Below are positions 1 to 64,000 of a DNA stretch of 64,000 nucleotides, one piece after another (within the stretch, counting starts at the first letter, position 1; each line of letters opens with the position of its first letter). The position numbers and the translations under genes are program-made. The notes beneath the pieces are model-generated. The model searched no databases. It was not told where the DNA came from and worked only from the letters and a program-made list of their open reading frames with translations. Origin of the DNA: Fibrobacter sp. UWB13 (GTDB taxonomy: Bacteria; Fibrobacterota; Fibrobacteria; Fibrobacterales; Fibrobacteraceae). The stretch is from positions 868,001 through 932,000 of the forward strand of contig NZ_FXAX01000001.1 in NCBI RefSeq assembly GCF_900177805.1. The letters run 5' to 3'.

Positions 1-1
1 C

Positions 2-1549
2 GATGGTCTCTACGCTACCGGAAACCTCACTGGCGGTGGCATGGGTGGCGGAATTGGCGGAATGTGGGGTGGCGGCAACGCAAACGTTACCGACAACAAC
101 AACCCGAAATGCGCAGAACCCTGCAAGGCAGCAAACTTCTGGAGAGACGATGAACTCCCCGTCCACGTGGAATACTTCGAAAAAGGAAGTTCCACCACAG
201 AAAAGACATGGGAAATCGACGCAGGCATTTCGATTATCGGTAACTACAGCCGATACAAGCCCAAAAAGAGTGTCGCCATCAAAATGGATAACGACACCTA
301 CGGCGACAAAACAATCAAATATTCTTTGTTCAAAACGCGCCCTGAAGCCAAGAAATTCAAGAGTTTCAATTTGCGCAACAACGGCAACCGTTTCTGGACG
401 GACTATGTTGGCGATGCCATGATGACCTCACTTATGGAAGGCACAGAAGTCGATTACCAGCGCAGCCGACAAGTCGTCGTATTCTATAACGGTGAATACT
501 TCGGCATCCACGATATGCGCGAACGCTTGAACAGACACTTCGTCGAAACAAACTACGGCATCGATTCCAAGTCGATCAACATGATCAAGATTACCGGTTC
601 TGGCTACGAAGCTAGCGGAACAAATGGAGCATCAACAGAAGATTACAAACAACTCGTAAATAGTATTTCTAGTGCAAATTTTGCAGGCGAAAACAACACA
701 CAGTACGAACAGATTAAGAGCAAACTCAATGTCAACAGTTTTGCCCAATACATGTTCGCCGAAATGTACTACCACAATGGTGACTGGCCAAACAATAACG
801 TGCGCGCCTGGGGCGGCAACGGATATCCGTTCAAGTTTGTCGCATTCGACACCGACCACGGTTTTGGCTTTACACCGGGCATCAGCGGTTTTGACGAAGA
901 AAATCAAAACATGTTCGACTGGGTTCTTGGTGCAAAACAGACAAGCAATCAAGGCGGAAATGGCGGCATGTGGGGCGGCTTCGGTGGAGGCATGGGCGGC
1001 GGTTTTGGCACATCGGTCGACAGCAGGGCTCCGGGAGGAATGCTCAAGAAGCTCCTCGAAAATCCAGACTTCAAGCGCCTTTTCATCAACAACGCATGCA
1101 TTCTCCTCAACAGCTACTTGACTTACGAAAAGGTGCAGAGCACGGTCCAGTCTATGATGGCAACGATTCCATCTTCGGAACAGCAGCGCGACGAACAGCG
1201 TTGGCCGCGTAACCAGGCAAACTTCAAGTGGGATCCGAGTGGTAACACGCTTATCGCCTACGCCAAGAATCGCGGAGAAAAAATCAAGCAAGAAATGGTC
1301 GAACGTTTTGACCTTGAAAGTGAAGTAACGGTCAAAATCGGAGTAAGTGGTAACGGCTCCGTGCTTGTAGACGGCATGAAACTTCCGAGCAACAATTATC
1401 AATGCAAATTCTTCACAAATAATGAACTGCAATTGACAGCAGTAGCAGGTGCCGGAGCGGTATTCACAGGATGGTCTGACGGATCAACTGAAAACCCACA
1501 TAAAGTTACCCCCACAGCAGGCATGACTATCACAGCGCAATTCAGATAA
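2..1549 (+). CDS. CotH-family protein, 5' end cut by window edge
   Basis: The frame is open to the left edge, so the N-terminus is missing and about 515 residues are visible. CotH-family proteins are atypical secreted or surface protein kinases, and in fibre-degrading bacteria they are often attached to envelope or cellulolytic machinery. The supporting motifs are DWPNNN near base 785 and FDTDHGFGF near base 845, which resemble the CotH catalytic/metal motifs. Two Gly/Met-rich stretches (visible N-terminus and bases 950-1015) look like flexible insertions. The last 75 residues form a beta-rich repeat containing FTGWSDGS, typical of InlB-B-type surface repeats. The family is fairly secure; kinase activity is inferred. 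Confidence 0.8.
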   Translation, partial: DGLYATGNLTGGGMGGGIGGMWGGGNANVTDNNNPKCAEPCKAANFWRDDELPVHVEYFEKGSSTTEKTWEIDAGISIIGNYSRYKPKKSVAIKMDNDTYGDKTIKYSLFKTRPEAKKFKSFNLRNNGNRFWTDYVGDAMMTSLMEGTEVDYQRSRQVVVFYNGEYFGIHDMRERLNRHFVETNYGIDSKSINMIKITGSGYEASGTNGASTEDYKQLVNSISSANFAGENNTQYEQIKSKLNVNSFAQYMFAEMYYHNGDWPNNNVRAWGGNGYPFKFVAFDTDHGFGFTPGISGFDEENQNMFDWVLGAKQTSNQGGNGGMWGGFGGGMGGGFGTSVDSRAPGGMLKKLLENPDFKRLFINNACILLNSYLTYEKVQSTVQSMMATIPSSEQQRDEQRWPRNQANFKWDPSGNTLIAYAKNRGEKIKQEMVERFDLESEVTVKIGVSGNGSVLVDGMKLPSNNYQCKFFTNNELQLTAVAGAGAVFTGWSDGSTENPHKVTPTAGMTITAQFR

Positions 1550-1573
1550 ACACATTTTATTCTAGTCTCCTTT

Positions 1574-1599
1574 CCCCGCGGATAACGCGGGGATTTTTT
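1574..1599 (+). terminator. Rho-independent terminator after the CotH gene
   Basis: A CCCCGCG / CGCGGGG stem with a 5-nt loop is followed by a run of seven T, starting 25 nt after the CotH stop codon. Confidence 0.85.
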
Positions 1600-1610
1600 A
1601 TATTGGGACT

Positions 1611-2297
1611 ATGTCCAGAGCAGCCAAAAGACGCAGAAAACTCATGATGATGGAGAACCAAATGATGGAGAATCAACCTCTCCCACCCTCCAATGTCAAG
1701 CTGACAAGTTCTACTAAAAAGCTGTCACCAAGAAACAAGATTCTAATTATTTTATTCATATTAGAAGTATGTTTCACTGCAGTGTTTTTCCTTCTAAGAG
1801 CAAAAACACATTCGTTTGATCTCGGCTATATCATCGACGATATATTTTTGAACAAACTTGCTGAACGTGAACTATACAGAACATTGCTTAAAATTTCATT
1901 AGCTTTCTCTTTAAGCTTTGCAATTGGCATTACTTTCCACATCCTTAAAATATTGCCAGCAAGAAAAGACAACAAAGAACCATCTACAAAAAATTTTATT
2001 ACTGAATTCATTCTTCTGCTAATACTCGCCATTGGCGTTTCAATTTCAGAAGTTATCGAACTTCCTGCAAGGTTTACAAAAAAGCCAATACTCAAAAAAG
2101 AATTCCTTATTAATAAAGATACTTGGACAACGAAATCAGGAATGCATTATGACCTTATATTCAGTAGCAAATCGAGCATAACGGTTAGCAAGCGCACTTA
2201 TTTAGCAATGGATATCGGAACTGAATTTTACACTGTTTATCAGGGGTCGTTTCTTATTGATTTTTTCCCGATGGATAAATATTTTTTGAGAAAGTAA
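1611..2297 (+). CDS. Unknown membrane protein, 228 aa
   Basis: I do not recognise the family. The N-terminal 45 residues are basic and Met-rich (RAAKRRRKLMM), pointing to a cytoplasmic tail. Three hydrophobic segments follow, at about residues 45-63, 91-112 and 130-150. The last 75 residues are soluble and beta-like. The gene starts 11 nt after the preceding terminator and is followed by spacer, so it appears to be monocistronic. No clear Shine-Dalgarno precedes the ATG. It could be a species-restricted envelope protein; no function can be assigned. Confidence 0.65.
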   Translation: MSRAAKRRRKLMMMENQMMENQPLPPSNVKLTSSTKKLSPRNKILIILFILEVCFTAVFFLLRAKTHSFDLGYIIDDIFLNKLAERELYRTLLKISLAFSLSFAIGITFHILKILPARKDNKEPSTKNFITEFILLLILAIGVSISEVIELPARFTKKPILKKEFLINKDTWTTKSGMHYDLIFSSKSSITVSKRTYLAMDIGTEFYTVYQGSFLIDFFPMDKYFLRK

Positions 2298-2408
2298 TAA
2301 AGAATCGAAACAAATACAATTAATACAATAGTATCATTTGGTGAAGTAAAAAGCAATATTATAAAGGGGTTGAATAGCTATATTAGGAACATATCCCCCA
2401 AACAACAA

Positions 2409-2444
2409 AAATCTACGTAGCTGTTGGCTGCGTAGATTTTTTTT
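2409..2444 (+). terminator. Terminator-like hairpin
   Basis: AAATCTACG pairs with CGTAGATTT around a 13-nt loop and is followed by a T run on the + strand. It lies about 110 nt after the stop of the unknown membrane protein and probably ends its transcript. It is the first of a series of stem-loops that continues to the tRNA. Confidence 0.7.
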
Positions 2445-2663
2445 ATGCATTGGAAATGCGCGGGGTAGCCAGATGGGCTGCGCTGGCTTCCCGATTGAGC
2501 ATCGGGGTAGCCAGATTGCCAAAACACTCATTTCATTTCGTGTTTTGCCCTCCGGGCTTGCTTGAGCTACGCTCAAGTCAAGGCTTAAAACCGGCTGTGT
2601 TCGCTACGCTCTCGCCGGTTTTAATCGAACTGACTTCGTCAGTTCTCACTGGACTCCGTTGAT
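2445..2663. other. Intergenic array of short perfect stem-loops
   Basis: Almost every base falls in a small dyad: 2468-2488 (AGCCAG/CTGGCT), 2490-2506 (CCCGAT/ATCGGG), 2521-2546 (AAAACAC/GTGTTTT), 2547-2557 (GCCC/GGGC), 2561-2577 (CTTGAG/CTCAAG), 2587-2622 (AAAACCGGC/GCCGGTTTT) and 2627-2645 (GAACTGAC/GTCAGTTC). Terminator-like hairpins flank the array on both sides. No convincing protein-coding frame is present. It may be a composite of intergenic repeats or a structured transcript. Confidence 0.6.
2461..2517 (-). repeat. Two copies of the tRNA-Pro 3' end
   Basis: The sequence CGGGGTAGCCAGAT (the T-arm/acceptor end of the tRNA read on the + strand) occurs at 2461-2474. It recurs with flanks, as ATCGGGGTAGCCAGATT, at 2501-2517. 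The 17-nt form is identical to 2701-2717 at the real tRNA gene. Such 3'-end copies are the usual footprint of site-specific integration into a tRNA gene or of decayed tRNA duplicates. No integrase gene lies nearby. Confidence 0.7.
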
Positions 2664-2702
2664 ATATGCAAAACGACCCCACAAGGGGGTCGTTTTGCAT
2701 AT
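2664..2702 (-). terminator. Terminator-like hairpin after tRNA-Pro
   Basis: A 17-bp perfect inverted repeat (2664-2680 with 2686-2702, 5-nt loop) abuts the tRNA 3' end. Its core is AAAACGACCCC...GGGGTCGTTTT, so an A tract, GC stem and T tract can be read in both directions. Confidence 0.75.
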
Positions 2703-2775
2703 CGGGGTAGCCAGATTCGAACTGACGACATTCTGCTCCCAAAGCAGACGCTCTACCAGGCTGAGCTACACCCCG
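2702..2775 (-). tRNA. tRNA-Pro (anticodon TGG)
   Basis: Read on the minus strand, a 7-bp acceptor stem (CGGGGTG with TACCCCG) encloses a D arm (AGCTCAGCCTGGTAGAGC), an anticodon arm with loop TTTGGGA, and a T arm with the TTCGAAT loop. The anticodon is TGG, reading proline codons. The discriminator base is A and CCA is not encoded. It is the only tRNA I can find in the window. Confidence 0.96.
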
Positions 2776-2886
2776 AAGTGACAGCAAATATAGCAAAGAT
2801 TATTGCAAAATTTGAATGAAACCGCTAAAAATTTTCATCTATAACAAATTTTTTCATAAAAACTTCACTTTTGTGCACTGAAAATA

Positions 2887-2915
2887 TTGACAATTGCCCA
2901 GTTGTGCATTATATT
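2887..2915 (+). promoter_or_regulatory. lexA promoter (sigma-70 type)
   Basis: A consensus -35 TTGACA (2887-2892) and a -10 TATATT (2910-2915) are separated by 17 nt, about 45 nt upstream of the lexA ATG. Confidence 0.85.
2895..2908 (+). promoter_or_regulatory. LexA operator (SOS box)
   Basis: TGCCCAGTTGTGCA matches TGC-N-C-N4-GTGCA, which I recall as the experimentally defined LexA box of F. succinogenes. It sits entirely inside the 17-nt spacer between -35 and -10, where bound LexA would block polymerase. This fits autoregulation of lexA. A further TTGTGCA half-like element lies at 2871-2877. Confidence 0.85.
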
Positions 2916-2959
2916 TATATTGTCCAAATTCCAGAACCCTTTATGACGAGAGGCTAAAC

Positions 2960-3616
2960 ATGGAAAACTTTAATGAAAAGCGCAAAGAACTGACGGCAAG
3001 GCAAGAAGAAATCTACGAATACATCAAGAAGTATTCCAAGGAAAACCGCATGCCGCCTACCGTCCGCGAAATCGGCAACCACTTCGACATTTCTTCGACA
3101 AACGGAGTTCGTTCCATTCTCGCAGCCCTCATCAAGAAAGGCTACATCAACCGTTCTCCACGCCTCAGCCGTGGCATCGAAATTTTAAGCTCAGACGAAA
3201 GCGATTCCAACAAGAAGGCAGCAAGCAACACGATTGAAATTCCCATTGTCGGTCGCGTTGCCGCAGGTACGCCGATTCTCGCCGTGCAGAACCTCGAAGG
3301 TACAGTTACCATCGACAGAGACTTCCTCGCCTGCCGTAGCGATGTGTTTGCTCTCCGCGTCAAGGGCGACTCCATGATCAACGCCGGCATTTTCGATGGC
3401 GACTTGATTTTCGCTCGTCAGCAAAAGACTGCCGATCTTGGCGAAATCGTCGTGGCTCAGATTGATAACGAAGCTACAGTCAAGTACTACCACCCGAGCG
3501 CAGACCACGTGGAACTTCGCCCGGCAAATCCCAAGTACAAGCCGATTATCGTGAACAACAGAAAAGACTTTTCAATTGCAGGCCGCGTCATCGGCGTCAT
3601 GAGAAAAGTCAATTAA
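2960..3616 (+). CDS. lexA: LexA, SOS-response repressor and self-cleaving protease
   Basis: A 218-aa DNA-binding repressor of DNA-damage genes. The winged-helix domain spans about residues 1-70 (PPTVREIG recognition region). The cleavage site is Ala102-Gly103 (RVAAGTP), and the catalytic dyad is Ser138 (GDSM) and Lys175 (ATVKYY). Length and domain order are normal. The ATG at 2960 is preferred to an in-frame codon 66 nt upstream because GAGAGG precedes it and because the earlier codon overlaps the promoter. RecA-filament-stimulated self-cleavage is known for the family. The SOS box inside its own promoter indicates autoregulation. Confidence 0.97.
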
Positions 3617-3635
3617 TTTATTTTCAATGGTATAC

Positions 3636-3667
3636 AAAAAACCGAGGTTTGACGCCTCGGCTTTTTT
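3636..3667. terminator. Bidirectional terminator between convergent genes
   Basis: A CCGAGG / CCTCGG stem is flanked by an A tract and a T tract. It can end lexA on the + strand and the zinc-ribbon gene on the - strand. Confidence 0.88.
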
Positions 3668-3727
3668 ATTCTTTGGACCCCCTCCCCTATTGAGCTATGC
3701 ACTCCCAGGGGCGAGTTCAATAACAAA

Positions 3728-4786
3728 TTAATCGTCGAAATCGGCGAGTTCTTCTTCAGCTTCCTTCAAGTCAGCAGCATCCGGTCCTTCGATATCGTCG
3801 TCCTCCACTTCGTCAAGAGAGTCTCCGCCCATAGCGCCCAGCTGGTATTCCACCTTGCGAGCTTCCTTGGACTGACCCAAGTGCAAAATAGCGGCACATT
3901 CTTCGCAGTAACCGAGGTGTTTGTCGACCCAGAATTCCGGAGAAACAAGGTTCTTGTTGCAGCGCGTGCAAATCTGCGTTGCAGCTTCGCGCGTGAAGGC
4001 AGCGTTCTGTTCTTCAAGTTCCTTCAAGATGCGTTCCGTCAATTCTTCCTGCGTTTCTTCAGCAAGTGAAATCTTATGACGGATGGCGGAAGTCGGCTTC
4101 TTTTCGAGGTTCTTCATTTCAGAAGTCACCTTCTTCTTGTTGGCGCGTTCTTCCTGCTCATCAATTTCAACAAACATAATGAACTTGCAAGGTTTCTTGC
4201 CACCTTCAAGCAAAACAGCATACGGATAATCAGACTTCACTGTAGCCTTCTTCGCTTCGACCTTTTCAACGACTTCAACTTTTTCAGGGGCTTTTTCAAC
4301 CACCTTTTCAGGTTCCTTTTCTTGAACCTTTTCAACTTCCTTAACAGGTTCTTTTGCAACCTTCTTTTCGACTTCCTTTTCAGGAACGTTCTTTGCTACA
4401 GGCTTAGCCTCGACTGCCGGTTCAACCTTCTTTACAGTCTCAACATGCTTCTTTGCTGGAGTTTCAGCAGCCTTAACCACCTTTGCAGTTTCTTTCTTTG
4501 CTGATTCTTCTTTTTTGGCGACAGGCTTCTTTGCTGCTGCAGTGGACTTTGCCGGAGCAACTTTTTCCGGAGCAGCCTTCTTTACAGGTGCTGGCTCAGC
4601 CTTTGCAGCAGGTTTCTTTGCGGCAGCAACAGGCTTTGCAGGAGCCTTGGCAGGGGCAGTCTTTTTAGTCGGTGCCGGAGCAGCCTTCGCAGCAGATTTC
4701 TTTGCGGCAGCAGCGGGTTTTGTAGATTTCTTTTCAGAAGCACTCGCCTTTGCAGGCGCTTTAGATGTCGCTTTTGTTGAACTCAT
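3728..4786 (-). CDS. Lys/Ala/Pro-rich protein with C-terminal zinc-ribbon domain
   Basis: 352 aa. Residues 1-185 are a low-complexity Lys/Ala/Pro/Glu tail with repeated AKKPAAK, KKTAPAK and EKVEK blocks, resembling the basic tails of histone-H1-like bacterial proteins. From about residue 190 the protein is folded: a charged helical stretch leads to CTRC and, about 19 residues later, CEEC, a four-Cys zinc ribbon of DksA/TraR character. An acidic tail (EELADFDD) closes it. It could bind DNA, RNA or polymerase; I infer this only from composition. Its ATG lies 3 nt after the stop of the cyclophilin gene, so the two are probably co-transcribed. Confidence 0.75.
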   Translation of the reverse strand: MSSTKATSKAPAKASASEKKSTKPAAAAKKSAAKAAPAPTKKTAPAKAPAKPVAAAKKPAAKAEPAPVKKAAPEKVAPAKSTAAAKKPVAKKEESAKKETAKVVKAAETPAKKHVETVKKVEPAVEAKPVAKNVPEKEVEKKVAKEPVKEVEKVQEKEPEKVVEKAPEKVEVVEKVEAKKATVKSDYPYAVLLEGGKKPCKFIMFVEIDEQEERANKKKVTSEMKNLEKKPTSAIRHKISLAEETQEELTERILKELEEQNAAFTREAATQICTRCNKNLVSPEFWVDKHLGYCEECAAILHLGQSKEARKVEYQLGAMGGDSLDEVEDDDIEGPDAADLKEAEEELADFDD

Positions 4787-4789
4787 ATT

Positions 4790-5314
4790 TTACTTCTTTT
4801 CCACAATTTTAATGTTCAAAATCGGATCGTTCGGGTCAATACGGCACACGACATCGTGACCTTCAATGACCTTACCAAAAACAGTATGATGACCGTCTAA
4901 ATGCGGCTGCGGGAGGTGCGTAATGAAGAACTGAGAACCACCGGTATTCGGGCCTCTGTTCGCCATCGAAATCACCCCCGTCTCATGCTTAAGATTGTTC
5001 ACTTCATCATCAATGGTATAACCAGGACCACCCGTTCCATCACCCTTCGGGTCGCCACCCTGGATCATAAATCCTGGGATAACGCGATGGAAAACAAGCC
5101 CGTTATAGAAACCGGAATTAGCGAGTTCCACAAAATTTGCCACGGTATTCGGTGCAGCCTTGAAATTCAAGTCCACAACGATTTTCCCCTCATGAGTTGT
5201 AATCTCGGCAAGAATCTGTGTTGTCCCCGTGTAATCCTTGTTGAAAACCTTCCCCGCAGCAAAAGCATTTGCGGCAAGGCAAAGGGCACTGCAAATAATG
5301 AACTTTTTTAACAA
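4790..5314 (-). CDS. Secreted cyclophilin-type peptidyl-prolyl cis-trans isomerase
   Basis: 174 aa with a signal peptide ([20 protein letters not shown]) followed by a single cyclophilin domain. Core motifs are [20 protein letters not shown] and [10 protein letters not shown], containing the catalytic Arg and the substrate-pocket Phe/His. It should assist proline isomerisation of exported proteins. The start is TTG, not ATG: an in-frame stop lies two codons upstream, and GGAAG is placed 7 nt before the TTG. It precedes the zinc-ribbon protein gene by 3 nt. The family is certain; periplasmic location is inferred from the signal peptide. Confidence 0.93.
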
Positions 5315-5472
5315 AACTTAACTTCCGTCGTTGTAACGTTCTAAAAGTATATCGTACTAAAAGAACAAATTGTACACCTAGAATATAGTTTTTTTTTAAT
5401 GGGTTCACAGCGAGTTCCAATAAACAGGCACAAGATTTCTATATTTATGCAAAAACTCTTCAACATCTTAAT

Positions 5473-7293
5473 ATGCCGCAAAACAACAATATCCGTAATT
5501 TTAGCATTATCGCCCACATCGATCACGGCAAATCCACCTTGGCCGACAGAATGATTGAATTGACCAAGACGGTCTCTAAAAACGAAATGATGAACCAGCT
5601 CCTGGACGACATGGACCTGGAACGCGAACGCGGCATTACCATCAAGGCTCACGCCATCCGCATGGTCTATGAAAAAGACGGTGAAGAATACATTTTGAAC
5701 ATGATCGATACGCCGGGGCACGTGGACTTCACTTACGAAGTCAGCCGTTCCCTCGCCGCTTGCGAAGGCGCCATCCTCGTCGTGGACGCAAGCCAGGGCA
5801 TCGAAGCGCAAACGCTTTCGAACCTCTACCTCGCTATCGAAAACGACCTTACGATCATCCCGGTTTTGAACAAAGTAGACCTTCCGGGTGCACAGCCCGA
5901 TCACGTGGCTCAGCTCGTCGGTGACCTGCTCGGCTACGATCCGGACAAGATTCCGCGCATTTCCGCAAAGACAGGCCTTAACGTGGAACAGGTGCTCGAC
6001 AAGATTGTCGACGAAATCCCGGCTCCGAAGGGCGATTCCGGCAAGCCGCTCAAGGCTCTCATTTTTGACTCCGTTTACGATTCCTACCGCGGCGTGATCA
6101 ACTACATCCGCATTGTCGAAGGCACGCTCAAGGCGGGCATGAAAATCCGCATGATGAAGACGGGTGGCGAATACGTCGTCACGGAAGTCGGTACATTCAG
6201 CATGCGCCGCGACCCGCGCCCGGAACTGACCGAAGGCATGGTCGGCTACGTGCTTGCAAACGTCAAGACGATTAGCGACGTGAAAATCGGTGACACGCTC
6301 ACGGACGCCGCCAATCCAGCCGAAGAACCGCTCCCGGGCTACAAGGACGTGCTCCCGATGATTTACTCGGGTATCTACCCCATCGACCCGGAAGATTACA
6401 AGGATTTGCGCGAAGCTCTTGAAAAGCTCCGCCTCAACGACTCCGCCCTCTGCTGGGAACCGGAAACTTCCGAAGCGCTCGGCTTTGGCTTCCGCACGGG
6501 ATTCCTCGGACTTTTGCACATGGAAATCGTGCAGGAACGTTTGGACCGCGAATTCAACGTGGACATCATCACAACCGTGCCGAACGTGGAATACCACGTA
6601 TACATGAGCGACGGCTCCATGGTGAAAATCGAAAGCCCGTCCAAGCTCCCCGACGCTAGCCGCTACGACTACATCGAAGAGCCGTATGTGAAGGCACAGA
6701 TTTTTACACCGAAGGAATATGTCGGCGCCATGATGACGCTTTGCGAAGAAAAGCGCGGCACGTTCGAAACGATGGAATACATCGACGAAACAAAGGTCAT
6801 CCTCAAGTACGACCTTCCGCTTGCCGAAATCATGTTCGACTTCTACGACCGTCTCAAGTCTCTGAGCCGCGGTTACGCAGGTCTCGACTACACGCCGAGC
6901 GAATACAAGCGCAACAACCTCGTCAAGCTCGACATTCTCTTGAACGGTGACCCGGTCGACGCCTTCTCCGTGATCATCCACCGCGACAAGGCAAACACCT
7001 ACGCCAACGCCATCTGCGTAAAACTCAAGGACCTCATTCCGCGCCAGCAGTTCGACGTCGCCATCCAGGGAGCCATCGGCGGAAAGATTATCAGCCGTTC
7101 GACCGTGAAGGCAGTCCGCAAGGACGTGCTTGCCAAGTGCTACGGCGGTGACATTACCCGTAAGCGTAAGCTCCTCGAAAAACAGAAGGAAGGTAAGAAG
7201 CGCATGAAGAGCATCGGCTCCGTGGAAGTGCCGCAAAAGGCATTCCTCGCAGTTCTCTCTCTCAGCGACGATTCTACCGGCGGCAACGACTAA
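5473..7293 (+). CDS. lepA: Elongation factor 4 (LepA), ribosomal GTPase
   Basis: 606 aa, the standard length. The G1 motif AHIDHGKST is at residues 14-22, and DTPGHVDF (G3) and NKVDLPGA (G4) follow in order. The EF-G-like domains and the LepA-specific C-terminal domain ([15 protein letters not shown]) are complete. LepA acts on translating ribosomes and promotes back-translocation or initiation quality control under stress. The gene is divergent from the cyclophilin gene, with about 160 nt between them. The next gene, a signal peptidase homologue, begins 14 nt downstream, the classic lepA-lepB arrangement. No strong Shine-Dalgarno is visible. Confidence 0.97.
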
Positions 7294-7307
7294 TCGCAAT
7301 CAGAACC

Positions 7308-8291
7308 ATGTCAGCACTCGATCGTAAAGTCAGGTCATTACAACGACGCCATTCCAGAGCGCACGTGTTTTTCCTCGTCTTTATCCTCGGCATCGTGCTG
7401 ACAATCATGATCGGGGTTCGCACCTATATTTTCGAGCCCGTCCGCCTGCAAGACAACTCGCTACATCCCAAATTCAAAAAGAATAGCATCATGTGGATGT
7501 GCAAGCTTCCTAGCTGTACAGAAAATATTGTCGACGGCGATTACGTCTGGGGCGTCATGCGCAACCAGGACAACATGGTTCGCAGAGTCATCGGCGTTCC
7601 AGGCGATTCCATCACGATTACGAACAACGGCAAAGTCTACACGCCACACCGCAACTTCAGATGGAAAGGCGAAGACGCATTCATCGAAACGCGCAGCATC
7701 TACGTTCCGCGCAAAGGCGATACACTCCGTTTTGACCAGCTAAGCGATGTCGAACAAGACTACTTGATAGCTCTCATGCACGAGCAGAACGAGAAAATCT
7801 ACATCAAGTCCAGTCTTTGGCAAGGCAACCGAGAAATGCCGCTAGAACGCATCGGTTCCACAAAGCTCGGAAACCGCCTTGTGAGTTTGCAAGAAATCGA
7901 CTTCATGCCCTGGCAAGACAGATTCCTCGTAGAACTCCAAATATTCCTTGCAGAACCCGGCAACACGCCCATCCATATCAAGCGTGAACTATACAACGCC
8001 AAGGATTCCTCGAAGATTTCTTTTTACGTTGTTCCTGAAGACTGCTATTACCTCCTCTGCGAAAAATCCAACCATTGCGCAGACTCCAGAGAAATCGGTT
8101 ACTTTACCACAAATCGTCTTATCGGTCGCGCCAACAAAACGGCAAACAACATTCAGAAATCATTCGACAAGCGCATTTCCGAACTTCAAAATTCAGCGAG
8201 ATCGTTGTTGAAACGCGCGACGAAAACAGGCAAAAAGCCTGAGAAAAAAGACAAAAAGAAGCCGGCAAAAAAAGAATCTACCAAAACTTAA
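7308..8291 (+). CDS. Signal peptidase I homologue with substituted catalytic lysine
   Basis: 327 aa, immediately after lepA. One N-terminal membrane helix (about residues 19-38) precedes an S26-type fold. The nucleophile box reads QDNSLHP with Ser51. The box normally written KRVxGxPGD reads VRRVIGVPGD, so the general-base Lys is Arg92. The box normally GDNRxxSxDSR reads CEKSNHCADSR: the DSR is kept and the GDN lost. A 140-residue insertion separates the boxes, and the C-terminus is a Lys-rich tail (KKPEKKDKKKPAKKE). A Lys-to-Arg change inactivates known enzymes. This protein is therefore a divergent enzyme or a non-catalytic paralogue, and another lepB is expected elsewhere in the genome. Confidence 0.85.
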   Translation: MSALDRKVRSLQRRHSRAHVFFLVFILGIVLTIMIGVRTYIFEPVRLQDNSLHPKFKKNSIMWMCKLPSCTENIVDGDYVWGVMRNQDNMVRRVIGVPGDSITITNNGKVYTPHRNFRWKGEDAFIETRSIYVPRKGDTLRFDQLSDVEQDYLIALMHEQNEKIYIKSSLWQGNREMPLERIGSTKLGNRLVSLQEIDFMPWQDRFLVELQIFLAEPGNTPIHIKRELYNAKDSSKISFYVVPEDCYYLLCEKSNHCADSREIGYFTTNRLIGRANKTANNIQKSFDKRISELQNSARSLLKRATKTGKKPEKKDKKKPAKKESTKT

Positions 8292-8591
8292 ATCGTTTAA
8301 GTTTCAACAGAACGATTATACCCGAAAGATACAGAACACGTATCCACCTGTGCTTTTGACTTAAATCCATATTCCACACACCATATTAAACATCACCGGC
8401 GGGAAATGTAGAATTTAGGAACACAAAAAACGAATTATTGACTCATTTTGCAAACAACCGTTTGCAGGAACGCAAAAATAAAAGCATTGCGTATCAAAAA
8501 GCCAAAACGCACCCAAGCCGGGTGCGTTCTGCAATTTTCACTATAGAAGTCCGCGCCTCTCGTACGAGAGGTTCGCGCATTCTACAAGCAA
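8292..8591. other. Convergent intergenic spacer with hairpins
   Basis: It lies between the signal peptidase homologue and the DUF1015 fusion, whose genes converge. It holds the terminator at 8503-8530 and a second perfect dyad, CCTCTCG / CGAGAGG, at 8556-8571. Nothing else is recognisable in 8292-8500. Confidence 0.6.
8503..8530. terminator. Bidirectional terminator
   Basis: ACGCACCC (8507-8514) pairs with GGGTGCGT (8520-8527) around AAGCC. The upstream A tract becomes a T tract on the minus strand. Confidence 0.7.
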
Positions 8592-10418
8592 TTAGTCGAG
8601 CGTGTGGACCAAGAGACCGTCGCGGAGCTTCGGTTCAAACCACGTGCTCTTCGGCGGCATGATTTCGCCAGCGTCGGCAATGCTCATGAGCTGATCGAGC
8701 GTGGTCGGATACATTGCAAATGCGCAAGCGCATTCACCGCTATCGACGCGCTTTACGAGTTCGCCGAGACCACGGATACCACCGACAAAGTCGATGCGCT
8801 TGGAAGTACGCGGATCGTCAATGTCGAAGAGCGGCTTCAAGATAAGCTTCTGGAGGAGAGCCACATCGAGGCTGTCGACCGGACCCAAGTTCTTGAGGAA
8901 CTTGTCCTTGAACGTGCAAGCATACCACTTGCCGCCCATGTAGAAGTTCACCTGATTCTGCTTGCTCGGGCTCTGCATGCTCGGCAATTCTTCGATATCG
9001 AACACAAGCTTCATTTCTTCCATGAGCTGTTCCGGCGTACGGCCGTTCAAGTCCTTAAGCACGCGGTTGTAGTCCAAAATCTTGAGCTGCGTGCTCGGGA
9101 AGAGGATAGCGAGGTAACGGTTGTATTCTTCGTTGCCCGTGTTCTTCGGATTCTGTTCGGCGCGGTAGCTGGCAGCGCGAGCACCAGCAGCACTGCGGTG
9201 GTGACCGTCAGCGATGTAGCTCACCGGAATTTCTTCGAAGGACTTGCGGATAGCTTCGATTTCAGCATCATCGTCGATGACCCAAACCGTGTGGCCAAAG
9301 CCGTCGCCCTTGCTCACGAAGTCGTAAACAGGCTTGCGCTTGGTCACAGCACCGAAGATATCGAACTGGCCGTTGTCGCGGTAAGTGAGGAACACCGGAC
9401 CCGTATTGGCGTTCGTGGCGAGCACATGGCGCAAACGGTCTTCTTCCTTGTCAGCGCGGGTAAGTTCGTGCTTCTTGATGGTGCCGTTGAAGTAGTCGGC
9501 AGCCGGAACACAGCACACAAGACCGTACTGTTCGCGACCGTTCATCGTCTGGCGATAAACGTAGAGGCACGGCTTCTGGTCGAAAGCGATCACGCCGTCT
9601 TCGATCATCTTGTCGAGATTTTCACGAGCGTGGGCATAAACCTTCGGATCGTAAGCGTCGACAGAATCCGGAAGTTCGAGTTCGGCACGCGTCACGCGCA
9701 AGTAGGAGTGCGGAAGGCCCTCAGCCATAGCCTTGGCTTCGGCGCGATTCATCACGTCGTAAGGGAGCGCAGAGATAGTCTCAGCTTCAGCCGGGTTCAC
9801 CGGACGCAAAGCCTTGAACGGATAGATGTGCATCATAGGTTTCTTTCCTTTGTGTGCTTCTTTGATTAAAACTTCGTCTTCGGCAATCAAGTTATGGATA
9901 TAACCCGTCTTTGCCTCAATCCATTTTTTCTTCCTGTAACTTACGATGAAATAAGCTAGAAAAAAGAAGATGGCGCCGCCAATAGCAGCGACAATTGTAA
10001 TGCCAATCATGAACGCCAACAGGTGGTCCGCAGCATCATTCCACAAATGCCCGATCACCGTCGTGAAATTCTTGAACGATAGCCCCTGGAATTCTTCCAA
10101 AAAGTCAAACTTAATCGCCTCCGGATGGACAATCTTACACCCGAGCATGTAGCCCGTCGGGTAGAAAAATCCGAACTGAGTCAGCGGGTTTGCCACAAAC
10201 GACGAGACAATTCCCGGAACCTTCGGAAGGCGGAACAAGGCACAGAACGCAACCGTCAAAATAATGGCAACACCAATCGTCGGCCAAATACCAATAAAGA
10301 CGCCCGCCGCCACAGACCACGCCACTCGCATGGCATCCTGACGCCTCGGAAACATCCTATTGTAATAAATACGGCTTAAGCGCTTGTACTTCGATTCGTT
10401 CCTTCTCAATTTAACCAT
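8592..10418 (-). CDS. DUF2062 membrane domain fused to DUF1015 protein
   Basis: 608 aa. Residues 1-175 match the DUF2062 pattern: a basic start, then hydrophobic segments (about 31-62, 70-92 and 136-160) with the NPLTQFGFFYP motif. Residues 195-608 form a full-length DUF1015 protein, beginning MMHIYPFKALRP and containing PYDVMNRAEA, DGHHR and the DxxLLQ-type C-terminal core. DUF1015 proteins are usually free-standing and of unsettled function. The ATG at 10418 has GAGGTG before it. A second good ribosome site (AAAGGAAAG) lies just before Met195 (base 9836), so a separate soluble DUF1015 product is possible. Confidence 0.85.
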   Translation of the reverse strand: MVKLRRNESKYKRLSRIYYNRMFPRRQDAMRVAWSVAAGVFIGIWPTIGVAIILTVAFCALFRLPKVPGIVSSFVANPLTQFGFFYPTGYMLGCKIVHPEAIKFDFLEEFQGLSFKNFTTVIGHLWNDAADHLLAFMIGITIVAAIGGAIFFFLAYFIVSYRKKKWIEAKTGYIHNLIAEDEVLIKEAHKGKKPMMHIYPFKALRPVNPAEAETISALPYDVMNRAEAKAMAEGLPHSYLRVTRAELELPDSVDAYDPKVYAHARENLDKMIEDGVIAFDQKPCLYVYRQTMNGREQYGLVCCVPAADYFNGTIKKHELTRADKEEDRLRHVLATNANTGPVFLTYRDNGQFDIFGAVTKRKPVYDFVSKGDGFGHTVWVIDDDAEIEAIRKSFEEIPVSYIADGHHRSAAGARAASYRAEQNPKNTGNEEYNRYLAILFPSTQLKILDYNRVLKDLNGRTPEQLMEEMKLVFDIEELPSMQSPSKQNQVNFYMGGKWYACTFKDKFLKNLGPVDSLDVALLQKLILKPLFDIDDPRTSKRIDFVGGIRGLGELVKRVDSGECACAFAMYPTTLDQLMSIADAGEIMPPKSTWFEPKLRDGLLVHTLD

Positions 10419-10476
10419 ATCACCTCTTAAATAACCGAGCCAAAGATAGTAAATATAGAGGAAAGACCAAAGACTA

Positions 10477-10498
10477 TAAAAGGGGGAAGACTCCCCCT
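10477..10498 (-). terminator. Terminator after the FISUMP lipoprotein pair
   Basis: On the minus strand AGGGGGA pairs with TCCCCCT around 4 nt and is followed by TTTT. It lies 130 nt beyond the stop codon at 10631. Confidence 0.55.
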
Positions 10499-10516
10499 GA
10501 TTGCAGCCCCAGCTTA

Positions 10517-10545
10517 CATTGTCACCCCGGCCACCGTGCCGGGGT
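10517..10545. repeat. Dispersed intergenic hairpin (CATTGTCACCCCGG family)
   Basis: A perfect ACCCCGGC / GCCGGGGT stem is preceded by CATTGTC. The 14-mer CATTGTCACCCCGG recurs in reverse orientation at 21119-21132, also as one arm of a hairpin. Confidence 0.6.
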
Positions 10546-10630
10546 CGCCAATCCCTATTACAATAAAAACGCCGGATCTTCCATCACCCCCTCAAACGGG
10601 GCTTCAATCGCCAGCCCCGTAACGCCCCGG

Positions 10631-12478
10631 CTACAAGTCCTTCAAGCAACGAACTGAAAAACCGTAATCTTTGGAGTAACCGGCACTGTATGCAATCTCA
10701 TCCCCCAGCATCATCGAGTAAGCTCTGCTGCCATCATATTCATCCTCAGCGGCAATCCAGAAAAGGGCATATTCACCTACATGAAAGAATTTGCCATAGT
10801 CACCAGAACAAAAAGGCTCACAACCATGGTTAGTGCCCATCCTGTAGCCAGCAGGGAGCGCAGAGAACCCAAACGAATCCGAGCCGTTGCAACCATTACA
10901 CCCCCCACATTGCGTTGTCAGTATTTTACCGGCAATTGAATCCAGCACTTCAGGATGTTCAAGACTAAAGGGTTTTCCACCCACTTTAGTAAACAAAGTT
11001 CCCCATTCCGTTTTGGTCGGTAGACGCCAGCCCGGCGGACAAATGCCCTGCACCTTTGCCGGAAGCGAACAGGATTTAAAGTATTTGCATTCATCCAAGT
11101 CAATCGCCGCCGCCCAGGTGTAAAGACGTCCGGCAACGGCACAATTTTCAGCCTTGTTGTTATAGCACCAACTACGCTCCAACAGACTCGGAGTTTTGAC
11201 ACTATCGGCATAGTTCAAGTTTTCAGCCATCCACACCTGGCCACCGATTTTCACAGTCTTGTAAATTTGACCATCGCGGGGATCAGTCATTGAGTCATAG
11301 GCAATTTCAGGATTCAAATATGCTTCCTTCGGCACATCCCAGTTCCAGCCTCCCATCAGCTGTACCCAGCCGTTTATGGTGCAGTAATACTTGTTGGTTG
11401 CGTTTTCCACACCATCAATCATCTTGCCAACCTCTGCACTGGAGCATTTTTCGCCGTAGGTATCACATTCAATGTCGGTCGCTACGCCCCATACACCCTC
11501 CTTACAAATAAAGCGGTCTTGCGATCCATAGGAGGCACTGTATTTGTTAGCAGTAGCCTTGATTTCGCCATTGTTGCTTGAACCACATTCGTCCAAGCCA
11601 TAGTTCGTATACCAGAAGTTACGTACATACTTTTCGAACTCAGGCACCGCTCCCAAGTTCCACTTATCAATGTTGCTGCGAATGATAGCTAGTTCCCCCG
11701 CAAGATCCTTTGCTGCCGCCCAGTCTGCAATTTTTGCCTTGGTCGCCTCGTCATCCCAAATACCATCTTTTTCCATATCTGTGGCAAATTTGGTCAAGAG
11801 TTCGGTAAAATCGGCTTCACTCAAATCCCTGAGCATCAGCACGCTGAATGCTAAGAGCGCAGCATTGCCATCACCCTTGCTGAAAATATCAAGGTCTTCA
11901 GAACTAGCAAATTCGCCCTTAATGCCAAACTCATTCAAAATTTCTGATTCAGCTTGTTTTTTAGCTGAGGAGACATTTTTACCTTTACCCACCAGGTATA
12001 ATGCACGTTCATATTCCAAATGCGTAAGCAAATTAATATTTACAGTCTTGCGGTCGGAAATGTCTGTGAGAGCATTCAAAGTAATGGTACTTTGAGACTT
12101 ATTTCCCATAATTTCGTTACGGAAATACCCATTCGCCTCAAGCAAAGCATACTGACTTGCTAGAGACACGCTCGAAATACTAAACTTACCATCATCAGAG
12201 GTAATCTTTCCCGTAAAGTTCTTGCCAGTCTGAGCATAAGACTCGCCGTCTAGTTCGTAAAGTTTAACCACCGAACCAGTAACAAAAGGACCTTTTTGGG
12301 ATATGCCACTAATGGTCTTATTCTTGACAGCAACAACTTCAGGCAAAGCATTGTTGTTTGGACCACTGGAGCTGCTATCGCCACCACAGGCTGTAAGCAA
12401 AAGCACACTTGATATTGCAGCTGTAGCAACGCACCCTCGCAAAGACTTCTTTCCACACCAAATTTTTTTCAACGACAT
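10631..12478 (-). CDS. FISUMP-domain lipoprotein (upstream paralogue is at 12528)
   Basis: 615 aa. A signal peptide ends in the lipobox LLLTAC, followed by a short Gly/Ser linker. Residues of about 40-320 form a region shared with the next gene (KGPFVTGSVVKLYELDG near its start). The C-terminal 220 residues are a FISUMP domain: DGQIYKTVKIGGQVWMAENLNY near its start, WCYNN, GRLYTWAAAID, GICPPGWRLPT and a final GFSVRCLKD. The domain is abundant in Fibrobacter surface proteins and its role is unresolved. The ATG at 12478 is chosen because GGAGAA lies 6 nt upstream. A longer in-frame start would run into the neighbour's stop codon. The protein is probably outer-membrane anchored. Confidence 0.9.
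   Translation of the reverse strand: MSLKKIWCGKKSLRGCVATAAISSVLLLTACGGDSSSSGPNNNALPEVVAVKNKTISGISQKGPFVTGSVVKLYELDGESYAQTGKNFTGKITSDDGKFSISSVSLASQYALLEANGYFRNEIMGNKSQSTITLNALTDISDRKTVNINLLTHLEYERALYLVGKGKNVSSAKKQAESEILNEFGIKGEFASSEDLDIFSKGDGNAALLAFSVLMLRDLSEADFTELLTKFATDMEKDGIWDDEATKAKIADWAAAKDLAGELAIIRSNIDKWNLGAVPEFEKYVRNFWYTNYGLDECGSSNNGEIKATANKYSASYGSQDRFICKEGVWGVATDIECDTYGEKCSSAEVGKMIDGVENATNKYYCTINGWVQLMGGWNWDVPKEAYLNPEIAYDSMTDPRDGQIYKTVKIGGQVWMAENLNYADSVKTPSLLERSWCYNNKAENCAVAGRLYTWAAAIDLDECKYFKSCSLPAKVQGICPPGWRLPTKTEWGTLFTKVGGKPFSLEHPEVLDSIAGKILTTQCGGCNGCNGSDSFGFSALPAGYRMGTNHGCEPFCSGDYGKFFHVGEYALFWIAAEDEYDGSRAYSMMLGDEIAYSAGYSKDYGFSVRCLKDL
12121..12270 (-). repeat. 150-bp segment identical to 13850-13999
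   Basis: The two FISUMP genes carry a 150-bp block with no differences by eye, while flanking parts differ at several percent of positions. The pattern indicates recent duplication or gene conversion. Confidence 0.85.
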
Positions 12479-12527
12479 AAGATTCTCCAAAACAAAGTTT
12501 TTTTCAAATACGTTTATTTGTAATAGT

Positions 12528-14204
12528 CTATGATTCATCCTTCAGGCAACGAACCGAGAAGGCGTAGTCCATGCATCCGTTGTCCAGGCCCGCACCCTCG
12601 TATTTGCCGTCCAAGTACAGGCCGCTGCAGGCGTTAGAGCCATAGATCTTGGCACTCAAGAAGACGGTGTTGTAGCCATCGCCGACGAAGCCGCCATCGC
12701 CGCCCCTGCCGCCAGCAGGCAGCGCGGAAAAGCCCACGCCATCAGTACCGTTGCCATTTCTTCCATCATAATTCCATCCCGTCTGCGACTTGAGAATCTT
12801 GCCTGCTGTCAATTCTCCACCCACTTCGGTAAACAAAGTTTCCCATTCTGCTTTTGTCGGCAAATGCCAGCCCGACGGACAAATGCCCTGCACCTTTGCG
12901 GGGAGAGTGCAGGTTTTGCCGAAACCACAATCAATGCCCTTGCCAGCGTCATACAAAGCAACCGAGTCAATCGCCGCCGCCCAAGTATAAAGGCGTCCGA
13001 CCACATCACAGTTGGCAGCAACGTTGTTATAGCACCAGCTGCGTTTCAACAGACTCGGAGTCTTCGTACTGTCGGCATAGTTCAAATTCTCGGCCATCCA
13101 CACCTGATTGCCAATTTTCACAGTTTTATAAGTTAGCCCATCGCGACTATCTGTCAGAGTACCATAATTAATGTTTGGATTCAGGTGAGCTTCCTTCGGA
13201 ACATCCCAACGCCATCCCTTTCCCTTTGACACATTTACCCAACCATTTACGGTACAACAGAACGTGCCTTTGTTCTTCAGGGCTTCTTTGACTTCAGCTT
13301 TGTTACTAGCATCGCATTTACCCAAACCATAGTTCGTATACCAAAAGTTGCGCACATATTTTTCGAACTCGGGTACCGTTCCCAAATTCCACTTTTCAAT
13401 ATTGGCGCGAATAGTCGCAAGTTCACCAGCATAATCCTTCATTTGCGTCCAATCCGCAATATTAGTTTTGTTTTCCTCATCATCCCAAACGCCATCTTTT
13501 TCAATATCCGTGGCAAACTTGGTCAATAGCTCGGTAAGATCAGCCTCGCTCAAATCCCTGAGCATCAGCACGCTGAAGGCTAGGAGCGCAGCATTGCCAT
13601 CGCCCTTGCTGAAAATATCAAGGTCTTCAGAACTTGCAAATTCACCCTTGATGCCAAAAGCATTCAAAATTTCAGCTTCAGCCTGTTTCTTAGCGGAAGA
13701 CATACCTTTACCTTCACGCATCAAATACAAGGCACGTTCATATTCCAAGTGCGTAAGCAAGTTGATGTTCACCGTTTTGCGGTCGGAAAGGTCCGTGAGC
13801 GCATTCAAAGTAATGGTACTTTGCGATTTATTTCCCATAATTTCGTTATGGAAATACCCATTCGCCTCAAGCAAAGCATACTGACTTGCTAGAGACACGC
13901 TCGAAATACTAAACTTACCATCATCAGAGGTAATCTTTCCCGTAAAGTTCTTGCCAGTCTGAGCATAAGACTCGCCGTCTAGTTCGTAAAGTTTAACCAC
14001 CGAACCAGTGACAAAAGGACCTTTTTGCGAAACACCACTTATGGACTTATTCTTGACAGCAACAACTTCACGCGATGCATTGTTGTTTGGACCACTGGAA
14101 CTGCTATCATCACCGCAGGCAGTAAGCAAAAGCACACTTGATATTGCAGCTGTAGCAACGCACCCTCGCAATGCTTTTTTACACCATGTCTTTATTAACG
14201 ACAT
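12528..14204 (-). CDS. FISUMP-domain lipoprotein, tandem paralogue
   Basis: 558 aa. It has the same architecture as the downstream gene: signal peptide with LLLTAC lipobox, Ser-rich linker, shared region of about 280 residues, then a FISUMP domain (DGLTYKTVKIGNQVWMAENLNY, GICPSGWHLPT, FSVRCLKDES). It is shorter because it lacks most of the Cys-containing insert seen before the FISUMP domain in its neighbour. The ATG has GAGGAGGGG upstream. The gap to the next gene's ATG is only 49 nt, so co-transcription is likely. The N-terminal parts are nearly identical and the FISUMP parts have diverged, suggesting a conserved anchoring part and a variable binding part. Confidence 0.9.
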   Translation of the reverse strand: MSLIKTWCKKALRGCVATAAISSVLLLTACGDDSSSSGPNNNASREVVAVKNKSISGVSQKGPFVTGSVVKLYELDGESYAQTGKNFTGKITSDDGKFSISSVSLASQYALLEANGYFHNEIMGNKSQSTITLNALTDLSDRKTVNINLLTHLEYERALYLMREGKGMSSAKKQAEAEILNAFGIKGEFASSEDLDIFSKGDGNAALLAFSVLMLRDLSEADLTELLTKFATDIEKDGVWDDEENKTNIADWTQMKDYAGELATIRANIEKWNLGTVPEFEKYVRNFWYTNYGLGKCDASNKAEVKEALKNKGTFCCTVNGWVNVSKGKGWRWDVPKEAHLNPNINYGTLTDSRDGLTYKTVKIGNQVWMAENLNYADSTKTPSLLKRSWCYNNVAANCDVVGRLYTWAAAIDSVALYDAGKGIDCGFGKTCTLPAKVQGICPSGWHLPTKAEWETLFTEVGGELTAGKILKSQTGWNYDGRNGNGTDGVGFSALPAGGRGGDGGFVGDGYNTVFLSAKIYGSNACSGLYLDGKYEGAGLDNGCMDYAFSVRCLKDES

Positions 14205-14358
14205 AAGCCCCTCCTCTTTTGCAAAGGATTTTCTCTTTAATATATATTTTTCTTTACAAAAGAAGCCGATAAATTTCTAAAGAATAGAAAGCAGTTTACG
14301 ATTATTCAATCGTAAAGACCTCCAAATGCCCCAAAATCAGCGTTTTTAGAAGGAAAAT

Positions 14359-14640
14359 CTAATTTCCGCGGTAAAATTCACCGCCGTCATGCTGTTGCCA
14401 CAACAAATACATTTCCTTGTAATGATCTTTGATGAACTTCTGAATTTTCAAAAGATCGCGATCATTCAAAGCTCCTTTATTCTGAACAACCGTATCACCA
14501 TTTTCTTTCACAAAGAACTTTGCTGAACCGGTTTCCGTCAAACGACTATCACTAGCATGAGCGTGAAAGCACTCCACTATACACATTGACGTGAAATAAA
14601 GAAAATATCCAGCAATCTTAAAGTTGTAGAACTTAGGCAT
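14359..14640 (-). CDS. DUF4160-family small protein
   Basis: 93 aa, starting MPKFYNFKIAG. The family hallmark is the ECFHAHA segment after a hydrophobic strand, followed by a C-terminal helix (LKIQKFIKDHYKEMYLLW). DUF4160 proteins are small, often encoded beside another short gene, and are suspected of acting in toxin-antitoxin-like modules, though this is unproven. I chose the ATG at 14640: it overlaps the upstream gene's stop by a few bases, and the longer frame would overlap that gene by 59 nt. It is the last gene of a three-gene overlapping set. Confidence 0.7.
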   Translation of the reverse strand: MPKFYNFKIAGYFLYFTSMCIVECFHAHASDSRLTETGSAKFFVKENGDTVVQNKGALNDRDLLKIQKFIKDHYKEMYLLWQQHDGGEFYRGN

Positions 14641-14866
14641 AAACAGATTCGTCCATATATTCCAAAGCGTTAGACAAATAACCCTTAGCAATATCCTGCT
14701 CTACCGAATCCATATTGGTTTCTATAAGCGTTCCGTCTTTCTTAAAAACAGCAACACCATGACCATTGTTTAAATCTACCACTTTTACTTTTTCGCCTTC
14801 GATTAAAAAAGCAAAGCCACTGATAATGACATCAGCTTCATCAGCTATAGCTTTGACATCAAGCAT
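14633..14866 (-). CDS. Unknown 77-aa protein, middle gene of the DUF4160 module
   Basis: Starts MLDVKAIADEADVII. It reads as a small beta-rich protein (ISGFAFLIEGEKVKVVDLNN, GVAVFKKDGTLIE) with an acidic helical end. No catalytic motif or known domain is recognised. Its start overlaps the stop of the upstream gene by 8 nt and its stop overlaps the DUF4160 start, so the three proteins are translationally coupled and likely function together. Confidence 0.65.
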   Translation of the reverse strand: MLDVKAIADEADVIISGFAFLIEGEKVKVVDLNNGHGVAVFKKDGTLIETNMDSVEQDIAKGYLSNALEYMDESVYA

Positions 14867-15155
14867 ATCTCACCTCCACTTTTTTTATCGGTGCCAAGAA
14901 TCGTTCCACATCAATATATAAATCTTTCAGAATCGGAACAAGGTCTATATATTCTTCAACCAAATCCTTGCTGTAGCTGTACTTTGTCATCACAACAATA
15001 TACCCATTATCCCAAGTTAGAACCTTTTCATACTTTTCAAGACAACGGGGAGCAATGAACCTAATAGTCTCTTTACCAAACTGGAACAATGTATAGGACG
15101 ACTCGCTATACAAACGAGCCGTTTGATTCAAAGAATATTCTTTTTCCTTTTCCAT
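14859..15155 (-). CDS. Unknown 98-aa protein, first gene of the DUF4160 module
   Basis: No family is recognised. The sequence is soluble and contains a stretch with Tyr/Ser pairs (ARLYSESSYTLFQFG) and a C-terminal helix (LKDLYIDVERFLAPIKK). The ATG at 15155 is favoured over a TTG 15 nt upstream, because GGAG then sits 9 nt before the start instead of inside the coding region. It leads an operon of three overlapping genes and is divergent from the Gre-factor gene at 15229. Confidence 0.65.
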   Translation of the reverse strand: MEKEKEYSLNQTARLYSESSYTLFQFGKETIRFIAPRCLEKYEKVLTWDNGYIVVMTKYSYSKDLVEEYIDLVPILKDLYIDVERFLAPIKKVEVRYA

Positions 15156-15228
15156 AACATTTTGCTCCAATCGTTCCTTTCATTAAAAATAATATTTTTT
15201 TTCAATCACATTTTCTAAATTTTCTCCC

Positions 15229-15696
15229 ATGAAACACTTGATTTCGAAAGAAGGCTTTGAAAAATTCAAGGCAGAATGGGAACATCTCAAATACGTCGAA
15301 CGCCCGGCCATGATCAACCAGGTGCAAGCCGCCGCTGCCGAAGGCGACCGCAGCGAAAACGCTGCTTACACTTACGGGCGCATGCGCGTGCGCGAAATTG
15401 ACCGCCGCCTGCGTGAACTTGACCGCATTCTAGATGGCGCACAGATTGTCGAAAACGCAGCGACCAAGGACGGTTCCATCCGCTTTGGCGCCACAGTCAA
15501 GATGATTGATAAGAAGACCAAACGCGAAAAGGTTTACAGCATCGTCGGAGACAAGGAAATCGACCCGCTCCAGGGACGAATCAGCATGAAGTCCCCCATC
15601 GGCGAAGCCTTGCAGGGCAAAAAAGCCGGCGACACCGTCGAAGTCCAAGCCCCCCGCGGAAAGATAGTTTACGAGATATTAGAGGTTAGTTACTAG
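15229..15696 (+). CDS. Transcript cleavage factor of the GreA/GreB family
   Basis: 155 aa, the standard length. The N-terminal coiled coil carries the acidic tip EGDRSENAAY, which enters the polymerase secondary channel and stimulates cleavage of backtracked RNA. The C-terminal FKBP-like domain follows (GRISMKSPIGEALQGKKAGD). The tip context DRSENAAYTYGRMRVREIDRR resembles GreB more than GreA, but I would not fix the symbol. It is divergent from the DUF4160 module. Its stop codon TAG forms the first bases of a dispersed 25-bp repeat. Confidence 0.92.
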   Translation: MKHLISKEGFEKFKAEWEHLKYVERPAMINQVQAAAAEGDRSENAAYTYGRMRVREIDRRLRELDRILDGAQIVENAATKDGSIRFGATVKMIDKKTKREKVYSIVGDKEIDPLQGRISMKSPIGEALQGKKAGDTVEVQAPRGKIVYEILEVSY

Positions 15697-15718
15697 TTAT
15701 TAGTCATTGGTCAATAGT
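15694..15718 (+). repeat. Dispersed 25-bp repeat, copy 1
   Basis: The 25 bases beginning TAGTTATTAGTCATTGGTCA are identical to 29351-29375. A related inverted version (ACTATTGACTAACAACCAAT) ends the same spacer near 15820-15840, just before and into the tatD start. Confidence 0.75.
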
Positions 15719-15839
15719 TTAAGTTAGGCACCAAAGGTGCGTTTTCTAATTCAAAACAAATAGCGATTGACCATAATCTAAATATTTAAGCCAGCTAATT
15801 TTCAAAATAATTCAACTAAAGACTATTGACTAACAACCA

Positions 15840-16679
15840 ATGACCAACTTCATCGATACTCATTGTCATATTGATTCTTACGAGCGCCATGCGGGCGAAT
15901 CCTTTGACGCGCTTTTAGAGCGCTTCCAGACCGCCAGTTTCACAACCGAACGCAGTTCCGCCAAAGAAAAAGCGGCAGCCTCCAAGATTGCACAGCCCGA
16001 AGCATTTATCCATGTCGCCTGCGACCCGGCAGACTTTGACCGCGCCCGCGAACTCAGCGAAAAATATCCATTCGTCTACACCGCTTACGGCATCCATCCC
16101 GAATACGTCGAAACAGAAACAACCGAAGACGAAGCCCGGATGATGGAATTTTTGAAGCACCCCAAGTGCGTCGCCTGCGGTGAATTCGGCCTCGATTACC
16201 ATTACGGCGCCGAAACAAAGGCTGCCCAAGTCAAGCTCTTCGAACGTCATTTGCAGCTCGGCATAGAAAGCGGCAAGCCTCTCGTGCTCCACCTCCGCGA
16301 AGCCGATGATGACGCCCTCGCCGTCCTGCGCGCAGCAAACTTGCACAACCGCAACGTTCATGTACACTGTTTTACAGGCACGCCAGAATTCGTCGAACAG
16401 CTCCTTCAGCTAGATGCAAACATCTTCGTCGGATTCACAGGAATCGTCACGTTCAACAACGCACAAAACGTCCGAGACGCAGCAACACTCGTACCGCTCG
16501 ACCAAATGCTTTTGGAGACCGACGCCCCTTACATGGCGCCCGTTCCCTTCCGCGGAAAGCCCTGCCACTCCGGCTACATACCTTTTATCGCCGACAAGCT
16601 CGCCGAAATAAAAAAAGTGACGGTAGAAGAACTCTACCATCACTGTCGTGAAAACACGAAAAAATGCTACGGAATCTAA
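15840..16679 (+). CDS. TatD-family metal-dependent hydrolase / DNase
   Basis: 279 aa. The amidohydrolase-type metal ligands are present: DTHCH at the N-terminus, GEFGLDYHY (Glu and His), HLREADDDA, VHCFTG and ETDAPYM near the end. TatD proteins are cytoplasmic nucleases acting on damaged DNA or on tRNA and RNA ends. An insertion of about 20 residues after the first motif (SFTTERSSAKEKAAASK) lengthens the usual 255-265 aa. The gene converges on the EAL gene, and the two coding ends overlap by 4 nt. No Shine-Dalgarno is evident because the repeat-derived spacer runs into the start. Confidence 0.9.
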   Translation: MTNFIDTHCHIDSYERHAGESFDALLERFQTASFTTERSSAKEKAAASKIAQPEAFIHVACDPADFDRARELSEKYPFVYTAYGIHPEYVETETTEDEARMMEFLKHPKCVACGEFGLDYHYGAETKAAQVKLFERHLQLGIESGKPLVLHLREADDDALAVLRAANLHNRNVHVHCFTGTPEFVEQLLQLDANIFVGFTGIVTFNNAQNVRDAATLVPLDQMLLETDAPYMAPVPFRGKPCHSGYIPFIADKLAEIKKVTVEELYHHCRENTKKCYGI

Positions 16680-18679
16680 GCTTTAACAGCGTTCTGTTCT
16701 GTTTCGAAGGTAGATCCCTGCGTCGGAACATTGTAATGTTCCTTCATGTATTCTAGCGCCTTATCCGTATTGAGAGGTCTGCTAAAATAGAAGCCCTGAA
16801 TCAAGTGGCAGCCTTCGCGATACAAGAAGTCGAGCTGTTCCTTCGTTTCAACGCCTTCGGCGATGAGATCCAAGTTCAAGGACTTTGCAATGCCAATCAC
16901 CATGCGAGCAAACGAAGCGTCTTCTTCGTTATCCGCCACGTGATCCACAAAGTACTTATCCATCTTAAGAGTATGCACTGGATAGCGCTTCAAGTAAGAA
17001 AGCGAACTGTAACCCGTTCCAAAGTCATCAATCGAAATCTGGATACCCATATTCGAAAGCGCACGCATGATTTCAATCGTCTTGTCCGCTTCACACATGG
17101 CTGTGTATTCCGTAATTTCGAGCTTCAAGTTACGCGGATTCAAGTTTGTTTCGGTCAGCACGCGACGCACATCATCGACCATTGAATCCATCGAGAACTG
17201 CTTTGCCGAGAAGTTCACCGCCACCTGGATATCCTTAAATCCCATGTCCACCCATTGCTTGGTCTGCTTGCAAGCCATGCGCAAAATGAGCGCACCCATC
17301 GGCACAATGAGCCCCGTTTCTTCAGCAATCGGGATAAATTCAGCCGGCGAAATAATGCCGCGTTCTGACTGGTTCCAACGCACAAGCGCTTCAAAGCCCA
17401 CAATCTTGTTGCCCGCCTGAATATCGACAATCGGCTGGTACATGAGCACAAATTCTTGTGCCTGAATAGCCCTGCGGATTTCGAATTCGAGCTTGTAAAG
17501 TTTCATCGCCTTTTCGCGAATGCCACCGCTAAAGAACTGGATACCGCCATGGTTAATGCCCTTCTTCATATCGCGAAGGCTTGCGTTTGCATTGGCGAGA
17601 ATATCCTCGACGCAATCCACATCCTGATTCACGACAATCGACATCGAAACGCTGATGTAAAGGTCCTTGCCTTCCAGCGGAATCGGAGACTTTACCTTGT
17701 TATGAATATTACGAACAAGCGGAATCAAGTCGTCATTCGGGTCACGGCTCTGGATGTTGTGCAAGATAACGGCAAACACATCAGGACCAATTCGAGCCAC
17801 ACAGTCATCCGGGCGAGCAATTGATTTTAAGCGGTCAGCAATCGTGCGGAGAACGTTATCGCCAATATTGATGGAATAAGAAGCATTGATAGCACCAAAG
17901 CTATCGACATCCAAAAGCGCCACTGCAAAAACATAACCTGGACGTTTTGCAGCAATATCCACATCGTTTTTCAGCTTTTCAAGGAAGTACTTGCGGTTAT
18001 AAATGCCAGTGAGAGCATCCTGATAAACGTAATTGTAATGTTCACGTTCTACAGACTTGCGATCCATCGCTTCCGTCAACGAACCAATCACACGAATCGG
18101 GCGACCTAATTCATTGCTCTGGACGCGTCCGCTAATCACGAGCTTCATATTTTTCTTAGATGCATCAAGCAAGGTCAGGTTGCAAGAGAATGTTCCAGAA
18201 GTCTGCAAAGCGGCATTCAGCTGTTCACGGAATGCGTTCCAGTCACTTTCAATCACACGCTTTTTCAGAGGCTCAAAAGAATCTTCAAGAACAGCGTTCT
18301 CGGTAGCAAGCAACTTGGCAATGCGGTTCGACCAGTAAACCTTTCCCGAAGCAACATCAAACGTCCAGAATCCATCCGACGACACATCAATCATCATCTG
18401 GAACATTTCATCTTTTTCGATAAGGTCTTTTTTAAGATCGCGAATCGGCTCCACGACTTTTGGTTCCGGAATATCGACGTCATTGCGAAGTTTCCGAGCA
18501 TCCATCGGGAACTTGTAAAAAAGCGCAACATACGCCAAGAAAACTATCGCCAAAAAGTACGGGATAAAATTATAAGCGTGTTCTGCAAAATTCAGAATAT
18601 CTGGAATCGATTCTGCAAACAGAAAACACGCTAACAATAGCGCAAAGCGCAAGACTACATGTTCGTCAAATAATCTCAT
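16676..18679 (-). CDS. Membrane PAS-GGDEF-EAL protein, probable c-di-GMP phosphodiesterase
   Basis: 667 aa. Two N-terminal hydrophobic segments (about 8-23 and 39-56) anchor it in the inner membrane. A PAS-like sensor covers about 90-205, a GGDEF domain 218-390 and an EAL domain 393-650. The GGDEF signature reads IGPDVF (297-302), so cyclase activity should be lost. The EAL core is intact: FEALVRW (Glu430), ELEITEYT-like ligands near 521, DDFGTGYSSL at 551 and AEGVET near 607. The likely net activity is hydrolysis of cyclic di-GMP, with the degenerate GGDEF as a possible GTP sensor. The signal sensed is unknown. Confidence 0.92.
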   Translation of the reverse strand: MRLFDEHVVLRFALLLACFLFAESIPDILNFAEHAYNFIPYFLAIVFLAYVALFYKFPMDARKLRNDVDIPEPKVVEPIRDLKKDLIEKDEMFQMMIDVSSDGFWTFDVASGKVYWSNRIAKLLATENAVLEDSFEPLKKRVIESDWNAFREQLNAALQTSGTFSCNLTLLDASKKNMKLVISGRVQSNELGRPIRVIGSLTEAMDRKSVEREHYNYVYQDALTGIYNRKYFLEKLKNDVDIAAKRPGYVFAVALLDVDSFGAINASYSINIGDNVLRTIADRLKSIARPDDCVARIGPDVFAVILHNIQSRDPNDDLIPLVRNIHNKVKSPIPLEGKDLYISVSMSIVVNQDVDCVEDILANANASLRDMKKGINHGGIQFFSGGIREKAMKLYKLEFEIRRAIQAQEFVLMYQPIVDIQAGNKIVGFEALVRWNQSERGIISPAEFIPIAEETGLIVPMGALILRMACKQTKQWVDMGFKDIQVAVNFSAKQFSMDSMVDDVRRVLTETNLNPRNLKLEITEYTAMCEADKTIEIMRALSNMGIQISIDDFGTGYSSLSYLKRYPVHTLKMDKYFVDHVADNEEDASFARMVIGIAKSLNLDLIAEGVETKEQLDFLYREGCHLIQGFYFSRPLNTDKALEYMKEHYNVPTQGSTFETEQNAVKA

Positions 18680-19164
18680 GTCAACCCAATCCTATATTTA
18701 CACCTAAAATAAGCAGAATATTTCAAAATAGAGCAACCCGAAAGAATTTAGTAATGATTTATTTACTCCAAGTTCTAGTATTCCAAGTTGGAATATTAAA
18801 AGTGTTAATTAACAAGGATACTTACGGTTAAAAATTTGCAAGTATCCACATCTTCTATAGTTGAATATAGGCTTAAAATATCGAAAAAGTTCATTGTATA
18901 TAAAATAAATTTTAACATTTTAACAAACTAATCTCAACCAGCTTTCAACACCGACAAACACTGGGATTCGTGAAATACATCACACTTTTTCTTATTGGCA
19001 GATGTTCCAAATCGTTCCGAAAATTTCTAAAAAGCAATCTCAGCGACCACCATTTCTCTAAAAAATTTCAATCAAAAATTTACACCAACCCTCCCCTGCC
19101 CAAGCGTCGTATGTAAAAAGTCATCTTTCCGTAATGTAAACGTCCGTAAATATTTACGGCAACA

Positions 19165-19202
19165 AAAAAGCCTCCGGCTCTTTCGAGACCGGAGACTTTT
19201 TT
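19165..19202. terminator. Terminator-like hairpin
   Basis: CTCCGG-CTC pairs with GAG-ACCGGAG around TTTC (one bulge). It is flanked by an A tract before and TTTTTT after, so it is usable in both directions. Confidence 0.7.
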
Positions 19203-19350
19203 AATGCTTTTCGCATATGGCTTTTAGCCATTGGAAATGTAACTGGATCCTGCTCCTTCGAACCTAATTCAACTACGGCAGCAAGCTGCCTAGTTTCATA
19301 TATCACGACCTACGGTCGCTCAGGATGACGTAAGCAGCTCCGTAAGCAAA

Positions 19351-19383
19351 AAAGAACACTTGGTATCAACCAAGCGTTCTTTA
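19351..19383 (-). terminator. gdhA terminator
   Basis: On the minus strand AGAACGCTTGGT pairs with ACCAAGTGTTCT (one mismatch, 4-nt loop) and is followed by TTTTTT, about 100 nt after the gdhA stop. Confidence 0.8.
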
Positions 19384-19479
19384 ATTCCTATGCAATTAGC
19401 ATTTGGGAAAGGAGGGTCTTAGGGAGGGCGGAGCCTTCCCTAGTCTAAAGCGATGCCTTGCGTTAAGCAAGGCATTGCA

Positions 19480-20832
<1,353 letters not shown>

Positions 20833-20932
20833 TTATATCTCCGTTGAGAATTAGATTGTTAATGTTTTAGCGCTTGTAAAGATAGTAAAGGGTGCTCCGA
20901 AAAAGTGAAAAAGGGGTAAAAATCTTCAATTT

Positions 20933-20948
20933 CTTACATTTTTGTAAG
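20933..20948. promoter_or_regulatory. Operator-like dyad upstream of gdhA, copy 1
   Basis: CTTACA-TTTT-TGTAAG is a perfect 6+6 dyad centred about 110 nt upstream of the gdhA ATG. It is identical to the copy at 21015-21030. Confidence 0.5.
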
Positions 20949-21014
20949 TTAGTTTTTCATCAGTTTTACCAATTGCTTTTTTTCACAAAAAAACGAGGGT
21001 ACACAAAGCAAACA

Positions 21015-21030
21015 CTTACATTTTTGTAAG
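21015..21030. promoter_or_regulatory. Operator-like dyad upstream of gdhA, copy 2
   Basis: Second exact CTTACA-TTTT-TGTAAG, with its centre 82 nt from copy 1. A looser dyad, GTAAACAAAGTTTTAC, lies at 21053-21068. The rest of 20830-21218 is AT-rich, with the hairpin repeat at 21105-21132 and nothing coding. Confidence 0.5.
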
Positions 21031-21104
21031 TTTATGCATTTCACAGAATTTAGTAAACAAAGTTTTACATTTATAATAATGTTTTTCTTTATACAAGACG
21101 GCGC

Positions 21105-21132
21105 CCCCGGTACAGAGACCGGGGTGACAATG
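21105..21132. repeat. Dispersed intergenic hairpin, inverted copy
   Basis: CCCCGGT (21105-21111) pairs with ACCGGGG (21118-21124). CCGGGGTGACAATG at 21119-21132 is the exact reverse complement of 10517-10530. It may also help end the lipid operon, which stops at 21219. Confidence 0.6.
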
Positions 21133-21218
21133 CAAAAAAAGCCCGCGCAGAGGCAAGCTTTTCAATATTAGAAATGACTGGGTCCTTCCGCCTTCGGCGT
21201 CAGGATGACATGCGTCTA

Positions 21219-22067
21219 CTAGATTTCCATGAAGGCTTTGAGGTCGCCCATACGCCGCTTGGCGTATTCAAGCCCCATGTTGTAGGATTCATCGAGTTCG
21301 TTACGATCCGTTGCAAAGAGGTCGCAAACTTCTTTTTCCGGGCGGAAAATCAAAATCTTGCCAGCCTTTTCGAGCTTTTCCATCTCAGCAAACATCTTCT
21401 CGTAACGCTTGTAGCGCAACATGAGCGCACGGAAGAAATCCGGGTACTTGCGCTTGAACATCGGATTCAAAATCACACGGTACTTGCGGAAGTCCGTCAC
21501 GATTTCGCCGGGATAATGCGTCGAAACCACAACAACCTTGTCGCAACCCTTTTCGAATGCACGCTGGAACGGAATCGGAGAAGTCACGCAGCCATCAGCA
21601 TAGTGCTTGCCGTCAATCTGCACCATCGGGAAAAGCATCGGGAGTGCACTGCTCGCATTCACGATATCGAGCAAACGCTTTTCGCTCATGTATTCCTGGA
21701 AAAATTCCGAACGCCCCGTTTCCAGGCAAGTCAAGCCAAATTCGCATTCCACGCCAGAACCAAAGAACAGGTGGAAATCGAACGGCATATCGCCATACGC
21801 AGCATTGTAATGAAGCGCATAGCATTCCTTCTGGATGCCATCAAAAATGCGATGAGCCTTGTCGCTACCCTTCTGGATTTTGGTCGGCTGGATAATATAG
21901 CGGAAACGACCGCGCTGGCGCGTAACAAAGTTCATGGCAGCATGGCAACCAGCACTTACGCCCGAAATATACGGGAAATAAATACCTTCATCAAGCCAAG
22001 CGTCCAAAACGCCTGCCGAAAAAATAGTCTGACGCGAACCGCCTTCTAGAGCCAAGCCAATCTTCAT
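21219..22067 (-). CDS. Patatin-like phospholipase family protein
   Basis: 282 aa. The N-terminus LALEGGSRQTIFSAGVLDAWL provides the oxyanion-hole region, GVSAG the nucleophile Ser, and YADG the Asp of the Ser-Asp dyad, as in the bacterial patatin group of about 280-300 aa. It is predicted to hydrolyse acyl esters of phospholipids or related lipids in the cytoplasm or at the inner membrane; the substrate is unknown. Its ATG overlaps the stop of the plsC-like gene (TAATG), so it is translationally coupled. It is the last gene of the ACP/KS operon, suggesting trimming or release of the acyl product. Confidence 0.88.
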   Translation of the reverse strand: MKIGLALEGGSRQTIFSAGVLDAWLDEGIYFPYISGVSAGCHAAMNFVTRQRGRFRYIIQPTKIQKGSDKAHRIFDGIQKECYALHYNAAYGDMPFDFHLFFGSGVECEFGLTCLETGRSEFFQEYMSEKRLLDIVNASSALPMLFPMVQIDGKHYADGCVTSPIPFQRAFEKGCDKVVVVSTHYPGEIVTDFRKYRVILNPMFKRKYPDFFRALMLRYKRYEKMFAEMEKLEKAGKILIFRPEKEVCDLFATDRNELDESYNMGLEYAKRRMGDLKAFMEI

Positions 22068-22777
22068 TACTTGCTCTCCTCAGGCAAAACTTCTTCAGGC
22101 GTTTCAGCGGCAACAGGGAGAATAGCCCCCGTCTGGCCCAAAGCGCGCTGCTTGAGTTCCCAAACCTTCTGGCGGAAATATTCGCTGCGTTCTGCAAGAT
22201 GCTTGGAAGACGGAATTCCCTTGACGCGTTCAATCTTTTCGGGTTCGTCCACCACAATCTGCGTGCGGTGACCCATCTTGTAAATGCCGTCAATGCCAAG
22301 TGAAAGAACCGGATAACCCGTACTGCGAGCAAGGAATGCAAAACCCGTCTTGAACTCGTTCAAGAGTCCATCGTAACGGCACTTGCCTTCCGGGAAAATA
22401 ATAACGGAATTGCCCTTTTCGAGTTCCTTTTTGGCAAGGAGCGCCCATTCGGTATCAAGGTTAAAGCGGTCGCAAGGAATCACGTTCTTGAAACGTTTAA
22501 GAGCCCAGCTAAAATGCGGGTCTTCGACCTGATCCTTAGCTACAACGATACTGCGCTTGTGGAAGAACAGAGACTGCACCATCAAGGGATCGAGCATGCT
22601 CGTGTGGTTAGCAATAATAATCATCGGCTCCTTAAGGTCAGTCGACTTGACAGACCCCAAGAACGTCATTTTCGGACGATAAACCACTAACAAGTAAGTG
22701 CGTACCCCGTAAACAACAAGGAAAAGCACAAACTTCCAAAACAAACCAGCAATTATATTTTTCGCTTTCTCAATCAT
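22067..22777 (-). CDS. PlsC-type 1-acylglycerol-3-phosphate acyltransferase
   Basis: 236 aa from the ATG at 22777. An in-frame TTG 45 nt upstream would add residues encoded within a hairpin-bearing spacer and is less likely. A hydrophobic N-terminus (about 8-30) is followed by the acyltransferase motifs NHTSMLDP (His-x4-Asp) and IFPEGKCR. It transfers an acyl chain, usually to lysophosphatidate; other acceptors are common in operon-embedded homologues. It lies 57 nt after the dehydratase gene and its stop overlaps the patatin start. In this setting it could move the finished acyl chain from ACP onto a lipid. Confidence 0.88.
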   Translation of the reverse strand: MIEKAKNIIAGLFWKFVLFLVVYGVRTYLLVVYRPKMTFLGSVKSTDLKEPMIIIANHTSMLDPLMVQSLFFHKRSIVVAKDQVEDPHFSWALKRFKNVIPCDRFNLDTEWALLAKKELEKGNSVIIFPEGKCRYDGLLNEFKTGFAFLARSTGYPVLSLGIDGIYKMGHRTQIVVDEPEKIERVKGIPSSKHLAERSEYFRQKVWELKQRALGQTGAILPVAAETPEEVLPEESK

Positions 22778-22834
22778 CAACTGTATATAAGGCGATCCCG
22801 GCACAAGGTCGGGAAGACACAAAGGACAATTAAT

Positions 22835-23278
22835 TTATTTGCCCAAAGATTCCTTAGGAATGGACGTAAACGTAAGGGAGCCCTTGGCGTGGACATTGCC
22901 GTTTACCTTGACAACGCAGTCAAAGCCAACGATGACTCCACCGCCCTTCGTCTTGTTGACGGAGATTTCGAGCTGGTCACCCGGAATCACAGGCTTCACG
23001 AACTTGAAACCGTCAATCTTCAAAAGAACGTACAAGTTCTTTTCAAGGTCTTCAGCCGGCTTCTCGATCACGAGAGAGCAGAGCTGGGCGCAAGCTTCGC
23101 AAATGAGGACGCCCGGCATAATCGGGGTGCCCGGGAAGTGGCCCATGAAATACGGTTCGTTTACAGAAACATTCTTGATGCCCGTTGCAGATTCGTTCGG
23201 AACGAGTTCCGTGACCTTTTCAATCATCTGGAACGGCGGACGCTGGGCAATCTTTTCGCTGATCTGGTAAATGTTCAT
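22835..23278 (-). CDS. FabZ-like 3-hydroxyacyl-ACP dehydratase
   Basis: 147 aa, hot-dog fold. The catalytic residues lie in GHFPGTPIMPGVLICEACAQ (His and, 14 residues on, Glu). It dehydrates 3-hydroxyacyl-ACP to the trans-2-enoyl form. The start ATG shares one base with the ketoreductase stop (TGATG). A GTG one codon earlier is possible but would overlap more. It acts after the ketoreductase encoded immediately upstream. It is called FabZ-like rather than FabZ because the operon may serve a dedicated product. Confidence 0.92.
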   Translation of the reverse strand: MNIYQISEKIAQRPPFQMIEKVTELVPNESATGIKNVSVNEPYFMGHFPGTPIMPGVLICEACAQLCSLVIEKPAEDLEKNLYVLLKIDGFKFVKPVIPGDQLEISVNKTKGGGVIVGFDCVVKVNGNVHAKGSLTFTSIPKESLGK

Positions 23279-24009
23279 CACAGGGAAAGACCTCCATCCA
23301 AAACGATGACCTGACCCGTCACATAAGCAAACTGGTCAGAAGCGAGAGCAGAAACGACGTTTGCGACTTCGTCAGCAGAGGCAAAGCGCTTGAGCGGCAC
23401 CTTTTCGAGGTAGCCCTTGCGGGTTTCTTCCGGAATGGCTTCGATCATTTCTGTAGCGACAAAGCCCGGAGCGACTGCGTTCACGCGGATGCCGTAACCG
23501 CCAAGTTCCTTGGCGAGCGTCTGTGTAAAGGAGTTCACGGCGCCCTTCGTAGCGCTGTAAACAGCCTGACCGGCAAGAGCGAACTTGGAAGAAACAGAAG
23601 ACATATTGATAATCACACCGGACTTCTGCTTGTACATCTTGACGGCCACCTGCTGGGCGCAGTAGAAGTAACCCTTCACGTTCAAGTCAAAGCACTTGTC
23701 GAGCGTATCTGGGTTCATCATCAAAAGATATTCGTCACGGACGATACCGGCGTTGTTCACAAGAACATCAATGCGGCCGTAAGCTTTGAAAACGTCACGG
23801 ACCATCTGCTTGACTTCTGCAAGCACGGCAACGTTAGCCTTGTAAATCATGCCGTCGCCACCTTCGGACTTGATTTGGTCCAAAGTCTGCTGAGCGGCAG
23901 CATCAGAACTGGAGTAGTTTACGACGACCGTGTAGCCGTCACGAGCGAGGCGGAGGGCACAAGCCTTGCCAATCCCCTTAGAAGAACCAGTAACGATTGC
24001 AACTTTCAT
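23278..24009 (-). CDS. FabG-like 3-oxoacyl-ACP reductase
   Basis: 243 aa SDR enzyme. The NADPH-binding motif TGSSKGIG is at residues 7-14, NNAG near 88, and the catalytic Ser-Tyr-Lys set is SSVSSKF...YSATKGA. It reduces 3-oxoacyl-ACP. GGAG precedes the ATG. The gene begins 21 nt after the KS fusion gene and is coupled to the dehydratase. A role in the dedicated acyl pathway of this operon is inferred; a role in general fatty-acid synthesis is equally possible from the sequence alone. Confidence 0.93.
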   Translation of the reverse strand: MKVAIVTGSSKGIGKACALRLARDGYTVVVNYSSSDAAAQQTLDQIKSEGGDGMIYKANVAVLAEVKQMVRDVFKAYGRIDVLVNNAGIVRDEYLLMMNPDTLDKCFDLNVKGYFYCAQQVAVKMYKQKSGVIINMSSVSSKFALAGQAVYSATKGAVNSFTQTLAKELGGYGIRVNAVAPGFVATEMIEAIPEETRKGYLEKVPLKRFASADEVANVVSALASDQFAYVTGQVIVLDGGLSL

Positions 24010-24030
24010 TATAAATTCTCCTTCAAAAAA

Positions 24031-26424
24031 TTATTTACCGAGAACAACGGCGCTGTAAGAACCGCCCGTAGCAAAGGAAGTGACCAAGATTTTCTTGAAG
24101 CCCGCTGTTGCGACCTTCTTCTTAGAAACTTCGCCATTTGCGATAAAGTAGGCGTTTTCTTCGGCAAGTTCACCACCGAGCATGAGAGCGGCTTCGGCAG
24201 CGGCGAGTGTCGCAGAAGCGGCACGGCCTTCGCCCACGCGTTCCTTCACCTGGAAGAGCGGGAGGCTTGCAAGCTTATCGCCAAACACGCGTGCGTATGC
24301 ACCCTTTTCGATATCGTCAATCTTCTTGAAGCCGTTTGCAAAACCGCAGACAGCATCAATTTCGTCAATGCTGACGCCTGCATCGTTGAGAGCATCCTTG
24401 ATAGCAAGGTCAAGAGCTTCGTCAGAACCGGAGATGTGGCCAAACTTCACGTTCTTACGGCCATTACCGTAACCGAGAGCATAGCAGTAAACCTTTGCAC
24501 CACGAGACTTGGCGTAGTCTTCGGTTTCCATGATGATAGAAACGGAGCCATCGCCCACCACAAAGCCATTGGAGTTGGAATACGGTTCCACCACCTTGTC
24601 GGCAGCGACGTTCATCTTCTGGCAGAGTTCGGTGATGATCGGGAGGTTTTCGTCCGTACCCGTAGCCATCATAGCCTCTTCCTGACCGTCGTGGATGACG
24701 TTCATGGAGTAGCCGATGCTATCGAGACCGGAGAGCGGACCCGTCGTGATGGTGACGCCGTAGCCCTTGATTCCAGAGAGAATCGAGAGGTAGCCACCGG
24801 CGGCATTATAAACTGTGTGAGGGAACTTGAAGGCGCTACCGCCTGCATTACCGGCTTCGGCAATGAGTTCCTCGAAATCGTAAGTGGCACCGAGACCGCC
24901 TTCGCTGGTACCCACGATGATACCAATCTGCTTGGCGTTGTCTTCAGAGACCGTAAAGTTAGCATCCTTGAGGGCGCGCATGCCGGACACGGTCTGGAGC
25001 TGGCCCAGATTGTCGAGCTTGCGGTAGAAGGCCATCTTGATGCCGAGTTCCTTGTAGTCGTCGTTCGTGACAGTAGAGCAAATGGAAGCGGATTCCGGGA
25101 GCTTACCGTTCTTGACGGCGTCAAGGTAAATTTCCTTGCTGTTACCGATCGGGCTTACAATGCCAATACCTGTCACAGCAATCTTCTTATCCTTAGCGAC
25201 CTGGCTCTGAACATCGCCCGGCTTTTTGCTGAACACGATACTTGCGTTCGTGCCGCCGAAAGCGACGTTGTTGCTCATGACGCATTCGAGTTCCTTAGCA
25301 CGCGGGGTGTTCTGCACGTAGTCCATTGTGCCGACCTTGGCCTTGAGGGCTTCGGAATCTTCGGCGGTGTAATGGAGAGTCGGGAGCACGGTGTTCGTCG
25401 TGAGAGCCTTGATGCTGAACACGGCTTCGATTGCACCGGCGGCGCCGAGGCAGTGGCCCGTCATTACCTTGGTCGAACTGACACTCAAGGTCGGATTTTC
25501 TTCGTCGAAGAACTTGTGGAATGCATTGATTTCTGCATTGTCGTTCTTGCCCGTACCCGTACCGTGAGCGTTCAGGTAACCGATGTCAGACTTCTTGATG
25601 CCAGAATTCTTGACAGCGCGGTCCATCGCTTCGAGGAGGCAGACGCCATCTTCGCGAGGAGCCGTAATGTGGTGAGCGTCGCTTGTGACGCCTGCGCCGA
25701 GAACTTCGCAATAACGCTTGGCGTTACGCTTTTCGGCATGTTCCAGAGATTCGACAATCACGATGCCGGCGCCTTCACCGAGGGTGATGCCGTTGCAGTG
25801 GTTGAACGGAGAGCAACCGTTTTCGTCCAAAGCATGGAGAGAAAGGAAGCCGGAATACGGAACAGAAGCAAAGGAGTCGGAGCCACCGGCGATCACGACA
25901 TCAGCCTTGCCTGCGCGGATAAGGTCGCAAGCAAGAGCAATGGAAATCGTACCGGCAGCGCAAGCGTTACCCACGTTTGTGACAATGCCGCCCGCATGGC
26001 AAGCTTCTGCCACCTGAGAGGCGATTGCAGCAATGGGCATCTTCGGAATTTCGTTGACGTTCTTACCGTGGCGATGGTACTGTTCAATGCTGAGGACTCC
26101 ACCCACGCAGCTACCGATAATGACGCTTACGCGGCTGCTATCGGCAAAGTCACCGAGACCTGCATCGTTCAGGGCTTCTTTCATAGCCTTGATGCAGAGC
26201 TTGGAGGCGCGGTCCTTTTCGTCCGGGCATTCGATATCGTCCAGCGTATCACAGTTCACTTCGGCAGCGAGGTCTGCATAGCAGTTCTTGGTATCGAGCG
26301 AAGTAGTCTTGTGAATACCGGAGACGGAATTCAGGGCGTTTTTCCAGGTTTCTTCAACATTGTTGCCTACGGCGCAGATAACGCCAAGGCCAGAAACAAC
26401 ACAGCGACGATTATTAGAAGTCAT
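24031..26424 (-). CDS. Fused tandem ketosynthase: active KS followed by CLF-like KS
   Basis: 797 aa containing two complete KS folds. The first (about 5-400) has the full triad: Cys155 in NACAAG, His287 in NAHGTGT and His324 in MTGHCLGAAGA. The second (about 413-797) starts again with KIAVTGIGIVSPIG. At the Cys position it reads TTGPLSG, the first His motif is CGFANG, and the second reads ERVGEGRAAS, so all three catalytic residues are gone. An active KS paired with an inert partner is the layout of KS-alpha/chain-length-factor pairs in type II polyketide and aryl-polyene systems, here on one chain. ATG 26424 is chosen over an upstream TTG. It starts 37 nt after the ACP gene. Confidence 0.9.
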   Translation of the reverse strand: MTSNNRRCVVSGLGVICAVGNNVEETWKNALNSVSGIHKTTSLDTKNCYADLAAEVNCDTLDDIECPDEKDRASKLCIKAMKEALNDAGLGDFADSSRVSVIIGSCVGGVLSIEQYHRHGKNVNEIPKMPIAAIASQVAEACHAGGIVTNVGNACAAGTISIALACDLIRAGKADVVIAGGSDSFASVPYSGFLSLHALDENGCSPFNHCNGITLGEGAGIVIVESLEHAEKRNAKRYCEVLGAGVTSDAHHITAPREDGVCLLEAMDRAVKNSGIKKSDIGYLNAHGTGTGKNDNAEINAFHKFFDEENPTLSVSSTKVMTGHCLGAAGAIEAVFSIKALTTNTVLPTLHYTAEDSEALKAKVGTMDYVQNTPRAKELECVMSNNVAFGGTNASIVFSKKPGDVQSQVAKDKKIAVTGIGIVSPIGNSKEIYLDAVKNGKLPESASICSTVTNDDYKELGIKMAFYRKLDNLGQLQTVSGMRALKDANFTVSEDNAKQIGIIVGTSEGGLGATYDFEELIAEAGNAGGSAFKFPHTVYNAAGGYLSILSGIKGYGVTITTGPLSGLDSIGYSMNVIHDGQEEAMMATGTDENLPIITELCQKMNVAADKVVEPYSNSNGFVVGDGSVSIIMETEDYAKSRGAKVYCYALGYGNGRKNVKFGHISGSDEALDLAIKDALNDAGVSIDEIDAVCGFANGFKKIDDIEKGAYARVFGDKLASLPLFQVKERVGEGRAASATLAAAEAALMLGGELAEENAYFIANGEVSKKKVATAGFKKILVTSFATGGSYSAVVLGK

Positions 26425-26460
26425 AGAAATTCCAAACAATACTCAAATAAAAAGGCTTGA

Positions 26461-26706
26461 TTAAGCCTTGTTCTTTTCGATGAAAGCGGCGATGGTGTCG
26501 ATGCTCTGGAAGTTTTCCTTAGCAACGCCAGTCATAGAAACGCCGAAGTTGTCATCGACGAAGGAGATGATTTCAAGGGAGTCCACGGAGTCAAGACCGA
26601 TTTCTTCGCCGAAAAGCGGAGTATCGTAATTCAGGACATCGCCATCTACGCCGAGATCGGACATAAAGAATGCCTTGAGTTTGCTCTTGATTTCTTCGTT
26701 TGCCAT
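26461..26706 (-). CDS. Acyl carrier protein
   Basis: 81 aa, four-helix carrier. The phosphopantetheine attachment serine is Ser40 in GLDSVDSLEI; the DSVDSLE form is more typical of specialised carriers than the DSLDTVE of housekeeping AcpP. GGAT lies upstream of the ATG. It is the first gene of the operon ACP, KS-CLF, KR, DH, PlsC-like, patatin-like, and is divergent from fabD across 232 nt. It would carry the growing chain for the enzymes that follow. Confidence 0.93.
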   Translation of the reverse strand: MANEEIKSKLKAFFMSDLGVDGDVLNYDTPLFGEEIGLDSVDSLEIISFVDDNFGVSMTGVAKENFQSIDTIAAFIEKNKA

Positions 26707-26876
26707 ATTTTTGTATCCTCTTTTGATAAAATTTTAGCACAAAGATAGAAAAATATTCTTTCGTAAATTGCCGTTTTCACAAAAAACGTACAAAATGCAG
26801 TTTTCGAGGATAAATGGTAAATACGCATCACACCTATATTAAAAGGTAGTTGTCTGTATTGTAAACTTTTTCAAAA

Positions 26877-26888
26877 AGAAAGCTTTCT
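26877..26888. promoter_or_regulatory. Palindrome in the ACP-fabD divergent spacer
   Basis: AGAAAGCTTTCT is a perfect 12-bp palindrome 51 nt before the fabD ATG and about 170 nt before the ACP start. It could be an operator for a shared lipid regulator; this rests only on position and symmetry. Confidence 0.3.
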
Positions 26889-26938
26889 GTAATAAATAAA
26901 TACCATTTAGAGAAACATTATTTACTAAATTTGAGCCC

Positions 26939-27787
26939 ATGATTTCATACGTATTTCCCGGTCAGGGTTCTCAGTTCCCAGGAATGGGCAAAGATTTATT
27001 CGAATCGAACGCCGACGTAAAGTCGATGTTCCTCAAGGCAAACGAAATTCTCGGCTTCAACATCACTGACGTGATGTTCAATGGCACCGCAGAAGACCTC
27101 AAGCAGACGAAAGTCACGCAGCCGGCAGTGTTCCTGCTCTCCGTTGCTATGGCTAAGGTTCAGGGTGGTAAGCCGGATATGGCCGCTGGTCATTCGCTCG
27201 GCGAATTCTCCGCACTCACGGCTACGGGCGCCATCACTTTTGAAGCTGGTCTCAAGCTCGTTGCAAAGCGTGCCGAAGCCATGCAGAAGGCATGCGAACT
27301 CCGCCCGGGTACGATGGCAGCAGTTCTCGGCGGTTCTGACGAACTCGTCGAAGAAGCTTGCGCACAGGTCAAGGACGCAGCAGTTGTTCCGGCAAACTTC
27401 AACAGCCCGGGACAGGTCGTGATTTCTGGCGAAAAGGCCGGTATCGATCAAGTCGCAGCATACCTCACCGGCAAGGTGAAGCGTGTCGTTCCGCTGCAGG
27501 TCGGTGGTGCATTCCACTCCCCGCTCATGGAAAGCGCTCGTGCAGAACTCGCCAAGGCTATCGAAGAAACTGAATTTTCGACTCCGGTCTGCCCGGTCTA
27601 CCAGAACGTAGATGCCAAGCCGCACACGGACCCGAACGAAATTAAGGCAAACCTTCTCACTCAGCTCACCTCCCCCGTCCGTTGGACACAGACGGTCAAG
27701 AACATGATTGCAGACGGTGCCACCGAATTTAAGGAACTTGGCCCCGGCGAAGTCCTTACCAACCTTATCAAGCGCATTCAAAAGTAA
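26939..27787 (+). CDS. fabD: Malonyl-CoA:ACP transacylase
   Basis: 282 aa. FPGQGSQFPGMG at the start, GHSLGEFSAL with the nucleophile Ser, and AFHSPLM with the catalytic His are all present, as is the C-terminal ELGPGEVLTNLI. It loads malonyl units from CoA onto ACP. It is divergent from the ACP operon and followed after 20 nt by an acyl-CoA carboxyltransferase gene, which would supply carboxylated CoA substrate. It may serve both general fatty-acid synthesis and the ACP/KS operon beside it. Confidence 0.95.
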   Translation: MISYVFPGQGSQFPGMGKDLFESNADVKSMFLKANEILGFNITDVMFNGTAEDLKQTKVTQPAVFLLSVAMAKVQGGKPDMAAGHSLGEFSALTATGAITFEAGLKLVAKRAEAMQKACELRPGTMAAVLGGSDELVEEACAQVKDAAVVPANFNSPGQVVISGEKAGIDQVAAYLTGKVKRVVPLQVGGAFHSPLMESARAELAKAIEETEFSTPVCPVYQNVDAKPHTDPNEIKANLLTQLTSPVRWTQTVKNMIADGATEFKELGPGEVLTNLIKRIQK

Positions 27788-27807
27788 TCGCAACACACAG
27801 GAATACT

Positions 27808-29349
27808 ATGTGGGATAAATCGTATTTAGAAAAGTTGAGCGAACGCAACGCCAAGGCACAGGCCGGTGGCGGCGCCGCTCGTGTAGAAAAGCAGCATTCC
27901 CAAGGCAAGCTCACCGCTCGCGAACGCCTTGAAATCCTTTTTGACAAGGGAACGTTCAAGGAAATCGGTGCCATGCGCCTTTCCCAGAGCATCGAGCTCC
28001 CGGAATCCAAGCGCATTTACGGTGACGGTGTCGTGACGGGTTACGGCAAGATCAATGGCCGCCCGGTTTACGCTTGCTCCCAGGACTTCACGGTGAGCGG
28101 CGGTTCTCTCGGTTCCGCACACGCGAAGAAGATTTGCCACGTGATGGACCTCGCCCTTGATTCCATGGTGCCGTTCATCAGCATCAACGATGGCGGTGGC
28201 GCCCGTATCGAAGAAGGCGTTAGCTCCCTCGACGGTTACAGTGGCATTTTTGCCCGTAACACTTGGGCAAGCGGCGTGATTCCGCAGATTTCCGTGATTC
28301 TCGGACCGTGCGCAGGTGGTGCTTGCTACTCCCCGGCTATTACAGACTTTATCTTCATGACCGAAAAGACGAGCCAGATGTTCATCACGGGCCCGGCTGT
28401 CGTGAAGGCTGTGACTGCTGAAGTCGTGACCCCGGACCAGCTCGGTGGCGCAGGCGTTCATTCTTCCAAGTCCGGTGTTGCACACTTCGTGTACAAGGAC
28501 GACAAAGAATGCCTCGAAGGCGTGCGTAACTTGCTCAAGTACCTCCCACAGAGCAACACAGACAAGTCTGTCGCTCAGGCCGGTACAATCGTGGACAAGT
28601 CCGCCGACATCGAAGAAATCATTCCGGACAACTTCAAGCGCGCTTACGATGTTCGCGACGTGCTCAACTGCTTTGCCGACAAGGATTCCTTCCTCGAAAT
28701 CCAGCCGGAATTTGCAAAGAACGTTGTCATCGGCTTTATCCGCCTCGACGGTAACGTGATTGGCGTTGTCGCTAACCAGCCGAAGTACCTCGCCGGTTCT
28801 TTGGACGTGGACGCTAGCGACAAGGCTGCACGCTTTGTCCGCTTCTGCGACAGCTTCAACATTCCTATCCTTACGCTCGAAGACGTTCCGGGTTACATGC
28901 CGGGCACGAAGCAGGAACACAACGGCATTATCCGCCACGGCGCAAAGCTCCTCTTTGCTTACGCCGAAGCAACAGTGCCGCGCGTGACGCTCATCCTCCG
29001 CAAGGCATACGGTGGCGCTTACATCGCCATGAACAGCAAGAACCTCGGTGCAGACTGCGTGTTCGCCCTCCCGATCGCTCAGATTGCCGTGATGGGAGCA
29101 GAAGGCGCTGTCGATATCCTCCGCAGAAAGGAAATCGCCGCATCTGCAGAACCGGCCAAGCTCCGCGAACAGTACATCAACGAATACGAAGAAAAGTACT
29201 TGAACCCGTATATCGCTGCTGGCAACGGATTCATTGACGAAGTCATTGAACCGAAGAGCGTTCGTGACCGCCTTGTTTCTGCCTTCGAAAACTTGAAGAA
29301 CAAGAAGAAGGCTGTGCTTTGGAAGAAGCACGGAAATATTCCGCTGTAA
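27808..29349 (+). CDS. Acyl-CoA carboxylase carboxyltransferase subunit (PccB/MmdA type)
   Basis: 513 aa, the length of propionyl-CoA carboxylase beta or methylmalonyl-CoA decarboxylase alpha, longer than AccD. Signatures are GKLTARERLEILFD, GDGVVTGYGKINGR, GGGARIEEGV, GPCAGGACYSPA and the C-terminal YGGAYIAMNSK. It transfers carboxyl groups between biotin and acyl-CoA. In Fibrobacter, which makes succinate, a role in the methylmalonyl-CoA/propionyl-CoA branch is plausible; the fabD linkage suggests malonyl-CoA supply instead. The biotin carrier and carboxylase subunits are not in this window. AGGA precedes the ATG. Confidence 0.92.
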   Translation: MWDKSYLEKLSERNAKAQAGGGAARVEKQHSQGKLTARERLEILFDKGTFKEIGAMRLSQSIELPESKRIYGDGVVTGYGKINGRPVYACSQDFTVSGGSLGSAHAKKICHVMDLALDSMVPFISINDGGGARIEEGVSSLDGYSGIFARNTWASGVIPQISVILGPCAGGACYSPAITDFIFMTEKTSQMFITGPAVVKAVTAEVVTPDQLGGAGVHSSKSGVAHFVYKDDKECLEGVRNLLKYLPQSNTDKSVAQAGTIVDKSADIEEIIPDNFKRAYDVRDVLNCFADKDSFLEIQPEFAKNVVIGFIRLDGNVIGVVANQPKYLAGSLDVDASDKAARFVRFCDSFNIPILTLEDVPGYMPGTKQEHNGIIRHGAKLLFAYAEATVPRVTLILRKAYGGAYIAMNSKNLGADCVFALPIAQIAVMGAEGAVDILRRKEIAASAEPAKLREQYINEYEEKYLNPYIAAGNGFIDEVIEPKSVRDRLVSAFENLKNKKKAVLWKKHGNIPL

Positions 29350-29350
29350 T

Positions 29351-29375
29351 TAGTTATTAGTCATTGGTCAATAGT
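29351..29375 (+). repeat. Dispersed 25-bp repeat, copy 2
   Basis: Identical over 25 bases to 15694-15718 and, as there, it begins right at the stop codon of a gene. A second partial unit (TCATTGGCCAATGC) follows. Confidence 0.75.
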
Positions 29376-29410
29376 CATTGGCCAATGCTAAAAGCTGTTA
29401 GAAAATGAAA

Positions 29411-29446
29411 TATCCCGGTTCCGTCGCAGGAATCGGGATTTTTTTT
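29411..29446 (+). terminator. Terminator of the fabD-carboxyltransferase operon
   Basis: ATCCCG-G-TTCC pairs with GGAA-T-CGGGAT around 6 nt, followed by eight T. Confidence 0.85.
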
Positions 29447-29451
29447 CAAAT

Positions 29452-29601
29452 TTATTTTTTCTGACTATATATATTTATAAGAATTTCAAGATTTTCAGAT
29501 ATTTTTTTCAATTTTTCATCTATTCTAACAATACCTGCCACAACCATAAAAACACAAAACGCAAAAGTACATAAACCCAAAAGAATCAAAATATTAATCA
29601 T
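29452..29601 (-). CDS. Candidate 49-aa small membrane protein
   Basis: Short frame starting MINILILLGLCTFAFC: one hydrophobic helix (about residues 2-25) followed by a charged amphipathic stretch (RIDEKLKKISENLEI). AAAAAAGGAA lies 7 nt before the ATG, a good ribosome site. It lies alone between two terminators, downstream of the inositol-phosphatase gene. The composition (one membrane helix plus a charged tail) is that of many real small membrane proteins. No family is recognised, and a chance ORF in AT-rich spacer remains possible. Confidence 0.5.
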   Translation of the reverse strand: MINILILLGLCTFAFCVFMVVAGIVRIDEKLKKISENLEILINIYSQKK

Positions 29602-29639
29602 AATCAGTTTCCTTTTTTATCAAATATAATCTAAAAAAC

Positions 29640-29673
29640 AAAAAAAGGTGATGCCCGTTCGGAGACGGGCATG
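29640..29673 (-). terminator. Terminator after the inositol-phosphatase gene
   Basis: On the minus strand ATGCCCGT pairs with ACGGGCAT around 6 nt, followed after 4 nt by a T run. Confidence 0.8.
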
Positions 29674-29701
29674 ACAAGAAAAAAAGCTGTGAAAGATTTC
29701 G

Positions 29702-30487
29702 TTAAGCGAGGGTTTTCACGAGGGTGTCGTGCAAGAGGCCGTTAGTGAAAATGACCTGTTCAGCATCGACAAACTGCATGGGAGTGCCGTCAATGTGCGT
29801 GGACTTGCCACCCGCTTCTTCGACGAGGAGCGCGATAGCAGCAATGTCCCACGGATAGCTCATGGTCATCACAAAACAGTCAATGCGACCGCAAGCCGTG
29901 AAACAGCCTTCAATCACAGCAGAGCCCAAGCACTTCACGCGTTCAAACGTTTCAGCTTCACGGGCGAAATTGTGCGAATTCTGCGCATTGATTTTTGCGG
30001 CATCGCCCACGTTGAAATCGCCATTCGAAACAATCGCATGAGTCGGATTCGATTCACGACTCACGTGAATTTGTTTACCATTCATGAACGCGCCCATGCC
30101 TTTTGCTGCAGTGTAGAGTTCACCGAGCTTGGGTAAATTCACGACAGCAACAAGCGGTTTGCCTTCGAAATGCAAGGCAATCGAAATGCCCCACAGCGGA
30201 ATGCCACGGCTAAAGTTCACGGTACCATCGACCGGGTCAATAATCCAACGGTAGCGAGGATCAGAGCCTTCGATAACACCCGCTTCTTCTGTGCGGATGG
30301 AATGTGTCGGGAATGCGGCACGCAACCCATCGACAATGAGTTTTTCGCTGGAGACATCAGCGATTGTCACAACATCTTTGACAGTCTTATATCGGACATC
30401 GCCAAGGTTGTTTTGAAGTTCTAGGCAAAGGTCACCCGCCTTGCGGGCTAGTTCCTTTGCGACATTCAAAAAGTCTTCTGTATTCAT
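29702..30487 (-). CDS. Inositol monophosphatase family protein
   Basis: 261 aa. Metal and substrate motifs of the lithium-sensitive phosphatase superfamily: EEAG at about 68, WIIDPVDGTVNF, and PWDIAAIALLVEEAGG near the end. Substrates may be inositol phosphates, PAP or sugar bisphosphates; the sequence does not decide. The ATG at 30487 is chosen because the longer frame would start with TTG inside the upstream gene's coding end. It lies 5 nt after that stop, so it may be co-transcribed with the FGE-like lipoprotein gene. Confidence 0.9.
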   Translation of the reverse strand: MNTEDFLNVAKELARKAGDLCLELQNNLGDVRYKTVKDVVTIADVSSEKLIVDGLRAAFPTHSIRTEEAGVIEGSDPRYRWIIDPVDGTVNFSRGIPLWGISIALHFEGKPLVAVVNLPKLGELYTAAKGMGAFMNGKQIHVSRESNPTHAIVSNGDFNVGDAAKINAQNSHNFAREAETFERVKCLGSAVIEGCFTACGRIDCFVMTMSYPWDIAAIALLVEEAGGKSTHIDGTPMQFVDAEQVIFTNGLLHDTLVKTLA

Positions 30488-30492
30488 TTCTT

Positions 30493-32865
30493 TTATTTCT
30501 TGTATGCGCAGCAACGGAAGCCAATGGAAGACGACTTGTAGAAAGCCGATGCTTGACGATAATTAAGCGTTTTTCCAGTAAGGAAAACAGCTTCCTTCTT
30601 CGAAGGCTTATAAGTCAATCCATTCGATAGCGTATCAAGCCAGGATTTTCCACCCTTCTTGTATTCCGAATAAAGCGAATAATCCGTTCCGATAACCTTA
30701 CCATTGGCATCGATAACATCATAGAACTGCAACGTATCCTTAAAATCTTTCTTCGTTAATACGTTATACAAAGTTCTCGTTGTATCAGCAACATACACCG
30801 TATCAACCTTAGTTCCTTCACGATAAAGATATACGGAATCTTGCGTATATTCTGGGCGCGTGTAGAACGGGAATGCGCGGTTGGTGCAGTAAGCAATCGA
30901 TTCGTGATCAAGCCCTTCGTAAACCTTGTAGCTTGCGCCCTTCAATACAGCAACGGTATCTTTGGAACGTCCCTTCACCCACTCCTGGTACTGCCCCGGC
31001 AAGTCTCTCACGCCCATCGGGTTCATGCAACGCTGGTCACGTTTTGAAATACTTGCAGCAGACGCAGAATCATTTGTACTTACGTTACAGTAATTAGACC
31101 AATGATCAGCAACCGTCGAAGCATCTTCTTCGATAAACCCATACGACAAGGAACCACCGGACAAGCAAACAAGTTCCCAATCGCGTTCACCGCAAAGGGA
31201 AACTTCAAAACCGCTAGCAGAGATTGCCTCACACGTAGCCAAAGCTTCGGAATGCAACACGTTCGTCATAAACGAACCATCTGCACTGCGATGTTCGAAC
31301 TTTTCCATACAGAACTCGGTGGTATCAGATGTAGAAACAGCGACAAAGCCCTGAGGACACTCCATCTTTTTGGCAAGCGCACCAGGAGAAACAAATATCG
31401 AATCCACCAGCGCACGAGAATAATAGCCAGACCGATCAACCGAGCGGATACGCAAAATCAACGTATCGCCAGGAGCCACCCAGCGGATTGTATCCGTAAC
31501 AAACGTTCCTTTACCGGACAAATCGACTTCGAATTTTTCATCATTTCTCTGATATTGGACACCATAACGATCATCGCCACCCGCATAAGAATATTCATGC
31601 CAAGACTTATCTAGTTTGTCATAATATTCAATAACATAACGGGATACATTTTCATAGCAGCTCCCATCGTTACAGCCACGAGGAATAATAATTACAGAAT
31701 CAGATTCAATGTCATGATCAAACTTGACAGGATCAACACTGCGGTCCCAGAATATAAGGACTCTGTTATTACTATCGAGCCTTGCATAACCAGGATAAAG
31801 AGAATCTTCATTCGTAAAAATCTTAGTCGGCATCAGAGGAGCAATGGAATCCGTCGTGTAAATTCCCTGACAGGCATTTACAGGCGTAGACTGGTCCGCT
31901 TCGGAGCCACTTGCATTGCCAGCCATATCCCAAGACGAAATGGCGATCGTGTATGTGTACGATACAGAATTGGAACTCGTTCGGAGTCCTTCGATGTACA
32001 CACGGAAACGATTGCTCGAAACATTCTCTGTATCGTAACCCTTCCCGTCAAGAACTACGAGATTGAGATAATTCTTTCGCTTATCGCCATGAGAAACATC
32101 ATCAACACGAACAGAATCGTTGGCATAACGGATTCGGGCATGGCGCTTGTAATACTTTTCACCTTTACTATCAACACCTTCTGGCGTTATGACTGTCACT
32201 TTCAAATCGCGGATATCTTCGGTCGAATCTTCAGCCCAAAGACGAATATTGTAACCCAGGATTTCGCCCGACACGGCAGACGGATCCAAAAGGTCAGTGC
32301 GGTCCATCGGACGGTACCATTCAAACATCGCCCCCGTAGACCAAACAGAATCCTTTAGCGGTTCAACAATAGAAGGTGCCTCGACGTCCTTAAACGGAAT
32401 GAAAAGGCGCTGGACAGAACCAGGACTGCCGCCATCGGAATATTCACAGAACATCACAACCTGGAGACTGTCATAGCCATCTTCGATAAAATGCGTAATC
32501 TTATCGGTCAAATCAAGAGTATCGTAAAAACTACCCGAACTTTTATACTTCTGGAAGAACGCGTCTTCATTCGTCGAGTCATGAGCAAGAGCCACCTGCT
32601 TGTCATTTACAGACTTTGACGTATCATCGACAACGGTGGTATCAAACCAGACACACAATCCAGAATAATTATCCGTCAATATCGGATAACGGTACCTAAT
32701 CTTGTAGCATGTCGTACCCTCGGGCGTGCCTGGAGAACATTCCCTAAGAACGGAATATTCAGAGATTTCCCTGTCAAACATGTATTCAGTTCCGTCGTCA
32801 TCGTCAGAGCAGGCGAAGAAGAACATGGCAAGAACAGATATGAGATAAAGTTTTAAATAACGCAT
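30493..32865 (-). CDS. Large lipoprotein with C-terminal FGE/SUMF1-like domain
   Basis: About 790 aa. A signal peptide ends in FFFACS (lipobox), followed by an acidic DDDD stretch. The middle 450 residues look like beta-sandwich repeats, with phrases such as DTLILRIRSVDRSGYYS. The C-terminal 250 residues follow the formylglycine-generating-enzyme fold: GFVAV...EFCMEKFEH, LCGERDWELVCLSGG, MGVRDLPGQYQEWVKG, LKGASY and a terminal GFRCC. In non-enzymatic relatives this fold acts as a binding or structural module. Surface location is inferred. The ATG at 32865 is used; a GTG 9 nt earlier is possible. Confidence 0.82.
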   Translation of the reverse strand: MRYLKLYLISVLAMFFFACSDDDDGTEYMFDREISEYSVLRECSPGTPEGTTCYKIRYRYPILTDNYSGLCVWFDTTVVDDTSKSVNDKQVALAHDSTNEDAFFQKYKSSGSFYDTLDLTDKITHFIEDGYDSLQVVMFCEYSDGGSPGSVQRLFIPFKDVEAPSIVEPLKDSVWSTGAMFEWYRPMDRTDLLDPSAVSGEILGYNIRLWAEDSTEDIRDLKVTVITPEGVDSKGEKYYKRHARIRYANDSVRVDDVSHGDKRKNYLNLVVLDGKGYDTENVSSNRFRVYIEGLRTSSNSVSYTYTIAISSWDMAGNASGSEADQSTPVNACQGIYTTDSIAPLMPTKIFTNEDSLYPGYARLDSNNRVLIFWDRSVDPVKFDHDIESDSVIIIPRGCNDGSCYENVSRYVIEYYDKLDKSWHEYSYAGGDDRYGVQYQRNDEKFEVDLSGKGTFVTDTIRWVAPGDTLILRIRSVDRSGYYSRALVDSIFVSPGALAKKMECPQGFVAVSTSDTTEFCMEKFEHRSADGSFMTNVLHSEALATCEAISASGFEVSLCGERDWELVCLSGGSLSYGFIEEDASTVADHWSNYCNVSTNDSASAASISKRDQRCMNPMGVRDLPGQYQEWVKGRSKDTVAVLKGASYKVYEGLDHESIAYCTNRAFPFYTRPEYTQDSVYLYREGTKVDTVYVADTTRTLYNVLTKKDFKDTLQFYDVIDANGKVIGTDYSLYSEYKKGGKSWLDTLSNGLTYKPSKKEAVFLTGKTLNYRQASAFYKSSSIGFRCCAYKK

Positions 32866-32918
32866 AGAATTCACGCTATTAATTTAGAAAAAACGCAATG
32901 TGAAAACGCCCTAAACGC

Positions 32919-32950
32919 AAAAAAACCGGGCGCTTTCGCGTCCGGCTTTT
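32919..32950 (-). terminator. rpmA terminator
   Basis: On the minus strand CCGG-A-CGC pairs with GCG-C-CCGG around GAAA, followed by a T run, just after the rpmA stop. Confidence 0.85.
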
Positions 32951-32968
32951 AAAAGCTAACCAAAGTTA

Positions 32969-33229
32969 TTAGGCTTCTTCAGAGTAGACAGAGACCTTCT
33001 GGCGCTTTGCATCGAGGCGTTCAAACTTCACCTTGCCATCAATGAGGGAGAACAAGGTAAAGTCCTTGCCCATACCGACATTGTTGCCCTTGTGGAAGTG
33101 AGAACCGCGCTGACGAACGATGATGTTGCCAGCCTTGACGGTTTCGCCCGCATACTTCTTAACACCAAGGTACTTGGCGTTACTGTCGCGGCCGTTACGT
33201 ACTGAACCTTGACCTTTCTTATGTGCCAT
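32969..33229 (-). CDS. rpmA: 50S ribosomal protein L27
   Basis: 86 aa. The start [20 protein letters not shown] and [21 protein letters not shown] are diagnostic. L27 reaches the peptidyl-transferase centre with its N-terminal tail. The mature-type start Ala-His-Lys-Lys directly after Met shows no N-terminal processing extension. It lies 3 nt after rplU in the conserved rplU-rpmA pair. Confidence 0.98.
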
Positions 33230-33232
33230 GGA

Positions 33233-33718
33233 TTAAGCCTCCTTAGCCTTACGCAGAGAGTTCTTCTTGACCTTAGCCGGCTTCGGAAGTCCCTGAGCGA
33301 TCTTTTCCTTGCGAGTGAGCGGCTTGTTCTGAACCTTCTGCTTAGCAAGGGCAGCCACGCGAGCGCGGTTGCGGGTAATAACTTGAGGGTCAACGACTGC
33401 AGATTCAGCGCCGGAGCGGAGTTCCGTGACGAGCACCTCGGTATAGCCCTGACGATGACCGTTACGACGTTCGTAACGGGTACGACGCTTCTTCTTGAAC
33501 ACGATAATCGTGTCTTCCTTGCCATGGGCGAGAACTTCGACCTTGACAGATGCGTCATTCAGGACAGGGGTGCCGACTTGCACTTCTTTTCCGGAGAAAA
33601 GAAGAACGGACTTGAGCTCCAGTTCAGAACCAACAGCTGCGTCGATCGTCGGGACCTTGTAGGCCTTGCCGAGTTCGACTTTATACTGGAAACCACCTGT
33701 TTCAACAATAGAATACAT
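33233..33718 (-). CDS. rplU: 50S ribosomal protein L21 with C-terminal extension
   Basis: 161 aa. The first 102 residues are ordinary L21 (MYSIVETGGFQYKV, GTPVLNDASV, KKKRRTRYERRNGHRQ). About 55 further residues form a basic Ala/Lys-rich tail (RNRARVAALAKQK, LPKPAKVKKNSLRK), longer than the usual 100-105 aa protein. L21 binds 23S rRNA domain VI in the large subunit. The extension could add rRNA contacts. First gene of the rplU-rpmA operon. Confidence 0.95.
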   Translation of the reverse strand: MYSIVETGGFQYKVELGKAYKVPTIDAAVGSELELKSVLLFSGKEVQVGTPVLNDASVKVEVLAHGKEDTIIVFKKKRRTRYERRNGHRQGYTEVLVTELRSGAESAVVDPQVITRNRARVAALAKQKVQNKPLTRKEKIAQGLPKPAKVKKNSLRKAKEA

Positions 33719-33914
33719 TTTTGTAATCCTTTTTAGGTTGCTATTGGAGTCCCAAATTTAGTAATAGTGCACAGAAAATCAAAGGGGCACAAAGGTGAAA
33801 AATGAGAAAAAAGACGAAAGAACGCTAATTCTAGGGTATTTTCCAATGACTAACGACAATCAACCAATGGCTAATTTGCTAAATTATCGCTGAATTTTAT
33901 AAAGGATTCCCTAA

Positions 33915-36746
33915 ATGAGCAAAATTATCAGCCTTGATGGCGATTGGCAGATGATCTGGGACACGGAAGACACCGGCATCTCCAATCGTTGGTATGCAAC
34001 GTATCCTGAAAAAACACAGACTGTTAGCGTTCCCCACATCTGGGAAAGAGCTTTTGACAAGCTTTTGATGGCCCAGGACTGCGCATTCTATTTCAAGAGA
34101 TTCACGATTGACGACGAAAAGCAGGTCACAAAGCGCATTTTCTTGCGTTTTGAAAAGATTGCAACGCACGCCACCATCTGGCTTAACGGTAAACTTTTGG
34201 GCGACCACTTTGGCGCCTACACGTCGTTTGTCATTGAAACTCAGAAGGCAATCAAGCTCGGCGAAGAAAACATTCTCTGCATCCGCGTTGCAAACATGGG
34301 TGCAACGAACAGCCGCATCGACTTCGGTCGCGAAAGCAAGGAAGGCGCAAACGACCGCTACGCCCACCCGGGAGAAATGCCGGTTGGCCTCCCCTGGTCG
34401 CAGTATCCGTATGGCGGTATCTGCGGTCACGTGGACTTGATTCTCGGCAACGCCGCATTTATTTCTGATATTCACGTCGAACCGGACATGGACCAGGAAC
34501 GCGTTTCTGTCGAAGCATTCTTCAACAACCCGCGCGGTTACCAGTCTCGCCTCCGCATCCTCATGAAGAACCCGAACGGCGACGTTTACGAATTCTTCAA
34601 GGATATCAAGCTCGAAAAGGAAAACGCCACGCAGAAGTTCTTGCTTGGCATCAAGGACTGGAAGAAGGACAAGTGCGTCTGGAGTCCGGAACGTCCGAAC
34701 CTGTTCGCTATCGAAATGCAGCTTGAAATCAAGGGCGCTAAGGGCAAGGCTCCGGAATACACCTTCCCTGTCGTGAAGACTTTCGGCTTCCGCAAGTTCG
34801 ACTGCCTCAAGGGCGACTACTACATCAACGACTCCATCGTAAAGCTCATGGGCGTGAGCTACAACCAGCAGTGGAGCGAAGGCGGCCTCTGGACAGACCA
34901 GAACCCGGCTCTCGAAAAGGACTTAAACGCCGTGAAGGCAGCAGGTTTCAACGTCATCCGTTCTTGCGGCGCTCCGCTCAGCAGCACGGCTCTCGACATC
35001 TGCGACAGAATCGGTTTGTTCGTGTTCCAGGAATTCCCGATCCACACGATGCGTTCGACCGCACAGGGCCTCGAAATCACGAAAAAGCTCATCAACGACA
35101 TGGTGCGCGACCAGCACAACCATCCGTGTATCGCCGCCTGGATTCTCGGTTCCGAAAACGGAACGTTCATGCTCCAGAACGGTAACAAGCTTTTGAACGC
35201 TATTAGCCCGATCGACACCTGCCGCCCGGCGATTAGCAACTTCAACAGTATTTACCTCGACAACGAAGCAAACTTCCACAAGGATACGGGTAAGATTATC
35301 CCGGTTTCCATCGACCGTATTTCGCAGTACGCCACGATGCGCGTGAACCCGCGTTTAAACCCGAGTGCCGCTTACACGCACTACCTCGCCCACATGCTGG
35401 ACAAGGAAGACGAAGAACTCATGGTGCCGGATACGGGTCTTGGTGACAGCCACTTCCAGGATGAAGAAGAACCGATTTTGAACGATATCGAAAACAAGGT
35501 TTTGGTGACGCTCAAGAACAATACGCTCTTCCCGAAGCGCGCAACCACCATCGCCGGTCCTCGTAGCATCAAGAGCCAGAAGGCGATCAAGAACGAATTC
35601 AAATCTGTGGAAACGTTCGTCGACGATAGCAAGCTCTCCATTTGGCCGAACTTCGAATCGTTCAACGCCGATGTTTACCGCATTGCGCTCAAGAGCAAGT
35701 ACGACCAGATTACGGCATTCCAGAGCAACCCGCAGATTTCTGGTTTCTTCCTCGACCAGTGGGCCGACAACGGCACCGACTTCAGCGGCCTTAACGACGA
35801 AAACAGAAAGTCCAAGGGCGTCCAGAATTTTGCTCGTGAAATCACAACTCCGAGCCGCGTGCTCATCAGCGAACTGGAACACGTAGCCACACCGCAGAGC
35901 GAAGTCAGCTTCCAGCTCACGCTTTTGAACAACAGCCGTTTGGAAGATGTGGAAATCGAAGTTTCGCTCCTCGACGCTAAGGACAAAGTCCTCAACACGC
36001 AGAAGGTCATGCCCGAAGAACCTGCTGAAAAGAAGACTCTTACGCAGCTTGGCATTTGCACGTTGATGGCTCCGCGCGCAACCGGCATGTACAAGATTAA
36101 GCTCACGCTCAAGGATTGCGGCAAGGAAATCCATTCCAGCTACGAAGACTTGATCGTGATTGAACAGGCCGACGTGAAGGACGCCATGAGCAAGGTTTGC
36201 TTCTTGGATAACTATGACGAATCGAGCGATGTGCTCGCCGCTCTCGACGGTTCCGAACAAATTATCTTCACTGCAAACTTGAGTTCTTGGCCGGATGAAA
36301 TCTTGGAAAAGATTATCGAAGTCACGAAGAACGGCGGCAAGACGCTTTTGCTCTCCGACATGACGACAGAAGATATCGACCTCTTGAACCAGAGCCACAA
36401 CTTCGAAAACAAGATCGAAGCCCACTGGACCACAGGCGCAAACGAATTCAGCTTGCATTACTTGCCGAAGGATTCTCCGCTCCTCGCAGTGTTCGGCGGC
36501 AACGGTGTTCTCGACCACAACTCCGCATCGGCTATGCCGGGCATTTCGTTGAACGAGCTCGCTGGCGCTAAGGTTTATGCACGTTCCGTGACGCTCAAGG
36601 ATGGCGAAATCAAGACGGGTGTGGACCTGCAGCTCGTGCCGTTTGGCAAGGGACAGATTATGTTCAACCAGTTCAGCGTGATTGAAGGCTTGGAAACGAA
36701 CGCCCTTTCGGATGCTCTGTTCACGGCAATCGTGAACCTGCTGTAA
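33915..36746 (+). CDS. Glycoside hydrolase family 2-like protein, cytoplasmic
   Basis: 943 aa. The jelly-roll sugar-binding domain (about 1-180, ATIWLNGKLLGDHFGAYTSF), an immunoglobulin-like domain, then a TIM-barrel region carrying WILGSENG near residue 410, which aligns with the GH2 acid/base Glu. A later FFLDQWADNG resembles the barrel-end motif of beta-galactosidases. The nucleophile Glu is not obvious to me. No signal peptide is present, so it would act on imported sugars or glycosides. AAAGGA precedes the ATG. The neighbours (rplU divergent, proA downstream) give no substrate hint; beta-galactosidase, beta-glucuronidase and beta-mannosidase activities are all open. Confidence 0.8.
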   Translation: MSKIISLDGDWQMIWDTEDTGISNRWYATYPEKTQTVSVPHIWERAFDKLLMAQDCAFYFKRFTIDDEKQVTKRIFLRFEKIATHATIWLNGKLLGDHFGAYTSFVIETQKAIKLGEENILCIRVANMGATNSRIDFGRESKEGANDRYAHPGEMPVGLPWSQYPYGGICGHVDLILGNAAFISDIHVEPDMDQERVSVEAFFNNPRGYQSRLRILMKNPNGDVYEFFKDIKLEKENATQKFLLGIKDWKKDKCVWSPERPNLFAIEMQLEIKGAKGKAPEYTFPVVKTFGFRKFDCLKGDYYINDSIVKLMGVSYNQQWSEGGLWTDQNPALEKDLNAVKAAGFNVIRSCGAPLSSTALDICDRIGLFVFQEFPIHTMRSTAQGLEITKKLINDMVRDQHNHPCIAAWILGSENGTFMLQNGNKLLNAISPIDTCRPAISNFNSIYLDNEANFHKDTGKIIPVSIDRISQYATMRVNPRLNPSAAYTHYLAHMLDKEDEELMVPDTGLGDSHFQDEEEPILNDIENKVLVTLKNNTLFPKRATTIAGPRSIKSQKAIKNEFKSVETFVDDSKLSIWPNFESFNADVYRIALKSKYDQITAFQSNPQISGFFLDQWADNGTDFSGLNDENRKSKGVQNFAREITTPSRVLISELEHVATPQSEVSFQLTLLNNSRLEDVEIEVSLLDAKDKVLNTQKVMPEEPAEKKTLTQLGICTLMAPRATGMYKIKLTLKDCGKEIHSSYEDLIVIEQADVKDAMSKVCFLDNYDESSDVLAALDGSEQIIFTANLSSWPDEILEKIIEVTKNGGKTLLLSDMTTEDIDLLNQSHNFENKIEAHWTTGANEFSLHYLPKDSPLLAVFGGNGVLDHNSASAMPGISLNELAGAKVYARSVTLKDGEIKTGVDLQLVPFGKGQIMFNQFSVIEGLETNALSDALFTAIVNLL

Positions 36747-36829
36747 TTGGTTCGGCAGGCTCACCAACCTTATTAAGGTCCAGGTCCCTGAGCTCAGCCG
36801 AAGGGCCGAAGCGTATAATTAGTAATTAC

Positions 36830-36862
36830 AAGAGTCCCGCCCTGGTGCGGGACTTTTCGTTT
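36830..36862 (+). terminator. Terminator between the GH2-like gene and proA
   Basis: AGTCCCGC pairs with GCGGGACT around CCTGGT, followed by TTTCGTTTT. It ends about 15 nt before the proA ATG. Confidence 0.75.
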
Positions 36863-36877
36863 TCTATATTTGCTCTT

Positions 36878-38149
36878 ATGACACAGAATAACGTTAATTT
36901 GGAAAAATACTCTGACGAGCTCGCCAACAAAGCAAAGAACGCGAGCAAGAAAATCCGTACATTGAGCGCTGAAAAGCGCGCAGCCGTGCTCGCACGTGTT
37001 GCAGAAATCCTCCGTGCAAAGAAGCCGGAAATCCTCGCCGCCAACAAGATTGACCTCGAAGCTGCCGCCGGCAAGCTCGACGATTCCAAGATGGATCGCC
37101 TGACTTTGAACGATGCCCGCATCGAATCGATGGCCAAGGGCGCCGAAGAAATCGCCGCATTTACCGACCCGCTCGGTCGCATTCTTGAATCCCGTGAACT
37201 CAAGAACGGCATCAAGATTAGCCGTGTCGCTGTGCCGATAGGTTCTGTGTTCTTTATTTTTGAAAGCCGTCCGAACGTGACGATTGACGGCGCTTGCCTT
37301 TGCTTTAAGGCGGGCAATGCCGTGATTCTCCGTGGCGGAAAGGAATCACTCAACTCCGCAAAGTGCCTCGCCGGGATTTTCCACCAGGCTCTTGAAGAAA
37401 ACGGCGTCGACAAGGACGCTGTGCAGCTCGTGACCGAAACGAGCCATGACCTTGTGGGCATGCTCTTGCAGCGCAACGATTGCCTCGACCTCGTGATTCC
37501 TCGCGGTGGCGAACGTTTGATCCGCGCAGTCGTCGAACAGAGCAAGATTCCTGTCATCAAGCACTTCAACGGCATCTGCCATGTGTACGTGGACAAGTCC
37601 GCCGACATGGAAAAGGCTGTGAACATTCTCATCAACGCCAAGACGCAACGCACGGGCGTGTGCAACGCCATGGAATGCGTGATTATCGACCGCCACATCG
37701 ATGATGCAAACGTCAAGAAGCTCATTGATTGCCTCGCCGACCGCGGCGTGGAACTCTTTGGCAACAAGGACGCCCAATCGCATGACAGCCGCATCAAGGA
37801 TATCGGCGACGATAGCAACTACCATCACGAATACCTAGCTCTCAAGGCAAGCGTCAAGTTTGTCGATAACGTCGAAGAAGCCTGCGACCACATCGAAAAG
37901 AACAGCAGCCGCCACACGGAAGCTGTCGTTGCAGAAGATGCAAGCGTTCAGGACTACTTTGTCGCAAACGTCGACAGCAGCAGCGTCATGGTGAACGCCA
38001 GTACGCGCTTTGCAGACGGTGGCGAATATGGTCTCGGTGCCGAAGTGGGCATTTCTACGGACAAGCTCCATGCTCGCGGTCCGATGGGCGTCGAAAGCCT
38101 CTGCAGCTACAAGTGGATTCTCCGTGGCAATGGACAGGTTCGCGGATAA
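36878..38149 (+). CDS. proA: Glutamate-5-semialdehyde dehydrogenase
   Basis: 423 aa aldehyde-dehydrogenase-fold enzyme of proline synthesis, reducing gamma-glutamyl phosphate with NADPH. Diagnostic stretches: VPIGSVFFIFESRPNVT, GNAVILRGGKE, the catalytic Cys in QRTGVCNAMECV (about residue 262), and FADGGEYGLGAEVGIST near the end. The ATG at 36878 is chosen over an in-frame GTG 33 nt earlier, which lies inside the terminator hairpin. No proB is seen in the window. hisI follows after 46 nt and may be co-transcribed. Confidence 0.96.
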   Translation: MTQNNVNLEKYSDELANKAKNASKKIRTLSAEKRAAVLARVAEILRAKKPEILAANKIDLEAAAGKLDDSKMDRLTLNDARIESMAKGAEEIAAFTDPLGRILESRELKNGIKISRVAVPIGSVFFIFESRPNVTIDGACLCFKAGNAVILRGGKESLNSAKCLAGIFHQALEENGVDKDAVQLVTETSHDLVGMLLQRNDCLDLVIPRGGERLIRAVVEQSKIPVIKHFNGICHVYVDKSADMEKAVNILINAKTQRTGVCNAMECVIIDRHIDDANVKKLIDCLADRGVELFGNKDAQSHDSRIKDIGDDSNYHHEYLALKASVKFVDNVEEACDHIEKNSSRHTEAVVAEDASVQDYFVANVDSSSVMVNASTRFADGGEYGLGAEVGISTDKLHARGPMGVESLCSYKWILRGNGQVRG

Positions 38150-38195
38150 TTAGACGAAAGAACGGCGCGTTGCGCCTACAGACGAGAGACAAAAG

Positions 38196-38546
38196 ATGAA
38201 GTTTGAAGACTTAATCAAAGAAGTAAAGTTTGAAGTAGAATTCGGTGGCGTGAAGCTCGCACCAGCAATCGTCCAGGACGCCGACAAGGGCGACGTACTG
38301 ATGATGGCATGGATGAACGAAGAAGCGCTCCGCCGCACGCACGAATGTGGCGAAATGGTGTTCTGGAGCCGTAGCCGCAAGGAATACTGGCACAAAGGCG
38401 ACACGAGCGGAAACGTGATGACGGTCGTCGAATGGGCTGCCGACTGCGATTCTGACGCACTGCTTTTCAAGGTGCGTATGCAGGGTCCACAGGTCGCTTG
38501 CCACACTGGCGCTCGCAGCTGTTTCTTCAAGAAGTGCGAAAAGTAA
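38196..38546 (+). CDS. hisI: Phosphoribosyl-AMP cyclohydrolase
   Basis: 116 aa, stand-alone HisI domain without a HisE fusion. It opens the purine ring of phosphoribosyl-AMP in histidine synthesis. Metal-binding motifs are [25 protein letters not shown] and [10 protein letters not shown]. The ATG follows AGAGAC. It lies downstream of proA, an amino-acid synthesis pairing, although no other his genes are here. Confidence 0.96.
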
Positions 38547-38566
38547 GCAACGCCTTAAAAAATTTC

Positions 38567-38601
38567 AGCCTAGTTTGCACACGCAAGCTAGGCTTTTTTT
38601 G
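38567..38601 (+). terminator. Terminator after hisI
   Basis: AGCCTAGTTTGC pairs with GCAAGCTAGGCT (one G-U) around ACAC, followed by TTTTTTT. Confidence 0.9.
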
Positions 38602-38656
38602 TTTTAGAACTCATTTTTTTCGCAAAATGCGTTATGCAAAATGCGAAAAACTGCAA

Positions 38657-38686
38657 TTGTCAATATATGACATTTTCAACTATTAA
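38657..38686 (+). promoter_or_regulatory. Candidate promoter with dyad before the AbiE locus
   Basis: -35 TTGTCA (38657-38662) and -10 TATTAA (38681-38686) are 18 nt apart. The dyad TGTCA-ATATA-TGACA (38658-38672) overlaps the -35 and could be a repressor site. Confidence 0.45.
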
Positions 38687-38706
38687 ATTACAGTCGTGAG
38701 GTTCTT

Positions 38707-38859
38707 ATGCTGACGACATTCCTTATCATTTTTGCAATCCTTGCCATTTTAGGGCTTGGAGGTGCGGGCGAAGCCTGCGCCATAACGCTATTGCTACAAA
38801 TCCTCCCCTTCCTGATTATCATCGGGATTGTCTGTTGCCTATGGTTCTGCGGAGGGTAG
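38707..38859 (+). CDS. Candidate 50-aa hydrophobic protein upstream of abiEi
   Basis: Short frame starting MLTTFLIIFAILAILGLGG, with a second hydrophobic stretch (ITLLLQILPFLIIIGIVCC). Two membrane helices are joined by a short Gly/Glu turn (GGAGEACA). GAGG stands 6 nt before the ATG, and a promoter-like sequence lies 20 nt further upstream. It lies 77 nt before the AbiEi start. Small two-helix proteins of this sort can be type I toxins, holin-like proteins or orphan membrane peptides; which one is not decidable here. Confidence 0.55.
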   Translation: MLTTFLIIFAILAILGLGGAGEACAITLLLQILPFLIIIGIVCCLWFCGG

Positions 38860-38936
38860 AAATATCATAAATACATTCAAAAACATATTGATTTTCTCCA
38901 GTAAGTATATTATTTTTATAGTTATTGGAGGAAATC

Positions 38937-39512
38937 GTGATAAGGACTGCCTCAGAAATTCTGTCAACGCTGAGTCAAGAGTACAAACAACCGCAAATGA
39001 AATTGCGGCAAATGACTCTTCGTGGCGAAATTTTCAAGATTATCCGAGGACTTTACGAAACCGATCGGAACACGCCAGGAGAAGTCCTTGCCGGAGCCAT
39101 TTACGGACCGTCATACCTATCATTCGAATATGCCCTTTCGAGGCACGGACTCATTCCCGAACGAGTAAACTTATACACGTCAGCATCATTCCAAAAGAAC
39201 AAGAACAAGCTATACCAAACACCCTTCGGCGAGTTTTCATACTCCGACATTCCAACCGATGTATTCCCTCACGGAGTCAATATCGAAAATATGGAAGACC
39301 GCCCATACACTATGGCAACTTGCGAAAAGGCGCTTTGCGACAGGCTCTACAAGGAAAGCCCTATCACTAGCAAGCGAGCTATGGAATCATTTTTATTTGA
39401 GAATTTGCGAATTGAAAACGAGGACTTCAACAATTTAAATTTTAACTTTATCCACAAAATTGCACTTTTATACAAAAAGAAGAATCTTTACATTCTTTCT
39501 AAAATGAGGTAA
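38937..39512 (+). CDS. AbiEi-family antitoxin (type IV toxin-antitoxin)
   Basis: 191 aa. The N-terminal winged-helix region (QMTLRGEIFKIIRGLYE) and GEVLAGAIYGPSYLSFEYALSRHGLIPE match the AbiEi antitoxin/transcription-regulator family. GTG is the start: GGAGG lies 5 nt before it, inside the longer TTG-started frame. In studied AbiE systems AbiEi represses the operon through upstream inverted repeats and counteracts AbiEii without direct binding. It is followed after 2 nt by the AbiEii gene, confirming the pair. Confidence 0.88.
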   Translation: MIRTASEILSTLSQEYKQPQMKLRQMTLRGEIFKIIRGLYETDRNTPGEVLAGAIYGPSYLSFEYALSRHGLIPERVNLYTSASFQKNKNKLYQTPFGEFSYSDIPTDVFPHGVNIENMEDRPYTMATCEKALCDRLYKESPITSKRAMESFLFENLRIENEDFNNLNFNFIHKIALLYKKKNLYILSKMR

Positions 39513-39514
39513 AC

Positions 39515-40378
39515 ATGGCAAGTGTAATAGAATCAATGCTCACAAGATACAACTGCAAAAATGTATCTGATTACCGCAACGCACTCAAAGAAATTGCTCA
39601 GGAAGTCGCGCTATGCGGACTCTCGCGAGGCGGATTTTTCGAAAAAGCAGCTTTTTACGGTGGAACAGCCCTCCGAATTTTCTATGGACTAGACCGATTC
39701 TCCGAAGATATGGACTTTTCTTTAATCCAAGTCGACGAAAAATTTGAACTACCACATTATTTTGATATTCTTGAGCAAGAACTCCAAGCAGTCGGCTTGG
39801 AAATGACCGTCGAAAGCAAGATCAAATCCCTAGATTCTCCAGTGCAATCCGCGTTTTTAAAGGGAAACACCCTAAAGCACCTGCTGAAAATCATGCCAAC
39901 CAAACATTCACCATTGCCAATTCCAAGCAACGAAATTTTGAAAATAAAATTCGAAGTGGATACAAATCCGCCTGAATTGGCGACATTCGAAAACAAGTAT
40001 CGACTTTTGCCATCCCCTTTTGCAGTGAAGCTTTACGATAAGCCTTCACTTTTTGCAGGGAAACTCCATGCTTTGCTTTGTCGAGGGTGGAAGAACCGAG
40101 TCAAAGGACGTGATTTCTATGATTTCGTATGGTATGTTTCTCAGAACACTAGCGTTAATCTGCCACACTTGCAAAAGCGCATGGAACAGACCGGACATTG
40201 GAATTCTACAGAAATCTTAACAACTGCTAAATTGAAAACCCTATTAAAAGAACGATTCCACGCAGTCGATTTCAACGAAGCAAAGCGAGATGTCCAACCG
40301 TTTATCGCTGATTCCTCAAAGCTTACTCTATGGAGTACAGATTTCTTCTGCGCCTTAACAGACGAATGGAAGGGGTAA
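39515..40378 (+). CDS. AbiEii/AbiGii-family nucleotidyltransferase toxin
   Basis: 287 aa. The nucleotidyltransferase core is FYGGTALRIFYGLDRFSED with MDFS following, giving the GG-x-D-x-D-type metal site. A conserved AGKLHALLCRG and RDFYDFVWY follow in the second half, as in the family. AbiEii toxins transfer nucleotides, reportedly to tRNA acceptor ends, and block translation; some protect against phage by abortive infection. The gene is 2 nt after its antitoxin. Its last 56 bases are overlapped on the other strand by a small basic ORF. All motifs look intact, so the toxin is probably functional. Confidence 0.92.
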   Translation: MASVIESMLTRYNCKNVSDYRNALKEIAQEVALCGLSRGGFFEKAAFYGGTALRIFYGLDRFSEDMDFSLIQVDEKFELPHYFDILEQELQAVGLEMTVESKIKSLDSPVQSAFLKGNTLKHLLKIMPTKHSPLPIPSNEILKIKFEVDTNPPELATFENKYRLLPSPFAVKLYDKPSLFAGKLHALLCRGWKNRVKGRDFYDFVWYVSQNTSVNLPHLQKRMEQTGHWNSTEILTTAKLKTLLKERFHAVDFNEAKRDVQPFIADSSKLTLWSTDFFCALTDEWKG

Positions 40379-40583
40379 GCGCCCCATAAAAAGGGAAATC
40401 CCCCGCATCAGCGAGGGACTTCTTGTGTTTCAAATTTCTGTTGTACTTTGTCTTGTCTCGAACAACTCTTGTCCGTAACGTGGCTCCGTTTTGGGAGCCG
40501 TCTATGCGTCGCATGCGCATCGCATCGCTTTCTTTGGCAGTTTCAGCAACATTGCTGAACACTTTATCTTTCTTTTTAGCCAT
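40323..40583 (-). CDS. Candidate small basic protein, convergent with abiEii
   Basis: 86 aa from the ATG at 40583, which has AAGGAGG, the best Shine-Dalgarno in the region, 5 nt upstream. The first 55 residues are Lys/Arg-rich (MAKKKDKVFSNVAETAKES, RRIDGSQNGATLRTRVVRDK). The distal part is encoded by a terminator hairpin (40385-40418) and by sequence overlapping the end of abiEii. The true protein may therefore once have been shorter, with arrival of the AbiE genes changing its tail. No family is recognised; the basic character suggests nucleic-acid or ribosome binding. Confidence 0.5.
   Translation of the reverse strand: MAKKKDKVFSNVAETAKESDAMRMRRIDGSQNGATLRTRVVRDKTKYNRNLKHKKSLADAGDFPFYGALTPSIRLLRRRRNLYSIE
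40385..40418 (-). terminator. Terminator-like hairpin inside the small basic ORF
   Basis: On the minus strand TCCCTCGC pairs with GCGGGGGA (one mismatch, loop TGAT), followed by TTTCCCTTTTT. It lies within the 3' part of the ORF above and just past the abiEii stop. Confidence 0.55.
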
Positions 40584-40642
40584 GACAGCCTCCTTAATAG
40601 ACAAATTTAATATATTTCGTTTAAATAAAGAAGGGTTCTAAT

Positions 40643-41656
40643 ATGAAAAAGACTTACGCAGTTTTATTCGGTATGTTCATGTTCGTCGCTTGCAGCGAAG
40701 ACAATCCGACATCGAGTCTCGACAACACTCAATCCACAAAGCCTGCAACTCAAACAACGGATTTCGGTGAAGGATACACTTATGTCATCCCGATTAAGTA
40801 CGATGAAACAACGGGACGTGTTTACCAAGGAACATACGTTTGCAATTACCACCCCGATACAAAAACGTTTGCTTGGGAAGAATATCCAGAATCATTGGAT
40901 CCGGGTTCTTACAAGATTGTCGGTGATTCGCTTTGGATGGGGCCAGCCGAAAAGCAAGTTTCAGACAATCCGGACGAACAAGAGTTTCTTGACTTATACC
41001 GTAACTATGAAACGTTGTCGCTGAGCAATGACCACAATGATATTTACGGAACGTGGAAAGTCACCGGTTGCAAAAGACAACTCGGAGAAACTGATATCAA
41101 GTGTTCAAAATTCATTGGTGGTATGAGCGGAATCGCAAGAACCATGAAGATTACCAAAGACTCCGTTTATATCACAACGACCGTTGATACGGGCAATTTA
41201 GAACAAAATGATATCAACATCGGAGCCATTTTGGATCGCAATTTTGGTTATGATATTGGCGACGCTATCATCAAGCAACTGCTTGTTGAAAAAACGATAA
41301 CAAAGGAACCCAAAGAATTATTAAAGCAATCATTCTCTATCGGCAACCAACTTTTTGAAGTTACTTTGGCTCCAAAATTCGACGCTACAGGAATGAACTA
41401 CATTACAACGATGTCTAGCAATGGAAAGACTTGCACAAACACACAAAGATTGGGATTCATCAACGAGAAATTGTGCAAAGAAGAAAGTGCAGAATTTTTA
41501 TTGAGCGCTCGCGATAAAAGTGATGATCAATTTTATTATAAAGAGGGGCCTGTTGAAGGATTCCAAATCGATAACAGAGATGAATTCTACGAATGTACAA
41601 AAGGACTTCCTACAGAAGAAACAAAACAATTGCTGAACCAGTACGCTAAGAATTAA
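40643..41656 (+). CDS. Unknown lipoprotein, 337 aa
   Basis: A signal peptide with lipobox MFMFVACS is followed by a Ser/Thr-rich linker. The rest is beta-rich with paired Cys (GCKRQLGETDIKCSKF, TCTNTQRLGFINEKLC) suggesting disulfides in the periplasm or at the surface. I do not recognise the fold; phrases such as YGTWKVTGC recall lipocalin-like or META-type domains but not convincingly. It is monocistronic, divergent from the small basic ORF, and ends at its own terminator. Confidence 0.75.
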   Translation: MKKTYAVLFGMFMFVACSEDNPTSSLDNTQSTKPATQTTDFGEGYTYVIPIKYDETTGRVYQGTYVCNYHPDTKTFAWEEYPESLDPGSYKIVGDSLWMGPAEKQVSDNPDEQEFLDLYRNYETLSLSNDHNDIYGTWKVTGCKRQLGETDIKCSKFIGGMSGIARTMKITKDSVYITTTVDTGNLEQNDINIGAILDRNFGYDIGDAIIKQLLVEKTITKEPKELLKQSFSIGNQLFEVTLAPKFDATGMNYITTMSSNGKTCTNTQRLGFINEKLCKEESAEFLLSARDKSDDQFYYKEGPVEGFQIDNRDEFYECTKGLPTEETKQLLNQYAKN

Positions 41657-41708
41657 GGGAAATAGTTTAGAGAGTAAAAACAGAATAATCGTAAAATTCT
41701 AATTTAAA

Positions 41709-41740
41709 AGGAGAACTGTTTCAAAAGACAGTTCTCTTTT
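41709..41740 (+). terminator. Terminator after the 337-aa lipoprotein gene
   Basis: GAGAACTGT (41710-41718) pairs with ACAGTTCTC (41727-41735), followed by TTTTG. Confidence 0.8.
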
Positions 41741-41764
41741 GTCTTTATTAAAAGGTCTATCGGG

Positions 41765-42961
41765 TTGTCGCTCAATTTAGTTGAAAATATTCGCCATCAT
41801 GGTTTTAAGCGCCTGCTGCTTGCAGTTTCGGGCGGTTTGGATTCTATCTGCTTGGCGCATTATTTTATCAAGAACCGCAAAGCTCTTGGGATTGAATGGC
41901 TAGGGATTGCGCATGTGCATCACGGGCTACGCGAAGGAACGGCAGACAGAGACGCAAAATTTGTAGAAGAATTTGCAAAGTCGCACAATGTTCCTTTTTT
42001 CTTGAAGAAGTTGGATGGTGAAGCGCTGAAAGGTGCAGATGGTTCACTTGAAGAAAATGCACGAGACGCAAGGTATAAAGCGCTAACAGAAATTGTGAAA
42101 AGCATTGTCACTCTGGAGCCGACAGGCGATAGAGTCCATTATGCTTTGGATCCTATCGGGGCTTTGCCCCTCCAGGATGACGAAGGCTGCGCCCCCATAC
42201 CCCATAGCCCAATTGCTATCGTGACTGCGCATCATGCGGGGGATCAGGCGGAGACAGTGTATATGCGTCTCAAGCGCGGGACAACGCTAGCCGGGCTCCG
42301 CGGGATTCAAGAAGTAAGAATAATTCAGGATGACATCGTAATCTTTCGTCCGTTCCTGAACGTCACTCGCAAAGAACTCCTCACCTATGCTCGCGAGAAT
42401 GGTTTAAGCTGGTGCGAGGACGAAAGCAATGCGGATGTAAAATTCGCACGCAATAAAATTAGGCACGAGTTTTTGCCGAATCTGGAACGCGAATGTCCGG
42501 GGGCAATCCAACAGCTTTGCAAGATTGCGGGGCTAGCTGACAAAGCGTACGCGAAAGTGATGGCCAAATGCTCTAGATCCTTCGACTTCGCTCAGGATGA
42601 CTCAAGGGGATTCCCGCTCGGTGGCGGGCATGACAAAGATTCTCTCGTCTCTCGTCTCTCGTCTTTCGTCTCATTAGACAAGAAAAAACTCAATAAAATT
42701 CTACGCGAATACGCGGATGCAGATCTGTCCGAAATGTTCCGGTTGTGGCTCACAGAAAAGGGTTTTCGGTTCCCGATTGGCTTTTTCTACGGCCCTAAGG
42801 AGCCTGCCCACGTAAAAATCCCGGTCCGGGCGGTTTATCGCCGGCGTTCCGTCGTCAAAATAGCGCGTACTGTCTGGATTTGCGAGTTCAAGGACGCGCT
42901 TTCAGCCGCAAAATTTGTATCTTGCGAGAAGAAAGAAAAGGATTATAATGAATCAACCTAA
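41765..42961 (+). CDS. tilS: tRNA(Ile)-lysidine synthase
   Basis: 398 aa. The ATP pyrophosphatase loop SGGLDSICL is near residue 22, followed by HVHHGLR and [11 protein letters not shown]; the C-terminal domain is short. TilS modifies C34 of tRNA-Ile(CAU) with lysine and is essential. The start is TTG (AAAGG 8 nt upstream), since no ATG lies near. Two stretches do not look like TilS: residues around 135-150 ([15 protein letters not shown]) and 270-305 ([12 protein letters not shown], then a Ser-rich stretch from TCTCGTC repeats). Their DNA matches the dispersed intergenic repeats of this genome, so they are in-frame insertions. The end overlaps ftsH by 14 nt. Confidence 0.93.
42581..42601 (+). 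repeat. GCTCAGGATGAC repeat inside tilS
   Basis: 21 bases (42581-42601) are identical to 54421-54441 in an intergenic spacer. The core GCTCAGGATGAC also occurs at 19318 and 48582. Here it is translated as FDFAQDD within tilS. Confidence 0.8.
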
Positions 42962-45038
42962 GAAGCCAGCTCCGTTTAAGAACAAGAATTTTATCATTGT
43001 TCTCATCATGCTCCTCATGCTTTTCGTCATGTTCCCCATGACCGGGAAAGATTCCAGCAAGGATATTACCCGCACCGAATTTTTAGCCATGATGGGCGAC
43101 TCGACCAAGGTCATTACTGAACTTACGCTCCAGAAGACTCCCGATGGCGTGATTATCGAAGGCGCTTACGAGATGTCCCCGGAAGAAATCGCCGAGGCCA
43201 AGAAGAGCCAAAGCGCACTTGCTAGGTTCACCCGCAACAGTACCGACACGAAGAACAAGCATTTCAAGAGCCACATGCTCGATATTTCGAACGAGCAGAT
43301 TTCGACTTGGGAAGCTTTCAAGGGCGTGAAGGTCAAGGTCATTCACGAATCGACCACCTGGATTGATACTCTCGTTGCATTCTTGCCAGCCATTTTGCTG
43401 ATTGCGTTCTTCTATATCATGATGAGCCGTCAGATGGGCGGTGGCGGTAAGAGCCCGTTCTCGTTTGGCAAGAGCCAGGTGCGCCAGCTGAACTCGCAAA
43501 AGAAGACGACGTTCAATGACGTTGCCGGTTGCGACGAAGCCAAGCAGGACTTGCAGGAACTCGTTGAATTTTTGAAGGATCCAAAGAAATACGACAAGCT
43601 CGGTGGCCGCATCCCGAAGGGTGCTTTGCTCGTTGGCCCTCCGGGTACAGGTAAGACGCTCCTCGCCCGCGCCGTTGCAGGCGAAGCTGGCGTGCCGTTC
43701 TTTAGCATGTCGGGTTCGGACTTTGTGGAAATGTTCGTTGGCGTGGGTGCATCCCGCGTGCGTGACTTGTTTGAAACCGGTAAGAAGAACGCTCCGTGCA
43801 TTTTGTTCATCGACGAAATCGATGCCGTGGGTCGCCAGCGTGGTGCAGGTCTCGGAGGCGGTCACGACGAACGCGAACAGACTTTGAACCAGTTGCTCGT
43901 GGAAATGGACGGCTTTACCGCTAACGAAGGCGTGATTTTGATTGCCGCCACGAACCGTCCGGATGTGCTCGACAAGGCACTCCTCCGTCCGGGCCGCTTT
44001 GACCGCCAGATTGTGGTGGGACTCCCCGACCTCAAGGGCCGTGAAGAAATTTTGAAGGTTCACTTGAAAAAGCGCAAGGTGCCTCTTGGCGATGATGTCG
44101 ATGTGAAGGCTGTCGCTAAGGGAACTCCGGGACTTGCCGGTGCAGACCTCGAAAACTTGGTGAACGAAGCAGCGCTCCTCGCCGCAAGGTTCAACAACAA
44201 GAAAGTGACGATGCTCGACTTTGAAGAAGCACGCGACAAGCTCAGCATGGGTGCTGAACGCCGCACGCTCTTAATGACCGACGAAGAAAAGCGCCACACC
44301 GCTTACCACGAAGCAGGCCATGCCCTCATGACGCTTCTCTGCAAGCATTCTGACCCGCTCCACAAGATTACGATTATCCCTCGCGGACGCGCTCTCGGTG
44401 TGACCATGAGTTTGCCCGAACGCGACCAGGTGAGCTACAGCCGCGAATACGCCGAAGAACGCATCATGATCATGATGTCAGGCCGTCTCGCCGAGCTCAT
44501 CTTCTTCAACCACCAGAGCACGGGTGCAAGTAACGACATCCAGCGCGCTACAGAACTTGCCCGTAAGATGGTGACGGAATGGGGCTTCGACGAAGAAATT
44601 GGACCAGTCTGCTACAGCCGCGCCGATGGCGAAGTGTTCCTCGGACGCGAAATCAGTAAGCCGAAGGAAATGTCCGAAATGATGGCCGAAAAGATTGACA
44701 ACGCCATCAACAACTTGATCAAGCGCATGGACAACAAGGCAAGACAACTCCTTGAAGAACACAAGGACAAGCTCACCGACCTCGCCGAAGCGCTGTTTGA
44801 ATTTGAAGTGCTCGACCGCGAAGAAATCGACAAAGTCATGGCTGGCGAAAAGCTCACCGGTACAAAGAAGAGCCGCCAGTACAAGGCTATGGAAGAACTC
44901 GCTAAGAAACGCGAAGAAGAAAACACTCCGCCGCCTGACCCGGGTGACCAACCGCCGGTAGCTCCGATTGCCGACGTCCAGCCGGCCCCAGCATCAGGCA
45001 ACGAAACCGCTACAAATTCTGTGAAAGAAAACGAATAA
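42948..45038 (+). CDS. ftsH: FtsH, membrane AAA+ zinc metalloprotease
   Basis: 696 aa from the ATG at 42948 (AAAGGA upstream; the longer frame starts inside tilS). Two membrane helices flank a periplasmic domain (about 13-31 and 128-150). The AAA module carries [23 protein letters not shown] and the second region of homology AATNRPD. The protease domain has HEAGH. The C-terminal tail is Pro/Ala-rich. FtsH degrades unfolded or regulatory membrane and cytosolic proteins. Second gene of the tilS-ftsH-folP-cdaA operon, an order also seen in part in other phyla. Confidence 0.97.
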
Positions 45039-45047
45039 GGTCGCTCA

Positions 45048-45962
45048 ATGCTCCGCTCTCTATTAGAATCTAATCGTGCAATCTCTTGGAAAATTGGAAA
45101 CGACATCATTCCAGCTTCGAGGATGCCGCTTGTCATGGGTATCGTGAATGTTACCCCGGACAGTTTCTTTGATGGAGGCAAGCATAACACGCCCGAAGCC
45201 GCTTACGAGCACGCCATTTCGTTGGTGGAACAAGGTGCTGTGATTCTCGATATCGGCGGTGAAAGCAGCCGCCCCGGGAGTGCTCCCGTGAGCGTTCAGG
45301 AAGAACTTGACCGCGTATGCCCCGTCGTAGAGGCGCTCGCACAGACCGCAACCATTTCGGAAGACCTCGACAATCCGGGATTCCGCAAGTTCTACATCTC
45401 AGTCGATACGGTCAAGGCTAAAGTCGCCGAAGAATGCATGAAGCTCGGGGCGCACATCATCAACGACATCAGCGCCTGCATGATGGACCCGAAAATGATC
45501 GAGACCGTTGCAAGCACAAAGGCAAGCGTGGTGCTCAACCACATGCGCGGGAACTTCGGAACGATGCAGCAGGACTTCAAGCCGTACACAAACGTGGTGC
45601 AGGAAGTTCAAGAAGAACTCTTGGCACAGGTGAAGAAGCTCCTCGACGCCGGTGTCGAAAAAGAACGCATTTGCATTGATCCGGGTATCGGTTTTGGAAA
45701 GACGGTTCAAGACAACATAGACTTGATGAAGTCCGTGGACGTAATGCTCAAGGACGGCTACCCCGTTTTGATTGGCACGTCTAGAAAGTCCTACATCGGA
45801 AAGATGCCTGGGCTTGAAACAAGCGATAGGCTTATCCCGACAGTGACCGCAGACATTATCGCCGCCCTTGGCGGTGCAAGCGTTATCCGCGTTCACGATG
45901 TTCGCGAAGCAAAAGAATCACTTTTATATTTGGAGGCTTTGAAGTCCCATGACGCTGTTTAA
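45048..45962 (+). CDS. folP: Dihydropteroate synthase
   Basis: 304 aa. Signatures are MGIVNVTPDSFFDGG, DIGGESSRPGS, NDIS, DPGIGFGK and GTSRKSYIG. It condenses p-aminobenzoate with dihydropterin pyrophosphate for folate and is the sulfonamide target. It begins 9 nt after ftsH and overlaps cdaA by 14 nt, indicating tight coupling. An N-terminal extension of about 25 residues precedes the first motif. Confidence 0.96.
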   Translation: MLRSLLESNRAISWKIGNDIIPASRMPLVMGIVNVTPDSFFDGGKHNTPEAAYEHAISLVEQGAVILDIGGESSRPGSAPVSVQEELDRVCPVVEALAQTATISEDLDNPGFRKFYISVDTVKAKVAEECMKLGAHIINDISACMMDPKMIETVASTKASVVLNHMRGNFGTMQQDFKPYTNVVQEVQEELLAQVKKLLDAGVEKERICIDPGIGFGKTVQDNIDLMKSVDVMLKDGYPVLIGTSRKSYIGKMPGLETSDRLIPTVTADIIAALGGASVIRVHDVREAKESLLYLEALKSHDAV

Positions 45963-46797
45963 GTTATTCGGCATCATCGATGTTCGTATGGCTGACATTC
46001 TGGACGTTCTCCTCATATCAGTCATTCTGTATTACATCTTTTTGCTGTTCCGCGGGACGCGTGCAGCACAGATGATTTTCGGCGGCTTTTTGCTCATTCT
46101 CGCATGGCTCATTGCGCAGTGGTGGGAACTCCATACGCTCGTGTGGATGCTCAGTAACCTCGCTACGCTCGGTATTATCGCCATCGTGATTTTGTTCCAG
46201 CCCGAAATTCGAAGCGCCCTTACGCGAATCGGTCAGAGCGTGAGTAAAGTGGACTTGAGAAACATCCTCTTCCACGCGAGCGGTCTCGATGACATCGCCC
46301 AGAAAATTTGCTCTGCCGTTCAGGATTTGGCAAAGACAAAAACCGGTGCGCTCATCGTGCTTGAAAAGCGCGTGGGCCTCAAGAACTACGCAGACACAGG
46401 TGAATACCTCGATGCACGAATCAGCTCCAGACTTTTGCGCGCATTGTTTTTCCCGAATTCCGCTTTGCACGACGGTGCTGTGATTCTCAACTGCAAGTCG
46501 ATTGTCGCCGCAGGCTGTATTTTGCCGATGCCGACCGGTAATGCTGAAGGCGATGCAGGCTACGGTATGCGCCACCGCGCCGCTAAAGCTCTCGCTGCCG
46601 AAAGTGATGCCCTCATCATCATCGTCTCCGAAGAAACAGGTAAAATTTCTACCGCTTACAGAAACAACCTGAGACGCGGCCTCACCCCGAAAGAACTTAA
46701 AGCAGAAATTTTCCGCCACTGGCACGACCTCTTCAACGAAGTTATTGAAGAAGATCAAGCCGAAGGTGAAAACGAAGCAGTCGAAAACAAGGTGTAA
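45949..46797 (+). CDS. cdaA: Diadenylate cyclase, CdaA/DacA type
   Basis: 282 aa. Three N-terminal hydrophobic segments (about 17-35, 40-56 and 64-82) precede a DAC domain with the active motifs LHDGAVIL and RHRAA. It makes cyclic di-AMP from two ATP, a second messenger for potassium and turgor homeostasis. The folP-cdaA overlap is a recurrent arrangement. The C-terminal tail is acidic. No CdaR-like partner follows; the next gene encodes an FGE-like protein instead. Confidence 0.95.
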   Translation: MTLFKLFGIIDVRMADILDVLLISVILYYIFLLFRGTRAAQMIFGGFLLILAWLIAQWWELHTLVWMLSNLATLGIIAIVILFQPEIRSALTRIGQSVSKVDLRNILFHASGLDDIAQKICSAVQDLAKTKTGALIVLEKRVGLKNYADTGEYLDARISSRLLRALFFPNSALHDGAVILNCKSIVAAGCILPMPTGNAEGDAGYGMRHRAAKALAAESDALIIIVSEETGKISTAYRNNLRRGLTPKELKAEIFRHWHDLFNEVIEEDQAEGENEAVENKV

Positions 46798-46800
46798 CTT

Positions 46801-48027
46801 ATGGCAAACAACGAAAAGAATTCTACGAAGAACGCACAAAATGCGCAGGGCAACCAGAAGAAGAAAAACGGGAAACGCAATCTCGTCATCTTGATTTTGA
46901 TGTTCCTTTTGCTCATCTGCCTTTTTGTAGTGCAGTGCCAGCTCAACAAGGTCAAGCAGCAAGCGCTTGAAGAACAGAAGCTCTCGGAACTCGCACTCCG
47001 CCAACAGCAGATTCTTGATAGCCTCCGCGCCGAGCAGGCCAAGGCCGACAGCTTAAAGGCTCTCGAAGAAGCTAGAATCGCAGACAGTTTGCGCCTTGCC
47101 GATAGCCTCCGCTCGGCAGATTCGCTCGCCAATTTGCCCAAAGTCCCGGCAGTCAACAAGGACAGCATCCGTGCCTATCGCAAGTTCCGCAGGGATAGTC
47201 TCGCCCGCGTTAACGACTCACTCGCACGTATCGAAAGAGACCGCCAGGATTCCCTGAACAAGGCTCGCTTCGCCGATAGCCTCCGCAACTCGGACAAGGT
47301 CCCGCCCACAGCCGAAATCACGCCGCCTGCAGGCCGCTACTACGACCCGATCAAGCTCAAGGTCAAGTGCGATGAAATCAAATGCAAGACGTTTGTTTCC
47401 ATCGGCGATACGCTCAATCCGCAAGATGCAAGCAAGGGCATTGAATACAACAAGACCGGTTCCGTGTTCTTCTACGCTACCGACTCCGTCGGCAACCGCT
47501 CCGCTTGGGAAGAAGCCAAGTACGACATGGCAAGCGATAACATTTGCGGCAAGAACGCCTACCCCGTCCCGGTTGGCGGAAAGACCGTCTGCGTAGACGC
47601 CTATGAATACCCGAACCAGCCGGACGCTACACCGAAGGACATGGTAAGCCAGGAAGAAGCCGCACGCATCTGCAAGAACGAAGGCAAACACCTCTGCACA
47701 ATCGAAGAATGGCAAGCCGCCTGCCGTGGCAAGGACGGTTTCAAGTTCTCTTACGGTAACGGTTACAAGCAGAGCAAGTGCAATACCAACACAAAGGCAG
47801 CCAAGAGAAGCGGTCGCAAGACGCAATGCCGCAGCTGGTATGGCATGTACGACATGAACGGAAACCTCTGGGAATGGACAGCCTCTACAAGCAAGCAGCA
47901 CCCGGACAAGTTCCTGGTCGCAGGTGGCGCATGGAACACGAACAACGAAAGTAGCTGTTCCGTAAGCAAATTCAGTTTCTACCCGCAGAACCAGTACCCG
48001 AGTGTCGGTTTCAGGTGTTGTAAATAA
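46801..48027 (+). CDS. Membrane-anchored coiled-coil protein with FGE/SUMF1-like domain
   Basis: 408 aa. A basic start is followed by a single membrane helix (about 27-45), then a coiled coil rich in ADSLR/DSLR repeats (about 50-160). A short beta region (about 165-245) leads to an FGE-like C-terminal domain: VDAYEYPNQ, EEAARICKNEGKHLCTIEEW, YDMNGNLWEWTAS, VAGGAW and GFRCC. Topology implies the domain lies outside the cytoplasm. It begins 3 nt after cdaA, so it is co-transcribed. The closing motifs match those of the lipoprotein encoded at 30493. Enzyme activity is not implied; the fold is used widely as a surface module in Fibrobacter. Confidence 0.85.
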   Translation: MANNEKNSTKNAQNAQGNQKKKNGKRNLVILILMFLLLICLFVVQCQLNKVKQQALEEQKLSELALRQQQILDSLRAEQAKADSLKALEEARIADSLRLADSLRSADSLANLPKVPAVNKDSIRAYRKFRRDSLARVNDSLARIERDRQDSLNKARFADSLRNSDKVPPTAEITPPAGRYYDPIKLKVKCDEIKCKTFVSIGDTLNPQDASKGIEYNKTGSVFFYATDSVGNRSAWEEAKYDMASDNICGKNAYPVPVGGKTVCVDAYEYPNQPDATPKDMVSQEEAARICKNEGKHLCTIEEWQAACRGKDGFKFSYGNGYKQSKCNTNTKAAKRSGRKTQCRSWYGMYDMNGNLWEWTASTSKQHPDKFLVAGGAWNTNNESSCSVSKFSFYPQNQYPSVGFRCCK

Positions 48028-48094
48028 CACACCGTTAAAACAACATTACATAGATTCGCTAACCTAACTGAAAAAAATTATCTAATTTAAGAGC

Positions 48095-48472
48095 ATGAAA
48101 ACGAAACTTATACTCTCCGCACTTTTACTTTCTTCGTTTACGTTCTTCGGCTGCAACAATGAAAAGCCCAACTATACGGGTTACTGGAAAGGCGAAGCCG
48201 ACATGATTTTCGAAGTTCTTACCGAAAACAACGTCGATTACACCATCAGAAACGTGAACGGCGACCTCACAGCCAAATACGAGAACAACGCTCTCCGTGG
48301 CAAGAATTCGCTCAACATGGACATTTTGATGCGCGTCAAGGGCGACTCCGCCTACTATGAATTCGGCGAAGACGAATCCGGCAAGATCGTGACGGGTTAC
48401 ATGAGAATCTCGAAGGACGAATACGACAAGATTTTCAAGGCCCAGTCCGAAGCTAAGAATAGCTATAACTAA
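48095..48472 (+). CDS. Small lipoprotein, unknown function
   Basis: 125 aa. A signal peptide with lipobox TFFGC is followed by a beta-rich body (GYWKGEADMIFEV, YYEFGEDESGKIVTGYMRIS) that could be a small barrel. No family is recognised. It lies 67 nt after the FGE-like gene and before a strong terminator, so it may be the last gene of the tilS-cdaA operon. Confidence 0.75.
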   Translation: MKTKLILSALLLSSFTFFGCNNEKPNYTGYWKGEADMIFEVLTENNVDYTIRNVNGDLTAKYENNALRGKNSLNMDILMRVKGDSAYYEFGEDESGKIVTGYMRISKDEYDKIFKAQSEAKNSYN

Positions 48473-48523
48473 GCGCAGAAAAGCCGGCTAAATGCCGACA
48501 AGAAGTCCGCGAACTTATGCAAG

Positions 48524-48550
48524 AAACCCCGGTTTAAAGCCGGGGTTTTG
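48524..48550 (+). terminator. Terminator
   Basis: AACCCCGG pairs with CCGGGGTT around a 7-nt loop, followed by TTG. Confidence 0.8.
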
Positions 48551-48573
48551 TTATAGCGGAAAGTGCCGCGCCC

Positions 48574-48593
48574 TTCGACAAGCTCAGGATGAC
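48574..48593 (+). repeat. GCTCAGGATGAC dispersed repeat
   Basis: CTTCGACAAGCTCAGGATGAC-type copy in the spacer between the small lipoprotein and the ABC transporter. It shares the 12-nt core with 19318, 42590 and 54430. Confidence 0.7.
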
Positions 48594-48608
48594 ACTTCGC
48601 TGCACTTC

Positions 48609-49355
48609 TTACTTTTTCAAAGCCGAAAGGAATTCCTTGAGGCGGGAGTCCTTGGGATTGTCGAAGACTTCTTCGGGGGTTCCGTCTTCCTTAACGTAAC
48701 CGTCAGCAAAGAAGAGCACACGGTTTGCTACTTCGCGAGCAAAGCTCATTTCGTGCGTCACGACAATCATCGTCATTCCAGACTTTGCAAGGTCCTTCAT
48801 GATCTTGAGCACTTCGCCCACCATTTCCGGGTCCAATGCACTCGTCGGTTCATCAAAGAGGATGGCTTCGGGCTGCATTGCCATGGCACGGGCAATAGCA
48901 ATACGCTGTTGCTGACCGCCCGAAAGCTGTGCCGGGTAATGGTCTGCACGGTCCAAAAGGCCCACGCGCTTCAAGAGTTCACGTGCACGCGTTTCGGCCT
49001 CAGCCTTGGACAAGCGACCGAGTTTCACCGGAGCAAACATGATGTTCTTGAGAGCGGTCATGTTCTTGAACAGGTTGAACTGCTGGAAAACCATGCCAAC
49101 GCGCTCGCGAATCGAAGGCTTCGAAACGTCCTTCGCCAAAATGCTCTTGCCATCCAAAAGGATATCACCGCTCGTCGGCTGCTCAAGCAAATTCAGCTGG
49201 CGCAAGAACGTCGACTTGCCACAACCAGACGGGCCGATAATTGCAATCACGTCACCGCGATGGATATCAAGCGAAATACCCTTGAGGATTTGCTTGTCAC
49301 CGTAAGATTTGCAAAGGTTCTTGACCTGGATTAAAGTTTCTGCATTAGCGTTCAT
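48609..49355 (-). CDS. Polar amino-acid ABC transporter ATP-binding protein
   Basis: 248 aa, GlnQ/HisP class. Walker [10 protein letters not shown], signature LSGGQQQR and Walker [13 protein letters not shown] are intact, with the class-typical [11 protein letters not shown]. It energises uptake of a polar amino acid. It overlaps the permease fusion by 11 nt. The two genes form a complete importer because the partner carries both binding and permease parts. Ligand not determinable; glutamine, glutamate or another polar amino acid is likely. Confidence 0.95.
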
Positions 49356-50841
49356 TTTTCTTCAACCTCTTTTCAAGTTTTGCAACACAAGCCGAGAGCC
49401 CGGCGACAATGATAAAGTAAATAGCAGCCACAGCAAGGAGCGGGAGCATGGCTTCGTAAGTCATACTGCGGATGATATCGCCACCGCGAGTGAGGTCAGT
49501 AAGGCCGATGTAACCGCAAATGGAAGTTTCCTTGATGAGCGAGATAAATTCGTTCGTGAGAGCCGGAAGCGAATTCTTGAACGCCTGCGGGTAAACGATG
49601 TAATAAAGAACCGTACGGAACTTGAGGCCAAGGCTACGGCCTGCTTCAATCTGTCCCGGATCAACGCCCTTGATGCCGCTGCGGATGATTTCGGAAACGT
49701 ATGCACCCGAGTTGATGCCGAATGCAACAATCGCAACGAGAATCTTGTTGATGTTCACCGACGAGAAGACGATGTAGTAAATGATGAGGAGCTGAATCAT
49801 CATCGGCGTACCGCGAATCACGGCAAGGTAAGCCTTAGCAAACCAGTTCAGCACCTTGAAACGGCCGTTGAATTCGTTGCTCGTACGAATCTGCGCAATC
49901 ACAAAGCCAATCATGATACCGAGGAGAGCCGCAAAGAACGAAATCACAAGCGTGTTGCGGAGACCTTCGACAATGAACTTCCAGCGGGAATCCTTCACGA
50001 AATTCTTGTAGACATGATCGCCAAAGCTTTCTTCGCTTTGAACGGCCTCGTCACCGCGGACAATCACGACGACTTTCGAGAGCGTGTACGGAGTCGTGAA
50101 GTTGATGGACTTCTTGCGTTCTTCGGTAACGGTGAATCCCGAGAAACCGACATCAGCCTTGCCCGATGCAACCGCATTGATAATCGCGTCAAATTCAATG
50201 TCCTGAATTTCGACCGTGCGGTTGAGGTAGTCGGCAATGTAGTTCACGATTTCGATATCGAGACCGACAATCTTTGTGTTCTCGTAATATTCGTATGGCG
50301 GGAATTGAGCGTTGGTCGAAACCACAAGCTTCGGGCCTTCGGTCACTTTCTTCTGATAGTGATAATTGCCCGAACGATAAATGTACGTGTTGAAGAGGGA
50401 ATCGTAAACGCCATCCTTCTTCATCGCTTCAAGCGCCTGGTTCACAGAATCCAAAAGCGTTTCGTTGCCCTTCGCAACAACGCCTGCGTACATTTCTTCG
50501 ACGAAGACTTCTTCGAGAATGCGAAGCGACGGATTCTGGAGCACGAAAGCCTTGGCGGGCTGGTCGTCACTCATGACCGCGTCAATCTTCCCCTGCAAAA
50601 GAGCCTGCACGGCATCAGCAAGCTTCGTATAGCGTTCGACGTCGATTTTCGCCGTGTCACCACCAAAGTCCGACGCGTAGATATCGGCAGTGTTGCCAAT
50701 CTGCACGCCCACTTTTTTGTGGCCGAGATCGCTGATGGAATGAACCCTGTTGGGGATGACGGTCTGTTTCTCGCTTTGGCACGATGTGAGCGCAAGTGAG
50801 AACAATGCAATAAAAAGAGTGAGATATAACTTTCGTATCAT
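49345..50841 (-). CDS. ABC transporter fusion: swapped binding-protein lobes plus permease
   Basis: 498 aa. A lipoprotein signal (SLALTSC, Cys21) is followed by residues 33-155 that resemble the second lobe and closing helix of family-3 solute-binding proteins ([43 protein letters not shown]). Residues 171-262 resemble the first lobe ([38 protein letters not shown]). The normal order is the reverse, so the domain looks circularly permuted. The permease follows (about 285-498) with the EAA-type loop [15 protein letters not shown]. With the ATPase at 48609 this makes a two-gene importer. Confidence 0.9.
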
Positions 50842-50915
50842 TTTCTAACCTTAATTAAAAGTTAGTTAAAAGGCGAAAGTTTGGGAACCCTTGTGAGTAT
50901 TATATAATATATGGA

Positions 50916-52688
50916 CTAATAAATAAGTTTCATTTCGTCAATAACGAGTATCGCACCCTTTGTGCCCTTGTAATGGTTGCCATCGGCACTCGAAGCAAAA
51001 ACGACGCGAATATGAGTCACGGGCTCATCACCAGTCCCCTGCACCAAGCCGTTATTGATGGCGGACTTGTTCGAGGATTCAAGTTTCGTGTTGAACGTCG
51101 AAGAATTTTCAATCGGTGAGCCTGCGAGCGGCTCGCCGTACTGGAGCTTGAGACGGAGCGTACGCATCTTGTTTTCGTCCGGTTCCGAGACTCTTACGAC
51201 ATCAGGATTTTCGCGGCCGGAATTATCCGCCTTCGTAGAGCGGAACCAAGCAGAAGCAACCAACTTGTTCACGTCGCTGGACTTGCGATTGGCATTTTTA
51301 TCGCCAGTGCGATTTTCAAGAAGGATGTAAATATCGCAGCTATCGCCCTTGCCATCGTAGCTGAACTTGACTTCCATAAATTCCGGGCGTGCAGCAAATG
51401 GCTTACCGAAATCCAAGAGTTCATTGCCATCGGGCCATGTCGAAGAGCTCGCCATCGAGAGTGTACCGACGCCTTTGGGATTGAAATCCGCCGTATAGAG
51501 GCTGCCGCTAGCCATTTTGGTAAGAGCAGAACTCGTCTGGATTTGAGCACCGATCATGGAGCCAGACGTGATTTTTTCCGTCGTCGTTAAAATGGTATTG
51601 GCATTGCCCCAGATGGAATCTGGCGTGACATTGTCACCTTTCCAGGTGTTAAAATTCGATCCCGGCAGCTGATAGCCCGCCTTGACGGTGTACGTTTCAG
51701 ATTCGTCGTTTGCATTCGTGACAGTCACTTGAACGCCCGCGCCAAAGTCGTAAGACTCGCCCACTTCGACATTTGCAGTAGCGCCTTCTGAAAGTTCAAT
51801 TTCAGAAAGTTCGAGCGCTGTAAGGTCTGTACGGAAATCCAAATCGTCCACGTGGAACGTTTTGCGGTCTGCATCAAATACGGCAGATTTGCCTGCGATA
51901 GAAAGCGAAATGATTTGCGGAGCAGGGGCTTCGCGAGAATCGCTAGATTCGACGGGTTCTTCTGCAACAGAACTGCTAGAGTTTTGAGAATCGCTGGATT
52001 CGCGGGAGTCGCTGGATTCACGAGATTCGTCACTATTTGAACTGCTCGATTTTTTCGTGGAACCGCTCGACGCACTACTTGACGTTGCGGATTTTGTGGA
52101 ACTGCTCGATGCACTACTAAATGCGGCGCTTTTCGCGGAACTACTAGACTTTGCTGATTTTGCAGAAGAGGAACAGCTTTCTGATTTGGGCTCCGGAATA
52201 TTCAAAACCAATTGCCAAATGGACTTCATTCCACTTTCAGAAACAACAACTACATAAACAATATGGTTCGAAGGCACTTGAATCTTATCGCCCACTTTTA
52301 CAGCATTTTTTGAACACACCACCTTTTGCGCCAAAGAATCCAATTCAAGCGAATCCGTCGGGAACTCTTCTATTTCATCATCGACTAAATGAAGCGATGC
52401 AAAATGGCTCATGTCGATATTTTCAATAGTCAACGAGTCCCAAATTTCTTGAGATTCCGATGGGGCAACAAAATCAAATTCCATGCGGTGTTCTGCGGAA
52501 TACACCACTGAAGAACCATTCTGTTCAGCAAAAGAAACTTCTTCCAAATTGCGGTAATCTGAAGCACCAAACGTATCGTAATCTGCAGAGCAACCATTCA
52601 AAACCACGAACGCAAAAATTCCAAGGAGCGAAAACGCAGTACCTGCGAAATGACCAATTTTTGTATGATTAAAAATTTCAAACAACAT
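50916..52688 (-). CDS. Secreted protein with Ser-rich linkers and C-terminal PCMD domain
   Basis: 590 aa. A hydrophobic signal segment near residues 12-33 ends in LNGCS, a lipobox-like site. A first beta domain covers about 40-155, a Ser/Lys-rich linker about 160-250 (SSSAKSAKSSS, SSDSRESSDS), a small immunoglobulin-like domain about 255-330, and a final domain about 340-590 (NFNTWKGDNVTPDSIWGNAN) resembling PCMD, a putative carbohydrate-metabolism/binding domain. The ATG at 52688 has AGGGG upstream. Likely an envelope protein binding polysaccharide. It probably forms an operon with the genes at 52698 and 53577. Confidence 0.78.
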   Translation of the reverse strand: MLFEIFNHTKIGHFAGTAFSLLGIFAFVVLNGCSADYDTFGASDYRNLEEVSFAEQNGSSVVYSAEHRMEFDFVAPSESQEIWDSLTIENIDMSHFASLHLVDDEIEEFPTDSLELDSLAQKVVCSKNAVKVGDKIQVPSNHIVYVVVVSESGMKSIWQLVLNIPEPKSESCSSSAKSAKSSSSAKSAAFSSASSSSTKSATSSSASSGSTKKSSSSNSDESRESSDSRESSDSQNSSSSVAEEPVESSDSREAPAPQIISLSIAGKSAVFDADRKTFHVDDLDFRTDLTALELSEIELSEGATANVEVGESYDFGAGVQVTVTNANDESETYTVKAGYQLPGSNFNTWKGDNVTPDSIWGNANTILTTTEKITSGSMIGAQIQTSSALTKMASGSLYTADFNPKGVGTLSMASSSTWPDGNELLDFGKPFAARPEFMEVKFSYDGKGDSCDIYILLENRTGDKNANRKSSDVNKLVASAWFRSTKADNSGRENPDVVRVSEPDENKMRTLRLKLQYGEPLAGSPIENSSTFNTKLESSNKSAINNGLVQGTGDEPVTHIRVVFASSADGNHYKGTKGAILVIDEMKLIY

Positions 52689-52697
52689 CACCAACCC

Positions 52698-53468
52698 CTA
52701 AAAGAAATAGACCAACGAAAAATCAAGTGCAAGCAAATTAACCTTAAAATTCACAACGTTGTAAGAAACTTCGCTGCGTTTTTCACCATTTTCTTCAATA
52801 ACAATCCAAGAAGAATTCAAGCCTAAAAGTCCAACAGATGTTTCAAACGCCAATCGCTCCAGCACCATAATACTCAAGCCGGGATTGATGCCAAATTTAA
52901 ACGTCCACCCATGATTTTTCGTTCTCGAAACATCCTCACCATCATCCGATTGCGAAATGCCATAAGAATATTCTACCGTAAGAGAAGTTTCGTTAAAGAA
53001 GTAGATTGTCTTGGAATCAAAAACCTTCAAATAATTTTTGAGGAACGGCTGCACGAAAAAGCCATTGCTCACATACTTGCGGTGTTCCTTAACATCTGCA
53101 ATATCTTCGAGGATTGAATAGTCGATATCGACATACGTGCGGCTGTAACCGGAGCGCATCCCCACCGCCATTGCATCACGAACAAAATATCCGCCAAATA
53201 CTTCGGCTGTAAAAGTATAACCTTCCGCCTTGTAAATATCTCCGAAAAGAATGTTCAACGCATCTTCATCGGAATTTCCTTGAAGCAAGAAAAGTGTTGC
53301 TCCCGTGAGGATATTGCCACGATGAATAGCCTCATCTTCTTCAACTGAGAAAAGGCTCCCGAGAAGCCCACCTTTTTTCGTTGGTTTTGTAGAATCCGCA
53401 GAAGTTGCCGAAAACGCAAATGCAACAAGCGTCAGCAAAATAATGAAAAATTTTGACTTTAAACTCAT
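52698..53468 (-). CDS. Exported beta-rich protein, probable outer-membrane barrel
   Basis: 256 aa. A signal peptide (SLKSKFFIILLTLVAFAFSA) is followed by alternating hydrophobic/polar strands (YTFTAEVFGGYFVRD, GWTFKFGINPGLSIM) ending with an aromatic residue (SLVYFF), the typical C-terminus of outer-membrane beta-barrels. Family not recognised. The ATG at 53468 is chosen because the signal peptide starts there. It lies 9 nt upstream of the PCMD gene, suggesting co-expression with it. Confidence 0.75.
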   Translation of the reverse strand: MSLKSKFFIILLTLVAFAFSATSADSTKPTKKGGLLGSLFSVEEDEAIHRGNILTGATLFLLQGNSDEDALNILFGDIYKAEGYTFTAEVFGGYFVRDAMAVGMRSGYSRTYVDIDYSILEDIADVKEHRKYVSNGFFVQPFLKNYLKVFDSKTIYFFNETSLTVEYSYGISQSDDGEDVSRTKNHGWTFKFGINPGLSIMVLERLAFETSVGLLGLNSSWIVIEENGEKRSEVSYNVVNFKVNLLALDFSLVYFF

Positions 53469-53519
53469 AGGGTCAAAAATAAAAAATTGAACCCATGAGG
53501 TAAATAGAACTTTTATTAC

Positions 53520-53554
53520 AAAAAAATTCCCATGTAACAAAATAACATGGGAAA
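53520..53554 (-). terminator. Terminator after the CAP-domain gene
   Basis: TTCCCATGT (53527-53535) pairs with ACATGGGAA (53545-53553). On the minus strand a TTTTTTT run follows. Confidence 0.8.
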
Positions 53555-53576
53555 TTCTTACAATTTTATTAGGATT

Positions 53577-54356
53577 TTACTTTCTGAAGAAATTGATATT
53601 CAGCCAGCCTTTTTTGCCATCTTCTGTAAGAGCAATTCCGCAAGCAACTGTTTTGTAATTGCCCTTCATATTGAGGTAATGACCGATGTAGGAATAATCC
53701 TCTCTTTTGTCGGGATCGCGTTCGCCGCTAGTCACGAGAGCTTTTTCATCTTCCCACATCATCTTGAGGAAAGCATCGGTTGCTTCAGTTGCAGTTTTGC
53801 GCCAAGAGGTGCTGAAATTCGGCCCCGAGTTTTGTGCGCCTTCGCCGCAGTTGCCAAAATGCCCGTGAGCCTTGTTTTCGGCGAGGTCATCAGCGGCTTC
53901 TTGATCGGTGCAGGTCTGCTTTTCTTCAGGTGCAAGCGTCAGCAGTTCGAGATTTTCTGTCGCACGGTATTCGTTGATTTTAGCGAGGCAATCTTCACGC
54001 CATGTCGCGCTGAAAAAAGAATTTTCTGTCGAAGAAGAGGACTTCGCAGAGGATGAAGATGCAGCGACCTTTTCAGAAGAACTGCTAACAGGTTTCGACG
54101 ATGAAGATGAGGATTTCTCCGAAGACGAAGATGCGGCAAATTTCTCGGACGACGAACTGTGTGTAGACTTTTGAGAAGACGATGAACTGAGCTCGGTATT
54201 TTCAGAAGATGAGCTCACAACTTCTGCAACATCCGGTATTTCTATATAAGTCACGCTACTGCTTTCGGAACAACCCGACACAACACAAGACATTGCAAAG
54301 GCAAAAGTTGCGCAAGTTGCATACTTTGCCATATTACCAAACAAATTAATTTTCAT
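53577..54356 (-). CDS. CAP (SCP/PR1)-domain lipoprotein
   Basis: 259 aa. A signal peptide ends in VVSGCS. A Ser-rich linker of about 70 residues follows, made of SSSSE/SSSSK blocks. The CAP domain covers about 120-259, with INEYRA, HGHFGNCGEGAQNSGPN (conserved His and Glu) and YIGHYLNM. CAP proteins are secreted and bind lipids or glycans; the bacterial role is unclear. The start is placed at the ATG 54356. The poly-Ser linker style is typical of Fibrobacter exported proteins. Confidence 0.88.
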   Translation of the reverse strand: MKINLFGNMAKYATCATFAFAMSCVVSGCSESSSVTYIEIPDVAEVVSSSSENTELSSSSSQKSTHSSSSEKFAASSSSEKSSSSSSKPVSSSSEKVAASSSSAKSSSSTENSFFSATWREDCLAKINEYRATENLELLTLAPEEKQTCTDQEAADDLAENKAHGHFGNCGEGAQNSGPNFSTSWRKTATEATDAFLKMMWEDEKALVTSGERDPDKREDYSYIGHYLNMKGNYKTVACGIALTEDGKKGWLNINFFRK

Positions 54357-54420
54357 AGTAAACCTAAAAAACAACTGGATTCCTCGCGATGCTCGGAATG
54401 ATGGTTTTTCTACTGGATCT

Positions 54421-54441
54421 TTCGACTTCGCTCAGGATGAC
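54421..54441 (+). repeat. GCTCAGGATGAC dispersed repeat
   Basis: Twenty-one bases identical to the copy captured inside tilS (42581-42601). It occupies the spacer between the CAP gene and the ABC-F gene. Confidence 0.8.
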
Positions 54442-54525
54442 ACGTTTAATACATAATAGCTTTTTCGGGTCAGCGATGCACGCGCCCCCTACAATCCCAA
54501 CCCACAATTTACTATCTTTGGCGCC

Positions 54526-56121
54526 ATGCTTAATGTTTCTAATGTCAGTCTCCAGTATGGTAGCCGCGTCCTCTTCAAGGAAGTGAACCTTTCCTTCAAG
54601 AGAGGCAACTGCTACGGTGTCATCGGCGCAAACGGTGCCGGCAAATCCACATTCCTCAAGATTCTTTCGGGCGAACTCGAACCGAACACGGGTGAAGTCA
54701 CAAAGGACCCGGGCGAACGTATCGCCGTTTTGAAGCAGGACCACTTTGCTTACGAAAATAACACGGTCCTCGAAACCGTAATGATGGGTTTCCCAGAACT
54801 TTATGAACTTAGCAAGAAGCGCGACGAACTTTACGCGCTCCCTGAAATGACCGAAGAACAGGGCATGCAGGCCATGGAAATCGAAACGCGCTTTGGCGAA
54901 ATCGGCGGTTACGAAGCCGACTCCAACGCAGCCGTGCTCCTCAAGGGCCTCGGCATTCCCGAAGAATTCCACTACAACTTGATGTCCGAACTCGATGGCG
55001 GCCAGAAGATCCGCGTGCTCCTCGCCCAGGCTCTGTTTGGCAACCCGGACATTTTGCTCTTGGACGAACCGACGAACCACCTTGACTTGGAAACCGTCGG
55101 CTGGCTCGAAGACTACCTCGAACGCTTCGAAAACATCGTGATCGTGGTGAGCCATGACCGTCACTTCTTGAACGCCGTCTGCACGCACACTTGCGATATC
55201 GACTACGGCAAGATCAACATTTACGGCGGTAACTACGAATTCTGGTACGCAGCAAGCCAGCTCGCCCAGAAGCAGCGCAAGGACCAGAACCGCCGCGCTG
55301 AAGAAAAGATTGAAGAACTCAAGGCGTTCATCCGCCGCTTCGCTTCGAACGCCGCTAAGGCTAAGCAGGCAACCAGCCGTAAGAAGCTTTTGGACAAGAT
55401 GACCGTCGAAGAAATGCCGGCCTCCAGCCGTAAGTTCCCGTGGGTGAACTTCAAGATGGACCGCGAACCGGGTAAGATTGTGCTCGAAGTCAAGAACGCC
55501 ACCGTTGATGGCGGCGACGGCATCGTCTGCAAGGGATTCGACTTCTCGCTCGGCAACCAGGACAAGGTCGCTCTCGTCGGTGAATACGACACACTCAAGA
55601 CGGCATTCTTCCAGCTCATTGCCGAAGAAATCAAGGCTCCGGATGGCGTGCTCAAGTGGGGCAACACCATCAGCTACAACTACTTCCCGAAGAACAACGA
55701 CGCTTACTTCAAGACGGACCTCTCTCTCGTGGATTGGCTGCGCCAGTACAGCAAGGAACAGGACGAAACGTTCATCCGCGGATTCCTCGGCCGTATGCTC
55801 TTTACCGGTGAAGAAGCCCTCAAGAGCGCAAACGTGCTCTCCGGTGGTGAAAAGGTGCGCTGCATGCTTTCGAAGATGATGCTCTCGAACGCAAACTGCT
55901 TGCTCCTCGACGAACCGACCGCACACCTCGACTTGGAAGCCATCACCGCATTGAACAACGGTCTCAAGGCTTTCCAGGGTCCGGTCATCTTCTGCTCTCA
56001 GGACCATGAATTTGTCCAAACAGTCGCTAACCGCGTTTTGGAACTCACGCCGAACGGTGTTGTTGACCGCAGCATTACCTTCGACGAATGGCTTGAAACA
56101 AAGAAGACGAAGAAGAAGTAA
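54526..56121 (+). CDS. ABC-F family ATPase (YbiT-like), ribosome-associated
   Basis: 531 aa with two nucleotide-binding domains joined by a charged linker (AAKAKQATSRKKLLDKM). NBD1 has GANGAGKST and LLLDEPTNHLDLE. NBD2 keeps LSGGEKVR and LLLDEPTAHLDLE, but its P-loop reads GEYDTLKT, lacking the central Gly. The phrase KWGNTISYNYFPKNN fits the YbiT branch. ABC-F proteins bind the ribosomal E site and relieve stalled translation; they are not transporters. The degenerate second P-loop resembles what I recall of homologues in Bacteroidota. Monocistronic with its own terminator. Confidence 0.93.
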   Translation: MLNVSNVSLQYGSRVLFKEVNLSFKRGNCYGVIGANGAGKSTFLKILSGELEPNTGEVTKDPGERIAVLKQDHFAYENNTVLETVMMGFPELYELSKKRDELYALPEMTEEQGMQAMEIETRFGEIGGYEADSNAAVLLKGLGIPEEFHYNLMSELDGGQKIRVLLAQALFGNPDILLLDEPTNHLDLETVGWLEDYLERFENIVIVVSHDRHFLNAVCTHTCDIDYGKINIYGGNYEFWYAASQLAQKQRKDQNRRAEEKIEELKAFIRRFASNAAKAKQATSRKKLLDKMTVEEMPASSRKFPWVNFKMDREPGKIVLEVKNATVDGGDGIVCKGFDFSLGNQDKVALVGEYDTLKTAFFQLIAEEIKAPDGVLKWGNTISYNYFPKNNDAYFKTDLSLVDWLRQYSKEQDETFIRGFLGRMLFTGEEALKSANVLSGGEKVRCMLSKMMLSNANCLLLDEPTAHLDLEAITALNNGLKAFQGPVIFCSQDHEFVQTVANRVLELTPNGVVDRSITFDEWLETKKTKKK

Positions 56122-56141
56122 AAATCACTTTGGATTTGAGA

Positions 56142-56176
56142 AATCCCTGTCACAGCAAGTGGCAGGGATTTTTTTC
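56142..56176 (+). terminator. Terminator after the ABC-F gene
   Basis: AATCCCTG-T-CAC pairs with GTG-G-CAGGGATT around AGCAA, followed by TTTTTT. Confidence 0.88.
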
Positions 56177-56326
56177 CACTAAACCTTCATGGCGAGCGGT
56201 ACTCACACACGCATTAAATTCGTCTCTATCAATCATACTAGAGCCTCCATCATCAACTCGTTTAATATACTTTTTTCGAGAATTGGTCGGCAAGAGGGCG
56301 GAATTTTGTAGAATTTGAGCTTTTTT

Positions 56327-56881
56327 CTAATCCCATTCGACATTGCGGTTGTACGTTCCGTTACGCATTTGGACGTGCAAGTGTTCGTTTTCCAGCCCAA
56401 TATCTTCGTGCAAGACTGTATAACGTTTTCCCAAGAAGTCACGCACCATTTGCGCAATCTCTATACGTTTTTCAAGGCTCCCCATATTCTTGATTCTAAA
56501 GTCGAGCGCAGCCCCCACATAATGAGCAGACCCTGCAGAATGCCCTTCGTAATCATTGGCACTTGTAATTAGCGGTTTGTATTCTTCATCATTCGATGCT
56601 ATATGATAAACACTCACAACCACTGAAATAGCGCTATCCATTTCAGGGCGGAGCTTTTTAAAACATACCCCCGGTTTGTGCAATGTCATCGAAAGCATCT
56701 CCTCATGATATTCCTGTTGTGCAGGATCGCGATGCATTTCAAAAGATTGCTCAACAATCTCCGTTTGAGGAACGCATTCGGAACTATCCTCGCTACAGCC
56801 AAGAATACCAAAAACACCAATAGCAAGGCTCTTGCTGAGAGTCCCAATACCACTAATCATCTTTTCAAGAATTTCAAACAT
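56327..56881 (-). CDS. Lipoprotein resembling M15 peptidases (D-Ala-D-Ala cleaving type)
   Basis: 184 aa from the ATG at 56881, chosen because GGAG precedes it and a signal peptide with lipobox GILGCS then starts at the N-terminus. The C-terminal half has SAHYVGAALDF (His and Asp ligands) and, about 50 residues later, NEHLHVQM (His-x-His), the zinc-site pattern of M15-type peptidoglycan peptidases. It should act on peptidoglycan stem peptides in the periplasm. Monocistronic; divergent from the AAA+ gene. Confidence 0.8.
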   Translation of the reverse strand: MFEILEKMISGIGTLSKSLAIGVFGILGCSEDSSECVPQTEIVEQSFEMHRDPAQQEYHEEMLSMTLHKPGVCFKKLRPEMDSAISVVVSVYHIASNDEEYKPLITSANDYEGHSAGSAHYVGAALDFRIKNMGSLEKRIEIAQMVRDFLGKRYTVLHEDIGLENEHLHVQMRNGTYNRNVEWD

Positions 56882-56980
56882 ATACCATCTCCTTGAAGCC
56901 TCATTTATATATCGCTTATGATTTGCAATATGTAAACAAGAAAAAGAATTTCTTCTCAAACGCAAATCTATATTTAACCC

Positions 56981-57009
56981 TTGACAAAAAAAGTCATTTT
57001 TACTATATT
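56981..57009 (+). promoter_or_regulatory. Promoter of the tandem AAA+ ATPase gene
   Basis: TTGACA (56981-56986), a 17-nt spacer and TATATT (57004-57009), the same perfect spacing and hexamers as the lexA promoter. Transcription would start near 57016, giving an mRNA leader of about 150 nt. Confidence 0.8.
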
Positions 57010-57118
57010 TGGAAGCGTGATGCAAAAATCATGCATACACTAAAATTCATTTTTCAATTTTAATTTTCCATAAAATTCTTTTTTAAACGCCCCCATAAAA
57101 AAAAAATTTGGGGATATT

Positions 57119-57141
57119 GTACCCTTTTGAATAAAAGGTAC
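57119..57141 (+). promoter_or_regulatory. Dyad in the leader of the AAA+ gene
   Basis: GTACC-C-TTTT-GAAT-AAAA-GGTAC is a near-perfect inverted repeat ending 27 nt before the ATG. An upstream CCCC...GGGG pair (57090-57113) could form a second hairpin. They may act in mRNA-level control. Confidence 0.4.
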
Positions 57142-57168
57142 GGTATTCTCGCTATATATGAGGTCATC

Positions 57169-59454
57169 ATGAATAAAAAAGAATACTTCCAGAACATCGC
57201 CAACAAGCTCCAGAGCAACGCACCGCAAGGCTGCACAAGCTCCAAGTTCACACTCTTGAAGGTGCTGGAATACTGGGTTCGTTACTTACAAGCTAATCAA
57301 GACTATCTCAACCCCGAAGCGGTTGTCGGCCTCATGGATTTTGAAACGCAAACCGAGTTCGTCAACGCACTTGCCCAAATTGACAGACAAAACAAGCTCG
57401 AAGGTTCCGCACCACTCGCTGTCGCACGAGGAAACTACTGTGGTCCGCACGGAGCAATCTTCCTCAAAAAATACCCACACAAAGATTTCCACATCGAGGT
57501 TGCCCGCAGCATCGAAAACATCAAACACCTTACCAAGGACGTTTTCACCGATGATGAATGGAAGCGTTTCCTCAATACCGTCATTCCGCTGTTCATGAAA
57601 TTCGCCTGGCAGGAACTCAACAAAGGCACCGACGAAAGCGACTCGACCATGCAGCGCGTCGAAAAACTCCAGGAAATGTTCCACCTGAGCGATGACGAAA
57701 TCGAAATCATTCTCTATCTCTGGATACAGGAATACGACGAAATGGAAGTCAAGGGCGTCAAGAGACGCTTGACTTGCGGGATGAGGACTCGTTTCTCGGA
57801 AAAGGACTTGGAACTCATCCCCATCGCGACCGGACTTTCCAAGCAGCGCCTTTCTGAACTAACCAACAGCGACGCGCTCATCTCCAAGCTCGGCATTCTT
57901 GACAACGATATGGATCTGGACGGGGACATTGTCCGCCACCTGAATGGTCAAAACGAGATTACCAAAGTTGGCGATATCGGCATTGCTGAAGATTCCAAAA
58001 TTCCGTTTGAGACGCTCGCCAAGGACCGCCCGGAAGCTGACACACTCGTGTACTTGCTTGCCAATCACGATTACAAGAAGCCGCTCAACATTCTGTTCTA
58101 CGGTCGCGCGGGTACCGGCAAGACAGAGCTTTCAAAAGCACTCGCCAATGAACTCGGGCTCAAGATGTACACCATCAAAGCGCCGGCGGAGCAAGACCGA
58201 TTCGGTGGCGATGGCGGCATGTACGACGCGATTCTCCGCCGCCGCGTGCGCACACTCCGACTCGCTGCCTGGCAATGCGAAAACACAAACGCCATCATCC
58301 TCGTCGATGAAGCCGACCAGATGCTGAACTGGCTTGAAAAAGGGATGCTCAACATGCTCATGGAAGACATCCACACGCCCATCATCTGGATTTCGAATTC
58401 TATGACGTTCGTCGAAGAAAGCACCCGCCGCCGTTTCGACTTTTCGATGGAATTCAAGAACTTTACGGCGGAAAAACGCGCTTTGCAGCTGCACTCCGTG
58501 TTGAACGCGCTCCACGTTCCCGACATGATCAGTGAAGAAGATATCCAGAACATCGCTGCGGAATATCCCGTTACGGTCGGAGGCTACACCAAGGCAGTCC
58601 AAAACGCCATCCCCGCCGCCAAGCAGGACAAGGGAATCGCGGTCACCGTCATCCGCAAGATGCTCGATGCCCACGCGAATTTGCTCAACATCGCCCGCGA
58701 CAACACCCGCGAAAAGACAACGCACGCTCCCGCCTACACGTTGACCGGGCTCAACATCGACCAGAACATCGACGACATCGTTGAAATCGCCGAGAACTTC
58801 AATGGTATTTGGGACAAGTTAAACGACAAAGACGCTGCGCAGTCACTGAACATTCTGCTCTACGGCGCACCGGGAACCGGCAAGACAGAATTCGTGCGAT
58901 TCCTCGCCCGCAAGCTGAACAGAAATCTCGTCGTCAAACGCGCTAGCGACTTGCTCGGGATGTACGTCGGCGAAACCGAAGCCAAAATCAAGGCGGCTTT
59001 CGAAGAAGCCGAAGAACAAAAAGCCATTCTCTTCTTCGATGAAGCCGATAGCTTCTTAAACGACCGCAATGGCGCCGTCCGCAATTTCGAAGTAACGCAG
59101 GTCAACGAACTCTTGACGCAGATGGAAAACTTCAACGGGATTTTCATCGCCGCCACAAACTTCAACGCTCGACTCGACAACGCCTCCCGCCGCCGCTTCG
59201 CGATCAAGGTCAAATTCGATTACCTCACCCGCGAAGGAATCGAAACCGTATGGCACTCGTTCTTCCCCAAGCTCGAATGCCCCGCACAGGTCAAGCACAT
59301 GACGACGCTCGCCCCGGGCGACTTCAGCGCGGTCTACAACCAGTTACGTTACTTGCCTGCACACAAGCTCACCGCCGAATGCATCGCTGACGCTCTCGAA
59401 AAAGAAGTCGAAGCGAAGGAAGGTTGCGACAACAAGAGAAGGATGGGGTTCTAA
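57169..59454 (+). CDS. Tandem AAA+ ATPase of unknown role
   Basis: 761 aa from the ATG at 57169 (GAGGT 4 nt upstream). Residues 1-300 are a helical region without a known domain (LGILDNDMDLDGD near its end). AAA module 1 has GRAGTGKTE and ILVDEADQML with RRRFDF as arginine finger. Module 2 has GAPGTGKTE, YVGETEAKI (pore-loop region), ILFFDEADSFL and AATNFNARLDNASRRRF. Both sites look catalytically complete, as in remodelling unfoldases of the Cdc48/ClpA-like style. No protease or adaptor gene adjoins. Own promoter with long leader and own terminator. Confidence 0.88.
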   Translation: MNKKEYFQNIANKLQSNAPQGCTSSKFTLLKVLEYWVRYLQANQDYLNPEAVVGLMDFETQTEFVNALAQIDRQNKLEGSAPLAVARGNYCGPHGAIFLKKYPHKDFHIEVARSIENIKHLTKDVFTDDEWKRFLNTVIPLFMKFAWQELNKGTDESDSTMQRVEKLQEMFHLSDDEIEIILYLWIQEYDEMEVKGVKRRLTCGMRTRFSEKDLELIPIATGLSKQRLSELTNSDALISKLGILDNDMDLDGDIVRHLNGQNEITKVGDIGIAEDSKIPFETLAKDRPEADTLVYLLANHDYKKPLNILFYGRAGTGKTELSKALANELGLKMYTIKAPAEQDRFGGDGGMYDAILRRRVRTLRLAAWQCENTNAIILVDEADQMLNWLEKGMLNMLMEDIHTPIIWISNSMTFVEESTRRRFDFSMEFKNFTAEKRALQLHSVLNALHVPDMISEEDIQNIAAEYPVTVGGYTKAVQNAIPAAKQDKGIAVTVIRKMLDAHANLLNIARDNTREKTTHAPAYTLTGLNIDQNIDDIVEIAENFNGIWDKLNDKDAAQSLNILLYGAPGTGKTEFVRFLARKLNRNLVVKRASDLLGMYVGETEAKIKAAFEEAEEQKAILFFDEADSFLNDRNGAVRNFEVTQVNELLTQMENFNGIFIAATNFNARLDNASRRRFAIKVKFDYLTREGIETVWHSFFPKLECPAQVKHMTTLAPGDFSAVYNQLRYLPAHKLTAECIADALEKEVEAKEGCDNKRRMGF

Positions 59455-59464
59455 AACGAGAAAG

Positions 59465-59495
59465 CTCCGCAGACATTAATCTGCGGAGTTTTTTT
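59465..59495 (+). terminator. Terminator after the AAA+ gene
   Basis: CTCCGCAGA pairs perfectly with TCTGCGGAG around CATTAA, followed by TTTTTTT. Confidence 0.93.
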
Positions 59496-59512
59496 ATACG
59501 AAATTCTTTTAC

Positions 59513-59549
59513 ACAAAAAAATGGCCCGCCGGTTTGAATGCCGACGGGT
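59513..59549 (-). terminator. Terminator after the DUF285 repeat gene
   Basis: On the minus strand CCCGTCGG pairs with CCGGCGGG (one G-U), followed after 3 nt by TTTTTTT. Confidence 0.8.
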
Positions 59550-59559
59550 CTATATCGTT

Positions 59560-61380
59560 TTATTTTTCCTTATACCAAGGCGGAAGGGAATTTTCTTCCT
59601 CTAGAATAGAATCCGAGAACATATTATCCATACTGACATCATCAGAAACATTCCACAGGCTGATGTCACCAATAAAAAGGGAATCATAGAACATTTCGTC
59701 CATATTTTTCACATTTGATACATTCCACTGACTGATACCATCACTAAAACCACAGAATATTTCCCTTGTATAAGAGAACATTGAATACATATTAATCACA
59801 TTTGATACATTCCATTGGCTTATATCGCCATCAAATTCGGAATAACAGAACATTAAGCTCATGTCTGTCACTTTTGAAACATCCCACTTACTAATATCGC
59901 CCATAAAACGGCTCCACCAAAACATTCCACTCATATTAGTCACATTCGACACATCCCATTGGCTGATATCGCCATTAAAAAAGCATCGATTCTTAATTTT
60001 CTTAGGTACACAAGCAAAACCAGTTATTGCCAAATCGTCGCAATAATCATAATCCCCAACACCAAATAAATTACTCATATCAGTCACATGCGACACATCG
60101 ATGTAATTCAAATCGCACTCTAAACCATTTTTTTCAATAGCGACATCAATGATACTCAAAAGATGCTTTCTATTTTTAGCAACAATCTTTTTTTCTGGTA
60201 CAATTTTTTTATACCACAAAGGAAGACTATTCGCCCATTCCAAATTAGAATCGGTAAACATGTCTTCAATACAAGTTCCTTCAGCAACATTCCAAAGCTC
60301 AACATCACCAGCAAACCAAGATTTAGAAAACAAGTATCTCATATCCGTCACATTCGACACATTCCATTGACTGATATTACCGTTAAATTCGGAGCAACTA
60401 AACATATATTTCATTTCAGTCACTTTGGAGACATCCCATTGGCTGATATTACCGTTAAATTGAGACTCTCTAAACATGCCCCACATATTCTCCACGTTCG
60501 ACACATTCCACTGGCTGATGTCACCATTAAATCGAGAATTTGCAAACATCCGCCCCATATCCGTCACGTTCAACACACTCCATCGACTGATATCACCATT
60601 AAATTTGGAGCCATTAAACATGTCGCTCATATCCGTCACGTTCGACACATTCCATTGACTGATATTACCGTTAAATTCGGAGCAACTAAACATATATTTC
60701 ATTTCAGTCACTTTGGAGACATTCCATTGGCTAATATCGCCATTAAACTTAGAGTCAAAGAACATCCAACTCATATCCGTCACCTTTGAGACATCCCATT
60801 GACTGATATCGCCTTTAAATTGAGAGTTTTCAAACATGAAACTCATATCCGTCACCTTTGAGACATCCCATTGGCTGATATTACCGTTAAATTGAGACTC
60901 TCTAAACATGCCCCACATATTCTCCACGTTCGACACATTCCACTGGCTGATGTCACCATTAAATCGAGAATTTGCAAACATCCGCCCCATATCCGTCACG
61001 TTCGACACATCCCAATGGCTGATGTCGCCGTTGAATTGAGAATTTGCAAACATCCGCCCCATATCCGTCACGTTCGATACATTCCATTGGCTGATATCGC
61101 CTTTGAAGTGTGAATTATTAAACATGCCCCACATATTCTCCACGTTCGACACATTCCACTGGCTGATATCTCCGTTAAACAAACTTCTTTTTTTTGTTTT
61201 TCGAAGCTCGTCATCAAATTTTTCTTCAGGAATATCATCTTCAAACGGATCGACTCCAAACAACTCGTGCATATCCGTCACACGCGATACATCGATAAAA
61301 TTCAAATCGCATTCAAGACCATTTTCTTCAATAGCCTTATCTATTAATTCAATGAGATGTTCTCTGTTCCAGGCGATCAT
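59560..61380 (-). CDS. DUF285/BspA-like repeat protein, two modules
   Basis: 606 aa. A header ([31 protein letters not shown]) precedes thirteen 24-residue repeats (68-379, consensus [20 protein letters not shown]). A second header ([17 protein letters not shown]) at about 403 precedes five more repeats. The repeat is the BspA-type leucine-rich unit found in adhesins and Mycoplasma lipoproteins. No signal peptide or lipobox is present when the ATG at 61380 (GAGG upstream) is used. Blocks of 144 and 82 bp are exactly duplicated inside the gene, at 432- and 288-bp offsets (6 and 4 repeat units), showing active repeat turnover. Binding role inferred. Confidence 0.9.
60428..60571 (-). repeat. 144-bp internal repeat, identical to 60860-61003
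   Basis: Two full 72-bp repeat units are identical to a block 432 bp away. A second pair, 60353-60434 and 60641-60722 (82 bp), is identical at 288-bp offset. Confidence 0.9.
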
Positions 61381-61459
61381 AATAAATCCTCTTTGATGTT
61401 TTTTAGAAATATACAATATAAAATTAAATCACAAACTCAAAGCCTAGATTAACCATGTT

Positions 61460-61493
61460 AAAAAAAGCCCCACCAACATAAAAGTTAGTGGAA
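61460..61493 (-). terminator. Terminator after the 226-aa unknown gene
   Basis: On the minus strand CCACTAAC pairs with GTTGGTGG (one mismatch/wobble) around 6 nt, followed by GGCTTTTTTT. Confidence 0.75.
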
Positions 61494-61514
61494 CCCAGGA
61501 TTATATACTAAGCA

Positions 61515-62195
61515 CTAAATATCTTCGAATACATCGTCAGGAGCATTATATAGATTGCTTTGGGGAGTCGCTAAATCGACATCTTTTTTTTCTTGTTCCT
61601 GTTCCGGTTCATCCGGCTTGTAGCCAGCCTTCAAAACATCCCTGACTCTGTCCAGAAGGTACTGCACTTTAGATGAAACTGCGACCTTAGACTTTTTCGA
61701 GACATTCCATTTAAGCAGAGCATCATTCAATTGTCCCTGCATAGCAGTGAAGATGCACGACAACATAAATTCACTTGTTCGATTTTGAATGCCATTACGC
61801 ATCAGACAGAATCGGTCTAAAATTTTTTTGACATCAGCCAGTAGGAATTCTTCTTCAGAATCTCTTTGGGTAAATTCCTTCCAGTACGTCAGATGCATCT
61901 GCGGCCATCTAGTCAATCCTTCATAGAACTCCTTAAAACCATCATAATTGAACGTTTGGTTGTAAGAACATTCATCCCACATGGCTATGGTAACTGCGAA
62001 ATGAAATAGAAATACACTAGATAGAACAAAATGACGGTCCGGATTTTCCTTGGACAAAGCCAAGTTCTTAGCCTGGATTTCAGACCATAATTCATTATGA
62101 TAGTCGATGCAGAACCAACCATCATATCTTGGTTCTGTGTTAAAGATTTTCTTGATGTCTTCTTTGTATTCATTTTCCAAATAATTTTTAATCAC
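61515..62195 (-). CDS. Unknown protein, 226 aa
   Basis: Start GTG at 62195, with AAGGAT 5 nt upstream. The longer frame starts with TTG inside a hairpin and is rejected. The body is helical with many aromatics (FKEFYEGLTRWPQMHLTYWKEF) and a highly charged tail (PDEPEQEQEKKDVD). One mildly hydrophobic stretch (HFVLSSVFLFHFAVTIAMW, about residues 55-73) is either buried or a membrane segment. No family is recognised. It lies between two genes on the same strand in a lineage-specific block with DUF285 proteins. Confidence 0.65.
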   Translation of the reverse strand: MIKNYLENEYKEDIKKIFNTEPRYDGWFCIDYHNELWSEIQAKNLALSKENPDRHFVLSSVFLFHFAVTIAMWDECSYNQTFNYDGFKEFYEGLTRWPQMHLTYWKEFTQRDSEEEFLLADVKKILDRFCLMRNGIQNRTSEFMLSCIFTAMQGQLNDALLKWNVSKKSKVAVSSKVQYLLDRVRDVLKAGYKPDEPEQEQEKKDVDLATPQSNLYNAPDDVFEDI

Positions 62196-62233
62196 AATTA
62201 TATCCTTGTAAAAAAGAAATAGATACAATAAAC

Positions 62234-62264
62234 CCCACCCATATATTATCGTCAAATGGGTGGG
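62234..62264 (-). terminator. Hairpin between two unknown genes
   Basis: A perfect 9-bp stem, CCCACCCAT (62234-62242) with ATGGGTGGG (62256-62264), lies 37 nt past the stop of the gene at 62301. The T run after it is weak, so attenuator or terminator are both possible. Confidence 0.5.
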
Positions 62265-62300
62265 AATTGTAAAGAGCCTCGATTTCTAGAGGCAACCGAA

Positions 62301-62645
62301 TTAATAATCTATTGTCTGACGAATCCATTGACGAAAACACAGTGACTTATTTTCGCTTTTAACATCAACAAAATCAGAGCAATCTATTTCGATATGAGTC
62401 TTATTCGCATCAGAAGTCTTTGCCCTAACGATATTCCTGTTAATCGCACCCGCAGGAACAACGACCAACCTAATTTTCTGTTCTTCAGGATCATTCAGAA
62501 TGATTTTCCATTCGTTCTGCAAGAACGAGAATTCCGAATTAATCCAATAAACGTCTTTTCCTTTATTTCGTGACGCAAACGTAATGTTGCCTTCAATGTG
62601 GATTCCATTTTGACGAAGTAATTCGACAGCTTCTTTTTTATTCAT
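62301..62645 (-). CDS. Unknown protein, 114 aa
   Basis: Starts MNKKEAVELLRQNGIHIEGN, with AAAGGGA upstream of the ATG. An N-terminal helix of SAP- or HTH-like length is followed by beta strands (ITFASRNKGKDVYWIN, EWKIILNDPEEQKIRLVVV). No known domain is identified. A consensus promoter lies about 150 nt upstream, leaving a long leader as in the AAA+ gene. Confidence 0.65.
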   Translation of the reverse strand: MNKKEAVELLRQNGIHIEGNITFASRNKGKDVYWINSEFSFLQNEWKIILNDPEEQKIRLVVVPAGAINRNIVRAKTSDANKTHIEIDCSDFVDVKSENKSLCFRQWIRQTIDY

Positions 62646-62792
62646 AGAATGATTCCCTTTTTGAAAAAAAATGAGTGAAAAAATGAATTTCGATGGATAC
62701 AGAGAAAAACTCAAAAAAATCTATTTTTTCTCTATAAAAAATCAACAATTTCTATTAAACAATTAAAAAATAAATTTCACAAAAGCTGTGCA

Positions 62793-62821
62793 AATATAGT
62801 AAAAAGCGCCCTATTTGTCAA
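62793..62821 (-). promoter_or_regulatory. Promoter of the 114-aa unknown gene
   Basis: Read on the minus strand, TTGACA (62821-62816), a 17-nt spacer and TATATT (62798-62793). The sequence CTTTTTACTATATTTG around the -10 closely resembles that of the AAA+ promoter. Confidence 0.75.
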
Positions 62822-62847
62822 GGTCAAGAATTGACATAAACAATAAA

Positions 62848-62881
62848 GGAGCAACCCTCTTTTTTTACGGAGAGTTGTTCC
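62848..62881 (-). terminator. Hairpin after the retropepsin-like gene
   Basis: GGAGCAACCCTCT pairs with AGAGTTGTTCC on opposite arms (wobbles allowed) just past the stop at 62900. The T tract on the minus strand is short. Confidence 0.4.
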
Positions 62882-62899
62882 ATACTTAATAGATTTCTG

Positions 62900-63541
62900 C
62901 TATTTTCCAAGAATCAAGCAACGATTTGGAATATCCAGCAAGACCTTAAAATGACGAAGCCATTCGTACCCGATAATGCCATCTACATTACATTGTTCCA
63001 TTGCAGCTTCTATCGAATCCTTAGGGACACCATAATTCACGTCGATAGGAGATTCTGTTCCACATTCCGTTGGCAAAGAATAAATATCAGTTTCAAATTC
63101 CTTTTCTTCCCCGATAAAGAAATCCTTTATCTTACCAGCATAAGTCCCTTGAATCACAATACTCTTTGCCAAATAACTTGTTGCAGCTCCAGTATCCAGC
63201 AGCATCTTCCGTTTTTCGCCACCAATCTTTAAATATATAGCAAATAGACCACCTACCAAAGGAATCAAATCATATTTAGCTATCGGCGAATCAACTGTAA
63301 TATTTTCCCCAAACACAAGTTCGTTTTTCGGATAATCAATGAATACCCGCTGAGATATCGAATCCATTCCTAAAATTTGGTCAACGGTCGGGTCAACGAA
63401 CTTATTGACTTTAGGAAAAATCTCCCCCTGAACATCCTGCTCAGCAGAAATCGTTCGAACGCACCCTGTATCCAAAAGAACAACCCTTGCACCATCCTTA
63501 TAGACGATGCACCCTCTTTTTATTTCAAAATTGTATTTCAT
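62900..63541 (-). CDS. Double retropepsin-like aspartic protease domain protein
   Basis: 213 aa from the ATG at 63541 (AGAGGT upstream). Two halves each carry the aspartyl-protease signature: VLLDTGCVRT (Asp24) and MLLDTGAATS (Asp116). Each is followed by the family's closing motif: QILGMDSISQRVFIDYPKNE in the first half, GIIGYEWLRHFKVLLDIPNR in the second. The first half is compressed, with only about 35 residues between the motifs and little room for a flap; the second is full length. No signal peptide. Retropepsin-like proteins usually dimerise to form one active site; here both halves could pair within one chain. Substrate unknown. Confidence 0.82.
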   Translation of the reverse strand: MKYNFEIKRGCIVYKDGARVVLLDTGCVRTISAEQDVQGEIFPKVNKFVDPTVDQILGMDSISQRVFIDYPKNELVFGENITVDSPIAKYDLIPLVGGLFAIYLKIGGEKRKMLLDTGAATSYLAKSIVIQGTYAGKIKDFFIGEEKEFETDIYSLPTECGTESPIDVNYGVPKDSIEAAMEQCNVDGIIGYEWLRHFKVLLDIPNRCLILGK

Positions 63542-63618
63542 GTTTACCTCTTTTATAAAATTGCAATTTTCCAACAATTTCTATTAAGTTAATAAAAAAA
63601 TACCTCTACCCCGCCTCT

Positions 63619-64000
63619 CTACTCATCATCTTCGTCAAACATTTCATCATTTTCGGCAATCATATCATCATCGTTATCAAACATATCCTCTTTATCTATA
63701 ACATTTGACATATCCCACTGACTGATGTCGCCTTTGAATTTTGAATATTGAAACATGCCGCTCATTTCCGTTACGTTAGACACATTCCATTGACTGATAT
63801 CGCCATTAAATTCGGAATTCTGAAACATATTTTTCATATTCTTCACATGAGATACATCCCAATGGCTAATATCGCCATTGAACTTAGACCATTCAAACAT
63901 GCCATACATATCTTTCACATTTGACACATTCCATTTACTAATGTCACCGTTGAATTCAGAGACCCAAAACATACCCATCATATTAGTCACGTTTGATACA
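63619..64000 (-). CDS. DUF285/BspA-like repeat protein, 5' end beyond window
   Basis: The frame runs off the right edge, so about 126 residues of the C-terminus are seen. Five 24-residue units (FNGDISKWNVSNVKDMYGMF type) are followed by a strongly acidic tail (DNDDDMIAENDEMFDEDDE). The same family as the gene at 59560 but with a different tail. The visible part begins within a VSNVTNM repeat. Confidence 0.88.
   Translation of the reverse strand, partial: VSNVTNMMGMFWVSEFNGDISKWNVSNVKDMYGMFEWSKFNGDISHWDVSHVKNMKNMFQNSEFNGDISQWNVSNVTEMSGMFQYSKFKGDISQWDMSNVIDKEDMFDNDDDMIAENDEMFDEDDE

Follow-up and report, generated by a model that had tools for sequence, protein, structure and literature searches.

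In E. coli, the tyrT-tyrV locus carries the RtT repeats (RF00391), annotated as the 171-nt ncRNA RttR, whose end falls exactly on the CCA that closes the tRNA 3'-end copy. The repeats read GGGGAAGGATGAGAACCTTCGACTAAGGTTCGA - D - GTTGCCACAGGCAAC - CCCGAAGGG - A - TAATCCTTCCCCCACCACCA, a layout made up of an inverted tRNA 3' end, a hairpin ending in GTTCGA, hairpins D and C, CCCGAAGGG, hairpin A, and AATC followed by the tRNA 3' end. A tandem GA motif that covaries has been described in RtT RNA (PMC7657543). An E. coli sRNA screen lists no phenotype for RttR (PMC4606813), and one REP-detection tool tags rttR as REP-containing (PMC12306157). RtT RNA is known from Rfam and E. coli annotation; a search of mostly non-subscription literature, which excludes the first E. 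coli tyrT papers, revealed no function for it and no account of these repeats beyond enteric RtT.

The window analyzed here, a 64,000-nt stretch of the Fibrobacter sp. UWB13 genome (G000), contains an array at 2409-2702 that very probably represents RtT-like tRNA 3'-end repeats. The array fills the spacer between an ORF ending at 2297 and a tRNA-Pro(TGG) gene on the minus strand. A sequence-only reading had described nine consecutive perfect stem-loops in this spacer; all nine named dyads are present and each is perfect, but they do not form nine separate hairpins, and on the minus (tRNA) strand they make up a unit followed by a second, truncated one. The spacer is structured well above chance. 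The plus strand folds at -143.3 kcal/mol compared with -87.9 +/- 4.8 for shuffled sequences (z = -11.4, 0/200), the minus strand has a z of -9.5 against shuffled sequence, and 35.4% of the spacer lies in perfect dyads of at least 6 bp, where 500 dinucleotide shuffles average 2.5% and reach 16% at most. The spacer is also the dyad-density peak of the whole window. What escaped that reading is the presence of tRNA copies within the array: the tRNA-Pro 3' end, CGGGGTAGCCAGAT on the plus strand, occurs at 2461-2474 and 2503-2516 in addition to the real one at 2703-2716. The AGCCAG and CCCGAT dyads do exist, but as parts of these two extra 3' ends.

The host gene, tRNA-Pro(TGG) at 2701-2776 on the minus strand (ARAGORN; Rfam RF00005, 63.7 bits), points its 3' end toward the array and does not encode CCA. 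Directly after it lies a symmetric, terminator-like hairpin with a 17-bp stem and a 5-nt loop (2664-2702, dyad analysis), which a simple terminator scan does not call because the T-run sits within the stem. Beyond this stem-loop, the tRNA strand shows first an inverted tRNA 3' end, next five hairpins in the order E, D, C, B, A, and last ATCTGGCTACCCCGA, which completes the tRNA 3' end. The inverted copy, or 5' arm (2646-2660), has decayed in the window; it still pairs in relatives, as GTAGCCA (L003), GGTAACCAGAT (L018), or, in Pro-CGG units, GCGAGAT. Hairpin E (2627-2645, dyad analysis) has the form GAACTGAC-GAA-GTCAGTTC, where the stem GAACTGAC includes the T-arm half of tRNA-Pro. Its right arm runs into GTCAGTTCGA (2625-2634), a direct copy of the T-stem 5' half and the start of the T-loop that is identical to positions 2717-2726 of the tRNA.

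Hairpin D (2585-2624) has an 11-bp stem with an inner GA-GC-GTA-GC-GA motif, and hairpin C (2556-2584) consists of a core at 2561-2577, CTTGAGC-GTA-GCTCAAG, with outer complementary flanks. Hairpin B (2548-2556, CCCGGAGGG) is the best-conserved piece of the unit, CCCGNAGGG, and is also present in E. coli tyrT. Hairpin A (2520-2547) reads CAAAACAC-(GAAATGAAATGA)-GTGTTTTG. The unit is closed by the first tRNA 3' end copy, ATCTGGCTACCCCGAT (2501-2516), which has 0/14 mismatches to the host tRNA 3' end. Like the host gene, the 5' arm, the T-stem copy, hairpins E to A, and this closing copy all lie on the minus strand. Since tRNA-derived pieces flank D-C-B-A, the unit amounts to a copy of the 3' part of the tRNA whose T-loop is split (TTCGA | ATC...) by four hairpins, and hairpins D to A occupy the position expected of the T-loop. 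A second, truncated unit follows at 2460-2506 on the same strand, comprising the CCCGAT dyad (2490-2506), the AGCCAG dyad (2467-2488), and the second tRNA 3' end copy (2461-2474); genome G014 has a longer version of it. At the far edge, a plus-strand, terminator-like hairpin with a T8 run (2408-2444), downstream of the ORF at 1611-2297, bounds the array and probably does not belong to the unit.

The unit covariance model matches the window only at 2514-2630 (G000:C1:870514-870630), so the hairpins at 19144-19383 and 8556, which had been taken as similar, are of another kind. The sequence at 19144-19383, together with the end of the downstream sequence of locus L039, belongs to a separate interspersed Fibrobacter repeat (GCTTTTCGCAT..GACTGGATCCTGCTCCTTCGAACCTAATTCAACTAC) that is common to another species and that the unit model does not match.

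Corresponding units are found at other tRNA genes of the same genome. The tRNA-Pro(CGG) and tRNA-Ser(CGA) genes each have a unit built with their own T-arm and 3' end, GTGAGTTCGA...ATCTCGCTATTCCGA and GAGGGTTCGA...ATCCCTCTCTC, respectively, so that each of the Pro-TGG, Pro-CGG, and Ser-CGA units has the T-arm half and 3' end of its host tRNA. At these three main loci, covariance model R2 reaches 113, 103, and 92 bits. Weaker forms occur at Arg-TCT, Gly-CCC, and the Gly-GCC cluster, and weak R2 matches fall at the Gly-GCC cluster, at Gly-CCC, at one site upstream of tmRNA, and at one probable chance site (E 4.8). The remaining tRNAs of G000 mostly have a single plain terminator or none. Two further arrangements occur in this genome. 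Loci L076 and L092 (contig C5, tRNA-Glu-TTC) and L078 (tRNA-Glu-CTC) carry tandem terminator-like hairpins, each after a piece of the tRNA-Glu 3' end (GGGTATAAAAA), and form a second type of tRNA-end repeat. In addition, a similar hairpin cassette in reverse orientation, at L099:1501-1605 (G000:C1:795877-795981), splits a copy of the tmRNA 5' end (GGGGGTGCTCTGGTTT|...|TCGACAGG) that lies immediately upstream of the complete tmRNA gene.

Across the genus, R2 matches 36 of 37 genomes. All match loci that were read lie at Pro-TGG, Pro-CGG, or Ser-CGA, except for two ending at a contig edge. In an identity profile of 49 genus units, the closing copy begins in the T-loop and follows the host tRNA 3' end. 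Outside the genus, R2 found no match in 23 other Fibrobacterota genomes. With a strict pattern, two tandem units appear in one further genus of the family, no others appear in the 100 phylum genomes scanned, and the reversed pattern found none; strict patterns overlook most Fibrobacter units and are not a measure of absence, and because of this insensitivity, absence elsewhere is only moderately supported. At locus L026 (G016:C5:73874-74305), tRNA-Pro(CGG) is followed by three nearly identical 162-bp units in tandem, a recent amplification. The T-loop slot of the Pro-CGG loci L037, L038, and L039, which lies 67-78 nt beyond the tRNA, is filled by another set of hairpins (GCGTGCGAGG...GGACGCCGAAGGCGTC), and at L039 this set lies beside the standard one, which indicates that cassettes can be swapped or joined.

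The stems show strong evidence of constraint. In an alignment of 22 units, both partners vary in 26 of the 32 consensus pairs, 93.8% of cells are paired compared with 26-45% for slid partners, and the covariation score is 0.521 compared with 0.189 when shuffled. The D, C, and A stems vary freely and the tRNA-derived parts remain identical to the tRNA. Triloops on the tRNA strand are GNA in 76 cases, TNC in 3, and other in 29. Within the inner GA-NN-GNA-NN-GA motif, the NN pair is Watson-Crick in 81/94 cases, of types AC/GT, GC/GC, AT/AT, and GT/AC. The unit stems contain few G-U pairs, 24/2931, compared with 69/1695 in terminators downstream of tRNAs (p 2e-13) and 46/666 in tRNA stems (p 2e-18); stem finders favor matched arms, and the terminators were scored identically. 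At about 0.8% G-U, the stems are almost purely Watson-Crick, suggesting that the arms are matched at the DNA level too.

The E. coli layout matches the Fibrobacter order, and both have tandem units, the tandem GA motif, GNA loops, and CCCGNAGGG, just downstream of a tRNA gene on the same strand. The Fibrobacter units differ from E. coli RtT in following Pro, Ser, Gly, and Arg tRNAs rather than Tyr, in their longer D and A stems, in the strong hairpin between tRNA and unit, and in the lack of an encoded CCA. Rfam, at gathering and permissive thresholds, detects nothing but tRNA in the 64-kb window. In 31 relatives, the best RF00391 match reaches 37.6 bits and none exceeds the 45-bit gathering cut-off, and G000 has none at E up to 1; the best sub-threshold matches in Fibrobacter are Ser-CGA and Pro-CGG units, with E down to 1.6e-5 per genome. 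Conversely, R2 detects the E. coli repeats with weak but significant scores (21-26 bits; E from 4e-5 to 4e-4 over 15.5 kb). Because they fall below the RtT cut-off, the Fibrobacter units are best described as an RtT-like variant, not a member of RF00391 as curated. With the same architecture, the Fibrobacter units and E. coli RtT are likely homologous, the alternative being convergence.

A pattern scan of bacterial genomes for GGTTCGA, CCCGAAGGGC, and AATCC with gaps extends the comparison; its counts are lower bounds and not taxon frequencies. The scan returned at least 134 distinct matches, and among the matches listed, 90 lie within 600 nt after a same-strand tRNA; the preceding tRNAs represent at least 18 isoacceptors. 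The 3' 12-mer of the unit's own tRNA is reproduced exactly in 58/90 and with at most one mismatch in 70/90 of the matches listed, compared with mismatches centering on 5 when another tRNA is used as a control. Own-3'-end matches among those listed include gammaproteobacteria, betaproteobacteria, and Verrucomicrobiota/Kiritimatiellae, and one Fibrobacter Ser-CGA unit in the scan has 4/14 mismatches to its tRNA 3' end. Identity to the tRNA starts at the T-loop, extends as far as the mature 3' end, and drops after it. Among the matches listed, 64/77 copies retain an encoded CCA, but none from Fibrobacter does, where CCA is not encoded. The hairpin order E-D-C-B-A is retained across phyla; the cross-phylum alignment (A3) is poor outside its anchors. 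In some gammaproteobacteria, the RtT model of Rfam already detects loci at Lys and Ser tRNAs. In loci L152-L271, loops of the CAGGA/CGGGA type, which resemble CsrA sites, occur in many D and A hairpins and not in C hairpins.

These observations refine the three explanations offered by the sequence-only reading. A structured RNA is the best supported of them: the unit is conserved throughout the genus, covaries very strongly, and resembles E. coli RtT. Nested intergenic repeats captures the tandem repetition of the unit but not its confinement to tRNA 3' ends, and a tRNA-processing leftover comes close to the truth insofar as every unit bears the 3' end of its own tRNA.

We lean slightly toward the array being the source of a tRNA-like trailer RNA produced by read-through, an interpretation drawn from sequence comparison; the RNA mechanism that would generate it is evenly poised between right and wrong. 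RNA polymerase would pass the hairpin behind a strongly transcribed tRNA and produce a trailer, in which the 5' arm or the T-stem half would pair with the copied 3' end to give a tRNA-like acceptor/T helix, with the hairpins standing in for its T-loop. The tRNA maturation enzymes would then cut the 3' end of this pseudo-tRNA and free a stable trailer RNA. Such an RNA may buffer tRNA-processing enzymes or serve as their decoy, or it may have a regulatory role tied to transcription of the tRNA. An RNA reading is favored because the loops are strand-specific, the order is kept across phyla, the copies end at the tRNA maturation cut, and an RNA is annotated in E. coli. Counting against the mechanism are the strong hairpin that separates tRNA and unit in Fibrobacter, the decayed 5' arm of the window unit, and the scarcity of G-U pairs, which is odd for an RNA. 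The sub-cut-off RF00391 scores in Fibrobacter and the lack of a listed RttR phenotype in the E. coli screen also weigh against this explanation.

That same scarcity speaks for an origin in DNA processes alone, and such an origin, although rather unlikely, is the most substantial rival. Template switching primed by hairpins that snap back at stable GNA triloops would generate the inverted tRNA 3' ends, exchange with the tRNA gene by recombination would preserve the identity of the copies, and the unit would be made and maintained without RNA. Inverted and direct tRNA-end copies do alternate around the hairpins, and the G016 units attest to tandem amplification. The variant ATCTGGTTACCCC, present in both tRNA-Pro and unit in G010 (L018) and in the unit only in G005 (L005) and G020 (L007), likewise fits exchange between tRNA and unit, which its distribution makes possible. 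Against this, the triloops are strand-biased, with constant G and A and a variable middle base, which points to selection on one strand; the E-D-C-B-A order is preserved across phyla; and the copy stops at the mature tRNA 3' end. A different DNA-based explanation, that the units are relics or miniature forms of an integrative element inserting in tRNA T-loops and that the repeated 3' ends are attachment-site duplications, is improbable. Integrases that target tRNAs leave a break in the T-loop with sequence identity reaching the tRNA 3' end, and the break point and duplicated 3' end of the unit fit such sites, as does the interruption of the copied tmRNA 5' end in G000 by a like cassette at a similar site (TCGA|AA). 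However, G000 has only three Phage_integrase genes, none adjoining a unit-bearing tRNA, no IMG/VR contig carries the Pro-TGG or Pro-CGG sequence from T-loop to 3' end, the unit keeps to three isoacceptors throughout the genus and has hairpins that covary, and the matched tRNAs are many and diverse rather than one site per integrase. Separately, a phage-type integrase gene just upstream of three tRNA-Lys(CTT) genes (G000:C1:974519-975019) marks a possible integrated element.

Two simpler explanations fare worse still. That the array is a mere row of ordinary terminators after a tRNA is very improbable: terminator-like hairpins do stand after tRNA-Pro and at 2408-2444, and the tRNA-Glu loci of G000 have tandem terminator-like units, but hairpins E to A lack a T-run, come in a fixed order with GNA loops, and contain tRNA-specific sequence, and this tRNA-matched anatomy contradicts the terminator reading. 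The chance that the GGA-loop hairpins titrate CsrA as a sponge is smaller again and practically negligible. Read-through sRNAs behind E. coli rRNA operons are reported to bind CsrA (PMC8144298). Among the cross-phylum matches listed, the apical loop contains or adjoins GGA in 44/128 D and 41/102 A hairpins and seldom in C (4/79). In Fibrobacter, by contrast, the loops are mostly GAA, GCA, and AAA, and csrA is present in 0/19 genomes of the genus, compared with 7/12 other relatives searched. Without csrA, GGA loops cannot explain the window, and a CsrA sponge is ruled out there.

The trailer RNA reading concerns this array; a broader proposal, that several phyla share a common class of pseudo-tRNA elements behind tRNA genes that keep re-copying the 3' half of the host tRNA, so that the tRNA-derived parts remain identical to it while the stems change freely, is tentative and somewhat doubtful. 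If true, tRNA 3' ends would be subject to a copying process, acting alongside selection for a tRNA-like RNA that passes into tRNA maturation. The spread of the layout turns a single E. coli oddity into a comparative problem, namely what maintains a 3'-end mimic of tRNA, with freely changing stems, next to tRNA genes in such number, and the three tRNAs per genome in dozens of species provide natural replicates for separating RNA from DNA explanations.

Among other described systems, REP/BIME elements resemble the array as intergenic palindromes; the array differs in not being dispersed, with strong model matches in G000 only at tRNAs, and in its tRNA-specific parts. The RrA, RrB, and RrF sRNAs, which lie between the dual terminators of E. 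coli rRNA operons, are not described in the abstract of that report (PMC8144298) as carrying a copy of the upstream RNA 3' end, and are not known to have the structure of the array. Compared with tRNA attachment sites, the array has no integrase or cargo, has conserved, covarying hairpins, and keeps its place across the genus. RtT remains the closest counterpart: it was known before, mainly from gut bacteria, and what is new here is the breadth, spanning several phyla and many tRNAs, and the tRNA-specific copying.
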